Positions 1 to 64,000 of a stretch of DNA of 64,000 bases are shown here, piece by piece (the first letter of the stretch is position 1; every line of letters begins with the position of its first letter). Source of the stretch: Tilletia caries (Eukaryota > Basidiomycota > Exobasidiomycetes > Tilletiales > Tilletiaceae). Location of the stretch: contig JALUTQ010000038.1 in assembly GCA_032718865.1 (NCBI GenBank), positions 372,001-436,000 of the forward strand. The letters are read 5' to 3'. Position numbers and translations under genes: made by a program. The notes below the pieces were generated by a model. The model had not been told where the DNA came from and ran no database searches. It saw nothing but the letters and a program-made list of their open reading frames with translations.

Positions 1-520
1 GAAGGCCTTGAAGGACGAGCGCGTCGCGGCGCTGGTCGCTGCTGATGACATGGTTTTCTGTGGTGTGGGAGGTGGGAGGTGGGGATGTGCTTTGAGGAGC
101 GTAAACTTCGCAGGGGCGGTTGGGGCTGAGGAGACGTGGGCCTGGAGCAGTCGAACTGGGGACGATTGGGAAGGCGAGAGAGGGGGAGCGGCTGGCCTGC
201 AAAAAAGAGCGAGCAGAACTGTCGAAGGGCAGGTGGATGAGATGGAAGTAGTCAGTGCTGTCTGGACTATGGAGCCGTCAAATTGTGGGTGGGGTTGAGC
301 GGCGACTGGCGGAGTCATCCCAGCAAAATAAGCGCACGGACTTCGCCCAGCTCATCACACAGCGCATCAACAGCACCCAACGGCGCGACTCTCATTTTGC
401 AAGACAGGGAAGAAGAATAACGAATGAATGTAATGGATGGATTGTACGATGGACCTGCCAGGATTAGCCTGCAATACACGTCCACTCCCGCGGGCCTCTT
501 CTCCAAAGGAGACTTGCCCC
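1..520. other. Left-edge stretch, possible end of a neighbouring gene
   Basis: No complete gene is visible here. From base 2 on the plus strand, about 20 codons (KALKDERVAALVAADD and on) look coding in composition and could be the last exon of a gene lying to the left, but no conserved motif or clear splice site supports this. The remainder is the 3' flank of ILV3. Confidence 0.25.
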
Positions 521-2871
521 TCACAAGTCGGTAACGCATCTGGACGGAGAGAGCGAAGGAACGAAGAAGCATCAGCATGCGAAGCGGGACTCGGGTATCG
601 CAAAACAGAAATGCCAGAATAAAGAAAAACTCACCCCAGACTCGCATTGCTCACGTTGCGCACATACTTGAGCAGATGCCCCGACGTAGCCTTGAGCGGC
701 AACGGCTTCCACGTAGATTTCCGCTCCTCCAGCTCGGCCGCACTCACACTGGTCACATCCAGCGTGTTCGTCTCCGCATCGATCAGGATGGTGTCGCCGT
801 CGCGTACGAGACCGATCGGCCCGCCTTCTTGTGCCTCGGGGACCTGTGGGGTTCGGGAACAAAGCGAGCATGGTGAGCGCCGTTGTTAGAGTACGATATG
901 AGAGAGAGAGAGAGCGGGAGGGAAGACAGACGTACCACATGTCCGATGACGAATCCGTGCGAACCACCACTGAAGCGACCGTCAGTCAGACAGGCCACGT
1001 CCATCCCCAGCCCAGCGCCCATAATTAGACTGGTCGGCTTGAGCATCTCCGGCATGCCCGGGCCCGCCTTAGGACCCTTGTACCGGAGCACCACCACGGT
1101 CTTCTCGCCCTTCTTGAGCTCGCCCTTCTCGACAGCCTCGACGAAGCTTTCTTCGGTGTCAAAGCAGCGCGCTTTACCCTCGAAGCGGAGGCCTTCCTTT
1201 CCTGTGATCTTGGCCACCGCTCCACCGGGGGCGAGGTTGCCCTTGAGGATGCGGATGTGGCCGGAGGCTTTGAGAGGCTTGTTCACCGGTCGGACGACGT
1301 CCTGGTTCATGGAGGAGAGGGTGCCGCGTTCGTGTGTCCAGCGATCGACATTCTCGGCCAGGGTCTTTCCGGTGACGGTGATGTGCTCTCCCTTCATAAG
1401 CTTGTTCTCGATGAGGTAGTGGATGATGGTGGGGATGCCGTTGATCCTCTTGAAGACGTCCTCCATCACGTACTTGCCTGATGGCTTGAGATCGGCGAGG
1501 AAGGGAGTCCTGTCGCTGATGGTTTGGAAGTCGTCGATGGTGAGCTTGACGCCGACGCTGTGGGCGATTGCGATGAGGTGGAGGACGACATTGGTGGAAC
1601 CACCGAGAGCCATGGTGAGGGCCTGGAGATAAAAATACAAAGAGGGTGAGCACTTGAGGAAAAAGAGTGACGCCCTACCCTCACCTGCTCCGGATGGAAC
1701 TCACGATGGCATCCTCGAAAGCAGAGCGGGTCATGATGTCGCGGGGTCGGATGTTCTTCTCGAGAATGTTGCGGAGAGCCTGTCCAACTTCGTCACACTC
1801 CCCGTGCTTCTCTGGGTATTCCGCAGGGAAAGAAGAGGAGCCTGGAAGGGTCATGCCCAGTGCCTCAGCGCACGAGGCAATGGTGTTGGCAGCTGCGACA
1901 ATAGGGAACAAGAGAACGCGCAAAGGGGGGGTGAGCTTTCATATGCTGCACCTAGAGCACTACAGCCTTTCGTCTGAGATATGCCGAGAGAAGACGCACT
2001 GTACATTCCACCGCAAGCGCCGGGACCGGGGCATGAATTCCTGACGATGTCGTAACGCTTGCGCTCGGCATCGGGCGTGCCTCCCTCGGCGAGGTACTGG
2101 CCGTAGGACTGGAAGGCGGAGACAATGTCGAGGGCCTGGCCTGGTGTGCTTGCGCATGAGCCGGGGCGGATGGTGCCTCCGTAGACCATGATGCCCGGTC
2201 GGTTGAGCCGGCCGAGGGCGATGAGCACACCAGGCATGTTCTGAGGAGGGACACAATAAATGCGCATGTATTGAGATATTTTGAGGGAAAGCAAGGAGAC
2301 AGGAAAGGGAGGCATGGTTGGCGCAACGCACCTTGTCACAGCCGGGGATGACGACGGCGCCATCGAGCCAGTGTCCGCCCATGACGGATTCGACGCTGTC
2401 TGCGATGAGGTCTCGACTGGGGAGGGAGTAGCTCATGCCGTCGGTTCCCATGCTGATACCATCGGAGACGCCGACGGTGCCGTACTTGTATCCGGTCATG
2501 CCGGCCTTGTGTACGCTCTCCTTGATGCGATCTGCGAGACCGAGCAAGTGAGCGTTGCAGGGGTTTCCCTCGTACCAGACGGCTCCGATGCCGATCATAG
2601 CCCGTTGGAGGTCCTTTTCGTCGTCGATGCCGTCGGTGGCGTAGAGCATGGCCTGGGAGGCGCCCTGGTCCTTGGGGCGGGTGATGACTCGGGAGTACTG
2701 GTTGAGGTCGCCGATGGATCCGCGTTCATGCTGCTGCTGGAGTTGCTGTGCTGTTGGTGCTATTGAGGAGGAAGCGGTTGCGGAGAAGAGACGTGCTCCT
2801 GCTGCGGCGCGTGCTGAGGTGCGAGCGAACATGCGCCGCGATGAGGCCGAGGACAGCGCGGACAGTGACAT
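521..2871 (-). CDS. ILV3: Dihydroxy-acid dehydratase, mitochondrial
   Basis: Third enzyme of the common valine/isoleucine/leucine pathway: dehydrates 2,3-dihydroxy acids to 2-keto acids using an Fe-S cluster, in mitochondria. Six exons read from the right: 2871-2332, 2240-2000, 1892-1705, 1622-936, 843-635, 539-521, together 1884 nt, 627 aa. Residues 1-37 are rich in Ser, Ala and Arg, as in a mitochondrial presequence. The cluster-binding cysteine regions are visible (NPCNAH, PGCDKN across intron 1, [11 protein letters not shown]), followed by [10 protein letters not shown] and the C-terminal signature [20 protein letters not shown], which forms only when intron 4 is removed. The last exon is 19 nt and gives the ending GCVTDL, close to other fungal ILV3 proteins. 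Full length, no frame break. Confidence 0.95.
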
Positions 2872-3416
2872 ACTTCGGTGCTGAAGGAGTGGGGGAGAGC
2901 AGCGTATATGTAGATGAGCTCAAGGAGTAAATAGTGAGGACTAAGGAGCAAGGACAGGGTGTGGAGAGAGCGAGTCAGAAGGAAGCCATTTCCAAGTCAG
3001 TGATCATGACTCCAACTTTTCTTTCTTCTTGATCCGGCATTTGACATTTCCCGGATGCCGGGTGCCGGGTGCACGGGCCGGAATGCGCCGACAATCAAGA
3101 CGCGAGTCGTGTCTGACGGATGTAACAAAGGTCAGCCGCGGAGTCTTGAGTCTACGAGTATTGAGATGTGTCTGTGCTGTGATCATGATCGACACGCGTC
3201 GCGCGCACGGTGCACGCGACCGTGTGTGGAAGATCTTTTCACGAGTGCGGCAGACTCGTCCTGACTCCTCTCTTCCACACTCTTGGAGCTCCGCAGACAG
3301 ACACATCAAGGTCTTCTGCTACGCTAGCTTTTCTTTGCAGCAACACCTCAAGAGTTCCTTCGCACTACTTTTCTCTATTCCTTTTTCTTCCCCAAAGAGC
3401 AGCTTAAGCTCACAGG
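2872..3416. other. Intergenic: ILV3 upstream region and 5' flank of the DIRS-like element
   Basis: Holds the ILV3 promoter side on the left and the 5' flank of the retrotransposon gag frame on the right. A pyrimidine-rich stretch (3346-3395) precedes the gag ATG. I looked for a terminal repeat matching 8427-8894 and could not establish one, so the 5' limit of the element is unknown. Confidence 0.4.
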
Positions 3417-5255
3417 ATGGCCATTGGCAAAGGATCGAAGGGTCGTGCCCTCTCATCAAGCCCGGCGGAGGAGGAGATCGTCAATCTTCAGCGGCGTCTC
3501 CTGGCAAGCCAACCCTTGGCCTCTGCCCCGACATCCACATCGGCTTCGGCTTCTATCCGGGCGCCATCACAGGCTCCTCAACAACCTTCGACAAGCAGCC
3601 GGCCACAGCTTCGGTCTGCTCTGTCCGGTCCCGCCTCCTCTGCGGCGCTCAAGTCCTCGACCGCGGGACCAATCCCTTCTTCGGGTGTCGACCACGACTC
3701 GGTGGTCGCCCGGCAGCAGGTCATCGCAGAGATGCTGCAAGAGGCCGAGGATCCTCGTCCCGTCCAAGGCAAGACATCCTCAAAGGGCAAGGCCCGTCGA
3801 GTTTCGCCACGACCGGAACATCAACCAGCGTCCTCGGCTCCCGATAATCACCGACCGGTGACACCGCCCAGTGGCCTGCACCAAGCTCACATCGACTTGA
3901 TCGGACACTTCGAGAGGCTCTCTCCCCGGTCGAAGGTCGAATGGCTGATGCAGGGCGGTTCGGACAACAAGGATGGGAGCAAGGTGGAGCCTCCGGCTCA
4001 GGCTGCCGCTGTCGCCAACCCATACCGTCAACGCCGTTCCCAAGACCGTTCTCCATCGCGCCCACAGCCTCAGGAACAGCCGCCGGTCCTCAAGAGACCT
4101 TTCTATGTTTCCCCGGATGGCTTCCCGGTGGCGCACAAGAGGGCCAAGGTCGAGGACGACCCGCTTCCGGCTAGGTTCGAAAGCCAACGTCAGCAACCCG
4201 CTACACACAGTGGCCCACCGCAATCGGCGTGGGTCGACGACGATGACGACGAGTGGCTTGGTTCGAGCACCGTCCCCCACAACTCGGTCCTCAAGCGCCT
4301 GGCGAATGCCGAGCTAATCCCCCTCTGGCATTTTACGGAGGAAGGGATGCTCTCCGGCCATGCTCGCGGTACGAAGACCAAGGAGCTCCCGGAATCCCTC
4401 AGCGGGATGCTGGACTCGGTCGCCAAGTCCGCGGCGCTACCAGAGCCAAAGCGCCAAGACGCCGACCTCTCGTTGCCGGAGATGTGGGCGGCCGCCAACA
4501 ACATGCTCATGTACATGGCTATCGTAGCCAATGACGCGGTCGACCCGGACAAGAAGAGCCTCCTCTATCAAGAGAGAGACGGTTGGCGGAAGGCGTTCAA
4601 TGAGATCTTCAATCACAACCTCGTGATGGAAGACCCGGTGAAGAACTGGCCGACGCTGGCGGAGTATGTCGACAACATCCGCAAGAAAATATACCTCCGA
4701 CCGGTCGGATCCCGGATCAAGCCTTTCGGGATTCGAGACAAGCTATTCCGCTCGATCAGTGACACGGTCCAGAAGCGAACGGCCGCGGCGGAGCTCTCGG
4801 CCACCATTCAGTCGGCATCGGCAGCCGCTGTCGCCGCGGCCCAAGCGGCCATACATGCCCAGCTCGCCTCCAGCAGCAAGCAGTCGTCCTCGGGAGCTGC
4901 GTCGGGCTCGGGTGGCGGTGGTTCCTCATCCAAGAAGTCGAAGCCCTTTCGGTCAGACCCCTCGTCGCAACCCGCGCGAAGGGGGGTCACTGGCTGCATC
5001 ATCTGCGGGGTTGTCGACGCGAACCACAAGTACAAATCCTGTACTGGAGCTCCAAAAGGGCACGACGCCCACGCCAAGCGAGACAAGGACGGAAACATTG
5101 TCCGACGCTCCGACGGCAGCACCATCTGCCATCAGTTCAACCTCACCGGCTGCAAGCAATCCAACTGCGGCAAGGGACGTCACGAGTGCAGTGTCTGCGG
5201 CGACACCGGGCACAAAGCCTCCGCTTGCTCCCGTCTCGAGTCCTCTCCGCAGTGA
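3417..5255 (+). CDS. Gag-like protein of the DIRS-like element
   Basis: A 612-aa open frame. Residues 1-270 are low-complexity, rich in Ser, Pro, Gln and Ala. A middle block (about residues 280-470) is predicted globular, starting near the acidic DDDDDEWLG. The C-terminal end carries Cys/His clusters (CIICG at about 522, then CHQFNLTGCKQSNCGKGRH, then CSVCGDTGHKASAC), the last being a CCHC-type zinc knuckle expected to bind element RNA. The frame overlaps the start of the RT frame, which continues in the next reading frame from about 5190. I chose the ATG at 3417 because it opens the frame just after a pyrimidine-rich leader; no other start evidence is visible. Confidence 0.8.
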   Translation: MAIGKGSKGRALSSSPAEEEIVNLQRRLLASQPLASAPTSTSASASIRAPSQAPQQPSTSSRPQLRSALSGPASSAALKSSTAGPIPSSGVDHDSVVARQQVIAEMLQEAEDPRPVQGKTSSKGKARRVSPRPEHQPASSAPDNHRPVTPPSGLHQAHIDLIGHFERLSPRSKVEWLMQGGSDNKDGSKVEPPAQAAAVANPYRQRRSQDRSPSRPQPQEQPPVLKRPFYVSPDGFPVAHKRAKVEDDPLPARFESQRQQPATHSGPPQSAWVDDDDDEWLGSSTVPHNSVLKRLANAELIPLWHFTEEGMLSGHARGTKTKELPESLSGMLDSVAKSAALPEPKRQDADLSLPEMWAAANNMLMYMAIVANDAVDPDKKSLLYQERDGWRKAFNEIFNHNLVMEDPVKNWPTLAEYVDNIRKKIYLRPVGSRIKPFGIRDKLFRSISDTVQKRTAAAELSATIQSASAAAVAAAQAAIHAQLASSSKQSSSGAASGSGGGGSSSKKSKPFRSDPSSQPARRGVTGCIICGVVDANHKYKSCTGAPKGHDAHAKRDKDGNIVRRSDGSTICHQFNLTGCKQSNCGKGRHECSVCGDTGHKASACSRLESSPQ

Positions 5256-7165
5256 GGGGTTCAAGGCGCTGCTCGACAAACACAATCTGCTGTCGGCCTT
5301 CCTAGAGTTGATGGAAGGCCTGGAGAATGGATTCAACTTCGGAATTCCCCCGATCACGGTCACAAGGACGCCTCCGAACCACAAGTCGGCGACCTCGGAC
5401 CTCAAGACTCTCAACTCGGCCATCGAAAAGGAGATCGGATTGGGGAGGGCCTGCGGGCCTTATACGAAGGAGGAGGTCGAGGACCTCATCGGGCCTTTCC
5501 AGACATCACCGCTGGGATTGGTACCGAAGCCGAACGGCAAGTGGAGGATGGTACAAGACTTTAGCTATCCACGGAAGGGCGACTATCCGGCAATCAACAA
5601 CTACATCGCGTCCGATGAGTTCGTCTGCGCCTGGCATGGCTACTGGGACTTTATAGACCTGGTGAGTTTTTCCTTTCTTCCCCTGTTTCCGTTGTCGGTC
5701 TCGCTCGAGTCGACTTGGGTTCGGTGGACTTGTGTACCGATGGGTCACAGCTGGTGTGTCGGTTGACCACCATCCCTGAGTGCCGTTCGGCCTCGGTGGG
5801 GCGCGCGCATGTCGGTCGGCTGCCCCGTCTTCTCTGTCTGGCGTTCGCCGACGGAGGGCCATTGGGCCTTGGGGGGGTCTGGCGTTCGCCGACCCCGGTG
5901 ACGGTACACGGTGCTGGTCCTCCCTTTTCTCACACGTCGTTCGACTGTGCTGACTTCTGTTTCTCCTCGTCCACAGGCGCGCTTCATGCCGCCGGGCTCG
6001 CTGGCTGCAATGGCAGATGCGAGTGAGGCTTTCCGGGCCGTGGGGGGGGGCGGCCAAGGATCAGTGGCCAGGCCTCGTGATCCTGGCGCCCTCGGGATGG
6101 TTGATCATCGACACGAGGCTCCCGTTCGGGTTGGCCTCGGCGACAGGGGTGTGGGGCTCGGTAGCCGATGCCACCCTCGCCATCATCCATGCCCATTTCG
6201 ACACGGAGGTTGGCCTACGGGCCGTGAAATGGGTGGACGACTTTGTGTTCATGAAGCCCCCGTCTTCCAACCTGCTGCTCAACGATGTGCTCGCGGTCAC
6301 GGAGCCCCTGGGTTTTCCGTGGCACCCGGAGAAGAGGTCCGAATTCGCCAGCGAGGTCCGATACCTTGGCTTCGAGTTCAACGTCCACACCTTCGTCGTC
6401 ATGCTTCCGGAAGACAAGGCGGCGAAGTATCGGGAGCGAGTACTGCCCTTCACCAAGTCGGGCCACGTCCGCCTCAAGGACGTCGAGCGGGTCTTCGGGT
6501 GCCTCCAGCACATCATAATCATGGCCAGAGACCTGGGCCCTCACCTCGCTGACTTCGCAGAGTTCCTCGGCGTCTTCGACCGCGACGACCTGTTCCAGCA
6601 CAGGTTCATCCCGGCGAGAGTCCAGGACGAGGCCAAGGTATGGCTGAAGGCCCTCGGCTCCCCCCTGCGCAGAAGCTTTGCTGCTCCGGGCCCGCCGTTC
6701 CCACACGACATCTTCGTGGACGCGTCGACGGAGTGGGGCATCGGGATTACAAGTGGTGATCGATGGGCGGCCTACAAGTCCCGACCTGGCTGGCAGCAAG
6801 AGTCTCGCCAGATCCTGTGGGCGGAGGCCGTCGCCCTCGAGTTCGGTCTCCTCGTCGCCATCGAGATGGGCGGGGCCGGTCACTCGATCTTAATCCACAG
6901 CGATAATCAAGGTGTCATCGGTGCCTTTCGCTTCGGACGGTGCCGGGGTCGACAGGCCAACACGGTCCTGAAAAGGATCGTCAACCTCGAGCGCGCTCAC
7001 AAGTTTGAGCTGCGCATCAAGTACGTGCCAACGGCCATCAACCCGGCCGACGGTCCTTCCCGGGGGGAGTGTCCTCCTGGGCCCATGCTTCCCACCTTCA
7101 ACATCCCAGCCCCCGTCCAACCGTTCCTTGATGACGTACGGGGGGCTCAACCAAGTGCTCAATGA
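5190..7165 (+). CDS. Reverse transcriptase and RNase H of the DIRS-like element
   Basis: Copies element RNA into DNA. First part: frame 1 to 5661, with GFNFGIPP and PLGLVPKPNGKWRMVQDFSYP, the fingers region of DIRS-type RTs. A GTGAGT donor at 5662 and a CCACAG acceptor ending at 5976 remove 315 nt and restore FIDL/ARFMPPGSLAAMADASEAFRAV, which holds the motif A aspartate. A run of nine G then shifts the frame; in the frame from about 6045 come LPFGLASATGVWG and WVDDFVF (the motif C Asp pair). RNase H follows with its acidic residues in FVDAS, WAEAVALEFG, HSDNQGV and NPADGPSR. The exact start is unknown. The G-run break may be a sequencing error or a real lesion. Confidence 0.8.
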
Positions 7166-8426
7166 GCACCGGGCGGTGGAAAAGAGGACGAGGGCTTCGT
7201 CGTCGGTCGCGGGGGCGCCAATATCGACGAGGCCACCAGCTCCGACTCCTTTCTTTCCCCCAGCAATCCGTGGCGCCACTGATGAGCTGCCATCGCACGT
7301 TGCCATCTGCGAAGAGCGTTACATTACGGCAGCCAATCGGATCTTTCGGTGGGCCCCTTCGCTGGGCCCAGCTTCTTCTCTCTCGACTTCTTCCGGTTTC
7401 GATTTCGACCCTTCTGGCCTCATGCGGGGCTCGGTCAACGAGGTGCTGGAGTTCTCCCTCGAGGAGTCTACATGCACCTCGTACAGTACCGGCATCATCA
7501 AGTTATGTTCCTTCTGTGACTCTGCCGGCATCCCAATCCAGGACCGGTGTCCACCGTCAAGTGGACTTCTCCTCGCGTTCGTCTCTTCTTTCGTCGCTAA
7601 AATACGGGCCGACACGGCCAAGAAGTACCTGGGTGCCGTGGCGACTTGGCATCGGCTGTGGGGGCACGACTGGGTAATCTTTCCCCAGGTCACCTATGCC
7701 CTCCGAGGACTCAAGCACTTCCAACCTCCGGCCAACGACTTACGGCCTCCGATCCTTGCGGCGCATCTGCACGCCGTCAAGGCGCATCTCAATATCGACT
7801 CTGATCCTCTTCACGCCGCAGTGTGGGCGTGTTCCCTTTTCTCTTGGTGGGCGGTCTGTCGACTCGGGGAGGCAACGTCTCCTTCCACACCAGCATTCAC
7901 GCCTTCTCACAACGCAACGCGAGCCTCGATCCAGTCACACCGTCAAATCCTGAACGGCAAGGAGATCATACGTGTCAATCTGCCGTGGACGAAGACGACT
8001 AAGGAAAAAGGTCAACAGAAACACATCGTCAAGGTCGGTGGGGCCCTCTGCCCTGTCGAAGCCTTCGACAACCATCTCCGGCTCTCTCCTGTTCCGGTCC
8101 ACGAGCTCGCTACCACTGCTCTCTTCGCTTTCCGCTCATCATCGATGCCTGGTTCAACACTTGTTCTCCCACTTTCCAAGACCAAGTTCCTCGCAACCTT
8201 TAACGCTGCCCTCGTCCGGTCCGGCCAGGAGGCCTTCCAGGGACATTCCTTCCGCATCGGCGGTGCCACGATGTACTGGCATACAGGAACGGACGTCAAG
8301 TCAATCAAGCTCATTGGCGGATGGACGGGGAACTCGGTCCTCAAATACCTTCGGGAATATGCGCGCGGGCTTCTACCGGCGCACGAGCGCGCAGCGGCGG
8401 CCATTGCTGAGGCCGCCCCGACGTGA
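7131..8426 (+). CDS. Tyrosine recombinase of the DIRS-like element
   Basis: A 431-aa frame overlapping the end of the RT frame by 35 nt. Tyrosine recombinases cut and rejoin DNA through a covalent 3'-phosphotyrosine; in DIRS-type elements they insert the circular cDNA. Visible catalytic features are the first Arg in AVCRLGEATS, the His-x-x-Arg box in GHSFRIGGAT, the Trp of GGWTGN and the Tyr region KYLREYAR. The N-terminal half (EFSLEESTCTSYSTGI onward) fits a SAM-like DNA-binding core. ATG 7131 is the first Met of the recombinase frame downstream of RNase H. Confidence 0.85.
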   Translation: MTYGGLNQVLNEHRAVEKRTRASSSVAGAPISTRPPAPTPFFPPAIRGATDELPSHVAICEERYITAANRIFRWAPSLGPASSLSTSSGFDFDPSGLMRGSVNEVLEFSLEESTCTSYSTGIIKLCSFCDSAGIPIQDRCPPSSGLLLAFVSSFVAKIRADTAKKYLGAVATWHRLWGHDWVIFPQVTYALRGLKHFQPPANDLRPPILAAHLHAVKAHLNIDSDPLHAAVWACSLFSWWAVCRLGEATSPSTPAFTPSHNATRASIQSHRQILNGKEIIRVNLPWTKTTKEKGQQKHIVKVGGALCPVEAFDNHLRLSPVPVHELATTALFAFRSSSMPGSTLVLPLSKTKFLATFNAALVRSGQEAFQGHSFRIGGATMYWHTGTDVKSIKLIGGWTGNSVLKYLREYARGLLPAHERAAAAIAEAAPT

Positions 8427-8894
8427 TCTCGTCGTTCTCCTTTCCTTTTCTCTCTGGTCTGCGTTTGCTTTCCTCCCCCTGGCATGTCGTTCGACTGCCC
8501 TAATGTCGAGATCGTTTGATGCTCTCCCAATTTCTCTGCAATCGAGCTGAGCTCACATGGCGGTCGCCTGTGAAGTATCTAATGCTCTGGATATGCGTGA
8601 AAGTAAGACCAATCCCTACGTGGGTAATGGTTTCGGCGGTGTCCCTTCAGAGTCCTTCCACCGGCGTCCCTCCTTTGTCGCGACTGACTTCGGGATTATG
8701 GGATGGTGGGAAGGCTCTCTTTTGGGACAGACTTGCCAGACCTCAGGGTCTTACACATGCACGTGTATCTAGGGATACTCGTTACTTCTATGACCTCTAG
8801 TAAACAGCTTCACACGCAGGCAGACTCAAGACGACCCTGGACTGACTGAAAGGGGTGTTCGTAAACATGGGAGTCTCCCCCATCTTCGCATTCA
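8427..8894. other. 3' flank of the DIRS-like element and upstream region of the LIM gene
   Basis: No convincing gene. The end of the retrotransposon and the promoter of the LIM gene must lie here. I see no clear repeat of the 5' flank and no strong motif. Confidence 0.4.
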
Positions 8895-9310
8895 ATGGCA
8901 GTCCCGACCTTCGCCTTCAGCAGCAGCAGCAGCGGCAGCAGTGCGCAGGGTGCGCGTCCTTTGCCACAGCTGCCGCCAGGACATCCAGCAGCTCCACCCC
9001 AAATACGAGGCCCTCTGCCCCACCCGCTGCCACAAGCTCAACCTCAACCTCAGCAGCATCAACATCAGCATCAGCATCAGCATCAGCATCAACAGCCACA
9101 GCAGTATCAGCAGCAGTATCAGCAATACCAGCAGCAATACCAGCAGCAGTACCAGCCTCATCAACAACATCCACAGCAGTATCAGCAGTATCAGTACCAT
9201 CAACATCCACAGCAGCAGCAGCAGCATCCACAGCAACAACAACATGCTCATCACCAACAGTATCAGCAACAGCAACAATATCAGCTACAATATCAGCAGC
9301 AGCAGCAACG

Positions 9311-9367
<57 letters not shown>

Positions 9368-9368
9368 C

Positions 9369-9402
<34 letters not shown>

Positions 9403-10260
9403 CTCTCCCGCAGATAAACTTCTCGGATCAGCCTCAGTCTCCGCCCCGCGCCCTGCCACAGGTACAACTACCACCACAGGTACAACTACCCCAATCTCCT
9501 CCCCGAATCCTTCCCCAGATCCAGTCCCCGCCGCCTCAACAACAGCACCAGCCGCCCCCGCCCCGTCTCCAGTTCGAACAACAACAAGAACCATCGCCGC
9601 CCCAACCCCAACCCCAACCCCCGAAAGCCAAACCCGCCGCGCAGCAGGCCCAGCATGCCCAGCCCCAATCTCAAACAAGCACAATCAGCACGGCCGACGG
9701 CTCCTCCTGCGGGTCCTGCAGCAAGCTCATCGTGGGCCGGGTGATCAACGCGATGAACGCGTTCTTCCACCCGGCCTGCTTCCGCTGTGCGCACTGCTCC
9801 GAATCGCTCGAACACGTCGCCTTCTTCGAACACGAGGGCAAGGCGTACTGCCATCTGGACTACCATGAGTTGTTCTCTACTCGGTGTTTTCACTGTCGGA
9901 CGCCCATTGTCGACGAGCGGTATATCACCATTAACGATCCGGATCTCGTCGGGGCTGGTGGGAAGGGCAAGTCGGCAGGCGGGGACGGGGACGGGGACGA
10001 GAGGGAGAAGGGCGGTGTAAGGAATTATCATGAGATGCATTTCTTCTGTGCCAACTGCGGCGATCCCTTCTTGGATCCGAACGCGGCGGGCAGCGTGGCG
10101 GGCGCGGACACGATGGCTAATCTGGTCATCGACGACGACGGACGGGTCCAGCATGGTGGGAAGGCCTTTGTTGTGCATAAGGGATATCCGTACTGCGAAG
10201 GCGTGAGTCTCTCCCCCCCAAACATTTCCCCAATCCCGCTCTTGTGAACTTGGCTCAACG

Positions 10261-10349
<89 letters not shown>

Positions 10350-10688
10350 GCACTGCCCTTCTTCACCAGTGCCACAACCGACTGCACAAACCGCGCTGCC
10401 GACGATGCAAGCAGCCGATCCTTACCGACGAGATCATCAACGCCCTCGGGCACAAGTGGCACCCGGACTGCTTCGTCTGCGAGAGCTGTCAGCGCCCATT
10501 CGAGAGTCCGAGCGTGTTCGTGAGCAAGGGCAAGGCGTATGATGAGCATTGCTGTGAGTTTATATCTAGATTACCCTTCTTCCATTACACCTTCGCTGGG
10601 GGGGTGGGGGGGAATTGTGCGCTGACCTTGCTTCTCCTCTCACTCTGACCCACCAACAGATAAGATCCTGTTGAGACAGTCGCTTTGA
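8895..10688 (+). CDS. LIM-domain protein with a polyglutamine region, paxillin-like
   Basis: Exons 8895-10202, 10370-10553, 10660-10688 give 506 aa. LIM domains are Cys/His double zinc fingers that dock cytoskeletal and signalling partners. Residues about 45-235 are Gln/Pro rich, with one run of about 18 glutamines encoded mostly by CAG near 9312-9363. Three LIM modules follow: LIM1 (CGSC to HLDYHE), LIM2 (CFHCRTP to YCEGCH, with a long insert rich in Gly, Asp and Lys), and LIM3 (CRRCKQP to DEHCYKI). LIM2 is completed across intron 1 and LIM3 across intron 2, confirming the splicing. The arrangement resembles fungal paxillin-like Pxl1, which acts at the division septum; that assignment is inference. 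Intron 1 contains a long CT microsatellite. Confidence 0.85.
10264..10347 (+). repeat. (CT)n microsatellite inside LIM gene intron 1
   Basis: About 84 bases of uninterrupted CT repeat lying 22 bases upstream of the 3' splice site used by exon 2. It occupies the position of the polypyrimidine tract. It also encodes dipeptide runs in spurious reading frames, which should be ignored. Confidence 0.95.
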
Positions 10689-11163
10689 TCTGGGATTTCC
10701 TTTGTATATACCAGCCGCACGCCCGCCTGTTTCATCCGCTTCTGACGGCATAGATCAGACCGCCTGCCCACTGTATTCCATCACCTCTCGCTCAAATAGC
10801 ATGCTGTGCCTTGATTACCTTGGCCGCCCTTCTTGGTGATCAGCAGGATCAGACAAGGATCAACAGCATCAAACGAGGGCCAAGAAACAGCAGCGAGACT
10901 GAAGTGTGTGAATCGTAGAACCATTGCAGGATTTCAAACAGCAACTAAAAGGAAGTGCAAGAGAAATGCTGTAGATACACGTTTGTATAGTTATATATAC
11001 ACTCTGAGGAGGAGAGAGGAGGGTCGTGAAACCATTAATGGGGAAGAAGAAAGTCGAAAAAGCGGATAGTGTCTTGTGGGTATATGCGCTTGCCCCCCTT
11101 GACAAGCTGGCGACGGGGGGATGGTGAGAGGGGGGTTGAGAGAGGATTGGGAAGACCGCGCGT
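10689..11163. other. Intergenic between convergent LIM and MARVEL genes
   Basis: Shared 3' flanks of two convergent genes. No gene or repeat of note. Confidence 0.5.
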
Positions 11164-11730
11164 TTATGCGGTGATTCCCTCCTTGAGACCGCGGCCGCCG
11201 CGGAAGGCACCACCACCGATGACACCGATGACGACGAGCATGATGGAGAGCTGGATGAATGAGATCCTGTTGAAGAGGGAAACAGAAGAATGGTCAGAAA
11301 CAGGACGCGTCTGAATGGATGGATGGCATGTGTGCACTCACCATCCGAATGCCTCGAGAGCCTTGAGAGATCGGCAGTACTCGAGCTCGCAGTGGCCACG
11401 GGGGACCTTGTCAGCCAGGGCAGCGGAGCCAGCAAGCATGAACAGCCAAGTCAAGATCAACCAAACACCGTGTCCTGCGATCGAGGTAACGACGCCTCCG
11501 ATGCCCTTGAGGAAGAGGCCGAGGTAGACAATCGAGAAGAGGAAGGTCCACCATCCGACGAAGACCATGAAGTGGACGCGGTCCTTGATGCCCTGGGACG
11601 CGCGCTCTGGGTTCTTGTGGAAGTCGGAGGTCAGGGAGGAGGCGATGACGGCGAAGACGAAGGACCAGAAGGCGAGCAGGATGAAGGCGATGGGGTGGCC
11701 GCGGCGGACGTGGTTCGAGTAGTCGACCAT
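11164..11730 (-). CDS. MARVEL-domain four-pass membrane protein
   Basis: Exons 11730-11342 and 11266-11164 (492 nt, 163 aa). MARVEL proteins are small tetraspan proteins of cholesterol-rich or curved membranes and vesicle traffic. Four hydrophobic segments are seen: PIAFILLAFWSFVFAVIAS, HFMVFVGWWTFLFSIVYLG, VVTSIAGHGVWLILTWLFML and, after the intron, SFIQLSIMLVVIGVIGGG. A short basic N-terminus (MVDYSNHVRRGH) and a basic C-terminal tail (FRGGRGLKEG) lie outside the membrane. The intron splits the Trp codon of FGWISF. The start is the last in-frame Met before the first membrane segment; upstream in-frame codons look like 5' leader. Resembles fungal Nce102/Fhn1-type and related MARVEL proteins, but I cannot name the orthologue. 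Confidence 0.85.
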
Positions 11731-13021
11731 GGTTGCTGTTGGGTGTGTGGGTGGGTGTTGTTGTGGGAGGTGTTGGGTGGACGAGGATGTTTGCTGGAGA
11801 CTGTGCTTCCTGCTGGGTATAGGGTTTATATGAGAAGGTGGGATGGTGGGAGAGAGAAGGAAGGGCCAACGATGGGATGCGGGCTTCCCTTTAATAGCAG
11901 CTCCGCTTTGGGTGTGTTCGATGTTTACGCATGCAGCCCACACCTCATAAAAACACAAGGTAAGAAAAAAAACCATCGGAGACGATGACAGCATAATGAG
12001 TAATGACCCGATGACGCACTAACGCAGTGCTCTCTAAATACGGCTGTCGTCTCCGGCGGTTTAATCAACGCGGCCTTTGCCCTCCGCTCACAGCGTGGAA
12101 CGACATCATGCTGCATGGGGTGTGTGTAAACTCCCCGTCGTGGCTGCTGGGTGCTCGGCGCTCGCTGCTCGCTGCTCGATGTCGGGACTGACCTCCACCA
12201 GCCCATCCACGCGCTCATCCATCCCGTCCCACTCTTCCCTCACTGCCACTGCCACTTGCCCACTTGGTGTGAGAGTGACAAAAGGGCAATTCGTTGCATG
12301 TCGGACAATTTCCAGAGGTGGCCTGTTCGCTCGTGTTTTGCTGCTGCCGGTCGCCGGTCGCGGCTATGCAAAATGAGGTCATCGTATAGAACATTCTATT
12401 TCCGAGTTCTTTCGGCATCGCCGCGATTATTTCTGTCCCACTCACGACTCACTCACGCGTCAGGACGCGCTGGAGATCGTTGGAAGACCATCGAGAGCGC
12501 AACGATCAACGATAATGGACAAAAGTTCCACCTCCACTGATGGAACTGTCAACTGAGGTGCTGAGGTGCTGAGCGCTGAGCGCTGGGAACATCTGAGTCG
12601 GGTGAAGTCATGATTGGCATGAGCGATCCTGATGTCTGGTTGACCTTTCGCTGTGGAAGGACTCCGGACCTTGGTTGGCTGTTGAGGCCCGTCCAAGGCA
12701 CACGAGTTCCCCACTTAATCATCGCCCTGAGAGCGTTCTGTAGGCCCTAGCTCGATACTGGCGCCTGGCTGACAGTGGACCCTCCGCCTGACTCTCGCCG
12801 CTCGGCATCCTTCTACTCAGGGCTAAAGCCGCTTCCTAGTTCCCCAGGACCCTTATATATAGAACCAGTCCTCCGCCCCGTCCCCGTCCATCGATTCCCT
12901 CGACCCTCACCGAAACACAGATCGTCGTCGTCTCGACCGAAATATGTACATAGTGCATTATTTGTACAAACCCCGCCGCCCGTGATCATCGATTTTCCCA
13001 TTGACTGTGATGTACAGGAGA
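11731..13021. other. Intergenic, about 1.3 kb
   Basis: Contains the promoter side of the MARVEL gene and the 3' flank of VPS24. Short GCTCG-type and GAGGTGCT/GAGCGCT simple repeats occur at about 12150-12180 and 12556-12585. No reading frame here has a recognisable motif. Confidence 0.4.
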
Positions 13022-14090
13022 CTACCCGCGCAGGAGGCCATCGAGGGCCGCCTGCATCCGATCCATCTCGCGCTTCTCCTCCTCGTCGCGCTCGCGCCGT
13101 GCTGATTCGGTGGAGGGCTCGACGCCGACTGCGTCCAGGTCGGCCAGGGGTGCTGTTGATTGAGCAGCGCCGAGCTTGCCTGAGCGGAAGGGTTGTTCGT
13201 GAGTTGTGGATAAGAGTCAGCGAGCGAGGAAAGGGGTTCCCAACAAGAAAACAGAGAGAAATGGATAAAACGCACCGTCTGTGAGCTCGTAGAGCACCTT
13301 GTCCACCTCGCCCTGTGCCTCTTCTTCCAGCTCCTCCTCGTCCTCGCCCAACACGCCAGAATCGAGAGTGTCGTCCATCATTTCCTCCATGATGCCCGCC
13401 TGTTGAGTCAACCGGGGGAAGCAAACCGAGATCAGCAAACCGGGGGGTGATCCAGCGCGCGCCCCAATGGATAGGCAAAAGGGGGGGGGGGGGGGGCTAG
13501 GTTTGAGGCTGACCTTCATCATCTCTGCGCTCATCTCGCGCATGACTTTGGTCATCTCCGGCAGCTTGACCAGCTGATTGGACAGCTTCATGACTTCTGT
13601 TGACTTCTGCATGCTGCCTGTCACCTTGTACATCGCTGCGAAAAGGTAACAGCTCTTGGGTCAGTTAATATCATTGAGAGAGAGAGAGAGAGGGGCATGG
13701 AAGGAAGAAGCTCACCCATCTGATGTTGTAGTTGCATCCCAATGGACCCTAACCTGGCCTTGCTGAGAGTCAGCCGCTCCTTCTGCTTGTTGGTCCGTAC
13801 AATCTCGCGCGCAAGGATCTTTGCGCTCTTGACGTCGCCCTTCTTGGCTAATCTCTTGACTTCGCCTTTTGCTTTTGCCGAGGCTGCGTCGAGCTGTCTG
13901 AGTTCGCGGTCGAGGTGTCTTTGTTCGGAGCGCAGCTGGGACTGGACTGTTTTTACTCGTTCTGGAAGATAGGGGAGAGAGAGAGGGGGCGAGATCAGGG
14001 CCGTGCGGGATGAGATGGGAGGGCTGGGTGGGAAGTGGTGTGCTCACCTTCCTGTGTGGGACCGAATACCATTCTTGATAGGGACTGCAT
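13022..14090 (-). CDS. VPS24: ESCRT-III subunit Vps24/CHMP3
   Basis: Forms ESCRT-III filaments with Snf7, Vps20 and Vps2 for budding into multivesicular endosomes. Exons read from the right: 14090-14048, 13961-13716, 13635-13514, 13399-13276, 13179-13022; 693 nt, 230 aa. Family landmarks are the basic N-terminal helix region (RSEQRHLDRELRQLD), AKILAREIVRTNKQKERL, the conserved GSMQKSTEVMKLSNQLVKLPE and AEMMKAGIMEEMMDDTLDS, which joins across intron 3. An acidic stretch (EDEEELEEEAQGEVDKVLYELTDG) follows, then a C-terminal MIM1-like helix (RDEEEKREMDRMQAALDGLLRG) that would bind Vps4. The N-terminus MQSLSRMVFGPTQE matches the family. Intron 3 carries a long G run on the plus strand (about 13481-13497). 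Confidence 0.93.
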
Positions 14091-14625
14091 TGTGGGTGGG
14101 TAGCGATGGGGCGCTGTGTGCTGTGTGTGCTGCTGCGGGAGTGTTGAGGTGGGAAGGCTGGCTGCTGGCTGCTGGCTGGCTGCGCGTGGGTGTTGCTGTT
14201 GATGCTGTTCTCGCTTGTGAGTGGTGCTGTGCTGGGTGAGGCGGAGAGGCCGGTGATTTCAGTGATTCGATCTCGGCCGAGAAAACACAGACCCTCGGGC
14301 TACACCGCCAAATGAGGTCGAGCTCTCAATATGTAGCTCGGGAAGGGTTACACAGAGTCTCAGAAATATGTTCCCGAATAACTTCTCGCGAGTGTTTCCT
14401 GAGCATGGCTCCGGAGTATTCGGGACCCCCAGGCTCCGGAGCACGGTGAGAGCGCTCGAGAAATTTGTGACTGCAACAGGCTTGACTTCCTCTGGGTATT
14501 CTGTCCTCTCCGCTGCGTGCGACTCAATTCCATGCACGCATTTCATTGTTTCCGACTCTTGAGCAACAAAGTTTTGGCAGCAGTGGTATATAATTTACAT
14601 TCCAAAATTGATTAATGATGAAAAC

Positions 14626-14712
14626 CCCCGATCGTATAGAGGCTATGGTGAGTGACTAAAAAAGCCTCAGGTCTGGGGTTCGAGTCTCACAGATGTCAAT
14701 CTTTTTTTTCAA
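14626..14712 (+). ncRNA. tRNA-like sequence with Pol III-type signals, degenerate
   Basis: Bases near 14628-14650 (CGTATAGAGGCTATGG) resemble a tRNA D-arm/A-box region, and GGTTCGAGTCT at about 14677 fits a B box at 10 of 11 positions. A run of eight T follows at about 14701-14708, as in a Pol III terminator. The acceptor and T stems do not pair well, so this is not a working tRNA. A tRNA pseudogene or the head of a tRNA-derived SINE are the likely readings. Confidence 0.35.
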
Positions 14713-15242
14713 AATTATTTTTCCTGATTTTCCCCAGACTTTAGTATGGGGTTATATCTGCCCCTTAGATTTTTACGGCCGAGAAAAAGTGTTGCAACAT
14801 CCTTCGAATGAAGTTCTTCAAAATCCTTTAAATCTTCTCAAACTTCGCCTGGGTGTCCGTGTTCTAAGCATCCATCGACGCTCTCGATTTCTCCCAGTTT
14901 TCTTTATGAAGATAGCAATTTGCTGTTCACATGCCGTCCTTCCGCCGTTCGTTGCCCGTTTCTGTCTGTCTTCCACCTCCACTTTTCCCACGCCTTCGAT
15001 AGCCATAGTCAAAAGTCAAAACCCTCCGAGGAAGTTCATAGCCATAGTCAAAACTCAAAACCCTCCGAGAAAGTTGAAAGGTCTTCAACTTCTTGACAAA
15101 CGCAGCTACCAACTGTCCAACTTACTCCAGCGTTCACTAACCTTCAACCCTGACCTGCCTACATCTTACAAGTCGTGCGAGTGGTATGGTAAGTTACTTG
15201 AGATACACGCCTACATCTACCAGCTGATGGTGCCCCAAAATG

Positions 15243-15310
15243 CTACTGACTACTGACTACTGACTACTGACTACTGACTACTGACTACTGACTACTGACT
15301 ACTGACTACT
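15243..15310 (+). repeat. 7-bp tandem repeat (CTACTGA)n
   Basis: Nearly ten perfect copies of a 7-base unit directly upstream of the larger tandem repeat array. Confidence 0.9.
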
Positions 15311-15321
15311 CGTCAGTCCTG

Positions 15322-16147
15322 AGTCCATATCGATTTATCAACTGTGGCCTGTGGGTCACCGATCATGTACGCAATACACATGGTACATTACATCTTCGGG
15401 GAGTTTTATCTGCTCATCATCTAATATCTATGTTGTGTGGATAATCATGGCGGAGAGCTCGAAGAGTAGCGAAGCTACCCTGAGAGCGAGGCGCGGTAAG
15501 CGTCAGTCCATATCGATTTATCAATTGTGGCCTGTGGGTCACCGATCAGGTACGCAATACACATGGTACATTACTTCTTTGGGGAGTTGTACAAGACTAG
15601 AGTGTCTCTAGCTGTAAGGCAAAGCAAGTGCTAAGTGCAAGGTGTAGAAGAGTGATGAATGACGAGGAGAGAGAACTAAGTACAGGAGATGAGCTCGAGA
15701 AGGGTAACGATGAGAGCGAGGGAAAGGTGTGACGTGGGAAAAGTGGAAGGAAGTGGAGGCAGGTTGTTGCTATGCGGGATGCGTGAGGGAAAAGAGGGAA
15801 GTAGAGAGAAAGAGAACGAGATAAGATAAGATAAAGAAGCCACATGGACCCTGTCCAGCACAGGAGTTGTATCTGCCCATCATCTATGTTGTGTGGATAA
15901 TCATGGCGGAGAGCTCGAAGAGTAGCGAAGCTACCCTGAGAGCGAGGCGCGGTCAGCGTCAGTCCATATCGATTTGTCAACTGTGGCCTGTGGGTCACCG
16001 ATCAGGTACGCAATACACATGTTACATTACATCTTTGGGGAGTTCTATGTCTATCTGCTCATCACCTATGTTGTGTGGAAAATCATTGCGGAGAGCTCGA
16101 AGGATAGCGAAGCTACCCTGAGACTTGAGAGCGAGGCGCGGAGAGGG
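15322..16147 (+). repeat. Three copies of a ~183-bp tandem repeat
   Basis: Copies start at 15322, 15505 and 15961, each opening with AGTCCATATCGATTT and containing TGGCCTGTGGGTCACCGATC, ACGCAATACACATG and GGAGAGCTCGAAG. Copy 2 is split by a solo LTR. Copies 1 and 2 are closest; copy 3 has diverged a little with small indels. Function unknown. Confidence 0.9.
15588..15862 (-). mobile_element. Solo LTR, same family as the LTR array at 36-47 kb
   Basis: A 275-bp insertion in tandem-repeat copy 2, flanked by the 5-bp duplication GGAGT (15583-15587 and 15863-15867). Read on the minus strand it begins TGTGCTGGACAGGGTCCATG and ends CTTGTACA. It shares TGTGCTGGA, ATCTTATCTTATCTC, CGCATAGCAACA and CTGTACTTAGTTCTC blocks with the A and B LTRs of the large array. 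This is expected after LTR-LTR recombination deletes the body. Confidence 0.85.
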
Positions 16148-16909
16148 TCTATGTGATTTGAATGATTGACTGTGCTTCTGAGCCATTGTTTAGGTGTGCA
16201 ATCCACATCCGACAGGTCACTGCATTGAGCACGCCTTTTGAGAATTCGAGTCTAAGATATCCCAGACCAAGCATTAAGCAACATCAGTCATCAAGAGTCA
16301 AGACATGCATGTTTCTTGGTACTTTTCATTTCCCGTTCATCTTCTAATTTCTATAAACTCATGGCCTCAAAAAGTCTGGGGAACACTCTGGCTCAAAAGC
16401 CAGGCCGGTGGGATTATTTTATCGCTGGTCTCTCATCGCGCACCTCGCAGCACCTTTCTGCGGCGCTGAAAATTCCCAATTTGCTCCATGTCATGCTGTC
16501 CAGATCACTCCCATGATACTCGGGAGTATTGCTCTGGAGCGTACCAGAGTATTCTGCTCCGGAGTGCTCCCGAAGACCGCAGAAAATACTCGGGAGTGAC
16601 TCTGAGGGAAGTTGTCTCCACTCAGACCCCGAGTCACTCTGGAGTACTCGGCCGAGTCTTCCTGAAAGACTCGGGCAGTCTGGTGGTGTATTATTCATTG
16701 GTTGATTCCATACGCCAACTGCCAAGGAAGAGGCGAGCCGAGTCCAACACCGCCGACTGAGAACCTCACCCCACAAAATGGCGAACGTACCGTGTGGATC
16801 GGGCTTGGCTTGCGGTGACATTACATATTCGCGCTTACATTCAGTAATTGCCCCTGTGAGCGAGCTGCGTCCATTGGGTGAGCGGTGAGCGGTGAGCGGT
16901 GAGCGAGTG

Positions 16910-19900
16910 ATGGAGCGTCCTGCAGCAGCTGTGCGTCCTGCGCTGGCTGCCAGAGCGTCGCCCAGAATACAGCAGCTCGTCGATCGCTTCCAGGACAACC
17001 GCAGCCAACAGCCAGGGCCAGGGCCGTCCCGCTCCCGTGCAAGTGCTCCAGCAACATACCAGGGAAGCGCCCTATCGTCAAAACACACATCAACTGGACC
17101 AACAAAGAATGGATACCACGCCCTCACAGAGCCCGCGAATCAGACACCCCTCCGCCCCGGTCTGCCACACACACGCTCCGGCATCCCCTTCCAGCCGGGC
17201 ACCACCGACCACGACACAGCACAGATAAACAGCCAAAGTGTCCCAAACGAAGAGTCGGCCTCCCAGCCCGTGCCTGCATCCCTCGTCTTCTCCCGCCTGG
17301 CACCCGCCCTCAACCTACCTGCTCTGGACCGGTACCTGGCCTGCAACGACATCTTCTCCCCTCCCCACTTCAGCGACCCCCGTGTCCGCGCAACCAAGGA
17401 GGAGCGCTCCTTATTCGGATGGGACGCCGCCTCTCGCTCCAAGGGCAAGAAGGCCAAGCAGAGGAAGTGGGAAATCGCAGGCGGACAGATCAGCGCATTG
17501 ACCTCGTCCGAGTCCCACAAACACTTGCCCGAGGGAGACAGCCAGAGCTTCGAGCTCGACACCGACACCTCCCGCATCTCCAAGACCTCCTCCCTGCCCT
17601 CGTACGACTCCTCATCCAGATACTCCGCCCTCGACGGCAAAGACGACGATGCCACCCTGACAGACCAGCGACCGTTACTCCCGACCTCCCTCTCCTTCTC
17701 CTCCGCTCGCACCGAGACCACAGGCGTGCCCAGCCAGCTCTCCTCCGCATCCCGTCCCATCACTCGAAGGGACATGTTCCCCCCGCTCATGCTTCTCAAG
17801 GAGCAAAGCTTGGACGAGCTCAAGTCGAACGCCGTCGGTCCGCGCGCACCGCCCGGTGGATTCTTCGCCATCATACCCCCCGTCCAGAAGCTGCTCGGCA
17901 CCGTGACCGATCTTCTCATCGGAGTGGAGGGAAGCAGCTTCGCGGCCGGCATCCTCCGTCTCGAGACATTGCGCGACTTCGCACAGGTGCTCCAGAATAA
18001 TATTAGCTGGAGCAATGCGGCTCCTGCGACGACCCCTCCCGGAATGGCCGCTAAGATCAAGATGTTCTTCTTTCATACCCTGCCCTCCATCTTGGCCCTC
18101 GACTTCGTCTCCTTGCTCGGAAGAGCACAGGTCTTCATGGTCCTCTGGATGGTCGTCGGCGCTCTCATGCTCTGGCGCTTCTGGAGGGTCACCAAGGCAT
18201 ACGACCATAACCGATACGTCGACGGCTTCGACTCTCGGCCGTCTGCATACACCACCCCTCCCCGGGGCACCAAGACCGGATACGTCCTCCTCGTCTTCGG
18301 TCTGACCACCGCATACATCCCCTTAACCAAGCTCGCCGTCGACGTCCTCGTGTGGAACATCGACTTCTGGGTCATGAACCCGCTCGCGGACATGAACGAT
18401 ATGGACGACTTGCCCAAGGATCTGCCTCCGCTCGGTGATTCTGATCACTTCCGGGACCCGCTCGACTTCTGCTATACCACCACCGTGCGCAAGGACAAGT
18501 TCAACTTTGCTTGGTTGCTCGTGCCAGCCGCCGTCTTGACCATCCTCTTCTTCACAATCTGGCTTCCCATTCGCATGATCCAAGTTCTTCGCCGCATGGT
18601 TCCTCACGTCAGGTAAGAAGTACATTCAGATCCGTCGTGGGTAGTGCTGGAAAGGGGGCTCACCCCTAAGTATCTTCTCCATTCTCAGTGAACATAACGA
18701 GCTAGGCACAAAAAGGTCTCCGGAGGAGATGGACCTCGAGTACCGACGCTTGCTTGGAAAGGACAAATCGCCGCTCAACTTCATGATCAACGGCTATCGC
18801 CGCCAATGGGCCTTTTGTGAGTCGTTGTTGAACGGGCCCCCAAGGGACAAGCTCATGGGATTTCCATAACTGAGAAATCTCCAAATTTCCCCTTTTTCCG
18901 TTGAATTCGTAGACAAGCCGGTTTATATCCTGTGCTTCAAGTTGACGAACGTCCTCATCATCTCCGTGCTCAATCGAAACAACTGCATCTGGCGATTCAA
19001 CCATACCAAGACGATGTTGCTCATCCAACAGGCCGTCTTGATCGCATGGATGTCGACGCTTCTAGGTGAGTTGAGCCTTTTACATGATTGCGTCCTTTAT
19101 CGATGCTTACGAAACTCTACTCGTCTCACTTAGGGATTCACATCGTGATCAAGCCGTTTGTTGACATGATCAGTAATCGTTCGGAAATGGTCAGTCGGAC
19201 TGGCTACGTCCTCACAGCGATTCTCGGACTTCTCGGTGCGTGTGAACCCTGGCCTTTGTTGTTGTTGACGAGGACGAGGACAGACATGACTGAAACATCA
19301 ACTGCTCCTTTTCCCCCAGTCGCCCTGAACGTGAACGGCGGCACCGTGTACCGCTCAACAATCCTCTACATCGTCCAAGGCTTCTCCTACACATTCAACA
19401 TCTACTTCACCCTCGCCGGAACGGCGCTGTTCGAGCATGCCGTCAAACGGGCCCAAAACCGGCTGGACTTCAGCATCGACATTTTCTCGCCCGCGCTCGA
19501 CATGCAGAAGCATATCCGGAGGAGAATATGGGAGGAGACGTTCTCTACGATCTTGTTGGCCGCGCCGCCTTATCGGATGCCGGTCGATCAGGTCGTCGCT
19601 TTCTCGACGTCCGACGCGGATGATTGGCCGCCGTACCTGCTCAACTTCCAAAATACGGCCGCGGAACGACATGTGGAAAACATTAAGCTTGTCAGGGAGC
19701 TCGGCCACGCTTCCTTCCGCGACTTTGTAGAATTGGAACGCGGGCACGTCGCGCATCGATGGCGCGCCGTGGTCAAGAAGATCCAAATCTCGTTCACGGG
19801 ACCGGACGCGTATTGGCGACCGATCCGACCCCCGTTCCCCGAAGGCGTGTCGTCCTTCTTCGGCAAGGCGTTCGTGATTCCGTTCCCGCCCACGATTGTC

Positions 19901-21343
19901 GTCCGTTACGACCAGGGCGGCAACCGGACGATGCAGTTGACCACGTTGGAGGAGTTTGAGACGTTCGCTCAGCAGAATGAGGATCATCTTGTGCGGCAGG
20001 CTCGGAGGATTCGGTTGGCGCTGCGCTCGTTGGATGGGCAGCGCGTGTACTGCCCGTATGTGAAGGTGGAGGACGTGTATGAGAACACGGGGATGTTTGG
20101 GAGAAAGCCGAGGCGGCACAACTACAGCGTCGCCGTGCCTGTCACGTACGTCGACGGCATCCTCCAGGTCCGGCATCGGGATCCGTTCCCGCCTCCGGGG
20201 GCGTACAACTTTTCGTCCGGGTTCGAGGTCAGCATCGTCTATGAAGAAGGCCTGCGCGAGGACGCGGCTGGCTCGGCGCGTGTGCACGAGCCCATCGTGG
20301 TCAGCGGGAGCGCCGCGTTTGAGCTGTTCGACGACTTCAGGTCCTCCGCGGGCCTGGCCACGTTCCTCTCGCACAACCAAGTGTTGGTTAAGAGTCGGCT
20401 TCCCGTGGTGGACAAGCTGATGGAGGCCTACCGGGCGAAGTATTACGACGAGGCCAGGCGGAAGACGGGGGTGATGTCGTACAGTTTCCTGACGGACATC
20501 TTCTCGAATCACCGGTTGCGGTGCCACGAGCTCGAGCGGGCGTTCGAACGGGCGAGCTGTAGCGAGGTTGTGCGGCAGCTTCCCGTGCGGTACGCGTCCT
20601 CGATCGCGAGCTTGTATGAGCGGCTCGAGGCGGTCTGCCGCTCGGAGGTCCATCGGTGGTGGTGGCTGTTCTGGGACGACCTGTGGCGGAGGAATTACCG
20701 GGACGTGGCCGCGCTTCGGAAGCATCGCGTTCATTTCTGTCCTTCGTTCCCGACGAGTATCGCGTACCAGCCCCTGCCGCGGGCCCAGCTCGAGCTCTTC
20801 CTGACCAAGTACGGGATGTGGAACTCCGGTGGGACCGCGGGTTTCATCCACACGGGCACGCTGAACAGTGTGTACTTCTACCTCGACGAGCTCGTCTTTG
20901 GGCACGGAGTCTCGCATCTGCGCTCGAAGGCGATCAAGTTGGGCATCGGATCGGACCAAGCTGCGCTCAAAGCGCACCATATCGACAGTTTGGGTCTGCC
21001 GGACCATTCGAGGGGTGCGGGCACGGGTGGCGGCACCGACTACGAACGGTCGGACATCATCGACCGACGGGCGAAGCGGTGGGAGATGCTCATGAGCGGT
21101 CGGCCCTCGCTCTCCCGCTCGGCACGGGCGTGGAACGGCCTGCTGGAGTGGCTCAACTTGCGACCGTTGAAAGTCGACGGACAGCGGCAGAGCCTGTTCC
21201 TCTATCTCTCGCTCAAGGATGGGGGGTATGAGCTTCCGGGGGAGGAAGCGCTGCAGCGGGAGGCGGGGGACAGCAGCAGCTCCAATCACGACCATCTCGC
21301 CAACTTACGATCTTCTTACGACACCACGTTGCAACGGTTATGA
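16910..21343 (+). CDS. Large multipass membrane protein of unknown function
   Basis: Exons 16910-18612, 18689-18816, 18913-19065, 19134-19235, 19320-21343 total 4110 nt, 1369 aa, with no frame break. Residues 1-380 are hydrophilic and Ser/Pro rich. About seven hydrophobic segments follow: near 390-425 (LDFVSLLGRAQVFMVLWMVV), 456-484 (TGYVLLVFGLTTAYIPLTKL), 532-554 (FAWLLVPAAVLTILFFTIWL), 612-630, 645-667, 690-706 and 716-741 (LYIVQGFSYTFNIYFTLAG). A long C-terminal region (750-1369) is hydrophilic and well ordered in composition, with no domain I can name. I do not recognise the family; transporter, channel or lipid-handling roles are all possible. An in-frame stretch upstream has only GTG codons, so ATG 16910 is the first Met. 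Confidence 0.8.
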
Positions 21344-21632
21344 ATGCCCTTTTAATATCTATTCTCTTTATCACAGTGCCTTAGGAACTTTTCTCTCTCC
21401 ACGGGACTCGAGTCGTATTCTTCTGTCTGCAATCACGTTTTCCCTTCCTCCCATCCCACCAGCATACCCGTTCTAGTATCAATCAACTCATCTCTCTCAG
21501 AGTTTACTTGTACAGCCTAGATGGAAACGGACGTCGTGTTACGATATGTACGCCTGACAGCTCCAGTCGTGGTGAAAAAAGCGGAGTCGACCCATCAGGA
21601 AGGTTGGGGAATTGGAATGGGCTGATGATGGA

Positions 21633-23287
21633 TCATACTTCTACAAAAGCGCGAACCAGGAGCAGATCCTCGTCCCCATCTCTCGACGACAGCGTGACCT
21701 GTGCTCCCGCTCCGACGAAGTAGACTCTGCCCGGTCTGTCAAGCTCGAACGTTGCCGACGAGTACTGCGGATGGCGAACGACGAGTCGGCCGTGTCCCTC
21801 GGCGTGTAGGAGGATCGAGGGTCCGCGGATCGGCCGTTGATCTTCGGACTGCCCCTCGCCGCGCAGACGGGTTAAGAGCACCGCGAACTCGTCGATCGGG
21901 GGGTCGTACAGGAGCGTAGGCGGACTCGTACCGGAATGCTGTGCCTCGGGCGTGGCCTCCTCCGGGCTGATCCCGTCCGTGCACGATTCGGGGTCGGAGA
22001 CTTGGTAGAGCGCGTACGTGGATGAGGAAGGTAATGGTGGGAAAGGGGCGGGTGACATGAGTTGGTCTTCGCTCCTGGCTGCTTTGTAGGTGAGCATGTC
22101 TACGAGGACGTCGACGTCGCGTACTTTGGGTGTCAATCCCGCCCGGACGACATTGTCGCTCGCAGCCATGCACTCGATGATCTCCCCTGACAGGTACGCG
22201 TGCGGTTCGTTCGCCTGGAGGAACATGGCCTGTCCCGTCTGGAGCTCGACGACGTTGAGGATGAAAGTGCAGAAGATTCCGACGTCCGACGGGAACTGCT
22301 CGTTCAGCGTCACCACGAGCTGAGCGAGCTCGGCTGGGATCTCGAGCGCTTCTGCATTCTGATTCTCCAACGCGGCCGTATAGCGTGCGACGATACTCTC
22401 CGCCTGGCACTCGATCTCTTCCCTCTTCGCCTTCATCAGGCTGCCGAAGATCTCGCGTAGGATCGGTTTGGCTTTCCGGACGTCTTCGCCTGCTTCCGAG
22501 ACGCGGTCTTGTAGGTTCTCTGAGGGTGCGACTAACGTTCGGAGCTCGGGGACGTCTTGGACGAAGGTGGAGATGTCGGAGAGCGGGCGGAAGCCGCAGA
22601 AGCCGCGGAAGGGGGAGAGCGCGATTGCCATTTCCGGCTTGTGGTTGTCATCTGTTGCAATGTAGACAGCCCGGGGGTGCAGGGGTTAGCTCAACAACAG
22701 TTTAGCCCTGCGAGGCGGGGCCGGGGCGGGGGGAGAGAACGCTCTCACCCTTATAAACGTCGGGCTTCTCCTTATGCAGCCGCTTGGCAAGCTCCTTATC
22801 CGGATGAGCCTGTATGCTCAGCGCCTTCCCAATACTGAGCACTTTGAAGAGGAAGGGCAGCACGCCGGTGTCCCTTCCCTGGGGATCCCTTCCCGGCCCA
22901 AAGCGGTCGAAGACGGAAGCGGTGACGAGGTCTGGGTGCGCGTGGAGGTGGCTTGACAGCGTTTCTGATGGGGAGGTGGCGAGTGTGGAGGGCAGGGTAG
23001 GGTGCGTGCCCATCCACAGCTTGACACGTAGAAGAAAGGGGGGGGGCACCGTCAGCGCGAGTACGGGATGATGACTACGGCAAAAAAGCACGGGGGCTCA
23101 CCTCTGCATATGGCCTGTCCTGCTCGAGGGTGAAGTGGAGCTCGTCGGTGGCTGCGGCATAGCGCGCGACGCTGCTGCGGTGTCTGCCCTGGAGGCCCCA
23201 GTCGTAGGACTGCACGCCGGGCACGATCTGGAAGGCTGCCTCCGTCGCCGTCGTTGGGGCTGAGCTTGTTGCTGCGGTGTTCGTCAT
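21633..23287 (-). CDS. PMI40: Mannose-6-phosphate isomerase, type I
   Basis: Interconverts fructose-6-phosphate and mannose-6-phosphate, feeding GDP-mannose for glycosylation and cell wall; a cytosolic zinc enzyme. Exons 23287-23102, 23019-22749, 22651-21633 give 1476 nt, 491 aa. Type I landmarks: VQSYDWGLQGRHRSSVARY, YAELWMGTHP (across intron 1), LSIQAHPDKELAKRLH, the zinc-site motif DDNHKPEMAIAL formed across intron 2, and the signature PHAYLSGEIIECMAASDNVVRAGLTPK. The start MTNTAATSSAP is the first Met near the conserved core. The gene is convergent with the membrane-protein gene; stop codons lie about 290 bases apart. Confidence 0.95.
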
Positions 23288-23666
23288 CAAGGCGCGCTGA
23301 GTACTCTGCTTGGCTGGCTGGGTCCCTGCTTGCTTGCTTGGCTGGCTAGTCGGCTGTGTGCGTGAGATCGAGGTCGCTGTCTTTGTACTCGCACTCCTCC
23401 CAGTTCCCACTGTACTGATTCTAATCTTCCAACAAACTGACTGCTGTGTGTGTTGGTGTGTGGGGCGACAGGGACGCGGGGAGATGCTCGCCTCCTCCAA
23501 GGCACCGGCAACGGAAGCGGTTATGAGCGGGTCCGTGCTGATCACTCCGTCTCACTCGGCAGGCGGCAGCCCCGACAATTCTCATTTTGCTCAGAAGAGT
23601 TCGAATTCAACGGCGTGGAGTGTCCCCTGGACAGCAGTCAGTGAGTGGTACAAAATGTATGGACGA
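23288..23666. other. Intergenic between PMI40 and POB3
   Basis: Holds the PMI40 promoter and the POB3 3' flank, as both genes read leftward. Only short GCTTGGCTGGCT-type repeats (about 23306-23346) are seen. Confidence 0.4.
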
Positions 23667-25408
23667 TTACGTCGACTTCTTCTTCTTCTTCTTGGGCGGT
23701 GCATCGTCCCCGCCCGCTTCCGAGAAGTCATCGTCATCCGAGCCCCCGTCGTCGCTCGACTCCCCTGATGACTCTTGGAAGTCCTCGTCGTCTGCGGAGA
23801 CGGGTTGGATATGTCAATGCACAGCCTGTAGCAGGCAATCGAACACAGAGGTCTGAACTCACCCTCAGAGTCCTCATCCTCATCCATCGCACTCGCTCTA
23901 CTCCTGTTCCCGCCCCCATCTGCCATCTCCTCATCGTCACTAAGCAGCGCAGCCGCAGCCCCAGCAGCCCCGATGTCCAACCCATCATTCATCTCATTCT
24001 TAACCCGCACCTTCCGCTCCAAGAAGAAGTTATTCATCCGATCGTGCTCCTCTCGGTTCATGCTGAGGAACGTCGTCTCCGATCCGTCGCGCGGGCTGAC
24101 CCGTAAGTCAAAGGTGCGCGAGGACGAGACGGAGCCTCCGACGCGGGAGAAGACGACTTGGTGGATCTGCGAGTACGACAGATAGATGGGCGACTTGGAC
24201 ACCCAGAGTAAGGCCTTGTCGAGCGGGTACAGTAATCCCTCGACGGCCTTGACGTTGCACTTGATGCTGGCATGCCCCGCACTGCTCTCGAACGAGCCGG
24301 GCACGGTGAGTTTCTGGTTGGAGAGATGCTTGAACACGTTGGACACGATCCGGAACGTCGGCTCTTCGTACCGCTTCTTCAGCTTGCCCTGGTACTTGTC
24401 CTGCAGCTCTTCTTCCGTGAGATTGAGTTCGGCGTCCATCTCTTCTTCGCGCGGGAACTGCAGCACCAGATAGGGATACCGGGTTTGGCCCTGTCGGATC
24501 GGCGGGTCCAGCCCGATCACGAAATGCACATGCACCTCGTCCGGCTTGGGAAGCAGGAAGAGTCGGATGATGGACGAGTACAGGATCTTGTAGTCGTACG
24601 TCTTCCCGCGCAGTCGGAGGAACGTCGGGAACATGTCGATATCGTACCGGCCACGAGGGGTGAGGATCAGACATTCGCGGAACACGATCACAGCATCGCC
24701 CTGGACGGGACCCATGTCGGCGCGGGCCTTGATGGCCTCATGGAAGGCATTCGCCGCTGTCTCGGGCTGTTCAGCCCGACCATCATCGCTGCCCTCACGC
24801 TCTATGTCGCCAGGAATGTAGAGTTTGATCTCGACGAGCTGATCTTGCTTGCCCGGTCCCCGTCGCCCGTCGGCGCCGGAGGAAGAACCGGTGGCGCCCG
24901 TGTTCTGTACTGGCTCCTGCTGTTCCGGGTTGAGGAACTCGACGCTGACTTCCTGTCGGGCAATGTTCGAGTTTGCGATGTGGCTGATGGGGATCTCGAA
25001 GGCGACCTTGTCCTTGACGAGAAACTGGACCTCCTCGACATCGTCGTCGACGACCTGGACCTCGCCCCAGTTCCAGCCGCGCACGGAGAGCTCCTTGGAC
25101 AGGAGCGGTTTGTCGTAGTAGTCCTTGATGGCCGCAGCCAGTTCGTCGTGCTGCTCGCGGACAAAGCCGTCGAGGGTGAGACGGCGGCCGTTGCTGCCCT
25201 CTGTGGAGTGGAAGAGACGAATGCGGAGCTGGTAGTTGCGTGCGACCTTGACCCAGTGGAACTCGTCCAGGTTGTCGGCCGGCACGGTGATGGCCTTGCT
25301 GCCTTCGCCGGATGCCTTGTACCCGAGCCCGCCTGCTGCCAGACGGAGACGCCCGCTCTGTGCGGAGAGCCCGAGGAAGAGGCCGTCGAACTGCGCGTGT
25401 GCTGCCAT
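23667..25408 (-). CDS. POB3: FACT histone-chaperone subunit Pob3/SSRP1
   Basis: Partner of Spt16 in FACT, which opens and rebuilds nucleosomes during transcription and replication. Exons 25408-23863 and 23791-23667 give 1671 nt, 556 aa. The N-terminal dimerisation domain opens with MAAHAQFDGLFLGLSAQSGRLRL and contains FHWVKVARNYQLRI. The SSRP1/PH block includes GRYDIDMFPTFLRLRGKTYDYKI and VHFVIGLDPPIRQGQTRYPY. The Rtt106-like PH block includes SIKCNVKAVEGLLYPLDKALLWV. The tail is acidic (LSDDEEMADGG, DEDEDSEG) and ends in a lysine run, KKKKKST. There is no HMG box, as usual for fungal Pob3. The intron falls in the acidic tail. Confidence 0.95.
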
Positions 25409-26218
25409 GCTGTCTTTGCTCAAGTTGAAGTTGTGTTGTGGTGGATCTCTCCTGCGTGCGCTTTCGATCTTCCTTCCGCACAAAACACAAACGCGTCGGA
25501 GCGCGTGACGCGACCGTGACTGAACCGTTCCGGCAAAGGGGCACGCCGCACGATCCGGACAAACACGGCCCTCTTCCGGACTGGTGGTGCGACGGCGATA
25601 AGATAAGGGACCGCGCTGATACCGATGCAATGAATGTGCTCGGAGCCTTTATTTCATAGCCTTCGCCCCGTTCGCCCACTTGGGGAGTGGGGACGCCCCT
25701 GAAACATGAGGGAAGGGTGCTCCCATCGACAGACTGACACTCGCTCCCATCCCACTCATCATAAGGCAATACGGCAGCGCGGATCTCCTCATTCTTACAT
25801 ACGAGTATCTCCTGCCGAACTCCAGCTCGTGTACACCGACCATCTACCGCTTCCCGTCCTCGGATCTCGTCCCACCCCCCCTCGCCCGGCCCTGAGCACA
25901 GCCTGGAGTCGCAGATCGACGATCACTGAGTAGTAAGTAGTACACACATTGCTCTCCTCAAGGCCCGTCGGAAGCAGAAATCTCTCTCCCAGCTCAGGCG
26001 CAAGGCGCTTCCGGGCCTGGTACTGCCTCATTGCCCGCGCGCGTCTCTCGATCTGCCCAAGAATTTACGAAAAGAACAAGCGCTGGTCTGCGCACACTCT
26101 CTGAAATGGGTACGCATTCCTTTCACTCTGTGCATTCATTTGCTGGTTGCCAATTGCCAGGCTGACGTTCTTCTTCTTCCTGTTGCTGCGGCTGTTCCCT
26201 ATCGACTGCGTTACCTGA
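25409..26218. other. Upstream region of POB3 and of the formin gene
   Basis: Shared divergent promoter space of only about 800 bases. A stretch at about 25950-26105 (LLKARRKQKSLSQLRRKALPG in one frame, followed by a possible GTACGC donor at 26106) could be a small upstream formin exon, but nothing proves it. No GBD or FH3 coding region is visible. Confidence 0.35.
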
Positions 26219-29168
26219 ACTTCATCTCATCGTCTTCCCCGATCAGACCCTTCATCTCCTCCCCCACCACCACCACCGCCGCCGCCCCCTCCTCCGCCTC
26301 CGCCTTCCTTCTCCCAAGGTGCGCTGAGTTCACCACCCCCGCCTCCACCTCCTCCTCCTCCTCCTCCACCACCTCCTCCGCCGCCGCCGCCAGCCAGTTC
26401 AGGAACGGGACCACCGCCGCCCCCGCCCCCACCACCACCTCCACCCCCCTCCTCCATCATTCTCAGCAGGTAACGGTCCTCCTCCTCCACCGCCTCCACC
26501 ACCACCGCCGCCGCCACCTCCGTCATTCTCAGCAGGAAACGGTGGTCCTCCACCGCCACCGCCGCCGCCTCCTCCTCCTCCCCCGATGTCAGGAATGGGT
26601 CCACCACCGCCTCCGCCCCCGCCGCCTCCTCCAGGAAAGGCCGGGAGTGGTCCACCACCGCCCCCACCTCCCCCTCCCCCAGAGGGGGCGCTTCTGCACC
26701 GCCATCAGCGCTGGGCGGGCCTCCCCCGCCTCCGCCGCCTTTTGGCTTTGCTGCGACTATGAGCCGGGCATCAGGTTTCCGGAATCCAACGGCAAGCTCG
26801 GCCCTCTCTCAAAAGAAGCGACGCGTGAGTGGGACTGTATTTTGCCTTCCTTTCCCTTTCCATGCTGACTCGTCCCTGGGCATTGCGGCGATGTCTCCAA
26901 CTCTAGCCTCTCTTTTGGAACAAGCTACCGGCAAATTCCGTAAGGAATACAGTCTGGTCCGAGCTCTCCCCCGCGGTACTCGACATACCGCTGGATGAGA
27001 TCGACGAGCTCTTCGCCATTGTCAACGTTCCAGCTCGTTCCCGGATGTCAGATGTGCCAGTCATGAAAGCACCAAAGTCGCTCATCGACCTGAATCGCGC
27101 GCAAAACATTGGTATGTCAGGCCTTGCTCTCTCTTCTTGGCTATACATGCTCAATACTGAACTGATTACAATTCGCACTATGTGCCGCAGCCATCATCTT
27201 GACGCGCATCAAGTTGCCATACCCAGAAATCCGCAAAGCACTGCTCACCATGGACGAAGAAGTCCTCACCGTCGAGCATCTCAAGGCGCTCCAGGCCTGC
27301 CTACCCACGTCAGACGAGCTCGAGCTGGTCCGTGACTACGCCGGCGACTTCTCCCGCTTGGCAGCCGCCGACCAATTCTTCAAAGCGATCCTTGGCATTC
27401 CCCGGCTGAGCCAACGGCTCAGTTGTACCTTGTACGCACGCAAGTTCCACGTCGACCTTGCCGAGATCAAGCCAGATTTGCGGGCACTGAGGAGGGCCGT
27501 CGAAGAGACGCGCGGAAGTGACAAACTGAAGAGGATCCTGGAGGTGAGTTCTTTTCTCCTTCCCACATCCGCCGCCGCGTGCAGTTTGTTCTTCCTGCAG
27601 ATGAGGTAGTGAATGCTGATCATTTTCATCACTTTCACGCGCGTCCGCTCCACAAGGTGGTGCTTGCCGTGGGAAACACCTTGAACACGTCGACGTTCCG
27701 CGGGGATGCGAGAGGCTTTGCGATGACGGACCTGCTTAAGCTACGCGATACCAAGCCGACGATCATTTCGGCCGTCACTCCGACACTGTTGCACTACTTG
27801 GTGCGGCTGCTCAATCGCATGGATCACGCGCTTGTCGGGTTTCTGGACGAGTGCCCAAATGTGGAGTTGGCCGCGCGGTTATCCACGCAATCGGTCACTT
27901 CAGCTATCTCCGGTCTGATGGCGGGCCACAAGGCATTAAAGGAGGAGCTCACCTTTCTGAAGAAGGTCAAGGCGAGCCCATCGAAAGACAGCTTCCTCGC
28001 GTCCATGGAGTCATTCTACTCCCTCTCGAGCCCGCAGATCAAAGCGCTCGGACATGCCCAACGCGTCATCATGACAGACCTGAACGAGCTGATCAGCTAC
28101 TACGGCGAGAACCCATCGCAGACCAAACCGGAGGACTTCTTCGCCATCGTGTCCAACTTCGGCCAGGCCCTGATGCGCGCGGAGGTGGACGTGCTCGAGG
28201 CGGAGCGGGAGGCCGAGGTCGTTGCGCAGAAGAAGGCGAAAGCGGCTTGGTTGACCCAGGGTTTGAAGGACTTGGAGCCTGCGCCTGAGGTGCGCGGGCC
28301 GTTGGTCCGGTCTCAGAGCACGAGCGCTGCGAGTGGACAGCGCGCGGATGGACTTAAGCGGCAGGCTAGTGTGCCGGCTAGGCCTGTTGCGGCTGTCGCG
28401 CCTCTGGAACCGACTCCGGCGTCTGTAGCAGTAGCAGTACCAGCACCGGCGCTAGAACCTGCACCGGCAGAGGTGCAGCTGGGGAATGTCGTGGATGCGG
28501 TTGGTCCGGCTGTGGGAGCTACGGGAGAAGGGGTTGTCCCAGCGTCGGTCGGGGCCGAGGTGCAGGAGGCGGCGCCGATTGGGGAAGGAGGAGCTGAAGG
28601 GCTTCCCGCGGAGGAAATGGTGGGGGAGATCATGCTGTCTGTCACAGCGGAAGAGGAGGAAGGGGAGCTCGAGGCCGAAGCCAACGACAACGCCGAGGCT
28701 GAGGCAGGTCCGTCCTCAGGCTCGTCGTTGCGGACACCAACGCAGTCCACCATCCGGTTCGCCGGCACGGCCATCTCCCCGACCACATCCGACATTGCGG
28801 AGATGAGCTTCGAGGAGGGGGAGGAGGAAGGGGAAGAAGCACCATTATCTCACGAGCGCGATAGCTCCACTGCGACCGTACGACCGGCCCCACCAGTCCC
28901 CACCACAGACGACGGCCTACCCCTGGGCTCAGGCTCCCTGTCGCCCTCGATGTTCCGCGCGAGCTACGGTCGCAGCCGGCGCGGCCAGGGACACGGCCAG
29001 GTCGACGAAGGTTCGATCCGGGCCAGTTTGGGCCCGATCAATTCGGGCAGGAAGAGTTTGAAGATGAACAGTAATGGTGGGCCGGGGCGGGATTCGAATT
29101 ATCGGCCGCTGAGTCGGATCTTCCTTACGGGCGACGCTGCGGGATCTGCGCTGTACTCGAAGTCGTGA
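26219..29168 (+). CDS. Formin, FH1-FH2 portion; N-terminal regulatory half not found
   Basis: Formins nucleate and elongate unbranched actin filaments. Bases about 26250-26750 encode a long proline-rich FH1 (runs of 10-18 Pro separated by SSGTG, SFSAGNG and PGKAGSG). Its frame changes at C/G runs near 26447 and 26683. The FH2 domain is in exons ending 26824, then 26907-27111, 27191-27543 and 27657-29168, with LFWNKLP, LDEIDELFAIV, KLPYPEIRKAL, FHVDLAEIKPDL and VVLAVGNTLNTSTFRGDARGF. A lasso-partner linker (KKAKAAWL) and a 300-residue Pro/Glu/Ser-rich tail follow. The usual GBD/FH3 half would need about 3 kb, but POB3 begins only 800 bases upstream. The start codon is therefore unknown and the coordinates mark the open proline frame only. 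Confidence 0.75.
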
Positions 29169-29541
29169 ATTTTCGCGTCCCGGCCTCACTCAGTTGCGGA
29201 GGCGGATGCATGGACTTTGCGAGCTATTCTTACGTCCACCTTTTACCATTAACCCCCTCTTTGCTTCACCCTTGCATCCTTCTTTCGCTTTCGTGCTCGA
29301 CGGTTGGGAGCGCGGCGTACCATATCTTCGCACTGCGGGCGAACCCCCCACGCAGGATTTCACTCACTCCTTTTTCATCACCTTTGCATCCTGTTGTATC
29401 AATACTATAGCACGAATATCTGAACGAAGGAGGGATTCAATACTACTTCCACGCTCCACGCTCTGGTTGTATGCCATGTATTACTGAGTTCCTTGGAGTA
29501 ATAGCGTTGTCATGATCTGATCCGAGGGAGATTTGTGTTCT
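29169..29541. other. Intergenic between convergent formin and HAD genes
   Basis: 3' flanks only; nothing else seen. Confidence 0.5.
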
Positions 29542-30964
29542 CTACTTGTCAGTGAACGCAGGAAGGCCCCACTGCTCCGGTTTGAACTCGAGGAGGGAGT
29601 CAAGGACCTGGTGAGCGCCGATCTTCTCGGCGGACGGTGCGATCGCCTTGAGCTCAGGGTCCGGAACCCAGATCACTGCAGAATAAGGCAACACAGCGTC
29701 AGACACCCCTTCTCCCCTGTATATGTTCTCGCCGCTCTAAACTTCACTTACCTTTCATCCCAGCCGACAGCCCAGCCTGAACGCCCGGCAACCCATCTTC
29801 AAAGACAAGGATCTCCCCCTCCCCACCCAAAAAGCCCGCCGCATCGTGCTCGGCGCCATAAGGTCGGATCCGGCTGCTCAACTCGCGGTCCAGCTTGAGA
29901 CCGCCCTCGAGGGCGGCGAGGAGGAAGACGTCTGGGTAAGGTTTGCCGCGTTCGAGACGGGCGTCGTCGCCGCAGATGACGCGGCCGGCGAAGGGGTCGA
30001 ACAGCTCGCTGTTGTTCGCCGATTTGAGGTTGTCTTTCGAGCGCGTTCCAGAGCGGGCCCAGGAAAAGGGGGGGGGGGGAGGAAGGATCGATGAGAATAT
30101 TGTACTCGTTGGTTCCATGGGTAAGAGGCGCACTCACAATTCAACCGCTTGCTTCCGGTGGCGACCTGGTAGAAGAGAAAGAAGGTGGAAAGCTCTCGAG
30201 TAAGCTCATACTACTCGTAGCAGCAACAAACTGAGAAAGGTCGAACAGGGAGCATGAACAAGGGGCCGGGACCACACCACATACACAGATGGGAACATCA
30301 TTCTCCGCCAAATGCTTGACCAATCGAATGGCGCCCGGCATCGGCTTGACTCCAGCAAACGCAGCCTCCAACTTGGCGTTCCGACCCCGCAAGAACTCGT
30401 CTACCGTCCAGGGACAGGCGGGGTCGACTCCTTCGGGAGCAGATGGGTTTGGCCAGAGCGCACGGAATAGAGTCACTTTTGGTGAATGAAGAAGGCAGAG
30501 GGGGAGAGAGAGAGATGTCAGATTCGTGGGAAGGGGTAAAAGGGGGAAGGGCTGTGGAAAAGGGGTATGTGAGCATGGTCCGCTCACAAGTTGCTTCTCT
30601 TTCAGGTTTGCCCATGAGGCTGGCCTTGATCTCCCACGTCTGCTCCTTTCCATACGGCTTGAGGACCTCATTGACGATCTGAAGGGGCACAAAACGTACA
30701 TATCGAAGGCGGAGCCAATCGAAGAAAAAATCAGTCCCAACAGAGAAGTCCGGAGCCATCTTCCTGGTCTATGTTGAATCTTACGTCTGTGTAGAGGCTC
30801 TCAGAGTCGATGAGGAGACCATCCATCTAAGAAAAGAAGAGCCGTGAGACGGGGCCGTTTATATCGGACGCAGTGTATGGAGTTGGTCAATCACTCACGT
30901 CGAACAGGACCGCCTTGATGGAGCCGAGCGGGCCTCCCGGTGAAGGGTCTGTATTGGCCGCCAT
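29542..30964 (-). CDS. HAD-superfamily phosphatase, pseudouridine-5'-phosphatase/GS1-like
   Basis: Seven exons: 30964-30899, 30826-30785, 30678-30588, 30475-30285, 30165-30138, 30033-29752, 29675-29542; 834 nt, 277 aa. All four HAD motifs appear: motif I LFDMDGLL (nucleophile and acid Asp, split by intron 1), motif II VATGSKR (small exon of 28 nt), motif III Lys in GKPYPD, and motif IV ILVFEDGLPGV. The alpha-helical cap (LYTDIVNEVLKPYGKEQTWE, LMGKPEREATLTLFRALW) and length fit the HDHD1/GS1 group that dephosphorylates small sugar or nucleoside phosphates; yeast glycerol- and 2-deoxyglucose-phosphate phosphatases are alternatives. The exon chain keeps frame throughout. Exon 6 uses an AAAG acceptor, inferred from protein continuity. 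Confidence 0.85.
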
Positions 30965-31370
30965 GATTCGTTCTCGTGTGTGAGGTTGAGATTTGAGAAG
31001 GTGGTGGACCGTGCTGACGTTCGACGTTCAAAGGCGCTGAGTTTTCCATCAAGTCCACCGAGTCATCCGGCCGCCACCCTGAGACTCGTGAACCCTCCCC
31101 ATCCTCTCAGTGTGGACAGTGAGTGAGATGAAGATGCTCCCGCACAAATGCAGCGCTAGACTCTGTCATGTACTTCCTCCGGTTCAGGTGACGCCAGGAT
31201 CAAGAATAAACTGAAGCTTCGTAGGATTGACCTTGACCTTATGACCTGATGAATAATAATCTTAACATGGGTTGACTTTAAGGGTTTGAGAGAAGAGTAG
31301 AGGGAAGCCGGAAGATAACAACCTGGATGGACTTGGACGTTGAAGATCGAAGCCGAAGGGACCTTGGTGA
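30965..31370. other. Intergenic
   Basis: HAD gene promoter and 3' flank of the Cys-rich gene. No gene seen. Confidence 0.5.
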
Positions 31371-32837
31371 CTAGGCCGACTTGGTGGAAGTAGTTGCCTT
31401 CGACGTTGTCTTGGAAGAAGTGATCGTCGTGGCCTTGGTGGTCGTCGTGGCTTTGGTGGTCGTCGTGGCCTTGGTGGTCGTGGCCGCAGCGGCGCACTTG
31501 CGGCTGACACAGTTCCTCGACAAGCACTGCGAGCCAGTATTGCAGGTGTTTCCTTGGTTCTTACGGCACTTCTTGTCGGCGTCGCACGAGGACGTGTTGG
31601 TGTCGCAATCTGCGCTTGAACGGCAACTGCCCAGGACCGGCTGCGGTTCGCAGCCCAAGTTAATTCCGCATTCGCTACCGTTGTCCGGGCATTCCTGTGC
31701 GTTGCACTGATTCGAGTAGCACTGGTCCACGTTCTCGCATGCGCTGAGGGCCGGAGACAGAATGCAGACCGTTCCCTTCGAGGAGCCGGAAGGGTCGACA
31801 GCGCACGTCTCGGTGTAGCACTGGTCATAGCTCGAGCAGCTCTGGCCGACCTGGAGCACGGCACAGACCCCGTTCCGACAGGCCGAGGCGTTGCAGTCCG
31901 AGTCTGCACCGCATTTACCTCCAGCCTCGGACTGGTAGCAGACCATGTCGTTGACCTGATGACTGGTCTGGGGAGAGTCGGGAAGCGGGCGAATGACGTC
32001 GTTGATTTGGCACAGGTTCGAGAAGCACTGCTCGCCCGTGTTGCAAGGCTGACCGACACCGAGCGAACCGTTTGAAGGTGGCGAGTAGCAGATACCGTTC
32101 AAGCCGCATACGTTGGTGCAGTGGTCGTTGTAGAGGCATCGGTCGCCATCGGCGCCGAGGGCACACTTGTTGTTCTTGCAGTTACCGACGCTGCAGTCGA
32201 CGAACGTGCGGCACTTGCCCTCGCCAAGCTTGAAGTAGTCGCAGCGAGTGTACTCGGGGAAATCGCCCAGGTACGGAAGGGCGACATCGTACTGGTCGGT
32301 TACCTCCAAACCGGAGACACAGCGCTTGCTCTTGCATTGAGAGTTGGAACCACACGTGGCTTGAGGGTAGAGCGTGTTTGGACCGGGTGTGTGGCACTTG
32401 CCCGTGGGGTTGCAGACTGAGGCGCCGGTACATTGGGTCTCCGAGACGCAGGCATCGCCGTACTTGCTTGCGGCGCACTTGCCCTGACGGCAGAACCCTT
32501 CGGAGCAGTCGCCGTTGTTGGAACATTCGCTACCGAGCGCCAATCGGGTGCAGTGCATTCCGCTGGAAGTGCCAGCGCAGAGTACTTCCTTGCCATTTGG
32601 ATCAGAGCATACCTCCAGACGGGCGCATTGGCCGCTAATGCAGTCGGAATCGAAGTCACAGGCACTATTAGGCGCTTGAGGTGCTCGTCGGTTGATCTTG
32701 CCGCCTTGAGCTCGAGCCAAGAAGGATGGCGCATCGTCCAAGGGGTTTAGGGGAGTTGCGATGACGAAGCTGAGCGTGGCGAGGGTCAGAAGGACGACAG
32801 CCAGACCGGATCGGGTGGACTTGAGGAGAGAAAGCAT
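31371..32837 (-). CDS. Secreted cysteine-rich protein with Thr/Lys repeat tail
   Basis: A single-exon 488-aa frame. Residues 1-27 form a signal peptide (SGLAVVLLTLATLSFVIATP). Residues about 57-440 carry regularly spaced Cys pairs in modules such as CDFDSDCISGQCARLEVC, CSNNGDCSEGFCRQGKC and CGADSDCNASACRNGVC, each of about 30-60 residues, suggesting a chain of small disulfide-bonded domains. The tail after residue 445 is built of TTKA/TTTTKA repeats and likely O-glycosylated. There is no hydrophobic C-terminal end, so a GPI anchor is unlikely. Family unknown to me; similar Cys-rich secreted or wall proteins occur in basidiomycetes. Function not assigned. Confidence 0.8.
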   Translation of the reverse strand: MLSLLKSTRSGLAVVLLTLATLSFVIATPLNPLDDAPSFLARAQGGKINRRAPQAPNSACDFDSDCISGQCARLEVCSDPNGKEVLCAGTSSGMHCTRLALGSECSNNGDCSEGFCRQGKCAASKYGDACVSETQCTGASVCNPTGKCHTPGPNTLYPQATCGSNSQCKSKRCVSGLEVTDQYDVALPYLGDFPEYTRCDYFKLGEGKCRTFVDCSVGNCKNNKCALGADGDRCLYNDHCTNVCGLNGICYSPPSNGSLGVGQPCNTGEQCFSNLCQINDVIRPLPDSPQTSHQVNDMVCYQSEAGGKCGADSDCNASACRNGVCAVLQVGQSCSSYDQCYTETCAVDPSGSSKGTVCILSPALSACENVDQCYSNQCNAQECPDNGSECGINLGCEPQPVLGSCRSSADCDTNTSSCDADKKCRKNQGNTCNTGSQCLSRNCVSRKCAAAATTTKATTTTKATTTTKATTITSSKTTSKATTSTKSA

Positions 32838-33861
32838 GGCGGCGAGCGCTGTTGGTACCTTCCCGATAAGACCGTGAGGAGGTGAGAGGATGGGAAGAAG
32901 AATTGGAAGGGAAAGGGGAAGACGAAGATACTAAGCAGGAATCAGAAGGGGAATAAGGAGGTCAGCCTTTACTACGCTTTTATACTGTCCGAAATCTCCA
33001 TGCTGGATCGAGGTTGCGGGTAAACCGCCCGTAGTGGGAAGAAGTCCAATCCACTACTCCCTGGAGCGAATTCTTCTCAATTAGTGTCAGCCACGCTCAG
33101 GTAGGGATTACGAGCCGCCGGAAATCTGCTTCCAGTCCGCGCTCACGCGTCAACTACTTGCAGCCAGCATCCAGCTTACAGAGTCCCAGCAGCGTCGGCC
33201 ATCGAGAGAGACGCCCAGCTCTGGCCGACCCGCCCCAGGAAAAAGGAGTGGAATAATGGTGGGACGATAACCTGCTCCTGGATGCTGTGTAAAAGCGGAA
33301 GCGCGAAGAGCGAATCAGCGATCAGCGGGACCAGAAGTCCAGAAGCCTGCCGACCGCGGGGTAACCTGTACCTTGCTCCTGCAAATGCTGCAACGCTGCG
33401 CCCCGAGACAGTTCCACCAACACTTTGTGGCGCTGATAATGGCGATTGGGCGTCGGCCCGAAGAGCAGAATTCCCCCCGGAAGAACTACCGACCTTGTCA
33501 CGGTCATGGACTCGTGGTTGGTCGAATCTCGAAACGCGTGGGACTTGCGGGCGGTGTGTCCAGATTCCAGAAGGTTTTGATGCCTAGACCTGATGTGCGC
33601 ATTCGATGGAGAGTGGGAGACGGGCTTTGGGTGCGCACGTTCTGGTGGGGTCGGTCAAGGTCCAAACTTGACGGTGTCCATTTCGTTCGAGTTGCGTTCC
33701 CCCAGGCGAACGAGAAGACCACGACTTCCGAGCAACTTGACAGAGTCGGCGCGAAACGGGTCGACAGACGGCCGGCCGAGACTCGGCGCCGCTCTCCATA
33801 TTTTTCTCATCTTTCATTGAGAACTGAGTACTGAGAAGTGAAATGATATGAGGTTAGGCAG
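32838..33861. other. Upstream region of the Cys-rich gene and left flank of the mobile-element stack
   Basis: No gene with recognisable features. Several short frames overlap here on both strands without any motif. Confidence 0.4.
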
Positions 33862-34162
33862 TAGCCTCATATTATCAGGCGTGCGTTGATGACCCTTGTC
33901 GGGTCCGACAGCAAATTGCAAGTGAGACTTTGCGAAGCTGTGCGATAGCACGCCTGATCTCAGATTACTAATGGGCACCTTGAACTGCAACCGCAACCCA
34001 ACTCAGTGAAATCAGCGCTCGCCCAGCCCCGTCTGAGTGGTAAACCTTATCTAAAGTCCCCCTCCCCCCTCACCATCCTCACTCTCGTCACCACTACAAG
34101 CACGCACGCAGTCACACACCCACACTGTACCATATCCGTGCGCTCCTCAGCTTGTTCTCGTA

Positions 34163-34193
34163 CAGTGGCGAGCAGAAATGGCCGCATGTTCTT
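34163..34193 (+). repeat. Tc1/mariner left terminal inverted repeat
   Basis: Starts CAGTGGCGAGCAGAAATGGC and is preceded by TA. Matches the right end at 30 of 31 bases. Confidence 0.9.
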
Positions 34194-34496
34194 CCAGTAC
34201 ACACATCTCAGTCAATTGCACCTCATTTTCCCTATACTATGTACCACGTTGTGACTTTTTTGTGACCAAAGCACCAGATAGTAGCTTCTAGAAACTGCAA
34301 CGCGCGCACAGGTCGCTGGACTACGTCCGCGACGCCAGCCCCTTTAACCTGAGAGCCCTGTGGCCATTTTTGCACCTCCCCCCCTCACCATCCATCCCAG
34401 CTTCACCATACCATATAGTAAGTGCCGCAAACTGCATGTAAGAGGGCTATTGGGACTGACAGATGCTTTTTCGCCTGCAGAACGGCAATACAATCA

Positions 34497-35941
34497 ATGA
34501 AATCTTTAACCCCTGCAAAGAAAGCTCATATTGCGGCTGAGCTGCGGAAGGGCAAGTCGAGCCGGGCCGTGGCACGTCAATGTGGGGTCAGCAAGACGAC
34601 TGTGAACCAGTGCTCCGCACGAAGGCCCGCCTGAGGCCCGGACCTTCGGGCTCACTTTTTCTCGAAATGGCCACTTTTATCGGGCTCAAAAACAGTGCCG
34701 AGAAGATTGGGCCAGGCCCGAATCTTTGCAGGCGGCCCGCTAGGCCCGCTAAGTTTGTCTTCATATGAGGTATGGCACGTGATCGAATGTACTGGAACCT
34801 TTGGGGCTGGGTGGCACGTGCATAGCCGTTCCGAAGCCGTTCACACGTGGGAAATGAGCATTCCCTGGCTATGTAATCAAGCCCGGTGGCCCGCCTGGTT
34901 GGCATCGGGCCTGGTGCAAAATAGGTGCGATCTTAGCGGGCCAGACTCCAAAGGGGTCAAGCCCGGAAAAGCCCGCCCGGAGCCCGCCTGGAGGCCCGCT
35001 GCGGAGCACTGCTGTGAACTCCCTGAGATCACAGCATAAAGATATACCGCATGCAAAGCCGAAAGGCAGGCCGCCAAAACTCGACAATCGGGACAAATCC
35101 ACTCTCAAGCGTGCGATAAAGACGGGAAAAGCAAACAATGCTCGGCAGGCTCTAAAAGAGCTGCAGGCAGCGAAGGGCCTCAAAGTCTCTGTCTGGACGG
35201 CACGGCGGGCGCTGCGCTCTGTGGGAATGCACCCTGTCGTCAAGAAAAAAAGAGACCCTTGATGACCCGGCGGTACAAACAAAATCGGCTCCGCTTTGCC
35301 CTCAAGCACGTTGAGTGGACCCCGGAAGACTGGGCACGCGTCATATGGACGGACGAGACTAAGATCAACCGCATCTCTAGTGATGGGCGAGAGGTGGTCT
35401 GGGTCGAGAACGGGTCGGGCCTCAGCGAACGGACGATTACCCCCACCGTCAAGTTTGGGGGCGGCAACATCATGGTGTGGGGCTGCATGACATGGTCTGG
35501 CCGGGCAAAATAGAGCTCGTTCAAGGCCGCATGAACGCTCAGCAATACACCGAGATCCTTACGAAAAACCTCGTTCCCGTTATCGATGCGATGTCACTGC
35601 TCCCAGACTCTCCGGCGCGCGACAAGATCATCCTGCAGCAGGATAACGATCCGAAACACACCGCAAAATTGGCAAAAGCATGGTTCAAGGCCCACAATAT
35701 CACCCCCCTCGAGTGGCCTGCAAACAGTCCGGACCTTAATCCGATCGAACACCTATGGAACACCCTCAAGCGACGCCTTCACACCTATTCGACCCAACCC
35801 AAGGGCGCCCAAGAGCTGTGGGAGAGGGTTCAGGTAGAATGGGAACGACTTCCGACTGATACGTGCAAGGGGCTGATCGAGAGCATGCCTAGGAGGTGTG
35901 CAGCGGTCATTAGGGCCAAAGGCGGCAACACAAAGTATTAG
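34497..35941 (+). pseudogene. Tc1/mariner (DD34E) transposase, interrupted
   Basis: The N-terminal helix-turn-helix (MKSLTPAKKAHIAAELRKGK, AVARQCGVSKTTVN) is cut at 34607 by the 404-bp MITE and resumes at 35020 (SLRSQHKDIPHAKPKGRPPK). The catalytic domain has VIWTDETKI, QQDNDPKHTA and NSPDLNPIEHLW, with 34 residues between the second Asp and the Glu. Two one-base frame breaks occur, near 35253 in an A run and near 35505 next to GGCCGGG, so it is unlikely to be active. The N-terminal DNA-binding half would recognise the 31-bp ends. A possible intron precedes the start. Confidence 0.9.
34608..35011 (+). mobile_element. hAT-type MITE inserted in the transposase
   Basis: A 404-bp non-coding element with terminal inverted repeats CAGTGCTCCGCA at both ends, flanked by an 8-bp duplication CTGTGAAC (34600-34607, 35012-35019). 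The 8-bp duplication and CAGTG ends fit the hAT superfamily. Precise removal of the element and one duplication restores the transposase frame (KTTVN/SLRSQ). Rich in GGCCCG blocks in both orientations. Confidence 0.9.
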
Positions 35942-36032
35942 GTTTGTTGGTGTTTCTCTCTGGCTGTGGGTCTTGGTGCAAAATGGCCGAATGAACAAAC
36001 AGACCCTTTTCTACTTTTCTACGTCCTCGGTC

Positions 36033-36330
36033 TGTGATAGATGGCTCCACGTGGCCACTATCTTATCTTTCCTCCTCACTATCTCTTATCCCTTCCTCTC
36101 ACACATTCCGCATAGCAACATCACTCTCACCTCCACTTTCCCACACTATTCTCTCTCGACCTCATCCTTTCTCTTTCTTCTCCACTTTCCTCTCTCCTTT
36201 CTCTCGGCCGAGATCTTTCTCTTTCCTGTCACCTTCGCATCGCACTCCCCACTGTACTTAGTTCTCCACATCGAACTACATACCTCTTGCCTTTGCCTTT
36301 TACTAGTAGCTGCACCAGCTATCTAGTACA
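36033..36330 (+). repeat. LTR A, copy 1
   Basis: 298 bp, TGTGATAG to CTAGTACA. Pyrimidine-rich. Followed directly by TGGTGATGAGAG, a 12-base remnant of the tRNA-complementary primer site. Confidence 0.92.
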
Positions 36331-36449
36331 TGGTGATGAGAGAAGGTTCTTTCCGCAACGCCTAATCAGCTGCGCGTACGTGCCCTTGATCGCTCTCCCT
36401 CCCTCACTTCACCCTTCCTTTCGTCCTTTATCCCTTTTCAGCTTCTACC

Positions 36450-37877
36450 ATGACATTCTTCTACCATCTCCATCTCATTCCGCTTTCCGGCAAGATTGAG
36501 GGGCCCACGTCATCTTGGCCCGCCACCGAGGAAGGCTACTTCGACATCGGCCCATCAACCAGCTGCGCCGCTCCTTCGCTTTCTGCGTTTTCTTCTTCCC
36601 GACTTCGCATCTCGTTCTCCGACGGCATCTTCACGCTCGTCGACAGTGGCCAGGTCGGCACTGTTCGGATCAACGGTCGCGTTCTTCCTTCCAATACCCA
36701 CCATACCCTTCTTCAGAACGACATCCTCGAGTTCGCGCGCGGCAATGGATCCAGTTTCGACCCAAAATTGTCCTGCCGCGTCGACCTCATATCCTCTTCT
36801 TCTGCCGTCCTTCAGCTACCTGGCCCATACACGTTCACGGCGTCAAAGCGCGGCCCAGCATACGCCCGTGAGTACGACGCGGGCCAGAGTTTCGACGCTA
36901 TGGCTCGGCATCACGGCCTTTTTCCTGCCTTGTCAAACCCTCGGCTCTCCGCATTCACCTTCAGCTCCTGCACGATAACAACCCAACATCTCCTTGGTCC
37001 CTCGCGTTATGACCCCACCCCATCGACATCAGGACCCACACTTGCTTCGACAGTCACGTTCCGATACGGTGACTTTGTTGACATGTCCAAGACGTCCAAG
37101 CTCGATTCGCGTGACCCCTCCTCGACCTCGCCACGCACAGCCCTCAGCCCGAACCCGCACTCTAGCCCAACAACGAAATCATCAACAGATAGTCGCATAT
37201 CTGACTCCCCTACTTCAAATGCTGCTGCGTCGACTGCCGATGACGGACCATCGCAAGCTGCGGAGCATCGCGCCGTCAGATTGCATAAGAAGGCGAAGGA
37301 CGGCGATGACACTTTGATTGCGGACGACAGTTTCCCGCACTGTGCCACAGTGGGCTCCGATTCGGTCGCGACCGGCGCATCCGCCCGTTTCACCACTTCG
37401 GGACTGACATCGGTACTTGTCCCAGACTCCCCGCCGGCGAATGTCTTGTCACCTCAAGAAGATCTGGAACCGGAGCAGGAGCAGGCCGCAGGCACTCTGT
37501 CGCCAAACTTTGACGGCTCCCGGGCTTCTGGCTGCACCCTAGTCAAGCCTGACAGCGGTGGCAGTATGACGGAACCGGCGCAATCTGCAGCTTCTCGACC
37601 CAGCATCACTTCGGCACTCAACAAGTCCCAGGTTGTGGACCACGTTGCAGTGCATTCGGAGGATAACACGGCAGCAGCCGCGGGATTGATCTCAGCACAG
37701 GTGGCATTGGAGCGAATACAACGGGCGTGGACAGCTACGCAAGGATTGAACCACACTCCTCGGAATGGAAATGCCCGGCTCTCATCCGCCTTGACTGCGC
37801 TTTCCCACGTCGGGGCAGCTTGGCGCTCGGCTCGAAGCGCGCTGCTACATGCTACTGTCTTCCACATCCGCCCATGA
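36450..37877 (+). CDS. FHA-like ORF of body1, unit 1 (intact)
   Basis: A 475-aa uninterrupted frame. Residues about 25-95 fit a forkhead-associated (FHA) phosphopeptide-binding fold: YFDIGPSTSC for the first strand, SSRLRISFSDGIFTLVDSG for the Ser-Arg and core strands, then GTVRINGRVL and LLQNDILEFARG. These parallel the SRxH, GTxxNG and LxxGDxIxxG stretches of FHA domains. The second half is Ser/Thr/Ala-rich, probably disordered, with a C-terminal helix-like motif (SAQVALERIQRAWTA) also found in the body2 protein. CTTTTCAG, 16-9 bases before the ATG, looks like a splice acceptor. FHA assignment is inference from pattern; function unknown. Confidence 0.65.
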   Translation: MTFFYHLHLIPLSGKIEGPTSSWPATEEGYFDIGPSTSCAAPSLSAFSSSRLRISFSDGIFTLVDSGQVGTVRINGRVLPSNTHHTLLQNDILEFARGNGSSFDPKLSCRVDLISSSSAVLQLPGPYTFTASKRGPAYAREYDAGQSFDAMARHHGLFPALSNPRLSAFTFSSCTITTQHLLGPSRYDPTPSTSGPTLASTVTFRYGDFVDMSKTSKLDSRDPSSTSPRTALSPNPHSSPTTKSSTDSRISDSPTSNAAASTADDGPSQAAEHRAVRLHKKAKDGDDTLIADDSFPHCATVGSDSVATGASARFTTSGLTSVLVPDSPPANVLSPQEDLEPEQEQAAGTLSPNFDGSRASGCTLVKPDSGGSMTEPAQSAASRPSITSALNKSQVVDHVAVHSEDNTAAAAGLISAQVALERIQRAWTATQGLNHTPRNGNARLSSALTALSHVGAAWRSARSALLHATVFHIRP

Positions 37878-38292
37878 CCCCGTACCTACCTTTTCTACGC
37901 CATCGAGTCACCCGGCGGCGAGTACGATCAAGCAAGACCGATGTTCTCCGGAGCGGAATACACTCGGCTGCGAAAAATATCACGCCTACCGTCTTTCGGC
38001 ATCCCCTGCACGATAATCCCCCTTCGGCCAATGACATCCACCAATCACAGCTACCACCGTCGAGACCCAATCCCCTCCAGTCCATTCATCATCACATCGC
38101 TCATTTTGTCACCGACTTCGGTATTCCTTTTTTACCCTTCCGGCCTGTGGCATACCCCATCCATCTCCCGCATGCATCCTTCACGCCTTCTTTCCCGTCC
38201 TCACATGCGCTTCCTCCTCACATGATCCTTTGACGCACCCATATTGCAGCACGACTCGGGACAGTCGTCTTTTTTGGGGGTGGCCGGTGGCA

Positions 38293-38512
38293 TGTGCTGG
38301 ATGGGACCACGTGGCGCATCCATCTTATCTTATCTCCTTTCCTTTCTCTTTCTTCTCCACTTTCCTCTCTCCTTTCTCTCGGCCGAGATCTTTCTCTTTC
38401 CTGTCACCTTCGCATCGCACTTCCCACTGGGCACTGTACTTAGCTCTCGACATCGAACTACATACCTCTTGCCTTTGCCTTTTACTAGTAGCTGCACCAG
38501 CTATCTAGTACA
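38293..38512 (+). repeat. LTR B, copy 1
   Basis: 220 bp, TGTGCTGGATGGGACCACG to CTAGTACA. Lacks about 80 bp relative to LTR A in the left-middle part. Followed at once by the long tRNA-complementary site. Confidence 0.9.
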
Positions 38513-39620
38513 TGGTGATGAGAGTGGGATTCGAACCCACGCCCTTTCGGACTACGCTGCCTTCCGATTCCCGAAGTGTCGTCACTTCCGCGCTTGGTCG
38601 CGCGGGATACACCCTCACCGATCTCGACTCGCGCCCTCCGACAGCGGCCCCTCCCGTGTCGCGTCCGCTCAAGTGCCAGCGGGAGCTCATTGGCTCCTAC
38701 GACGGCGAGCCCACCCGCTTGGAGCGGTTCCTCAGTCGGGTTGCCGATATGGCTCGCTCCAACTCCGATCCCGCGTGGGAACCTGCGGTCGTGGTGGCGA
38801 TTCCCCAGGCGCTGGAAGGGATCGCGGCTCGCTGGCATGCAGGCCTGCCAACGACGACTGTGCGCGGCCTCCGCACGGTGGAGGATTACGCGCGTCTGAT
38901 GCGTCGCGCCTTTGCTGTAAACCGGGCGCAGCTTCGTCAGGACGCGCATGATCGCCGGTGGCAAGAGTCTCAGGAGTCTGGAATGGCTTACCTGTTTGAC
39001 AAGGTCCAGCTCTTGCGTTACGCGTTCGGCGATTCGTACACGGAGAGCGTTCTGGTGCAAGAGGTGGCCGACAAGTTGCCGCCCTCCATGTATGCGTACA
39101 TTCGCTTGCCGGAGGAAGGTGCCGTCCTCGATGATCTTCAGGACGCCATCATCCGTTGGGAGCCAGTCTGGAGGAAGGTGCACAACATTCCTCTCCTCGA
39201 CTCGAGCTCGATGTCGTCGGACAAGGTCGTCAAAACCCCGTCAGCTCCGGTTTCTGCCCCGATCCGGCAGGCTCCGACGTCCGCGCCCCCCTCCTCGTCC
39301 TCCCCGTGCGGTGCATCACACCGTTCCTCCCGCATCGGTGACGGCCCCGGGCCCGCAGACCTCCTTGCCGGCGACATACGATCCCGCTCGGATCGTGCCG
39401 GCCGCGAATGGGCTGCCGCGCATGTACCGCCGGCCCAACTCCAATAAGGTGTTGCGGCTGGGTTGGAACTGCAATCGCTGTGGGGGAGAGCATTTTGACT
39501 TTGAGCACGAACATCTGCTCCAAGCCGGCCAAATCAACACACTCACGGTCGCCGACTATCCGGAGATCGATGAGGCTGATCTTGGCCTGGCCCCTTTTTG
39601 AGCGTCCGCAACGACGGTAA
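38512..39620 (+). pseudogene. Gag-like ORF of body2, unit 1
   Basis: Open from the ATG straddling the LTR/primer-site junction. The retroviral-type gag core is seen at GEPTRLERFLSRVADMAR, PQALEGIAARWHAGLP, YARLMRRAFAVNRAQLR and DKLPPSMYAYIRLP. Near the C-terminus is a short Cys/His cluster WNCNRCGGEHFDFEHEH that may bind zinc. Run-length differences shift the frame near 39293 and 39600 relative to unit 2; combining the two copies suggests an original protein of about 360 aa ending near 39620. True translation start uncertain, as the first codons lie in tRNA-like sequence. Confidence 0.65.
38513..38619 (-). other. Primer binding site extended over a tRNA-like sequence, copy 1
   Basis: Read on the minus strand this 107-base stretch ends in CACCA and has a perfect T arm (GTGGG, TTCGAAT, CCCAC). 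A variable-arm hairpin (GTCC, GAAA, GGGC) suggests a class II (Ser or Leu) tRNA. Two more perfect hairpins follow, and the far end GGTGAGG can pair with TCTCATC as a 7-bp acceptor stem with two G-U pairs. The CCA, absent from nuclear tRNA genes, abuts the LTR end exactly, so this was copied from a mature tRNA primer or is complementary to one. The gag frame reads through it, giving the VGFEPT peptide typical of antisense tRNA. Confidence 0.7.
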
Positions 39621-39826
39621 ACTAGTGGCGGGCACCGACGTCGAACGGGCCCGCCCGCCTCCTCACCCTCCCGATGCGCCCGTCGTACATGCTGCGGTCG
39701 TGGAGAGCTTGGAAGTGACGGAGACGGAGTCTGATTCAGTCTCATTTGTCCGTGACGACGTTAAACTATCGACCAATACTCACTGGTCCATCCCACATCC
39801 TTTCTTCTACCTTTTCAGACTACGCC

Positions 39827-41425
39827 ATGATATTCTTCTGTCATCTTCACCTCATTCCTCTCGCTCGCGCTGCCGAGGGTCCCACGTCGTCTTGGCCTGC
39901 CGCCGAACAGGGCCACTTCGACATCGGCCCGTCAACCAGCTGCAACGACCCTTTTTCTTTCTACGTTTACGTCTTCCCACCCTCGCATCACATTCTCCGA
40001 CGGCATCTTCACACTGCTCGACAGCGGCAAAGTCAGCACCATTCGTATCAACGGGCGTGCTCTCCCCCCTTCAAACCGAGCAGGCTCTCTTACAGAACGA
40101 CATCATCGAGTTCGCACGCGACAGCAAATCCGAATTCAACCCAAACATGTCATGCCGGGTCGACCTCATCACTTCCACCTCAGCAAACCTCCAGCTGCCT
40201 GGACCCTACACCTTCACTTCATCCAAGCGCGGCCCTACATATGCGCGCGAACAGGACACTTGGCGGAGCATTGACGACATGGCTCGACATCACGGCTTTT
40301 CTTCCTTCAAATCCGCCCCGCGAATCGCTGCATTCACCTTCAGCTCATGCACGGTAACAACGCGCCGTCTTTTTCCTCTCTTCCGCGACGATCCCGTCCC
40401 ATCGACCTCAGGTCCGACGCTCGCTTCCTCTGTCACTTTTTAGATACGGGGATTTTGTCGACGCATTTAACGCCTCCACACCCAACGTCGAAGATTCCCC
40501 CTCGTCCGAGTCTTCCGAGCACCTCCAAACACACAGAAGTCTCGACGACATTGCTGTCACTGGCACAAGTGAATCACCCGGTGACCGCACCACTTGTTCG
40601 CCCGCTCCATCAGATGCTCTACCAATCACGATTACCGGCAAACGGCGGGCGTCGGACCATCGCGCTGCGGATTCCGAGACGGAGGAGGTGAACAGCGAGG
40701 AATCTCCGATCACGTATGAGGGCACCAATGACAGGATCTCGGGGTGCTTCGATTCAATCCGCCAAGCCGGATCCACGAGTACTGCCACTTCGGTACTCAC
40801 ATCGGTATCCGCCACCGACACACTGACATCGACGCGGCGGCCGACTCAAGCAGCTAAACCCGGCAGTTTCCCAGGCACGACGGACTCGGTAAACCGGTCG
40901 CTGCTTACATCTGCGCCGGGGGTTTCGCGCCTTCCTGTTTCGCCTTCGTCCCTGTCTACATGGGTGGGATCTGCTGTCACTGCTATGTCCAGCATAAGTT
41001 CGGCGTGGGTTCGACTCCGAAGCGACATCTTACGCGACGTGCCCAGATCTTGCTCCGCTTCGACACCCTTATCCACCCCTGCAGTGACAAATGGATATCC
41101 AGGAGGCTCGCTTGCTTCCGCCGACATCGCCCTTCGGCAGGTCAAGTCCGCGTGGCTGGACTCTGTTGTTTCTCGACAGGCACCGACTGTTCCACACCAG
41201 GCGCGTCCCAGTACGCTGGGGATGATGCCCTTCCATTCCAGTACCCCGTCTCCATCCACGCGTTGCGCCTTCAGTCCAAATTCAGCTCCTTCAATGCCCA
41301 GACCGATCACGGATATCAAGCAGAGCGGCATGTGTCCTCACGCACAACCCGTACATGCTGTTTCGCTGTCCTCGCCATCCTTTTTCAACTCCATTTCCTC
41401 TGCCAGTCCCTCCTCCGTCCTATAA
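39827..41425 (+). pseudogene. FHA-like ORF of body2, unit 1, frame-broken
   Basis: Homologous to the body1 protein: MIFFCHLHLIPL at the start, HFDIGPSTSC, RITFSDGIFTLLDSGKVSTIRINGRAL, ALLQNDIIEFARD, then GPYTFTSSKRGPTYARE. Frame changes near 39953, 40072 and 40440 lie at runs of T or C. The last 245 codons (40688-41425) are open and contain SADIALRQVKSAWLDSV, the counterpart of the body1 C-terminal motif. CTTTTCAG again precedes the ATG. Divergence from body1 is large in nucleotide sequence but the domain plan is kept. Confidence 0.6.
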
Positions 41426-41688
41426 CGACGCTTCCACACCTATGCGCCCCTTGCCATGCTCCACCGCCGGCGTGATCGCCTTGGCAAATCCAACTTCAAC
41501 GCCAAATCCACGGTTTCAGCTTCTCCGACCACTTCCCCACACACAGGCAGCAACACACCACTCGCAGCTACTTGCCCTTCTCCCGGCTTCGTATCCTCTC
41601 TCGCTCCTTCCTCTGTTGATCTGCTGATCCCCATCGACTGCATTGCGGGTTTTTTCTACGACTCGGGGCAGTCGCTTTTGGGGCGGCA

Positions 41689-41986
41689 TGTGATAGATGG
41701 CTCCACGTGGCCACTATCTTATCTTTCCTCCTCACTATCTCTTATCCCTTCCTCTCACACATTCCGCATAGCAACATCACTCTCACCTCCACTTTCCCAC
41801 ACTATTCTCTCTCGACCTCATCCTTTCTCTTTCTTCTCCACTTTCCTCTCTCCTTTCTCTCGGCCGAGATCTTTCTCTTTCCTGTCACCTTCGCATCGCA
41901 CTCCCCACTGTACTTAGTTCTCCACATCGAACTACATACCTCTTGCCTTTGCCTTTTACTAGTAGCTGCACCAGCTATCTAGTACA
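41689..41986 (+). repeat. LTR A, copy 2 (internal)
   Basis: 298 bp, apparently identical to copies 1 and 3. Preceded by TTTTGGGGCGGCA and followed by TGGTGATGAGAG. Confidence 0.92.
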
Positions 41987-42106
41987 TGGTGATGAGAGAA
42001 GGTTCTTTCCGCAACGCCTAATCAGCTGCGCGTACGTGCCCTTGATCGCTCTCCCTCCCTCACTTCACCCTTCCTTTCGTCCTTTATCCCTTTTTCAGCT
42101 TCTACC

Positions 42107-43535
42107 ATGACATTCTTCTACCATCTCCATCTCATTCCGCTTTCCGGCAAGATTGAGGGGCCCACGTCATCTTGGCCCGCCACCGAGGAAGGCTACTTCG
42201 ACATCGGCCCATCAACCAGCTGCGCCGCTCCTTCGCTTTCTGCGTTTTCTTCTTCCCGACTTCGCATCTCGTTCTCCGACGGCATCTTCACGCTCGTCGA
42301 CAGTGGCCAGGTCGGCACTGTTCGGATCAACGGTCGCGTTCTTCCTTCCAATACCCACCATACCCTTCTTCAGAACGACATCCTCGAGTTCGCGCGCGGC
42401 AATGGATCCAGTTTCGACCCAAAATTGTCCTGCCGCGTCGACCTCATATCCTCTTCTTCTGCCGTCCTTCAGCTACCTGGCCCATACACGTTCACGGCGT
42501 CAAAGCGCGGCCCAGCATACGCCCGTGAGTACGACGCGGGCCAGAGTTTCGACGCTATGGCTCGGCATCACGGCCTTTTTCCTGCCTTGTCAAACCCTCG
42601 GCTCTCCGCATTCACCTTCAGCTCCTGCACGATAACAACCCAACATCTCCTTGGTCCCTCGCGTTATGACCCCACCCCATCGACATCAGGACCCACACTT
42701 GCTTCGACAGTCACGTTCCGATACGGTGACTTTGTTGACATGTCCAAGACGTCCAAGCTCGATTCGCGTGACCCCCTCCTCGACCTCGCCACGCACAGCC
42801 CTCAGCCCGAACCCGCACTCTAGCCCAACAACGAAATCATCAACAGATAGTCGCATATCTGACTCCCCTACTTCAAATGCTGCTGCGTCGACTGCCGATG
42901 ACGGACCATCGCAAGCTGCGGAGCATCGCGCCGTCAGATTGCATAAGAAGGCGAAGGACGGCGATGACACTTTGATTGCGGACGACAGTTTCCCGCACTG
43001 TGCCACAGTGGGCTCCGATTCGGTCGCGACCGGCGCATCCGCCCGTTTCACCACTTCGGGACTGACATCGGTACTTGTCCCAGACTCCCCGCCGGCGAAT
43101 GTCTTGTCACCTCAAGAAGATCTGGAACCGGAGCAGGAGCAGGCCGCAGGCACTCTGTCGCCAAACTTTGACGGCTCCCGGGCTTCTGGCTGCACCCTAG
43201 TCAAGCCTGACAGCGGTGGCAGTATGACGGAACCGGCGCAATCTGCAGCTTCTCGACCCAGCATCACTTCGGCACTCAACAAGTCCCAGGTTGTGGACCA
43301 CGTTGCAGTGCATTCGGAGGATAACACGGCAGCAGCCGCGGGATTGATCTCAGCACAGGTGGCATTGGAGCGAATACAACGGGCGTGGACAGCTACGCAA
43401 GGATTGAACCACACTCCTCGGAATGGAAATGCCCGGCTCTCATCCGCCTTGACTGCGCTTTCCCACGTCGGGGCAGCTTGGCGCTCGGCTCGAAGCGCGC
43501 TGCTACATGCTACTGTCTTCCACATCCGCCCATGA
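42107..43535 (+). pseudogene. FHA-like ORF of body1, unit 2, one-base break
   Basis: Same as the intact 475-aa frame of unit 1 except for one extra C in a C run near 42773, which splits it into 42107-42823 and a continuation to 43535. Either a sequence error or a recent lesion. Confidence 0.7.
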
Positions 43536-43949
43536 CCCCGTACCTACCTTTTCTACGCCATCGAGTCACCCGGCGGCGAGTACGATCAAGCAAGACCGAT
43601 GTTCTCCGGAGCGGAATACACTCGGCTGCGAAAATATCACGCCTACCGTCTTTCGGCATCCCCTGCACGATAATCCCCCTTCGGCCAATGACATCCACCA
43701 ATCACAGCTACCACCGTCGAGACCCAATCCCCTCCAGTCCATTCATCATCACATCGCTCATTTTGTCACCGACTTCGGTATTCCTTTTTACCCTTCCGGC
43801 CTGTGGCATACCCCATCCATCTCCCGCATGCATCCTTCACGCCTTCTTTTCCCGTCCTCACATGCGCTTCCTCCTCACATGATCCTTTGACGCACCCATA
43901 TTGCAGCACGACTCGGGACAGTCGTCTTTTTTGGGGGTGGCCGGTGGCA

Positions 43950-44169
43950 TGTGCTGGATGGGACCACGTGGCGCATCCATCTTATCTTATCTCCTTTCCT
44001 TTCTCTTTCTTCTCCACTTTCCTCTCTCCTTTCTCTCGGCCGAGATCTTTCTCTTTCCTGTCACCTTCGCATCGCACTTCCCACTGGGCACTGTACTTAG
44101 CTCTCGACATCGAACTACATACCTCTTGCCTTTGCCTTTTACTAGTAGCTGCACCAGCTATCTAGTACA
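43950..44169 (+). repeat. LTR B, copy 2
   Basis: 220 bp, apparently identical to copy 1, in the second tandem unit. Confidence 0.9.
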
Positions 44170-45280
44170 TGGTGATGAGAGTGGGATTCGAACCCACGCC
44201 CTTTCGGACTACGCTGCCTTCCGATTCCCGAAGTGTCGTCACTTCCGCGCTTGGTCGCGCGGGATACACCCTCACCGATCTCGACTCGCGCCCTCCGACA
44301 GCGGCCCCTCCCGTGTCGCGTCCGCTCAAGTGCCAGCGGGAGCTCATTGGCTCCTACGACGGCGAGCCCACCCGCTTGGAGCGGTTCCTCAGTCGGGTTG
44401 CCGATATGGCTCGCTCCAACTCCGATCCCGCGTGGGAACCTGCGGTCGTGGTGGCGATTCCCCAGGCGCTGGAAGGGATCGCGGCTCGCTGGCATGCAGG
44501 CCTGCCAACGACGACTGTGCGCGGCCTCCGCACGGTGGAGGATTACGCGCGTCTGATGCGTCGCGCCTTTGCTGTAAACCGGGCGCAGCTTCGTCAGGAC
44601 GCGCATGATCGCCGGTGGCAAGAGTCTCAGGAGTCTGGAATGGCTTACCTGTTTGACAAGGTCCAGCTCTTGCGTTACGCGTTCGGCGATTCGTACACGG
44701 AGAGCGTTCTGGTGCAAGAGGTGGCCGACAAGTTGCCGCCCTCCATGTATGCGTACATTCGCTTGCCGGAGGAAGGTGCCGTCCTCGATGATCTTCAGGA
44801 CGCCATCATCCGTTGGGAGCCAGTCTGGAGGAAGGTGCACAACATTCCTCTCCTCGACTCGAGCTCGATGTCGTCGGACAAGGTCGTCAAAACCCCGTCA
44901 GCTCCGGTTTCTGCCCCGATCCGGCAGGCTCCGACGTCCGCGCCCCCTCCTCGTCCTCCCCGTGCGGTGCATCACACCGTTCCTCCCGCATCGGTGACGG
45001 CCCCGGGCCCGCAGACCTCCTTGCCGGCGACATACGATCCCGCTCGGATCGTGCCGGCCGCGAATGGGCTGCCGCGCATGTACCGCCGGCCCAACTCCAA
45101 TAAGGTGTTGCGGCTGGGTTGGAACTGCAATCGCTGTGGGGGGGAGAGCATTTTGACTTTGAGCACGAACATCTGCTCCAAGCCGGCCAAATCAACACAC
45201 TCACGGTCGCCGACTATCCGGAGATCGATGAGGCTGATCTTGGCCTGGCCCCTTTTTTTGAGCGTCCGCAACGACGGTAA
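44169..45280 (+). pseudogene. Gag-like ORF of body2, unit 2
   Basis: Same gag-like protein as at 38512. Here the Pro-rich linker (SAPPPRPPRAVHHTVPPASV) stays in frame, but seven G instead of five near 45137-45143 shifts the frame at the CNRCGG cluster. An extra pair of T near 45251-45257 lets the original frame continue to ERPQRR and stop at 45280. The single long frame from 44169 to 46103 is a product of these shifts. Confidence 0.65.
44170..44276 (-). other. Primer binding site extended over a tRNA-like sequence, copy 2
   Basis: Same as the copy at 38513, in the second tandem unit; no difference seen by eye. Confidence 0.7.
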
Positions 45281-45486
45281 ACTAGTGGCGGGCACCGACG
45301 TCGAACGGGCCCGCCCGCCTCCTCACCCTCCCGATGCGCCCGTCGTACATGCTGCGGTCGTGGAGAGCTTGGAAGTGACGGAGACGGAGTCTGATTCAGT
45401 CTCATTTGTCCGTGACGACGTTAAACTATCGACCAATACTCACTGGTCCATCCCACATCCTTTCTTCTACCTTTTCAGACTACGCC

Positions 45487-47085
45487 ATGATATTCTTCTG
45501 TCATCTTCACCTCATTCCTCTCGCTCGCGCTGCCGAGGGTCCCACGTCGTCTTGGCCTGCCGCCGAACAGGGCCACTTCGACATCGGCCCGTCAACCAGC
45601 TGCAACGACCCTTTTCTTTCTACGTTTACGTCTTCCCACCCTCGCATCACATTCTCCGACGGCATCTTCACACTGCTCGACAGCGGCAAAGTCAGCACCA
45701 TTCGTATCAACGGGCGTGCTCTCCCCCCTTCAAACCGAGCAGGCTCTCTTACAGAACGACATCATCGAGTTCGCACGCGACAGCAAATCCGAATTCAACC
45801 CAAACATGTCATGCCGGGTCGACCTCATCACTTCCACCTCAGCAAACCTCCAGCTGCCTGGACCCTACACCTTCACTTCATCCAAGCGCGGCCCTACATA
45901 TGCGCGCGAACAGGACACTTGGCGGAGCATTGACGACATGGCTCGACATCACGGCTTTTTCTTCCTTCAAATCCGCCCCGCGAATCGCTGCATTCACCTT
46001 CAGCTCATGCACGGTAACAACGCGCCGTCTTTTTCCTCTCTTCCGCGACGATCCCGTCCCATCGACCTCAGGTCCGACGCTCGCTTCCTCTGTCACCTTT
46101 TAGATACGGGGATTTTGTCGACGCATTTAACGCCTCCACACCCAACGTCGAAGATTCCCCCTCGTCCGAGTCTTCCGAGCACCTCCAAACACACAGAAGT
46201 CTCGACGACATTGCTGTCACTGGCACAAGTGAATCACCCGGTGACCGCACCACTTGTTCGCCCGCTCCATCAGATGCTCTACCAATCACGATTACCGGCA
46301 AACGGCGGGCGTCGGACCATCGCGCTGCGGATTCCGAGACGGAGGAGGTGAACAGCGAGGAATCTCCGATCACGTATGAGGGCACCAATGACAGGATCTC
46401 GGGGTGCTTCGATTCAATCCGCCAAGCCGGATCCACGAGTACTGCCACTTCGGTACTCACATCGGTATCCGCCACCGACACACTGACATCGACGCGGCGG
46501 CCGACTCAAGCAGCTAAACCCGGCAGTTTCCCAGGCACGACGGACTCGGTAAACCGGTCGCTGCTTACATCTGCGCCGGGGGTTTCGCGCCTTCCTGTTT
46601 CGCCTTCGTCCCTGTCTACATGGGTGGGATCTGCTGTCACTGCTATGTCCAGCATAAGTTCGGCGTGGGTTCGACTCCGAAGCGACATCTTACGCGACGT
46701 GCCCAGATCTTGCTCCGCTTCGACACCCTTATCCACCCCTGCAGTGACAAATGGATATCCAGGAGGCTCGCTTGCTTCCGCCGACATCGCCCTTCGGCAG
46801 GTCAAGTCCGCGTGGCTGGACTCTGTTGTTTCTCGACAGGCACCGACTGTTCCACACCAGGCGCGTCCCAGTACGCTGGGGATGATGCCCTTCCATTCCA
46901 GTACCCCGTCTCCATCCACGCGTTGCGCCTTCAGTCCAAATTCAGCTCCTTCAATGCCCAGACCGATCACGGATATCAAGCAGAGCGGCATGTGTCCTCA
47001 CGCACAACCCGTACATGCTGTTTCGCTGTCCTCGCCATCCTTTTTCAACTCCATTTCCTCTGCCAGTCCCTCCTCCGTCCTATAA
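45487..47085 (+). pseudogene. FHA-like ORF of body2, unit 2, frame-broken
   Basis: As in unit 1 but with the T run near 45613 in the favourable length, so HFDIGPSTSC to GKVSTIRINGRAL reads through. A six-C run near 45722 still breaks the frame before LLQNDIIEFARD. The C-terminal part 46348-47085 is open and matches unit 1. Confidence 0.6.
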
Positions 47086-47353
47086 CGACGCTTCCACACC
47101 TATGCGCCCCTTGCCATGCTCCACCGCCGGCGTGATCGCCTTGGCAAATCCAACTTCAACGCCAAATCCACGGTTTCAGCTTCTCCGACCACTTCCCCAC
47201 ACACAGGCAGCAACACACCACTCGCAGCTACTTGCCCTTCTCCCGGCTTCGTATCCTCTCTCGCTCCTTCCTCTGTTGATCTGCTGATCCCCATCGACTG
47301 CATTGCGGGTTTTTTTCTACGACTCGGGGCAGTCGCTTTTTTTTGGGGCGGCA

Positions 47354-47651
47354 TGTGATAGATGGCTCCACGTGGCCACTATCTTATCTTTCCTCCTCAC
47401 TATCTCTTATCCCTTCCTCTCACACATTCCGCATAGCAACATCACTCTCACCTCCACTTTCCCACACTATTCTCTCTCGACCTCATCCTTTCTCTTTCTT
47501 CTCCACTTTCCTCTCTCCTTTCTCTCGGCCGAGATCTTTCTCTTTCCTGTCACCTTCGCATCGCACTCCCCACTGTACTTAGTTCTCCACATCGAACTAC
47601 ATACCTCTTGCCTTTGCCTTTTACTAGTAGCTGCACCAGCTATCTAGTACA
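47354..47651 (+). repeat. LTR A, copy 3 (right end)
   Basis: 298 bp ending at the right target duplication CGGTC. No primer site follows, as expected for a 3' LTR. Confidence 0.92.
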
Positions 47652-47776
47652 CGGTCGAATTCAACAGCTGGAAATGCCAGCATAGAACCTTGATACGTTG
47701 CTTTCCTCGGCCCCAATAGTTGGCTATGGGTTTGTTATTTTGGAGTGGTCTTTCTCGTGGTGTTTATGGTTTACTT

Positions 47777-47807
47777 AAGAACATGCGGCCATTTCTGCTC
47801 TCCACTG
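47777..47807 (-). repeat. Tc1/mariner right terminal inverted repeat
   Basis: Read on the minus strand it starts CAGTGGAGAGCAGAAATGGC; followed by TA on the plus strand. Confidence 0.9.
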
Positions 47808-48190
47808 TACAAGCTGACACACAAGCTGACAGATCGTGGTGCGTAACTTTCTCTCTTGGTGCTCGCTATCTGGAGGTCAGTCAGTCAGTGAAAGAAGTAT
47901 GTATTAGATTACTTAGGGAGTGCCCTGCGAGGTGTGCGCTTGCTGCTGGGAATGTGGGAGCTCGATGTTGATGGGTGTGAGCGCGATCCATGGTCAGTTT
48001 GTGCGTGTGGTGTCGGTCGAAATTTCACTAAGTTGGGGTTCGGTTGCAGTTCAAGGTGCCCATTAGTGATCTGCGCTCAGGCTGCCTTCGGCAGGTCCTC
48101 CGGAAGCCTCTAATGCAATTTGAAGCTCGGTCACGTGACGCGACACACGACACACGCCCTGCCACTGGCAGCCTGAGTTTCTGAGGCTAG

Positions 48191-50230
48191 TTAGGCAGGC
48201 ACAGGCCGCAGGCCGCAAGGCGGTGGTGCCTGCGCAGTCTGAAGGAAAATTTTCTTCCTGAGCTCTCCTCTCTCTCTCCACGACGTTCTCCCTCGCTCTC
48301 GCCAGGCTCAGACCTCAGTCGAACGATCTCGTGTTCCTTTGCTGTCCCACCCTCCTCCCCGTGCGTTCCTCCCCTGTCACCAGCGCCGCTAGTTCCCCAG
48401 ACCGCACGCAGCGGCGGAACACGGCGTTCGAGCTCGCGCTCAACCCCAAATCTCATCAGAGAAGTTGTGATTCTCTCTCTCTCAGACGCGAGTGTGAGGA
48501 CGGCCTTGAGCATAACTGTACGTGCAGGTGCCCGCGCTCTGACTCGAGCCAGGCCAAAAAGTCATGCCCTAGTCATGCCCTCCTCTATACGCGAACATCT
48601 CATCGTCGTCGGCGCCGGTAGTGAATGAAAGGTAAGCTCAAAGTGCGTTCATTCAATTTATGTATTCAAGACATTGTCACTCAAGCCTTTGCTGCCTCTC
48701 CTCCTCCTCCTCCTCCTCCTCTCGAGTGGATATAGTCATCGGCCTCGCGATACGGCATTCGTAATACGGGAGCAAGGGAACCAACCACCATGTCCTCTTT
48801 CTGACGTTTTCGGCGAAGAGACCTTTCCATCGCCTCCGTCCTGTCTTTCCTGCCTGCATCGTACGGATCCACCGTACCGTTGAACACCGACGCAATAGGA
48901 TCAAGAGCCCACGGTCTGGAAGATCGATGTAAAGGATGTCGGCGTCCAACTTGAGCATGGATAGACGGTATCCGTGCTTCCCTTCGTCAAGCGCTGCGCG
49001 GTACATGCCGGAAAGGAGAACAAGCTCAGTCCGAAGATCGAGAGCCCGTACGTTCAGCATGCGTATCGACTCCACCGTTGTCAGCGTCTCAGCCGCGCGT
49101 GTCGATCGCACACGACGGACGAACCTTCGTTTGTACGGACGGCGGCCCATCCTGATCGGCTCCTGAGCTCAACGGATGCAGTGGAGCAGCTCGACAACGA
49201 CCACGAGGCTGTTGAGGTTCTCCGTATCACGTCTGAACTCTGAAGCGGACTTCTGTCCCGATCCCAAAGGAAACCCCATCGACCTTCATCAAGTTTGCAC
49301 CTGGGTAGAAGCGCGAGGTATCCATCGTATACACATACGGTACGTTCCTTCCTATCTTGTGCTCTCCTCCGGACTTCCGCAGGACGTCGGCTCATCACTC
49401 TCACCTCTGTCTTCCAATCCTTACCCGATGACTAGGTCTCGTTCGCGCAGGCTATCAGCAGAGCTGGTGCGTCGCTCGTGCCGCTGCCGATCATGTCGTC
49501 GAGGCTGCCAGTTGCCACTAAATACATTCAGGATGATCAATGATGTATGATGCCCTTAGACAAGACGCAAGGACCCAGTAATCCACCGACCATCGACCAT
49601 TTTACCTGGGCCCCGACTTGAGCGCAAGCAGAAGTTCATCCAGGCGACCAGGCGGCCACGTCCATTTCTGGACGACTGTCGCGTTGTCCTCGTCGACTCG
49701 TGGCCTCCGCACAAGTCCTTGGCAATCGACAATCGGGTTCCAAGTTCCGCGACTGACTCGCAGACCGCAGTCGGCATCAACACGCTTTTGGACGTCCACG
49801 AACATCCATGACGCGTGTGGTCAGTGGGAGAGCCGTTTTGTGGCGTCGGGTGAAAAATGTTCGAGACCGTATTTAGGCTGGAGTTTTTGTGCAGGCAGCA
49901 CTTGGACTGGAGTGGGAAGAACAGAAGCGCGCGCTGGGAAGGTATTCCGGTGCCTGATTGTGGCGTGAAAAGCGGTGCGATTATGAGCCTTAGAATGAAT
50001 GGTCTGCGTCACCTTGCTTGCTGTTTCCGTTTCTGTCTGTCTTGTCTTGTCTCGTCGCTGTCGCTGTCCCGCTCGTCCGCATCTCACTTGATTTCATCTT
50101 GAGCTCGACGTTGTGCTCCTCTCCACGCACGCACTCATCAACGCACGCACTCAGCCAGCCGCGCACTCACCCGCCCACGCAGTCCGCCGTCTCCACCCGA
50201 ACGGAAGCACAGCGAGAGCGAACAGGGACA
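48191..50230. other. Right flank of the stack and YPD1 upstream region
   Basis: No complete gene. CT-rich sequence at 48250-48300 and a CTCCTCCTC run at 48698-48723. Possible relic coding sequence on the minus strand is listed separately. The last 200 bases form a 5' leader of the YPD1 gene. Confidence 0.4.
48677..49805 (-). pseudogene. Possible relic of an unidentified protein-coding gene
   Basis: Minus-strand blocks with protein-like composition in different frames: VDVQKRVDADCGLRVSRGTW and NPIVDCQGLVRRPRVDEDNA (49805-49602), MDTSRFYPGANLMKVDGV (about 49330-49270) and ELVLLSGMYRAALDEGKHGY (about 49030-48970). They cannot be joined by clear splice sites and stops intervene. A decayed gene or chance are both possible; I do not recognise a family. 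Confidence 0.25.
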
Positions 50231-50974
50231 ATGGCAACCGCGGCTACACAGCAGTCGCCAGCGACGGTCCCAGCACCAGCACCCACCTCAACATCAACAT
50301 CCACAGCATCGACAGTAGTACCCACATCAAGACCAGCACAAGATACATCACTATCAGAAGAACAGGGCCCAGCGACAGAAGCACCGCCAGCAACCGCTCC
50401 AGTGCCCGAACCCCTGGTCGCAGCACCGTCCACAGAACCAGATCAACCGCCGTCATTAGCAGCACCAGCACCAGCAGCACCAGCACCAGCGGAGCCATCA
50501 TCAGCAGCAGCAACAGCAGCTCTCCAACAAGCCCATTACGCACAATATGGGCCCGGCGACCTCCAAGGCCTACTCCCCGAAGTCATCGACTCCGACATCT
50601 TCGCCCAGCTCCTCGAGATGGACGACGACGAGGACGAAGACGAGCACGAGTTCTCCAAGGGCATCGTCTGGAACTACTTCGAACAGGCCGAGAGCACCTT
50701 CGACAAGATGGACGAAGCGCTCGCGACCTCCGACCTCGGCGAACTTTCCACCCTGGGCCACTTCCTCAAAGGTTCCTCCGCGGCTGTGGGCGTCAACAAG
50801 GTGCGGGACTCGTGCGAGTGCATGCAGCAATACGGCAAGATGCACGATGCCGATGGGATCTCCCAGTTGTCCCAGCAGGAGGCCGTCGAGAAGCTCACCA
50901 GTGCGCTTAGGGAGGTCAAGGTCCAGTACAAGGAGGCCGAGATCGTTCTTAAGCGCTTCTACGACGATGATTGA
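50231..50974 (+). CDS. YPD1: Histidine-containing phosphotransfer protein Ypd1
   Basis: Relays phosphate from a hybrid histidine kinase to response regulators in osmotic and stress signalling (Sln1-Ypd1-Ssk1/Skn7 in yeast). Single exon, 247 aa. Residues 1-105 are an Ala/Pro/Ser/Thr-rich extension absent from short Ypd1 proteins. The HPt four-helix domain starts near LLPEVIDSDIFAQLLEMDDDEDEDEHEFSKG. It carries the phosphorylated His in LGHFLKGSSAAVGV (about His177) and ends with EIVLKRFYDDD. The start ATG 50231 is the first in-frame Met of the Ala-rich part near a purine-rich context; an upstream in-frame Met at 50018 would add improbable leader sequence. Confidence 0.9.
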   Translation: MATAATQQSPATVPAPAPTSTSTSTASTVVPTSRPAQDTSLSEEQGPATEAPPATAPVPEPLVAAPSTEPDQPPSLAAPAPAAPAPAEPSSAAATAALQQAHYAQYGPGDLQGLLPEVIDSDIFAQLLEMDDDEDEDEHEFSKGIVWNYFEQAESTFDKMDEALATSDLGELSTLGHFLKGSSAAVGVNKVRDSCECMQQYGKMHDADGISQLSQQEAVEKLTSALREVKVQYKEAEIVLKRFYDDD

Positions 50975-51863
50975 ACAAAACAATCGTGCTCGCGCCCGCC
51001 CCTCCCTCGCATCAAATCTCAAGAAAAGAAAACATCGAAGTCGGCCTTTGTCATCATTCCATCCGTCTCTTTCCGCCTCCTCCCTCTTCTTCTCCTTCTT
51101 CTTCCTTCGTCTCGTGTTCTCCCTCTCCGTTCCCTTCTTTCCCAGCTCTTCTTCTTCCTTCGTCCGCCTTTCTTTCTCTCTACCATCTCCTTCTCTTCTA
51201 CCCATGTCTTTACCCACTCCCTTTTATCCCCAGCCCCACCACGCTTGCGAAAACAATCTCTGCAATGGCCCACCACAGCCCCCCAACCGTCTGCTTATCC
51301 CAACGAACTTACAAACTCGATAAGAATGTCTTACATACCGCCCTGCACTATCGGCCGCCTTGTCCCCTGCATGTGCACGCACCATCCGAAACAGTCAGTT
51401 GTGTCCAAGCTTCGGAACGAGATGACCGCACAGACGAACAAAGGGAGAGAGGGATGAGAGATTCATTCGGCAGGGTTTCCATTCAGATCTCGATCATGTA
51501 AAGAGAGGAGGAAGAGAGAGCGAGAAGAGAGGGAGACACCAGAGACGACCGGGAAGAGCGAGAAAGAGGACCCGAGAAGGGAAGGGAAAAGGAGCTTTGT
51601 ACAACGCTGTGGTGGAGAGCCATGAAGGTGGGGGGGATCAGGAGTCCATATACGACGGAAGAGAGGGGGGGGGCAACGAAAGATCAGCAAGAGACCAAAA
51701 TGGAAAGGGGGGCAAGAATGAGGAAGATGAAGAAGAGGAGGAGGAGGACGAGGAGGGAGATCTTGAAAGTGCGATGCTGCAATACGGAGAGTGAGAGCCG
51801 GGAGAAAAGGAAACAGAGGGAATTGGGGCAAAACTGCGCTGCCTTGGATATATATTCCATCGT
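50975..51863. other. Intergenic between convergent YPD1 and RNR1
   Basis: Strand-asymmetric: pyrimidine-rich (CTTCTTC, CTCC) from 51050 to 51200 and purine-rich (GAGAGAG, GAAGAGG) from 51500 to 51800, together able to form a loose inverted pairing. No gene recognised. Confidence 0.4.
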
Positions 51864-54800
51864 CTATCCCGAGCACTGAACCATCGAAGAAGTAGAAGAG
51901 GAGGAGTCAGTTCCTGCACCTGAGAAGAAGAAGAAGAAGAAGAAGAAGAAGAAGAAGAAGAAGAAGAAGAAGAAGAAGAAGAAGAAGAAGACGAAGAAGA
52001 TGAAAAATGAACTCACCATCAAGCATGCATCCTTGTTCTCCAGCGAGCACAACGCCTTGTCAGCCTCATATTGCCGTTCCCGCGCCCGTTGCTTCGCAGC
52101 CTCAAAGCCAGAGTCATTCTGTGATACCTCCGCTACTGCTGGCGAAGCTGCGGCGGCGGCGGGGGCGGTAGGAGCAGACGCAGGCGCAACAACGCTCTCG
52201 ACAGGCGCAGCAGACTGCTTCATCACCGGTGATGACTCGACCACCTTCTCCGGCTGTTCTTGCTCGACCTCGACAACGATGGCAGCTGGTACCACCGCCG
52301 ATGCTGCCGCCGCTGTTGCCAACGCAAGTGCCTTGCCGTCCTCAACCGCAAGCTGAGTCTTCAGCGCTCCCGCCTTATTCGCAGCCTTCGCAGCCGCTTG
52401 CTCCTCAGCCGAGACCGTGAACTGGATCGCATTGGCCGCAGGCCGGGTCCGGAGGTAGTACGTCCCCGTCTTCAACCCCTTCTTCCAGCCATAGAAGTGC
52501 ATGCTGGTAAGTTGGCCAAAGCTCGGCGCTTGCAGATGGATGTTCAGACTTTGGGACTGGCAGATGAAAGCGCCCCGGTCCGCGGCCATGTCAATGATGA
52601 CCTTCTGCGAGATCTCCCAGACCGTCTTGTACAGCGCCTTGATCCGGTCCGGGATCCCGGGCACATTCTGAATCGAGCCGCCATGCGCTATGATCCGGTT
52701 CTTCATCTGCTCGTTCCACAGCCCTTGCTCGACGAGCTCGCGGAGCAGCCACGGGTTGACGACTTGGAACTCGCCAGCCAGCACACGGCGGGTGTACAGG
52801 TTGCTCGTGTAAGGCTCAAAGCACTCGTTGAAGCCCAGGATCTGACTCGTCGAGGCCGTCGGCATAGGTGCGAGCAACAGCGAGTTCCGGAGACCGTGCG
52901 AGGCAATGTTGCGCTTGATCTCAGCCCAGTCCCAAAGACCGCTGGGGGTAACGCACCACATGTCGTACTGGAGCTCGCCCTTGCTGGCCGGGCAGCCCTC
53001 GTATGTCTCGTAGGTCCCGAGCTCCTTGGCAAGCTCGCACGATCGCTCAAGAGCGGCGTGGTAGATGGTCTCGAAGATCTGAATGTTGAGCTTCTTGGCC
53101 TCGGGACTGTCAAAGGCGTAGCCCATGATCATGAATGCGTCTGCGAGACCGTTGACTCCGATGCCGATGGGGCGGTGGCGCATGTTCGACTTCTTGGCCT
53201 CGGGCACAGGGTAGTAGTTCACGTCGATGATCTTGTTGAGGTTGCCACAGACGACCTTGGTGACCTCGTGAAGCTTCTTGAAGTCATATGTCCTCGTGTT
53301 GGTTTGCGAGTCGTAATGGATGTAGGTCGGCAGAGCCATACTGGCAAGGTTGCAGACAGCGACCTCGTCCGGAGCGCTGTACTCTATGATCTCCGTGCAA
53401 AGGTTAGAGTTCTTGATGGTGCCGAGGTTCTTCTGGTTCGACTTGCGGTTGGCAGCGTCCTTGTAAAGCATGAAAGGGTTGCCAGTCTCCGTCTGGGCCT
53501 CCAGAACGGCGTACCAGAGCTTCTGAGCCTTGACCGTGCGGCGAGCACGACCCTCGCGCTCGTACTTCTCGTAGAGGGCCTCGAATTCCTCACCATAGAC
53601 GTCGGCAAGACCGGGGCACTCAGCGGGGCACATGAGCGACCACTCTCCGTTCTGTTCGACTCGCTTCATGAACAAGTCGGGAATCCAAAGGGCGTAGAAG
53701 AGCTCACGGGCGCGAACCTCCTCCTTGCCGTGGTTCTTCCTGAGGTCGAGGAACTCGAAGACGTCCGAGTGCCAAGGCTCAATGTAGATGGCAAAAGCCC
53801 CCGGTCGCTTGTTGCCACCCTGGTCGACGTAGCGAGCGGTGTTGTTGAAGACTCGAAGCATGGGAACAATGCCGTTGGAGACGCCGTTGGTTCCAGCAAT
53901 GTAAGAGCCGGTGCCTCGGATGCAGTGAATGTTGAGCCCGATGCCACCGGCCGTCTTGCTGATCATGGCGCAAGTCTTGAGGGTGTCGTAGATGCCGTCG
54001 ATGGAGTCATCCTTCATCGTGACCAGGAAGCAGGATGACATCTGGGGATTGGGTGTTCCGGCATTGAAGAGGGTGGGCGAGGCGTGGGTGAAGTACTTCT
54101 CCGACATGAGGTTGTAAGTGTCGATGGCCTGGTCAATGTCCCGCCCGTGAATGCCGACGGCGACTCGCATGAGCATATGTTGCGGCCTCTCGGCGACCTT
54201 GCCGTTGATGCGCAGCAGATAAGAGCGCTCGAGAGTCTTGAAGCCGAAGTAGTTCTACGTATCGAGATCAAGGAAGGGAAAGTCAGCTTGGTGCGAGATG
54301 CAAGGTTCCAGGGCCGAAATCGATGACTCACGTAGTGGAAGTCACGCTCGAAGATGATAGCACCGTCGAGCTTGGCCTTGTTCTCCTGGATGATCTCGTA
54401 TATCTCCTCGCTGACCATGGGACTGTGCTTGTTGTTTTTGGGGTTGATGTATTCGAAGAGGTCGGTGATGACGGAGCTGAAGGTCTTCTTGGTCTCCTTG
54501 TGCAGGTTGCTGATGGCAATGCGTGCGGCGAGAACAGCGTAGTCAGGGTGTGTTGTTGTCTTGTAGGCAGCTGTCTCTGCGGCCAGGTTGTCGAGCTCGA
54601 CGGTGGTTACGCCCTCGTAGATGCCATCGATGACCTTGAGGATGAGAGAGGTGAGGATGAGGTCAGTGGCCATGATCGTGCTATAGGATGGGGATGAGAA
54701 TGCGTGCTCACCTTTCTTGTGATCTCGATCGGGTCGACGAAGTCTTTGTCAAGACCGTAACAGAGCTTGCGTATACGTGCTGTGACCTTGTCGAACTTGA

Positions 54801-55093
54801 CGTCCTCCTTGCGGCCGTCTGAGATGGGACAGGTGCGTGAAAAGCGCGTCGAAGGGGTTGTGAAAGGGAAGGAAGGGGAGATGGGCGTCAGTATAGTTGA
54901 GCAGGACGGAGCCTTGGAGAGAGTAGAAGACGCGTCGACGCGACGCGTGCGTGTGCAGAGTCGCGTCTGACTGAGTGGCTGACATAGGCCAGGGTTGGGC
55001 CACCCGGTGCGCGATGCTACCGGGGGGCAATGGGGGGAGGAGGCGCGTTGCGCAGGCGATGCTGGACTCACCTCTCTTGTAGACGTACATCAT
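51864..55093 (-). CDS. RNR1: Ribonucleotide reductase large subunit
   Basis: Reduces ribonucleoside diphosphates to deoxy forms; cytosolic, partner of the Rnr2/Rnr4 radical subunit. Exons 55093-55072, 54818-54712, 54634-54332, 54254-52017, 51875-51864: 2682 nt, 893 aa. The ATP cone opens [23 protein letters not shown], joined across intron 1. Landmarks: [26 protein letters not shown] (redox Cys), [43 protein letters not shown] (active-site Asn-x-Cys-x-Glu) and [17 protein letters not shown]. An Ala/Val/Pro-rich linker of about 120 residues precedes [10 protein letters not shown]. The last exon is 12 nt and adds CSG, completing the CxxC (CLMC) swinging-tail redox pair. Confidence 0.95.
51927..51990 (+). 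repeat. (GAA)n/(CTT)n microsatellite in the last RNR1 intron
   Basis: About 21 uninterrupted trinucleotides. It lies in the intron 51876-52016, on the transcribed strand as CTT, between the donor and the 12-nt last exon. It gives a false poly-Phe reading if the intron is ignored. Confidence 0.95.
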
Positions 55094-55783
55094 CTTGATG
55101 TGTTATGCGTGTTGCGCTTTGCTGGGTTCCGACGCGTCTTGTGTGCAGACTGGGTGAAGGAGGGTGGGAGGAAGGGTGGCAGGCGCGATGCGATGCGATG
55201 CGATGCGATGGGCGTGTGGTAGGGAAGGAGGCGAGGGCGGGGTTCGCGAAGAGAGAGAGAGAGAAGAGAGTAAGATGAGGATGGAGACAGGTGAGGATGG
55301 GATGGGATGGGATGGGATGGGATGGGTGTGGTTGTGGGTTGTGGTGGGAGTCCTGATCGAGAGACGCGCAGGTGTTGGACTTCTTTTGAAGGCGAATGTG
55401 CGCGAAGAACACGCGCGCGACAACACCCCGAAAACGCGTCTCTCCAACAGCGCGTTTCTCTGCACACGCGTTCTTCCACATGGCCCGCCCCGCCGCCCCC
55501 ATCAAGAAAATTTGGGAGCGCGACGTGACGCGTTTCGCTACATCGGCGATTCCAAACAGATCAGCAAAACGCCGACCCACTCACGCGCCACAGCCCACAA
55601 GCCAGGCCGGGCACAAAGGGGCACAAAGGGGGGGGCGTAAACAAAGGGCCGTATCGTCTCTATAATTGTTCGTTGGTAATGCCAGTCATGTACACAAAGA
55701 GAATCGCTCGCTATACACTATGTACGCAGGGATGAGAAGGAAAAAGTCCGCCTTCGGGTGGCGGGTTTGTATGTACGCTCGCT
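55094..55783. other. RNR1 upstream region with simple repeats
   Basis: Contains tandem GCGAT (about 55188-55210) and GATGG (about 55298-55326) pentamers and a GAGA run (55251-55264) upstream of the RNR1 start, and ACGCGT hexamers such as at 55434-55439. ACGCGT is the MCB box recognised by MBF in yeast RNR1 control; use here is inference. Confidence 0.5.
55434..55439. promoter_or_regulatory. MCB-like element ACGCGT upstream of RNR1
   Basis: A perfect ACGCGT about 340 bases upstream of the RNR1 start, with close variants nearby (ACGCGTT at about 55467, GACGCGTTT at about 55527). MBF uses this site for G1/S expression of DNA-synthesis genes in yeasts. The grouping fits the gene's role, but chance in GC-rich DNA cannot be excluded. 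Confidence 0.45.
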
Positions 55784-56986
55784 TCAGGCCGGTCGTGAGG
55801 CTGGTGCCGTCTCAGCTGCGACGTGTCGTAGCAACGCTATAGACGTTTGCAGACCTTGCACATAGCCCTCGTCCGGTCCTTGTCCGGGGACGACGGTCGC
55901 GTGCGCAAAGTCAATCAGTCGAGCTTTGCAGTACGTCGCAGGTTCGCTGAAGGGGTCGTTGAGTTTTCTCTCGAGGGCCGCCTGGTTGCCCTCAAAGACG
56001 AGAAGAACGCTGCCGCCGCGAACGCGCCATTCGACGTGCTTGACCAGTTGGCAGATTTCTTCGAGCTGAGGAGCCAGTCCCTGGCTCACCACGCGATGTA
56101 CAAGTTCGGCCGGTAATGAAGGCAGGGAATCGATCCGATGTGGGCTGCTGGCTTCGCTGCCTGTCACAATTTCATTGTACCTGTCCGTATCTTCGGTCGG
56201 CCGGGGCGAACAGAAAAATAAACGAGCCCCGAGCTCCAGTTCGTCCTGTGTCAGAATGTTCTTGCCGAAGAGTTTCGATACGCTGAATGGTTGCTGTCTC
56301 GCCTCGTCCCATGTCTGTAAAGTAGGTAGAGCGGCGTTGAGCAACACAAGGCCAGAATAAGCATGCAGTACAAGTTCAGGACCAGAATAAGTACGCACCT
56401 GCCAGCCAGTCAGCCGAACTCCGAAGTTGGCACTCGTACAGGCTTGTGCAGACTTGATCATCCTCTCCTTCTTCTCCGGAGTCGAGTTTTCGTCCCAGTG
56501 TTGCGTCCCGAGCTTGATATCTAGCACATTAGGAGAGACGAATCCGTGCAAGATGTTTTCGAGAACCAGGGCGTTTGCTGGAATAACGGAAGGATCACTG
56601 TCGACAAAGAGCGGGGGCGAGAGATCCAGAAGCTTGGGTAGTAGAGGAGCCGTCTGGATAACACTGTCCGGAAGGCTACTCTTGGCCTTATTCTTGACAT
56701 CGTCCGCTTCCGACAGGGTGACAGCTCCGTGACATCTCGGAGTCCATTCGGAAAGACCTCGACCGGGAGCCAGGGTGGGATATTGTGTGAAATTTTGGTA
56801 ATAGAACAGAACTTCGGCCAGAAGCGATCTTTTGACGACGACTTGACCACCGCGTGTTCTGAATACCGTAGACGGGTGACCTGCAACCTGGGCATCGAAG
56901 CTTTGAAGCCGTGGCGGGTCGAAGTCGGCGGAGCTCAAGGGAGGACGGAGAGGATAGGGAGCCGAATCAGCCCTACAATTCGACAT
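55784..56986 (-). CDS. ARG82: Inositol polyphosphate multikinase (Arg82/Ipk2 type)
   Basis: Phosphorylates inositol trisphosphate to higher inositol phosphates in the nucleus and cytosol. Exons 56986-56399 and 56314-55784 give 1119 nt, 372 aa; the 84-nt intron is a multiple of three and could be read through, but GTGCGT and TTTACAG sites and loss of family similarity mark it as an intron. The IPK signature is PNVLDIKLGTQHWDEN (PxxxDxKxG). Near the C-terminus RLIDFAHATVVPGQGPDEGYVQGL has the SLIDFAH-like metal-binding Asp. The N-terminal region contains AGHPSTVFRT and VVVKRSLLAEVLFYY (probable Lys of the ATP site). Length is typical. Confidence 0.92.
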   Translation of the reverse strand: MSNCRADSAPYPLRPPLSSADFDPPRLQSFDAQVAGHPSTVFRTRGGQVVVKRSLLAEVLFYYQNFTQYPTLAPGRGLSEWTPRCHGAVTLSEADDVKNKAKSSLPDSVIQTAPLLPKLLDLSPPLFVDSDPSVIPANALVLENILHGFVSPNVLDIKLGTQHWDENSTPEKKERMIKSAQACTSANFGVRLTGWQVRTYSGPELVLHAYSGLVLLNAALPTLQTWDEARQQPFSVSKLFGKNILTQDELELGARLFFCSPRPTEDTDRYNEIVTGSEASSPHRIDSLPSLPAELVHRVVSQGLAPQLEEICQLVKHVEWRVRGGSVLLVFEGNQAALERKLNDPFSEPATYCKARLIDFAHATVVPGQGPDEGYVQGLQTSIALLRHVAAETAPASRPA

Positions 56987-58445
56987 GGCTATTACGTTTT
57001 GCTTTGCGGAGCTGGTTCACAGAAAGGAAGTCAGTGGGACAATGGTCGAGGGAAGGACTGAGGTCCAGAGATGTGGTACCCAAATGGCTCACCTCTTGAG
57101 AAGACTTCAGACGTTGCTAAGAGGATACATATGTACAAAGGCAAGGAGCAGTGTCATGGTCAAGTGCAACTCTCGAGCTCGCTGCGAACAAAGGGGGGAA
57201 CGAAAACCCCGATGACGTCTGGGTACCGGGTCAGTACCGTCTGCCGGCCCTCACTTGCAAGTAACCTGAATGTCCCGATCTATGGTCGATTCGCCCCGAG
57301 CATGAGGCGATTGGCCCCGTAAGCGTTTTTTGAATTGAGCCCGTAAGATGAGGCGATTCAGCCCGTAATTATCGGCGACTGAACCCATAAACAAAGGCGA
57401 TTGAACCCATAAAGATGGTCGATTGGCCCCATAAGGCAGGGCACTGGCCCCATAAAAATCTCAAATCGCCTTTCGCGACCTTCCCTGCTTCCAAATCTTC
57501 CAGATAAATTATTCTACAGCGGCCAGGGTGCCTGAAGTAACTGTACTGAGCTTCCAGGGTCATATCCGGTCATAGTCGGGCCGGGATGGCGGTCTTCGGC
57601 GACGTAATTCACTTTGAGAGCTCGTCGACGGGCAGAAACGCTTCACAGAAGCTCGACTTGTGTGTGAGTTGAACCCTCTTACATACCTGAAGGCCCGACC
57701 GGTCGTTTGGGCAGTGTCAGTACACACTACCGCTCTATCCGGCTGAAATAGACATTACGGGCTCTGTCCACCATCTTTATGGGCTCTGTCCACCATCTTT
57801 ATGGGGCCAATCGACCATCTTTATGGGTTCAATGTACTAATTCCCCAGTCTCTTTAGAGATTGGGGTTACTGGAACCAGTTTTCTTACGGCCGTAAGCGT
57901 CTGAACCAACATCAATAGAAAAAAAATCTTCCCTCGCAAGGAAAGACGTCCTGCAGGTCAGAACGACTAGGGTCCAAATCCTGAACTCTTTCAGGCTGCA
58001 AACTTACAGCTCGTCAAGTTGTGTGGTTGATGCTGTGGAAGCTGTTTCTGACTTTTTCAGCTTATGTAATTCTAGAAACTTAACTCCGCTCACCAAACAC
58101 GAACCAAAAAGAACCACCCCACCATCATCGATACTCTTTCCTTCCTATACGTCTTCCTTGCACAACCGCAAAGGATAGAGATACTGCCAGGTGTCAGCCT
58201 GGCGGACGAGGCGAAGGGTGGCTGCGCCACCCTGAGTGCGAGACCGCGCGTACCTGCTTAAGCCTCCATAGTCTTCCTATTTCTCGTCCTCGACTGCAGC
58301 GCCCTACATACTTCCCCCTCAGCTCATCAGCATCCTAATTCCTGCTCGCCAATCGCACCTGCAGAGAACATTGTCATGGCGAAGCGGGCGAAGGGTGCGT
58401 GCGAGAGGGGGTTGAGCTGACTTTGCCTTTACGTCCGTCACACAC
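56987..58445. other. Intergenic region holding a foldback-like element
   Basis: Besides the foldback-like repeat, 57840-57868 has a short near-palindrome (CCCCAGTCTC, GAGATTGGGG) and 58181-58240 has small hairpins. The upstream part of the CFT1 fragment may begin near 58377 (NIVMAKRAK then a GTGCGT donor), but this is uncertain. Confidence 0.4.
57262..57835. repeat. Foldback-like element with arms made of short tandem repeats
   Basis: Left arm (about 57262-57460): seven degenerate 21-27-bp units of the form GGCGATTGAACCCATAA. Right arm (about 57740-57835): four units in the opposite orientation. Bases 57401-57434 and 57799-57832 are perfect 34-bp inverted copies. The loop of about 300 bases has no gene. 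The layout recalls foldback elements whose inverted ends consist of short direct repeats. Confidence 0.8.
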
Positions 58446-60236
58446 AGACACGCTTCCACATGCTACATATGCTCCGACCAGCTGTTCGGAGTCGTCACTG
58501 GCCTTGCGAACGTGAGGACGATTGCGAGTACGGAGGACAGTCGGGATCGGCTTGTTGTTTCTTTCAAGGATGCTAAGGTGAGTGTTCAGACGTTGAACGC
58601 ATGTATTTGCACCGGGACTGATAGGAGTGTCGGCCGCCCTTCTCTCTCTCTCTCTCTCTCGCTTTGCTTGGTTCGATGTTTGCAGATAGCGCTGCTCGAA
58701 TGGTCAGATCGTGATAGGGAACTCATCAGCGCCTCACTCCACACGTACGAGCGTGCCGCCCAACTGATGAGCTGAACGATCATCGCGCGCCGCCCGCTAT
58801 TCTAACATGTCCCCTCCGCTGACCCACCTTTGCCTCACGCTCCAGGTAAACGGCATTCCCTTCAACTTCCAACCCCCTCCTCGCCGTCGACCCCGCAGAC
58901 CACTGCGCAACCTTACTCCTCCCGCAGGACGCCATCGCCATCCTCCCCTTCCTGCAAGACGCGGCGGAACGGGAGCTGTTCGAGGGCCCGCAGGCACAGG
59001 CGTCGCGGAGTCTGCCGTATGCGCCGTCGTTTGTGCTTTCGTTTGCACAGTCGGATCCGAAGATTCGGGGGGCGAGGGGCCGAGGGATATGGTGTTCCTT
59101 CCTGGGTTTCAGAAGCCGACGTTGGCGGTGCTGTATGCTGCTCAGCAGAAGTGGACTGAGTGAGTAGATCCATTTAAGAGTGAACGCGCTGCGAGAAGGA
59201 AGAACGGTCTAGCTGATGCGACTTATGATCCATTACAGACGACTGGCGGAGGCGAAGGATACTTGTTCCTTTGCTCTGATCACCCTCGACATGAACTCGT
59301 CCAGTCATCTGGTCATCTCCGAACGACACGGTCTGCCGTACGACTCGTTCCAGATCGTCGCGTGCCCTCAGAAATTTCAGGGGTGGCATGATCCTCAGCT
59401 CCTCGGCCATCGTGCACATCGACCAGGCCAGCAAGGTGATGGGTACGGCTGTGAACAGATGGCATGTCCTCACTTCTGCACTCCCGTTATCTCACGCAAC
59501 GACGCGTGCTAAAAGGAGTAAAGACGGAAATGCGACGATGAAGGAGGAGGAGAAGGGGATTAGGGTGGATGAAAAGAAGGGGACTCCACTTCAGCTCGAG
59601 TTGCAAGGCACTCATCTCTTCTTCACAGACGACGCCGCTGGTCTTGTGCTGATGAAGGACCACAAGGCGCTCCCCCTTTCGCTTCCTCCTCGACGAACGC
59701 TCCATCTCGGCCCTCACCCTCGGCGCGCTTGAGTACAATGATACGATCCCGGCCGCGCTTTCGATACTGGACACGGACCGGGCCCGGTTCGTGATGACGG
59801 GTTCTATGGTCGCGGACACGGTTTTGCAGCGGATTGACACCGTTTCGGCTCATGCGGAGGAGGTGGACTGGTGAAGGGTCTTAATGGGCAGGGGTCGGCG
59901 AAAGAGGAGGATGAGATGGAGCTTGATGCTGGCGAGCCTCTTTGGCGATCCTAAACGCAGACCATACAGCTGTCCTTCGCATCCAAAGACTCATCGTGTT
60001 GGATTGACCATTTTTTTTCTTTTCGTTTCCCACAGATATGTACGGAGAAGAGGCGCAGCATGCGAATGGCGGATCTTCGAGCAAGCAGCGCATTTCTCGT
60101 CTGACCCAGGTGGACAGGCTCGAATTGATAGGCTCGATCTCGGACTTGTGCGAGCGTGGCGTGAAAGGGTCCTCGGATTCTACGTTCGTTGCTGCTGTCG
60201 GAGCGGATTCGACGGGAGGCTTGGCGTCGGTCGAGG
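58446..60236 (+). pseudogene. CFT1: Amino-terminal fragment of CPSF subunit Cft1 (CPSF160), broken
   Basis: Cft1 is the large beta-propeller subunit of the mRNA 3'-end cleavage/polyadenylation factor. Recognised pieces: LFGVVTGLANVRTIAS with RDRLVVSFKDAK (to 58577), IALLEWSDRDRELISASLHT (58686-58766), DAIAILPFLQDAAERELFEG, DMVFLPGFQKPTLAVLYAAQ, RLAEAKDTCSFALITLDM, SSAIVHIDQASKVMG and ALTLGALEYNDTIPAALSIL, then YGEEAQHANGG. One-base shifts lie in C or G runs (about 58878, 59070, 59380, 59670). At 58767 the expected GTGAGC donor reads ATGAGC. The remaining two thirds of Cft1 are missing: at 60237 the sequence passes into FAS. Confidence 0.75.
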
Positions 60237-60342
60237 TAAGTTTTTTGGGGGCGATTCTTTCCAAGCTACTGAAGGTACCTACAGAACCCTTGTGCGACTT
60301 TCTTATCATCCTTTTCTTTCCCGGTCCGACTTGTTTTGGGCA

Positions 60343-63300
60343 GCCTCGTGTCATTGCTAGGAAGCGGGCTGCAGCGACTGATGGGCGACTGGCTGCGCCG
60401 CGTCGAGGAGCGCTTCGCGGGTATCGAGTCTGGAGGCCGTAAGCTTTCCATGCTCCAGTCGTACAGCGTTCTCGACTCGGACGGCTGCCTTTATGGATCA
60501 CTTCTTCGCCGAGTATGCGGATGCGACCAAGATCCTGTTGGCTGCGGAGGATGTGTCCTTCTTCCTTGCGCTCTGCCAGCGACCTGGCCAGAAGCCCATC
60601 CCCTTCATCCCTGTCCTTGACGACGAGAGCTTCCAGACCTGTGAGTTATCAACTGTCGAGCATGTTCGTGTTTGGATGTGGCGCTGATTCATTGTTTTCC
60701 GTCCACAACAGGGTTCAAGAAGGATTCGCTCTGGCAAGCCGAAGACATCGATGCTGTCTTTGACCAAGACCCCCAGCGAGTCTGTGTGCTTCAAGGTCCT
60801 GTGGCTGCTCGTCACGCCACGAAGGTCGACGAGCCCATCAAGGAAGTGCTGGGCGGCATCGAGCAGAAGCTGATCCAGTTGCTCTTGGAGCGCTTCTACG
60901 ACGGTAATGCCGACAAGGTCCCAACCGTCCAGTACCTCAGCCGCGAGGCGCCTCTTACCGAGACTGCCCAGGCTTGCAATGCCTTGAAGATCAAGTTCGC
61001 GGAAGTTACCAGCGGTGACACGGTCATCCGCCGTTTCGAGCTCGGTTCGCAGCTCCCAGCGCACAACCAATGGCTTGCCTCTCTGGCAGGTCCCAATGCC
61101 AGCTGGTTGAGTGCCATTCTGCGGAAGACGAGCGTCGTGCAAACTCGGAGCTACATCAACAATCCGGCAAGCGTATGTTCGCGCCTCGAGCCGGTCAGAA
61201 GGCCGAGGTCGTCTTCAACCTCAAGACCATGGAGCCGCTCTCCATCCAACTTCAGGATGCAACTCGGTCGTTCGGTCCCAACAGCAGCAACTTCGCAGCT
61301 GTTCGCATGAGCAAGGATCCCTCGTCCAAGATGATCAAGGCCACCATCAGCGAGGAACGTCGCGGCGAGTCAGTGCCGCTCGAGCTCGAGTACATCTATC
61401 GCCCCGACCAGCCTTTCGCTCCCATTCACGAGTCGATGGAGGGTCGGAACGACCGCGTCCGGGCTTTCTACAGCCAGCTGTGGTTCGGTTCAGCAGAGGC
61501 ATGGAAGGCGCCAGCCGACGCTGGTGTGTACAAGGGCCCTGTCAAGACACTCGACGCCGCTGCGATCAAGCGCTTCTGCCAGATCGTCGAGAACCGCAAC
61601 GTCGGCTACCACCTCCACGGGCAGGCCCCGATCGACTTTGCGATCGTGGCTGGTTGGGAAGCCATCATGCAGGCGCTGATGGCAAGTGCTGATGCCGATC
61701 TGCTCACGCTCGTCCACCTGAGTAACCGGTTCACGATGGTCAAGGGGCGAAGCCGCTTCAAGTTGGCGACGTCTGCATGGCCACCGCCACGACGAAGAGC
61801 ATTCGCATCTCGGACACGGGCAAGAGCGTGGCCATCACCGGTGTCGTGCTCAGGAAGGTGGGCGAGGACTTTGTCCCTGCGATCGAGGTCACTTCGAGCT
61901 TCTTCTACCGAGGTCGATACAATGACTTCGAGAAGTGCTTCGACAGGACGCGAGACATCTACACCGTCGAGCTCAAGACGGACACCGATGTCTCGGTCAT
62001 GCTGACCAAGGACTGGATCGACTAAAACCTCAGAAGTCAAGCCTGAGCCCGGCATGAAGCTTGAGTTCGAATTCACCAGCGAACTCCACTTCAAGGACGC
62101 CAACTCCTTTTCGGCGGTCAACGTCCAAGGTGGGATCTACCATCGCGACACGAAGGGGACGCGCACTCAGAGGGCCACGATCGAATACGAGGCCGACTCG
62201 GTCAGTTTCGGAAATCCGGTGGTGGAGTACGTCAAGAGACTTGGCGGAAGCAGCCAGGGACCCACACCGCTCGAGAACGGCTGCTCGATCAACCCTCCAT
62301 CCACAAGCTCGTCTTTCGTTGCGCCTGCTTCGAACGAGGCTTACTCGCTCACCAGTGGCGACTTCAACCACATCCACATCAACCCTTACTTCCCCGACTT
62401 TGCTGCTCTCCCTGGCACCATCACCCATGGAATGTTCCTTTCGGCCGCGACCCGCAAGTACATGGAAGAGATCGCTGCAGAGGGCCACCCAGACCGCTGC
62501 CTCTCCTTCGAGGCTAACTTCACCGGCATGGTCCTTCCCGGAGATGTTCTGAGTGTACGACTGCGTCACGTCGCGACGCGAGCTGGCAACAAGGTTGTCA
62601 AGTTTGAGACCTTCAACCAACGTGGGGAGAAGGTCATCGACGGATCTGCGGAGATCATGCAACCTCCGACGACCTTCGTTTTCACAGGTCAGGGCAGTCA
62701 AGAGCCCGGCATGGGTATGGATTTGTACAACGCCAGTGCGACCTCGAAGGCAACCTGGGACGAGGCCGACAAGCATCTCCGCGAGTCTATGGGCTTCTCA
62801 ATCCTCGAGATCGTCAACAAGAACCCAATGACGAAGACGGTCTACTTCGGTGGTGTCAAGGGTCACGCCATTCGGGAACGATACATGTCCATGGCATGCG
62901 ATGCGGTCGATGAGCAGGGCAAGGCAGTGACGCTCCCGCTCTTCCCCGAGATCACCAATCAGAGCCAGAGCTACACCTTCCAGTCGCCAAAGGGACTGCT
63001 GTACGCCACCCAGTTCTCACAGATATCGATCTGCCTCGTCGAGCTCAGTGCGTTCCGGGACATGCAAGACCGAGGTCTGATCCCCGAGGAAGCTGCGTTC
63101 GCAGGCCACTCCCTAGGCGAGTACGCTGCTCTGGCCGCTCTCGCTGGCGTCCTTCAAGTCAAGGATCTCGTGGACGTTGTGCTCTACCGCGGCCTGACCA
63201 TGCAGCGAGCGGTTCAACGTGACGAGGAAGGGCGCAGCAACTACGGCATGATGGCGTGCAACCCGAGCCGCATCAGCCCCACCTTCACGGAGGCTGCATT

Positions 63301-64000
63301 GCACGAGGTCATCGAGGCCGTCAGCCGCGTGTCCAACCGGCTGCTCCAAACGGTCAACATGAACGTCTATTGTTGTTGCTGGCGAGCTCGTCACCCTGCT
63401 CACCACGACCAACGTTCACAGCTTCATCACGATCAAGAAGATCGATCTTCCAGGGTTGCTTAAGCAAATGACCACCGAGGAGGTCCGCGAAAAGCTTACG
63501 GAGATCGTGAAGGAAATCTTCGCGGCAGCCGTCGAAGATGAGAAGAAGGGCACAATCCAGCTCCAGCGGGGCTTTGCTACCATACCCCTTGCTGGCATCG
63601 ACGTTCCTTTCCACAGTCGATACCTAACAGGCGGCGTCACCCCGCTCCGCGCCTATCTCTCAAAGCGCATCAACGTCGAGAACATCAGCCCCGACAATCT
63701 TCGTCTGCACTGCATCTCGAACCTGGTCGCAGCTCCCTTCGAGACTACAAAGGCGTACGCCGAGCTGGTATTCAATCAGACGGACTCCTCACGCCTCGGC
63801 AAGGCTCTCGCCCACTGGGAGCGTGATGGTTGGGAGACGGAAGAGAAGGAGCAGCAGTTCACCGCCCTCCTGCTGATCGAGCTTCTTGCCTACCAGTTCG
63901 CTTCTCCCGTCAGATGGATCGAGACGCAAGACATCCTCTTCTCGCCGTCTTACGACTTCGAACGGCTGATCGAGTTCGGTCCCTCCCCGACCCTGGTCGG
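60343..64000 (+). pseudogene. FAS1: Fatty-acid synthase beta-subunit fragment (ER end, DH, MPT), frame-broken, continues past the window
   Basis: Begins at the end of the enoyl-reductase region (LLAAEDVSFFLALCQRPGQK, then across intron 60640-60711 TWFKKDSLWQAEDIDAVFDQ). The hot-dog dehydratase follows (YSLTSGDFNHIHINPYF, GTITHGMFLSAATR), then malonyl/palmitoyl transferase (FVFTGQGSQEPGMGM, nucleophile Ser in AGHSLGEYAAL). The acyltransferase and most of ER are absent on the left. Frame changes near 60486, 61165, 61748 and 63370, and a TAA at 62023-62025 before a frame change. The break at 63370 removes about four conserved residues plus one base, so it is not only a run-length problem. Between breaks the protein is strongly conserved, so decay would be recent. 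Confidence 0.8.

Follow-up and report, generated by a model that had tools for sequence, protein, structure and literature searches.

Small LTR elements coding for an FHA-like protein in Tilletia caries, candidate satellites of a Ty3/gypsy element

Background

The usual view of non-autonomous LTR elements is that of parasites devoid of enzymes, with no coding capacity or with gag only. The TR-GAG elements of plants are gag-only LTR retrotransposons of this kind. Elements of the LARD, TRIM and SMART types have a non-coding or decayed interior, and ends in common with an autonomous partner, while the Bs1-type retroelements of maize capture host genes.

The wheat-bunt fungus Tilletia caries harbours dozens of small retrotransposon-like elements, without copying enzymes, that resemble each of these systems in part. 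Like TR-GAG elements, they are short, and have a pair of LTRs, a primer site, a 3' tract, one ORF and no pol. However, the ORF codes for an FHA-type domain instead of gag, and the piece of gag found in the window, that is, the whole stretch of 64,000 nucleotides analysed here, is foreign. They share with LARD, TRIM and SMART elements the lack of enzymes of their own and the ends common with an autonomous partner, but they keep one domain under purifying selection (dN/dS about 0.2), and they comprise many diverged lineages. As in Bs1-type elements, host cDNA is found within an LTR element, at the sibling locus L081; the Tilletia FHA domain, in contrast, is old and diversified. Finally, an analogy can be drawn with satellite viruses and phage satellites, which borrow the replication proteins of another element and carry only a few genes themselves, although the FHA elements are retrotransposons rather than viruses, and their packaging is putative. 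No description of FHA-coding LTR elements was found in the literature searched, subscription journals and preprints being outside the search.

Structure of the array

Coordinates are positions in the window, and all features of the array are on the + strand. A preliminary description of this DNA saw in it a single LTR element carrying gag and an FHA-like ORF. The array is instead formed of two tandem copies of one chimera: each unit contains an FHA-ORF element, then 1.25 kb derived from within the gag region of a Ty3/gypsy element that has pol (99.7% identity), then a second FHA-ORF element, with a variant LTR inside the unit.

The 5-bp target-site duplication CGGTC flanks the whole array, at 36028..36032 and 47652..47656. 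Three LTRs of 298 bp, at 36033..36330, 41689..41986 and 47354..47651, are identical to each other at 298/298 positions, and the first is also 100% identical to both LTRs of the separate element L012, on C30. In unit 1, LTR 1 is followed by the primer-binding site TGGTGATGAGAG (36331..36342), complementary to a tRNA 3' end, and by the intact 475-aa ORF of the first FHA element (36450..37877), called FHA-like on the basis of a predicted model and fold searches. A conserved hairpin with a 5-bp stem (38252..38267) precedes the 3' tract; then come the variant LTR, of about 220 nt (38293..38512), a primer site lengthened, by our reading, to 44 nt of tRNA complement (38513..38556), and the gag-region piece, a partial gag 99.68% identical to the Ty3/gypsy element L027 (38557..39805). 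The unit continues with the body of the second FHA element, of L012 type, with an interrupted frame (39787..41688; 99.5% identical to L012), in which a hairpin again stands ahead of the 3' tract (41659..41674). Unit 2, past LTR 2, repeats the first FHA ORF with an interrupted frame (42107..43535), the variant LTR (43950..44169), the gag-region piece (44214..45465; 99.76% identical to L027) and the second FHA body, also interrupted (45447..47353). One FHA copy out of four is thus open end to end.

The LTRs, the primer site, the polypurine-like 3' tract, the target duplication and the intact ORF of the preliminary description are real, and so is the lack of pol: a Pfam scan of 15 window ORFs, 14 of them in the array, found no pol family at E <= 1. 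The same scan gave a dehalogenase match at E 0.0026, below the cut-off and spurious. What has to be given up is the single element combining gag and FHA, since its gag is the captured piece described above.

Between the two units there are 1 substitution and 12 indel runs, the runs all lying in homopolymers, and some of the interrupted frames may consequently reflect sequencing error. Such a pattern could also suggest that the array is an artefact of assembly, the resemblance to FHA being due to chance. This is very improbable: the target duplication is clean on both sides of the whole array, separate FHA elements sit on many contigs, and homologues occur under three other Tilletia names.

A family of FHA-ORF elements

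Four protein searches combined locate the FHA ORF at 39 places in the Tilletia genome. Outside the array it is found in gag-less LTR elements, which form a distinct and diverse family, about 2.3-2.6 kb in length, where neither gag nor pol is seen; the earlier proposal of an LTR element encoding an FHA-like protein survives in this form, with a predicted fold and a wider family behind it, and without its gag. The elements have a tRNA primer site, a purine-rich 3' tract and LTR pairs that are mostly near-identical. The conserved hairpin is present 3' on the same strand at 29 of the 39 places, against 0 in the opposite-strand control. Matching 5-bp duplications were found at 8 of 15 loci, in addition to the window array; they are absent at 4, and the script left 3 undecided. 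No RT or IN family was detected in 8 sibling ORFs. At C27, what looked like an element with this LTR and a pol proved to be an FHA element interrupted by a further insertion.

The N-terminal part of the protein is an FHA-type domain and its middle is Ser/Pro-rich; the C-terminal motif 'phi-x-R-phi-x-x-A-W-x-x-x-R' occurs in 11 of the 12 proteins from which it was derived (500 rounds of shuffling: mean 0.014, maximum 1). In the domain, dN/dS is about 0.2; judged from these substitutions, the domain is under purifying selection, and it is retained in lineages that are 13-24% identical to L077.

Changes between recent pairs look unconstrained outside the domain, and some copies with near-identical LTRs carry an interrupted ORF or none. 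Both observations would fit an ORF carried along as a passenger, derived by transduplication of a host fragment and without function in mobility, inside otherwise ordinary non-autonomous LTR elements. The sibling L081 would fit too: it contains part of the ATP synthase gamma gene and lacks an intron, about 69 nt long, that the host copy L084 has. However, the persistence of the domain in such diverged lineages under a dN/dS near 0.2, the C-terminal motif, even if drawn from the proteins that share it, and the existence of homologues named T. indica make passenger cargo an unlikely explanation.

The FHA domain and its host relatives

The model predicted for the window-type ORF, of modest confidence, is an FHA beta-sandwich. 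A Foldseek search with this model listed 50 rows, all FHA-containing, one of them below E 0.001, and all 50 rows listed by a second structure method are likewise FHA-containing; the structural check proposed in the preliminary description thus did not refute the fold. Profile comparison with host FHA domains supports homology for two of the three sequence groups. The modest model and, for those two groups, this comparison support an FHA-type fold.

The Pfam check proposed at the same time went the other way: the 475-aa ORF has no PF00498 match at E 1, and the gathering cut-off was never reached in the family, the best score being 13.8 of 20.7 bits. Against solved structures, a profile search with alignment A1 returned only an irrelevant HIT-protein match (E 1.4), and single-protein searches returned none for L077 and one irrelevant match for L078. 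The model of the type II protein P0007 has a pLDDT of 33.6 and no usable fold, so that for type II the FHA assignment is a matter of profile links: in favour there is one link of 97% and, versus the array types, one of 65% (0 of 40), while on the other side there is no match to host FHA and 1.4% to type I.

With sequence support below the Pfam cut-off, the protein could be a strongly derived Gag that merely resembles FHA: the ORF occupies the gag position, 3' of the primer site, and has an N-terminal beta domain followed by C-terminal helices predicted in a low-confidence model. This reading is improbable in view of the fold searches, uniformly FHA-containing among the rows listed, of the profile homology to host FHA in two groups, and of the comparison of five FHA elements with the partner gag, where no similarity was found (tblastn best E 0.77-1.8). 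A gag-derived origin of the ORFs of L079 and L080 was considered separately and is unsupported (tblastn E 0.57 and 0.056).

The genome has 13 PF00498 matches, of which six host FHA domains were compared: SLMAP/Far9-like proteins, members of STRIPAK, score best of the six and are the likely closest host relatives, although the pairwise E is 6.5e-5 and the probability 64%. SLMAP carries a C-terminal tail anchor, and the hydrophobic C-termini of L078 and L086 recall it, as the predicted fold recalls the SLMAP/Far9 FHA subgroup; in contrast with that subgroup, the element domain falls below the Pfam cut-off and lacks conserved phosphothreonine contacts. The idea that the whole family shares a tail anchor was rejected, a strong hydrophobic end being present in 2 of 12 proteins, the two just named. 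The preliminary description counted an origin from a piece of pol or from a host exon against its proposal: the first of these does not apply, but a long-ago origin from a host exon is favoured.

It had also been proposed that the protein recognises phosphothreonine in targets of host kinases, which could link the element to signalling or chromatin of the host. The predicted fold, the SLMAP/Far9-type relatives and the Arg found at the GR site of L014 and L015 agree with such a role. At the positions that we presume to be the phosphothreonine contacts (Arg, Ser, His, Asn), alignment A2, of eight rows, has Pro in place of the Arg of the GR motif in four rows, including the window ORF, Arg in two (L014 and L015) and neither in two; the Ser/His and Asn contacts are not conserved, while the structural Asn-Gly is. 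Since the canonical contacts are not conserved, the signalling role is unsupported, and we consider it rather unlikely.

The Ty3/gypsy partner

The pol-bearing element, L027/L061, has gag, RT, RNase H and integrase in that order, as read from two fetched parts of one element viewed separately, which makes it Ty3/gypsy. Its primer site is nearly the same as that of the FHA elements, and its 3' hairpin is similar. These common features, together with shared LTR ends and the existence of the recombinant, suggest that the FHA elements are mobilised in trans by Ty3/gypsy.

The FHA elements are probably a protein-coding satellite: a family of short non-autonomous LTR elements whose RNA would be packaged, copied and integrated by gypsy enzymes. 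The chimera of the window would have arisen by a switch of template between RNAs packaged together, and a later event would have duplicated it in tandem. The domain would have been acquired from a host SLMAP/Far9-like FHA protein, its phosphothreonine pocket being lost afterwards, and might now be a phospho-independent docking module that guides its own RNA into the particles of the partner, or acts at a host site. This docking step is the least certain part of the explanation, and is put forward tentatively. A wider version has chances somewhat short of even: the elements would be true satellites, whose FHA domain, taken long ago from a SLMAP/Far9-type (STRIPAK) host protein, ceased to recognise phosphate and, across dozens of diversifying lineages, became a factor of the elements themselves for mobility or partner docking, Ty3/gypsy enzymes providing all else.

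A large family keeping one selected protein other than gag would be to retroelements what satellite viruses are to viruses, and the question of what such a satellite must encode itself would become testable. The spliced ATP synthase gamma cDNA held by the sibling L081 makes cDNA capture a plausible route for the gain of the FHA domain.

The tRNA that matches the primer site has a gene in L072; read by eye, it is a tRNA-Leu(AAG), and ARAGORN calls it tRNA-???.

Structure of the array

The array at positions 36033-47651 was initially read as a single LTR element with a primer site, purine tracts, a 5-bp duplication, a gag-like ORF and, where pol would be, an ORF whose N-terminus is FHA-like: its parts are real, but the reading as one element is wrong. 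Its three LTRs, of 298 bp each, show no differences among them, and the motif CGGTC is present at both ends of the complete array, so that the LTRs and the 5-bp target duplication stand as first described. Compared with other loci of the genome, each of its two units, 5.66 kb long, resolves into six successive parts: an LTR; a first body with an FHA ORF (FHA1), 82.5% identical to L012, an FHA element on contig C30, across the first kilobase, LTR counted in; an LTR variant about 220 nt long; a tRNA complement of 44 nt, identified by reading; 1.25 kb with 99.7% identity to the gag region of L027, a Ty3/gypsy locus; and a second FHA body (FHA2), 99.5% identical to L012, reaching the next LTR. The junction between gag and FHA2 lies, by eye, within an 11-nt stretch that both parents have, as expected for template switching between two RNAs; no comparable stretch common to the parents is seen at the other junction of the unit.

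The two units differ by 1 substitution and 12 indel runs, every run in homopolymers. Among the FHA ORFs of the array, only that of FHA1 in unit 1 (36450-37877, 475 aa) is open end to end, and the status of the remaining frames is uncertain because the indels between units are all homopolymeric. The genome holding the window has 38.1 Mb in 40 contigs, and homologous database proteins are labelled Tilletia laevis, T. controversa and T. indica; PMC10684912 describes a T. caries assembly from nanopore and Illumina reads, with 46 contigs and 38.18 Mb.

Around the array, a DDE_3 (Tc1/mariner-like) transposase piece lies directly to the left (35477-35941, Pfam E 1.7e-13), and a 101-nt inverted repeat, 77% complementary, flanks it (33912-34012 and 48022-48122). 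Further right, the minus strand holds a ribonucleotide-reductase-like ORF (51864-54176), identified by eye, in which Phe codons form a long run close to the end.

The two parents

Loci L027 and L061, on contig C3, are two parts of one full Ty3/gypsy element with identical LTRs (290/290), the target duplication GAAAA, a gag ORF of 469 aa, and matches to RT, RNase H and integrase zinc-binding domains. A genome-wide search with the window's gag protein gives 127 matches, and two close gag copies are about 2.3 kb from same-strand RT matches (C39:448435/445647 and C34:492759/489971). Since the gag piece thus belongs to pol-bearing elements, the array is not a "pol-less element carrying gag".

The FHA-like ORF, said to stand in place of pol, is real, yet it has its own separate LTR elements. 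Querying the genome with the window FHA protein yields 17 matches. Four of these loci, L012 to L015, are separate elements of 2.4-2.6 kb, each with one long ORF (511-555 aa) and LTR pairs 99.3-100% identical; an additional copy at C39:1833k (L004, L007) has an interrupted ORF. Similar LTRs surround far more divergent ORFs of 470-609 aa in L052 to L055, and divergent ORFs split across frames in L056 and L058. Queries with L077 and L078 find more diverged copies. Merged, the four protein searches give 39 places, the window array's four among them, of which 4 match outside the domain only; merging left out three rows of one search and one of another, in or beside retained places.

Counting in a weak link between the type I and type II sequence groups, the family behind the array is probably one of protein-coding, non-autonomous satellite LTR elements, larger and more interesting than the single element first described.

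Several members have features of their own. An insertion of about 6 kb interrupts the type III FHA element L060 (C27:897500-906400, duplication GAAGG); within the insertion lie a 1078-aa transposase-like ORF and another that is kinase-like, each identified by eye. L086 (C21) and L087 (C7) are nearly identical FHA-ORF elements, and the protein of L086 has a strongly hydrophobic, tail-anchor-like stretch at its end. The primer site exceeds the usual 18 nt, with about 44 nt of tRNA complement in the window (38513-38556) and L052, and about 36 nt in L055; the long ORF of both L052 and L055 begins within this site, giving the N-terminus MVMRVGFEPTP, found also in the type II database protein P0007.

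A shared hairpin and probable mobilisation

A hairpin immediately precedes the 3' tract in 21 of 23 stretches; leaving aside the 8 chosen by the hairpin itself, the count is 14 of 15. A strict search for it missed L053 and L079; with at most one mismatch the pattern has 126 genome matches, and the reversed pattern none. Eight hairpin loci were fetched, 5 from tandem arrays and 3 single: ORFs that look FHA-like occur at L074, L075, L077 and L078 (sub-threshold Pfam FHA matches in L074 and L077), and the ORFs of L076, L079, L080 and L081 do not look FHA-like. Among the hairpin matches listed, the first 100 of the 126, at least 29 of the 39 FHA places have a same-strand hairpin within 3 kb downstream, against 0 of 39 for the opposite strand in the mirrored interval; in this count two neighbouring C7 places use one hairpin, and L077 and L078 were originally found via the hairpin. 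Also among the matches listed, three with one mismatch (C1:526361, C4:12823, C17:13134) lie, by eye, 2.3-2.5 kb downstream of same-strand RT matches, which implies that pol-bearing elements have the hairpin too.

Tandem hairpin units, among the same matches, are spaced by about 2318 nt at C3:558179-565134, 2270 nt at C32:812394-819207, 3068 nt at C22:647306-653442 and 2281 nt at C34:817301-819582. This regular spacing suggests repeated LTR-LTR recombination.

Between the FHA elements and their gypsy partner, the tRNA primer site is nearly identical, the LTR ends are similar, and so are the hairpins, whose stem changes are matched on both sides. Because of these likenesses and the recombinant array, the best reading is that the FHA elements would be mobilised by gypsy enzymes. 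Their protein might be a docking module aiding its own RNA or the integration complex. L056, L058 and L059 have near-identical LTRs although the ORF is interrupted or absent, which, homopolymer errors permitting, argues against a need for the protein in cis.

Constraint on the protein

In the N-terminal 210 codons, dN/dS is 0.17-0.23 for 9 of the 10 pairs of five elements, the remaining pair being saturated; the least saturated pair, window and L012, has dN/dS 0.211 at dS 0.96. The L078 lineage gives 0.16-0.19 for the domain in its four distant pairs, where dS is above 2.5. Close pairs have few domain changes: 2 synonymous and 1 non-synonymous for L078/L085, 0 and 1 for L086/L087. Outside the N-terminal region, alignment is poor and dN/dS is 0.52-0.85 in those pairs, 5 of 10, where dS is finite; outside the domain in the L078 lineage, it is 0.37-0.41 for distant pairs and 1.41 for L078/L085. 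Judged by these ratios, the protein beyond the domain is less constrained.

The FHA-like domain and its possible origin

The preliminary description inferred an FHA role for the protein, FHA proteins being binders of phosphothreonine; in FHA domains the phosphothreonine contacts lie at Arg, Ser/His and Asn positions. In an alignment of eight FHA-like domains, the window ORF included, the position of the "GR" Arg holds Pro in 4 and Arg in 2, with neither residue in the remaining 2. The element-domain alignments conserve the Asn-Gly turn and show no conservation at the Ser/His and Asn contacts. With the Arg mostly replaced and the other contacts not conserved, phosphothreonine reading is not supported by the sequences.

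The genome has 13 PF00498 matches, and six host FHA domains were compared singly with the element domain. The best scores are those of L064 (32.5) and L062 (31.2), the others ranging from 12.6 to 21.8, and the maximum over 60 shuffles is 19.4. The best solved relatives of L064 are SLMAP (1.6e-19) and Vps64 (3.1e-13, in an entry titled Far9). These scores and relatives suggest, without proving, that the domain was captured from a STRIPAK-type FHA protein of the host.

One such element, L081 (C4:704500-707250; LTRs 99.7% identical, duplication CCTCC), directly shows the capture of a host mRNA. It carries a piece of ATP synthase gamma (Pfam E 4.6e-25) without the intron of about 69 nt found in the host gene (C4:1721610-1722242). 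A second ATP synthase gamma copy, 97% identical, lies at C3:281488-282095.
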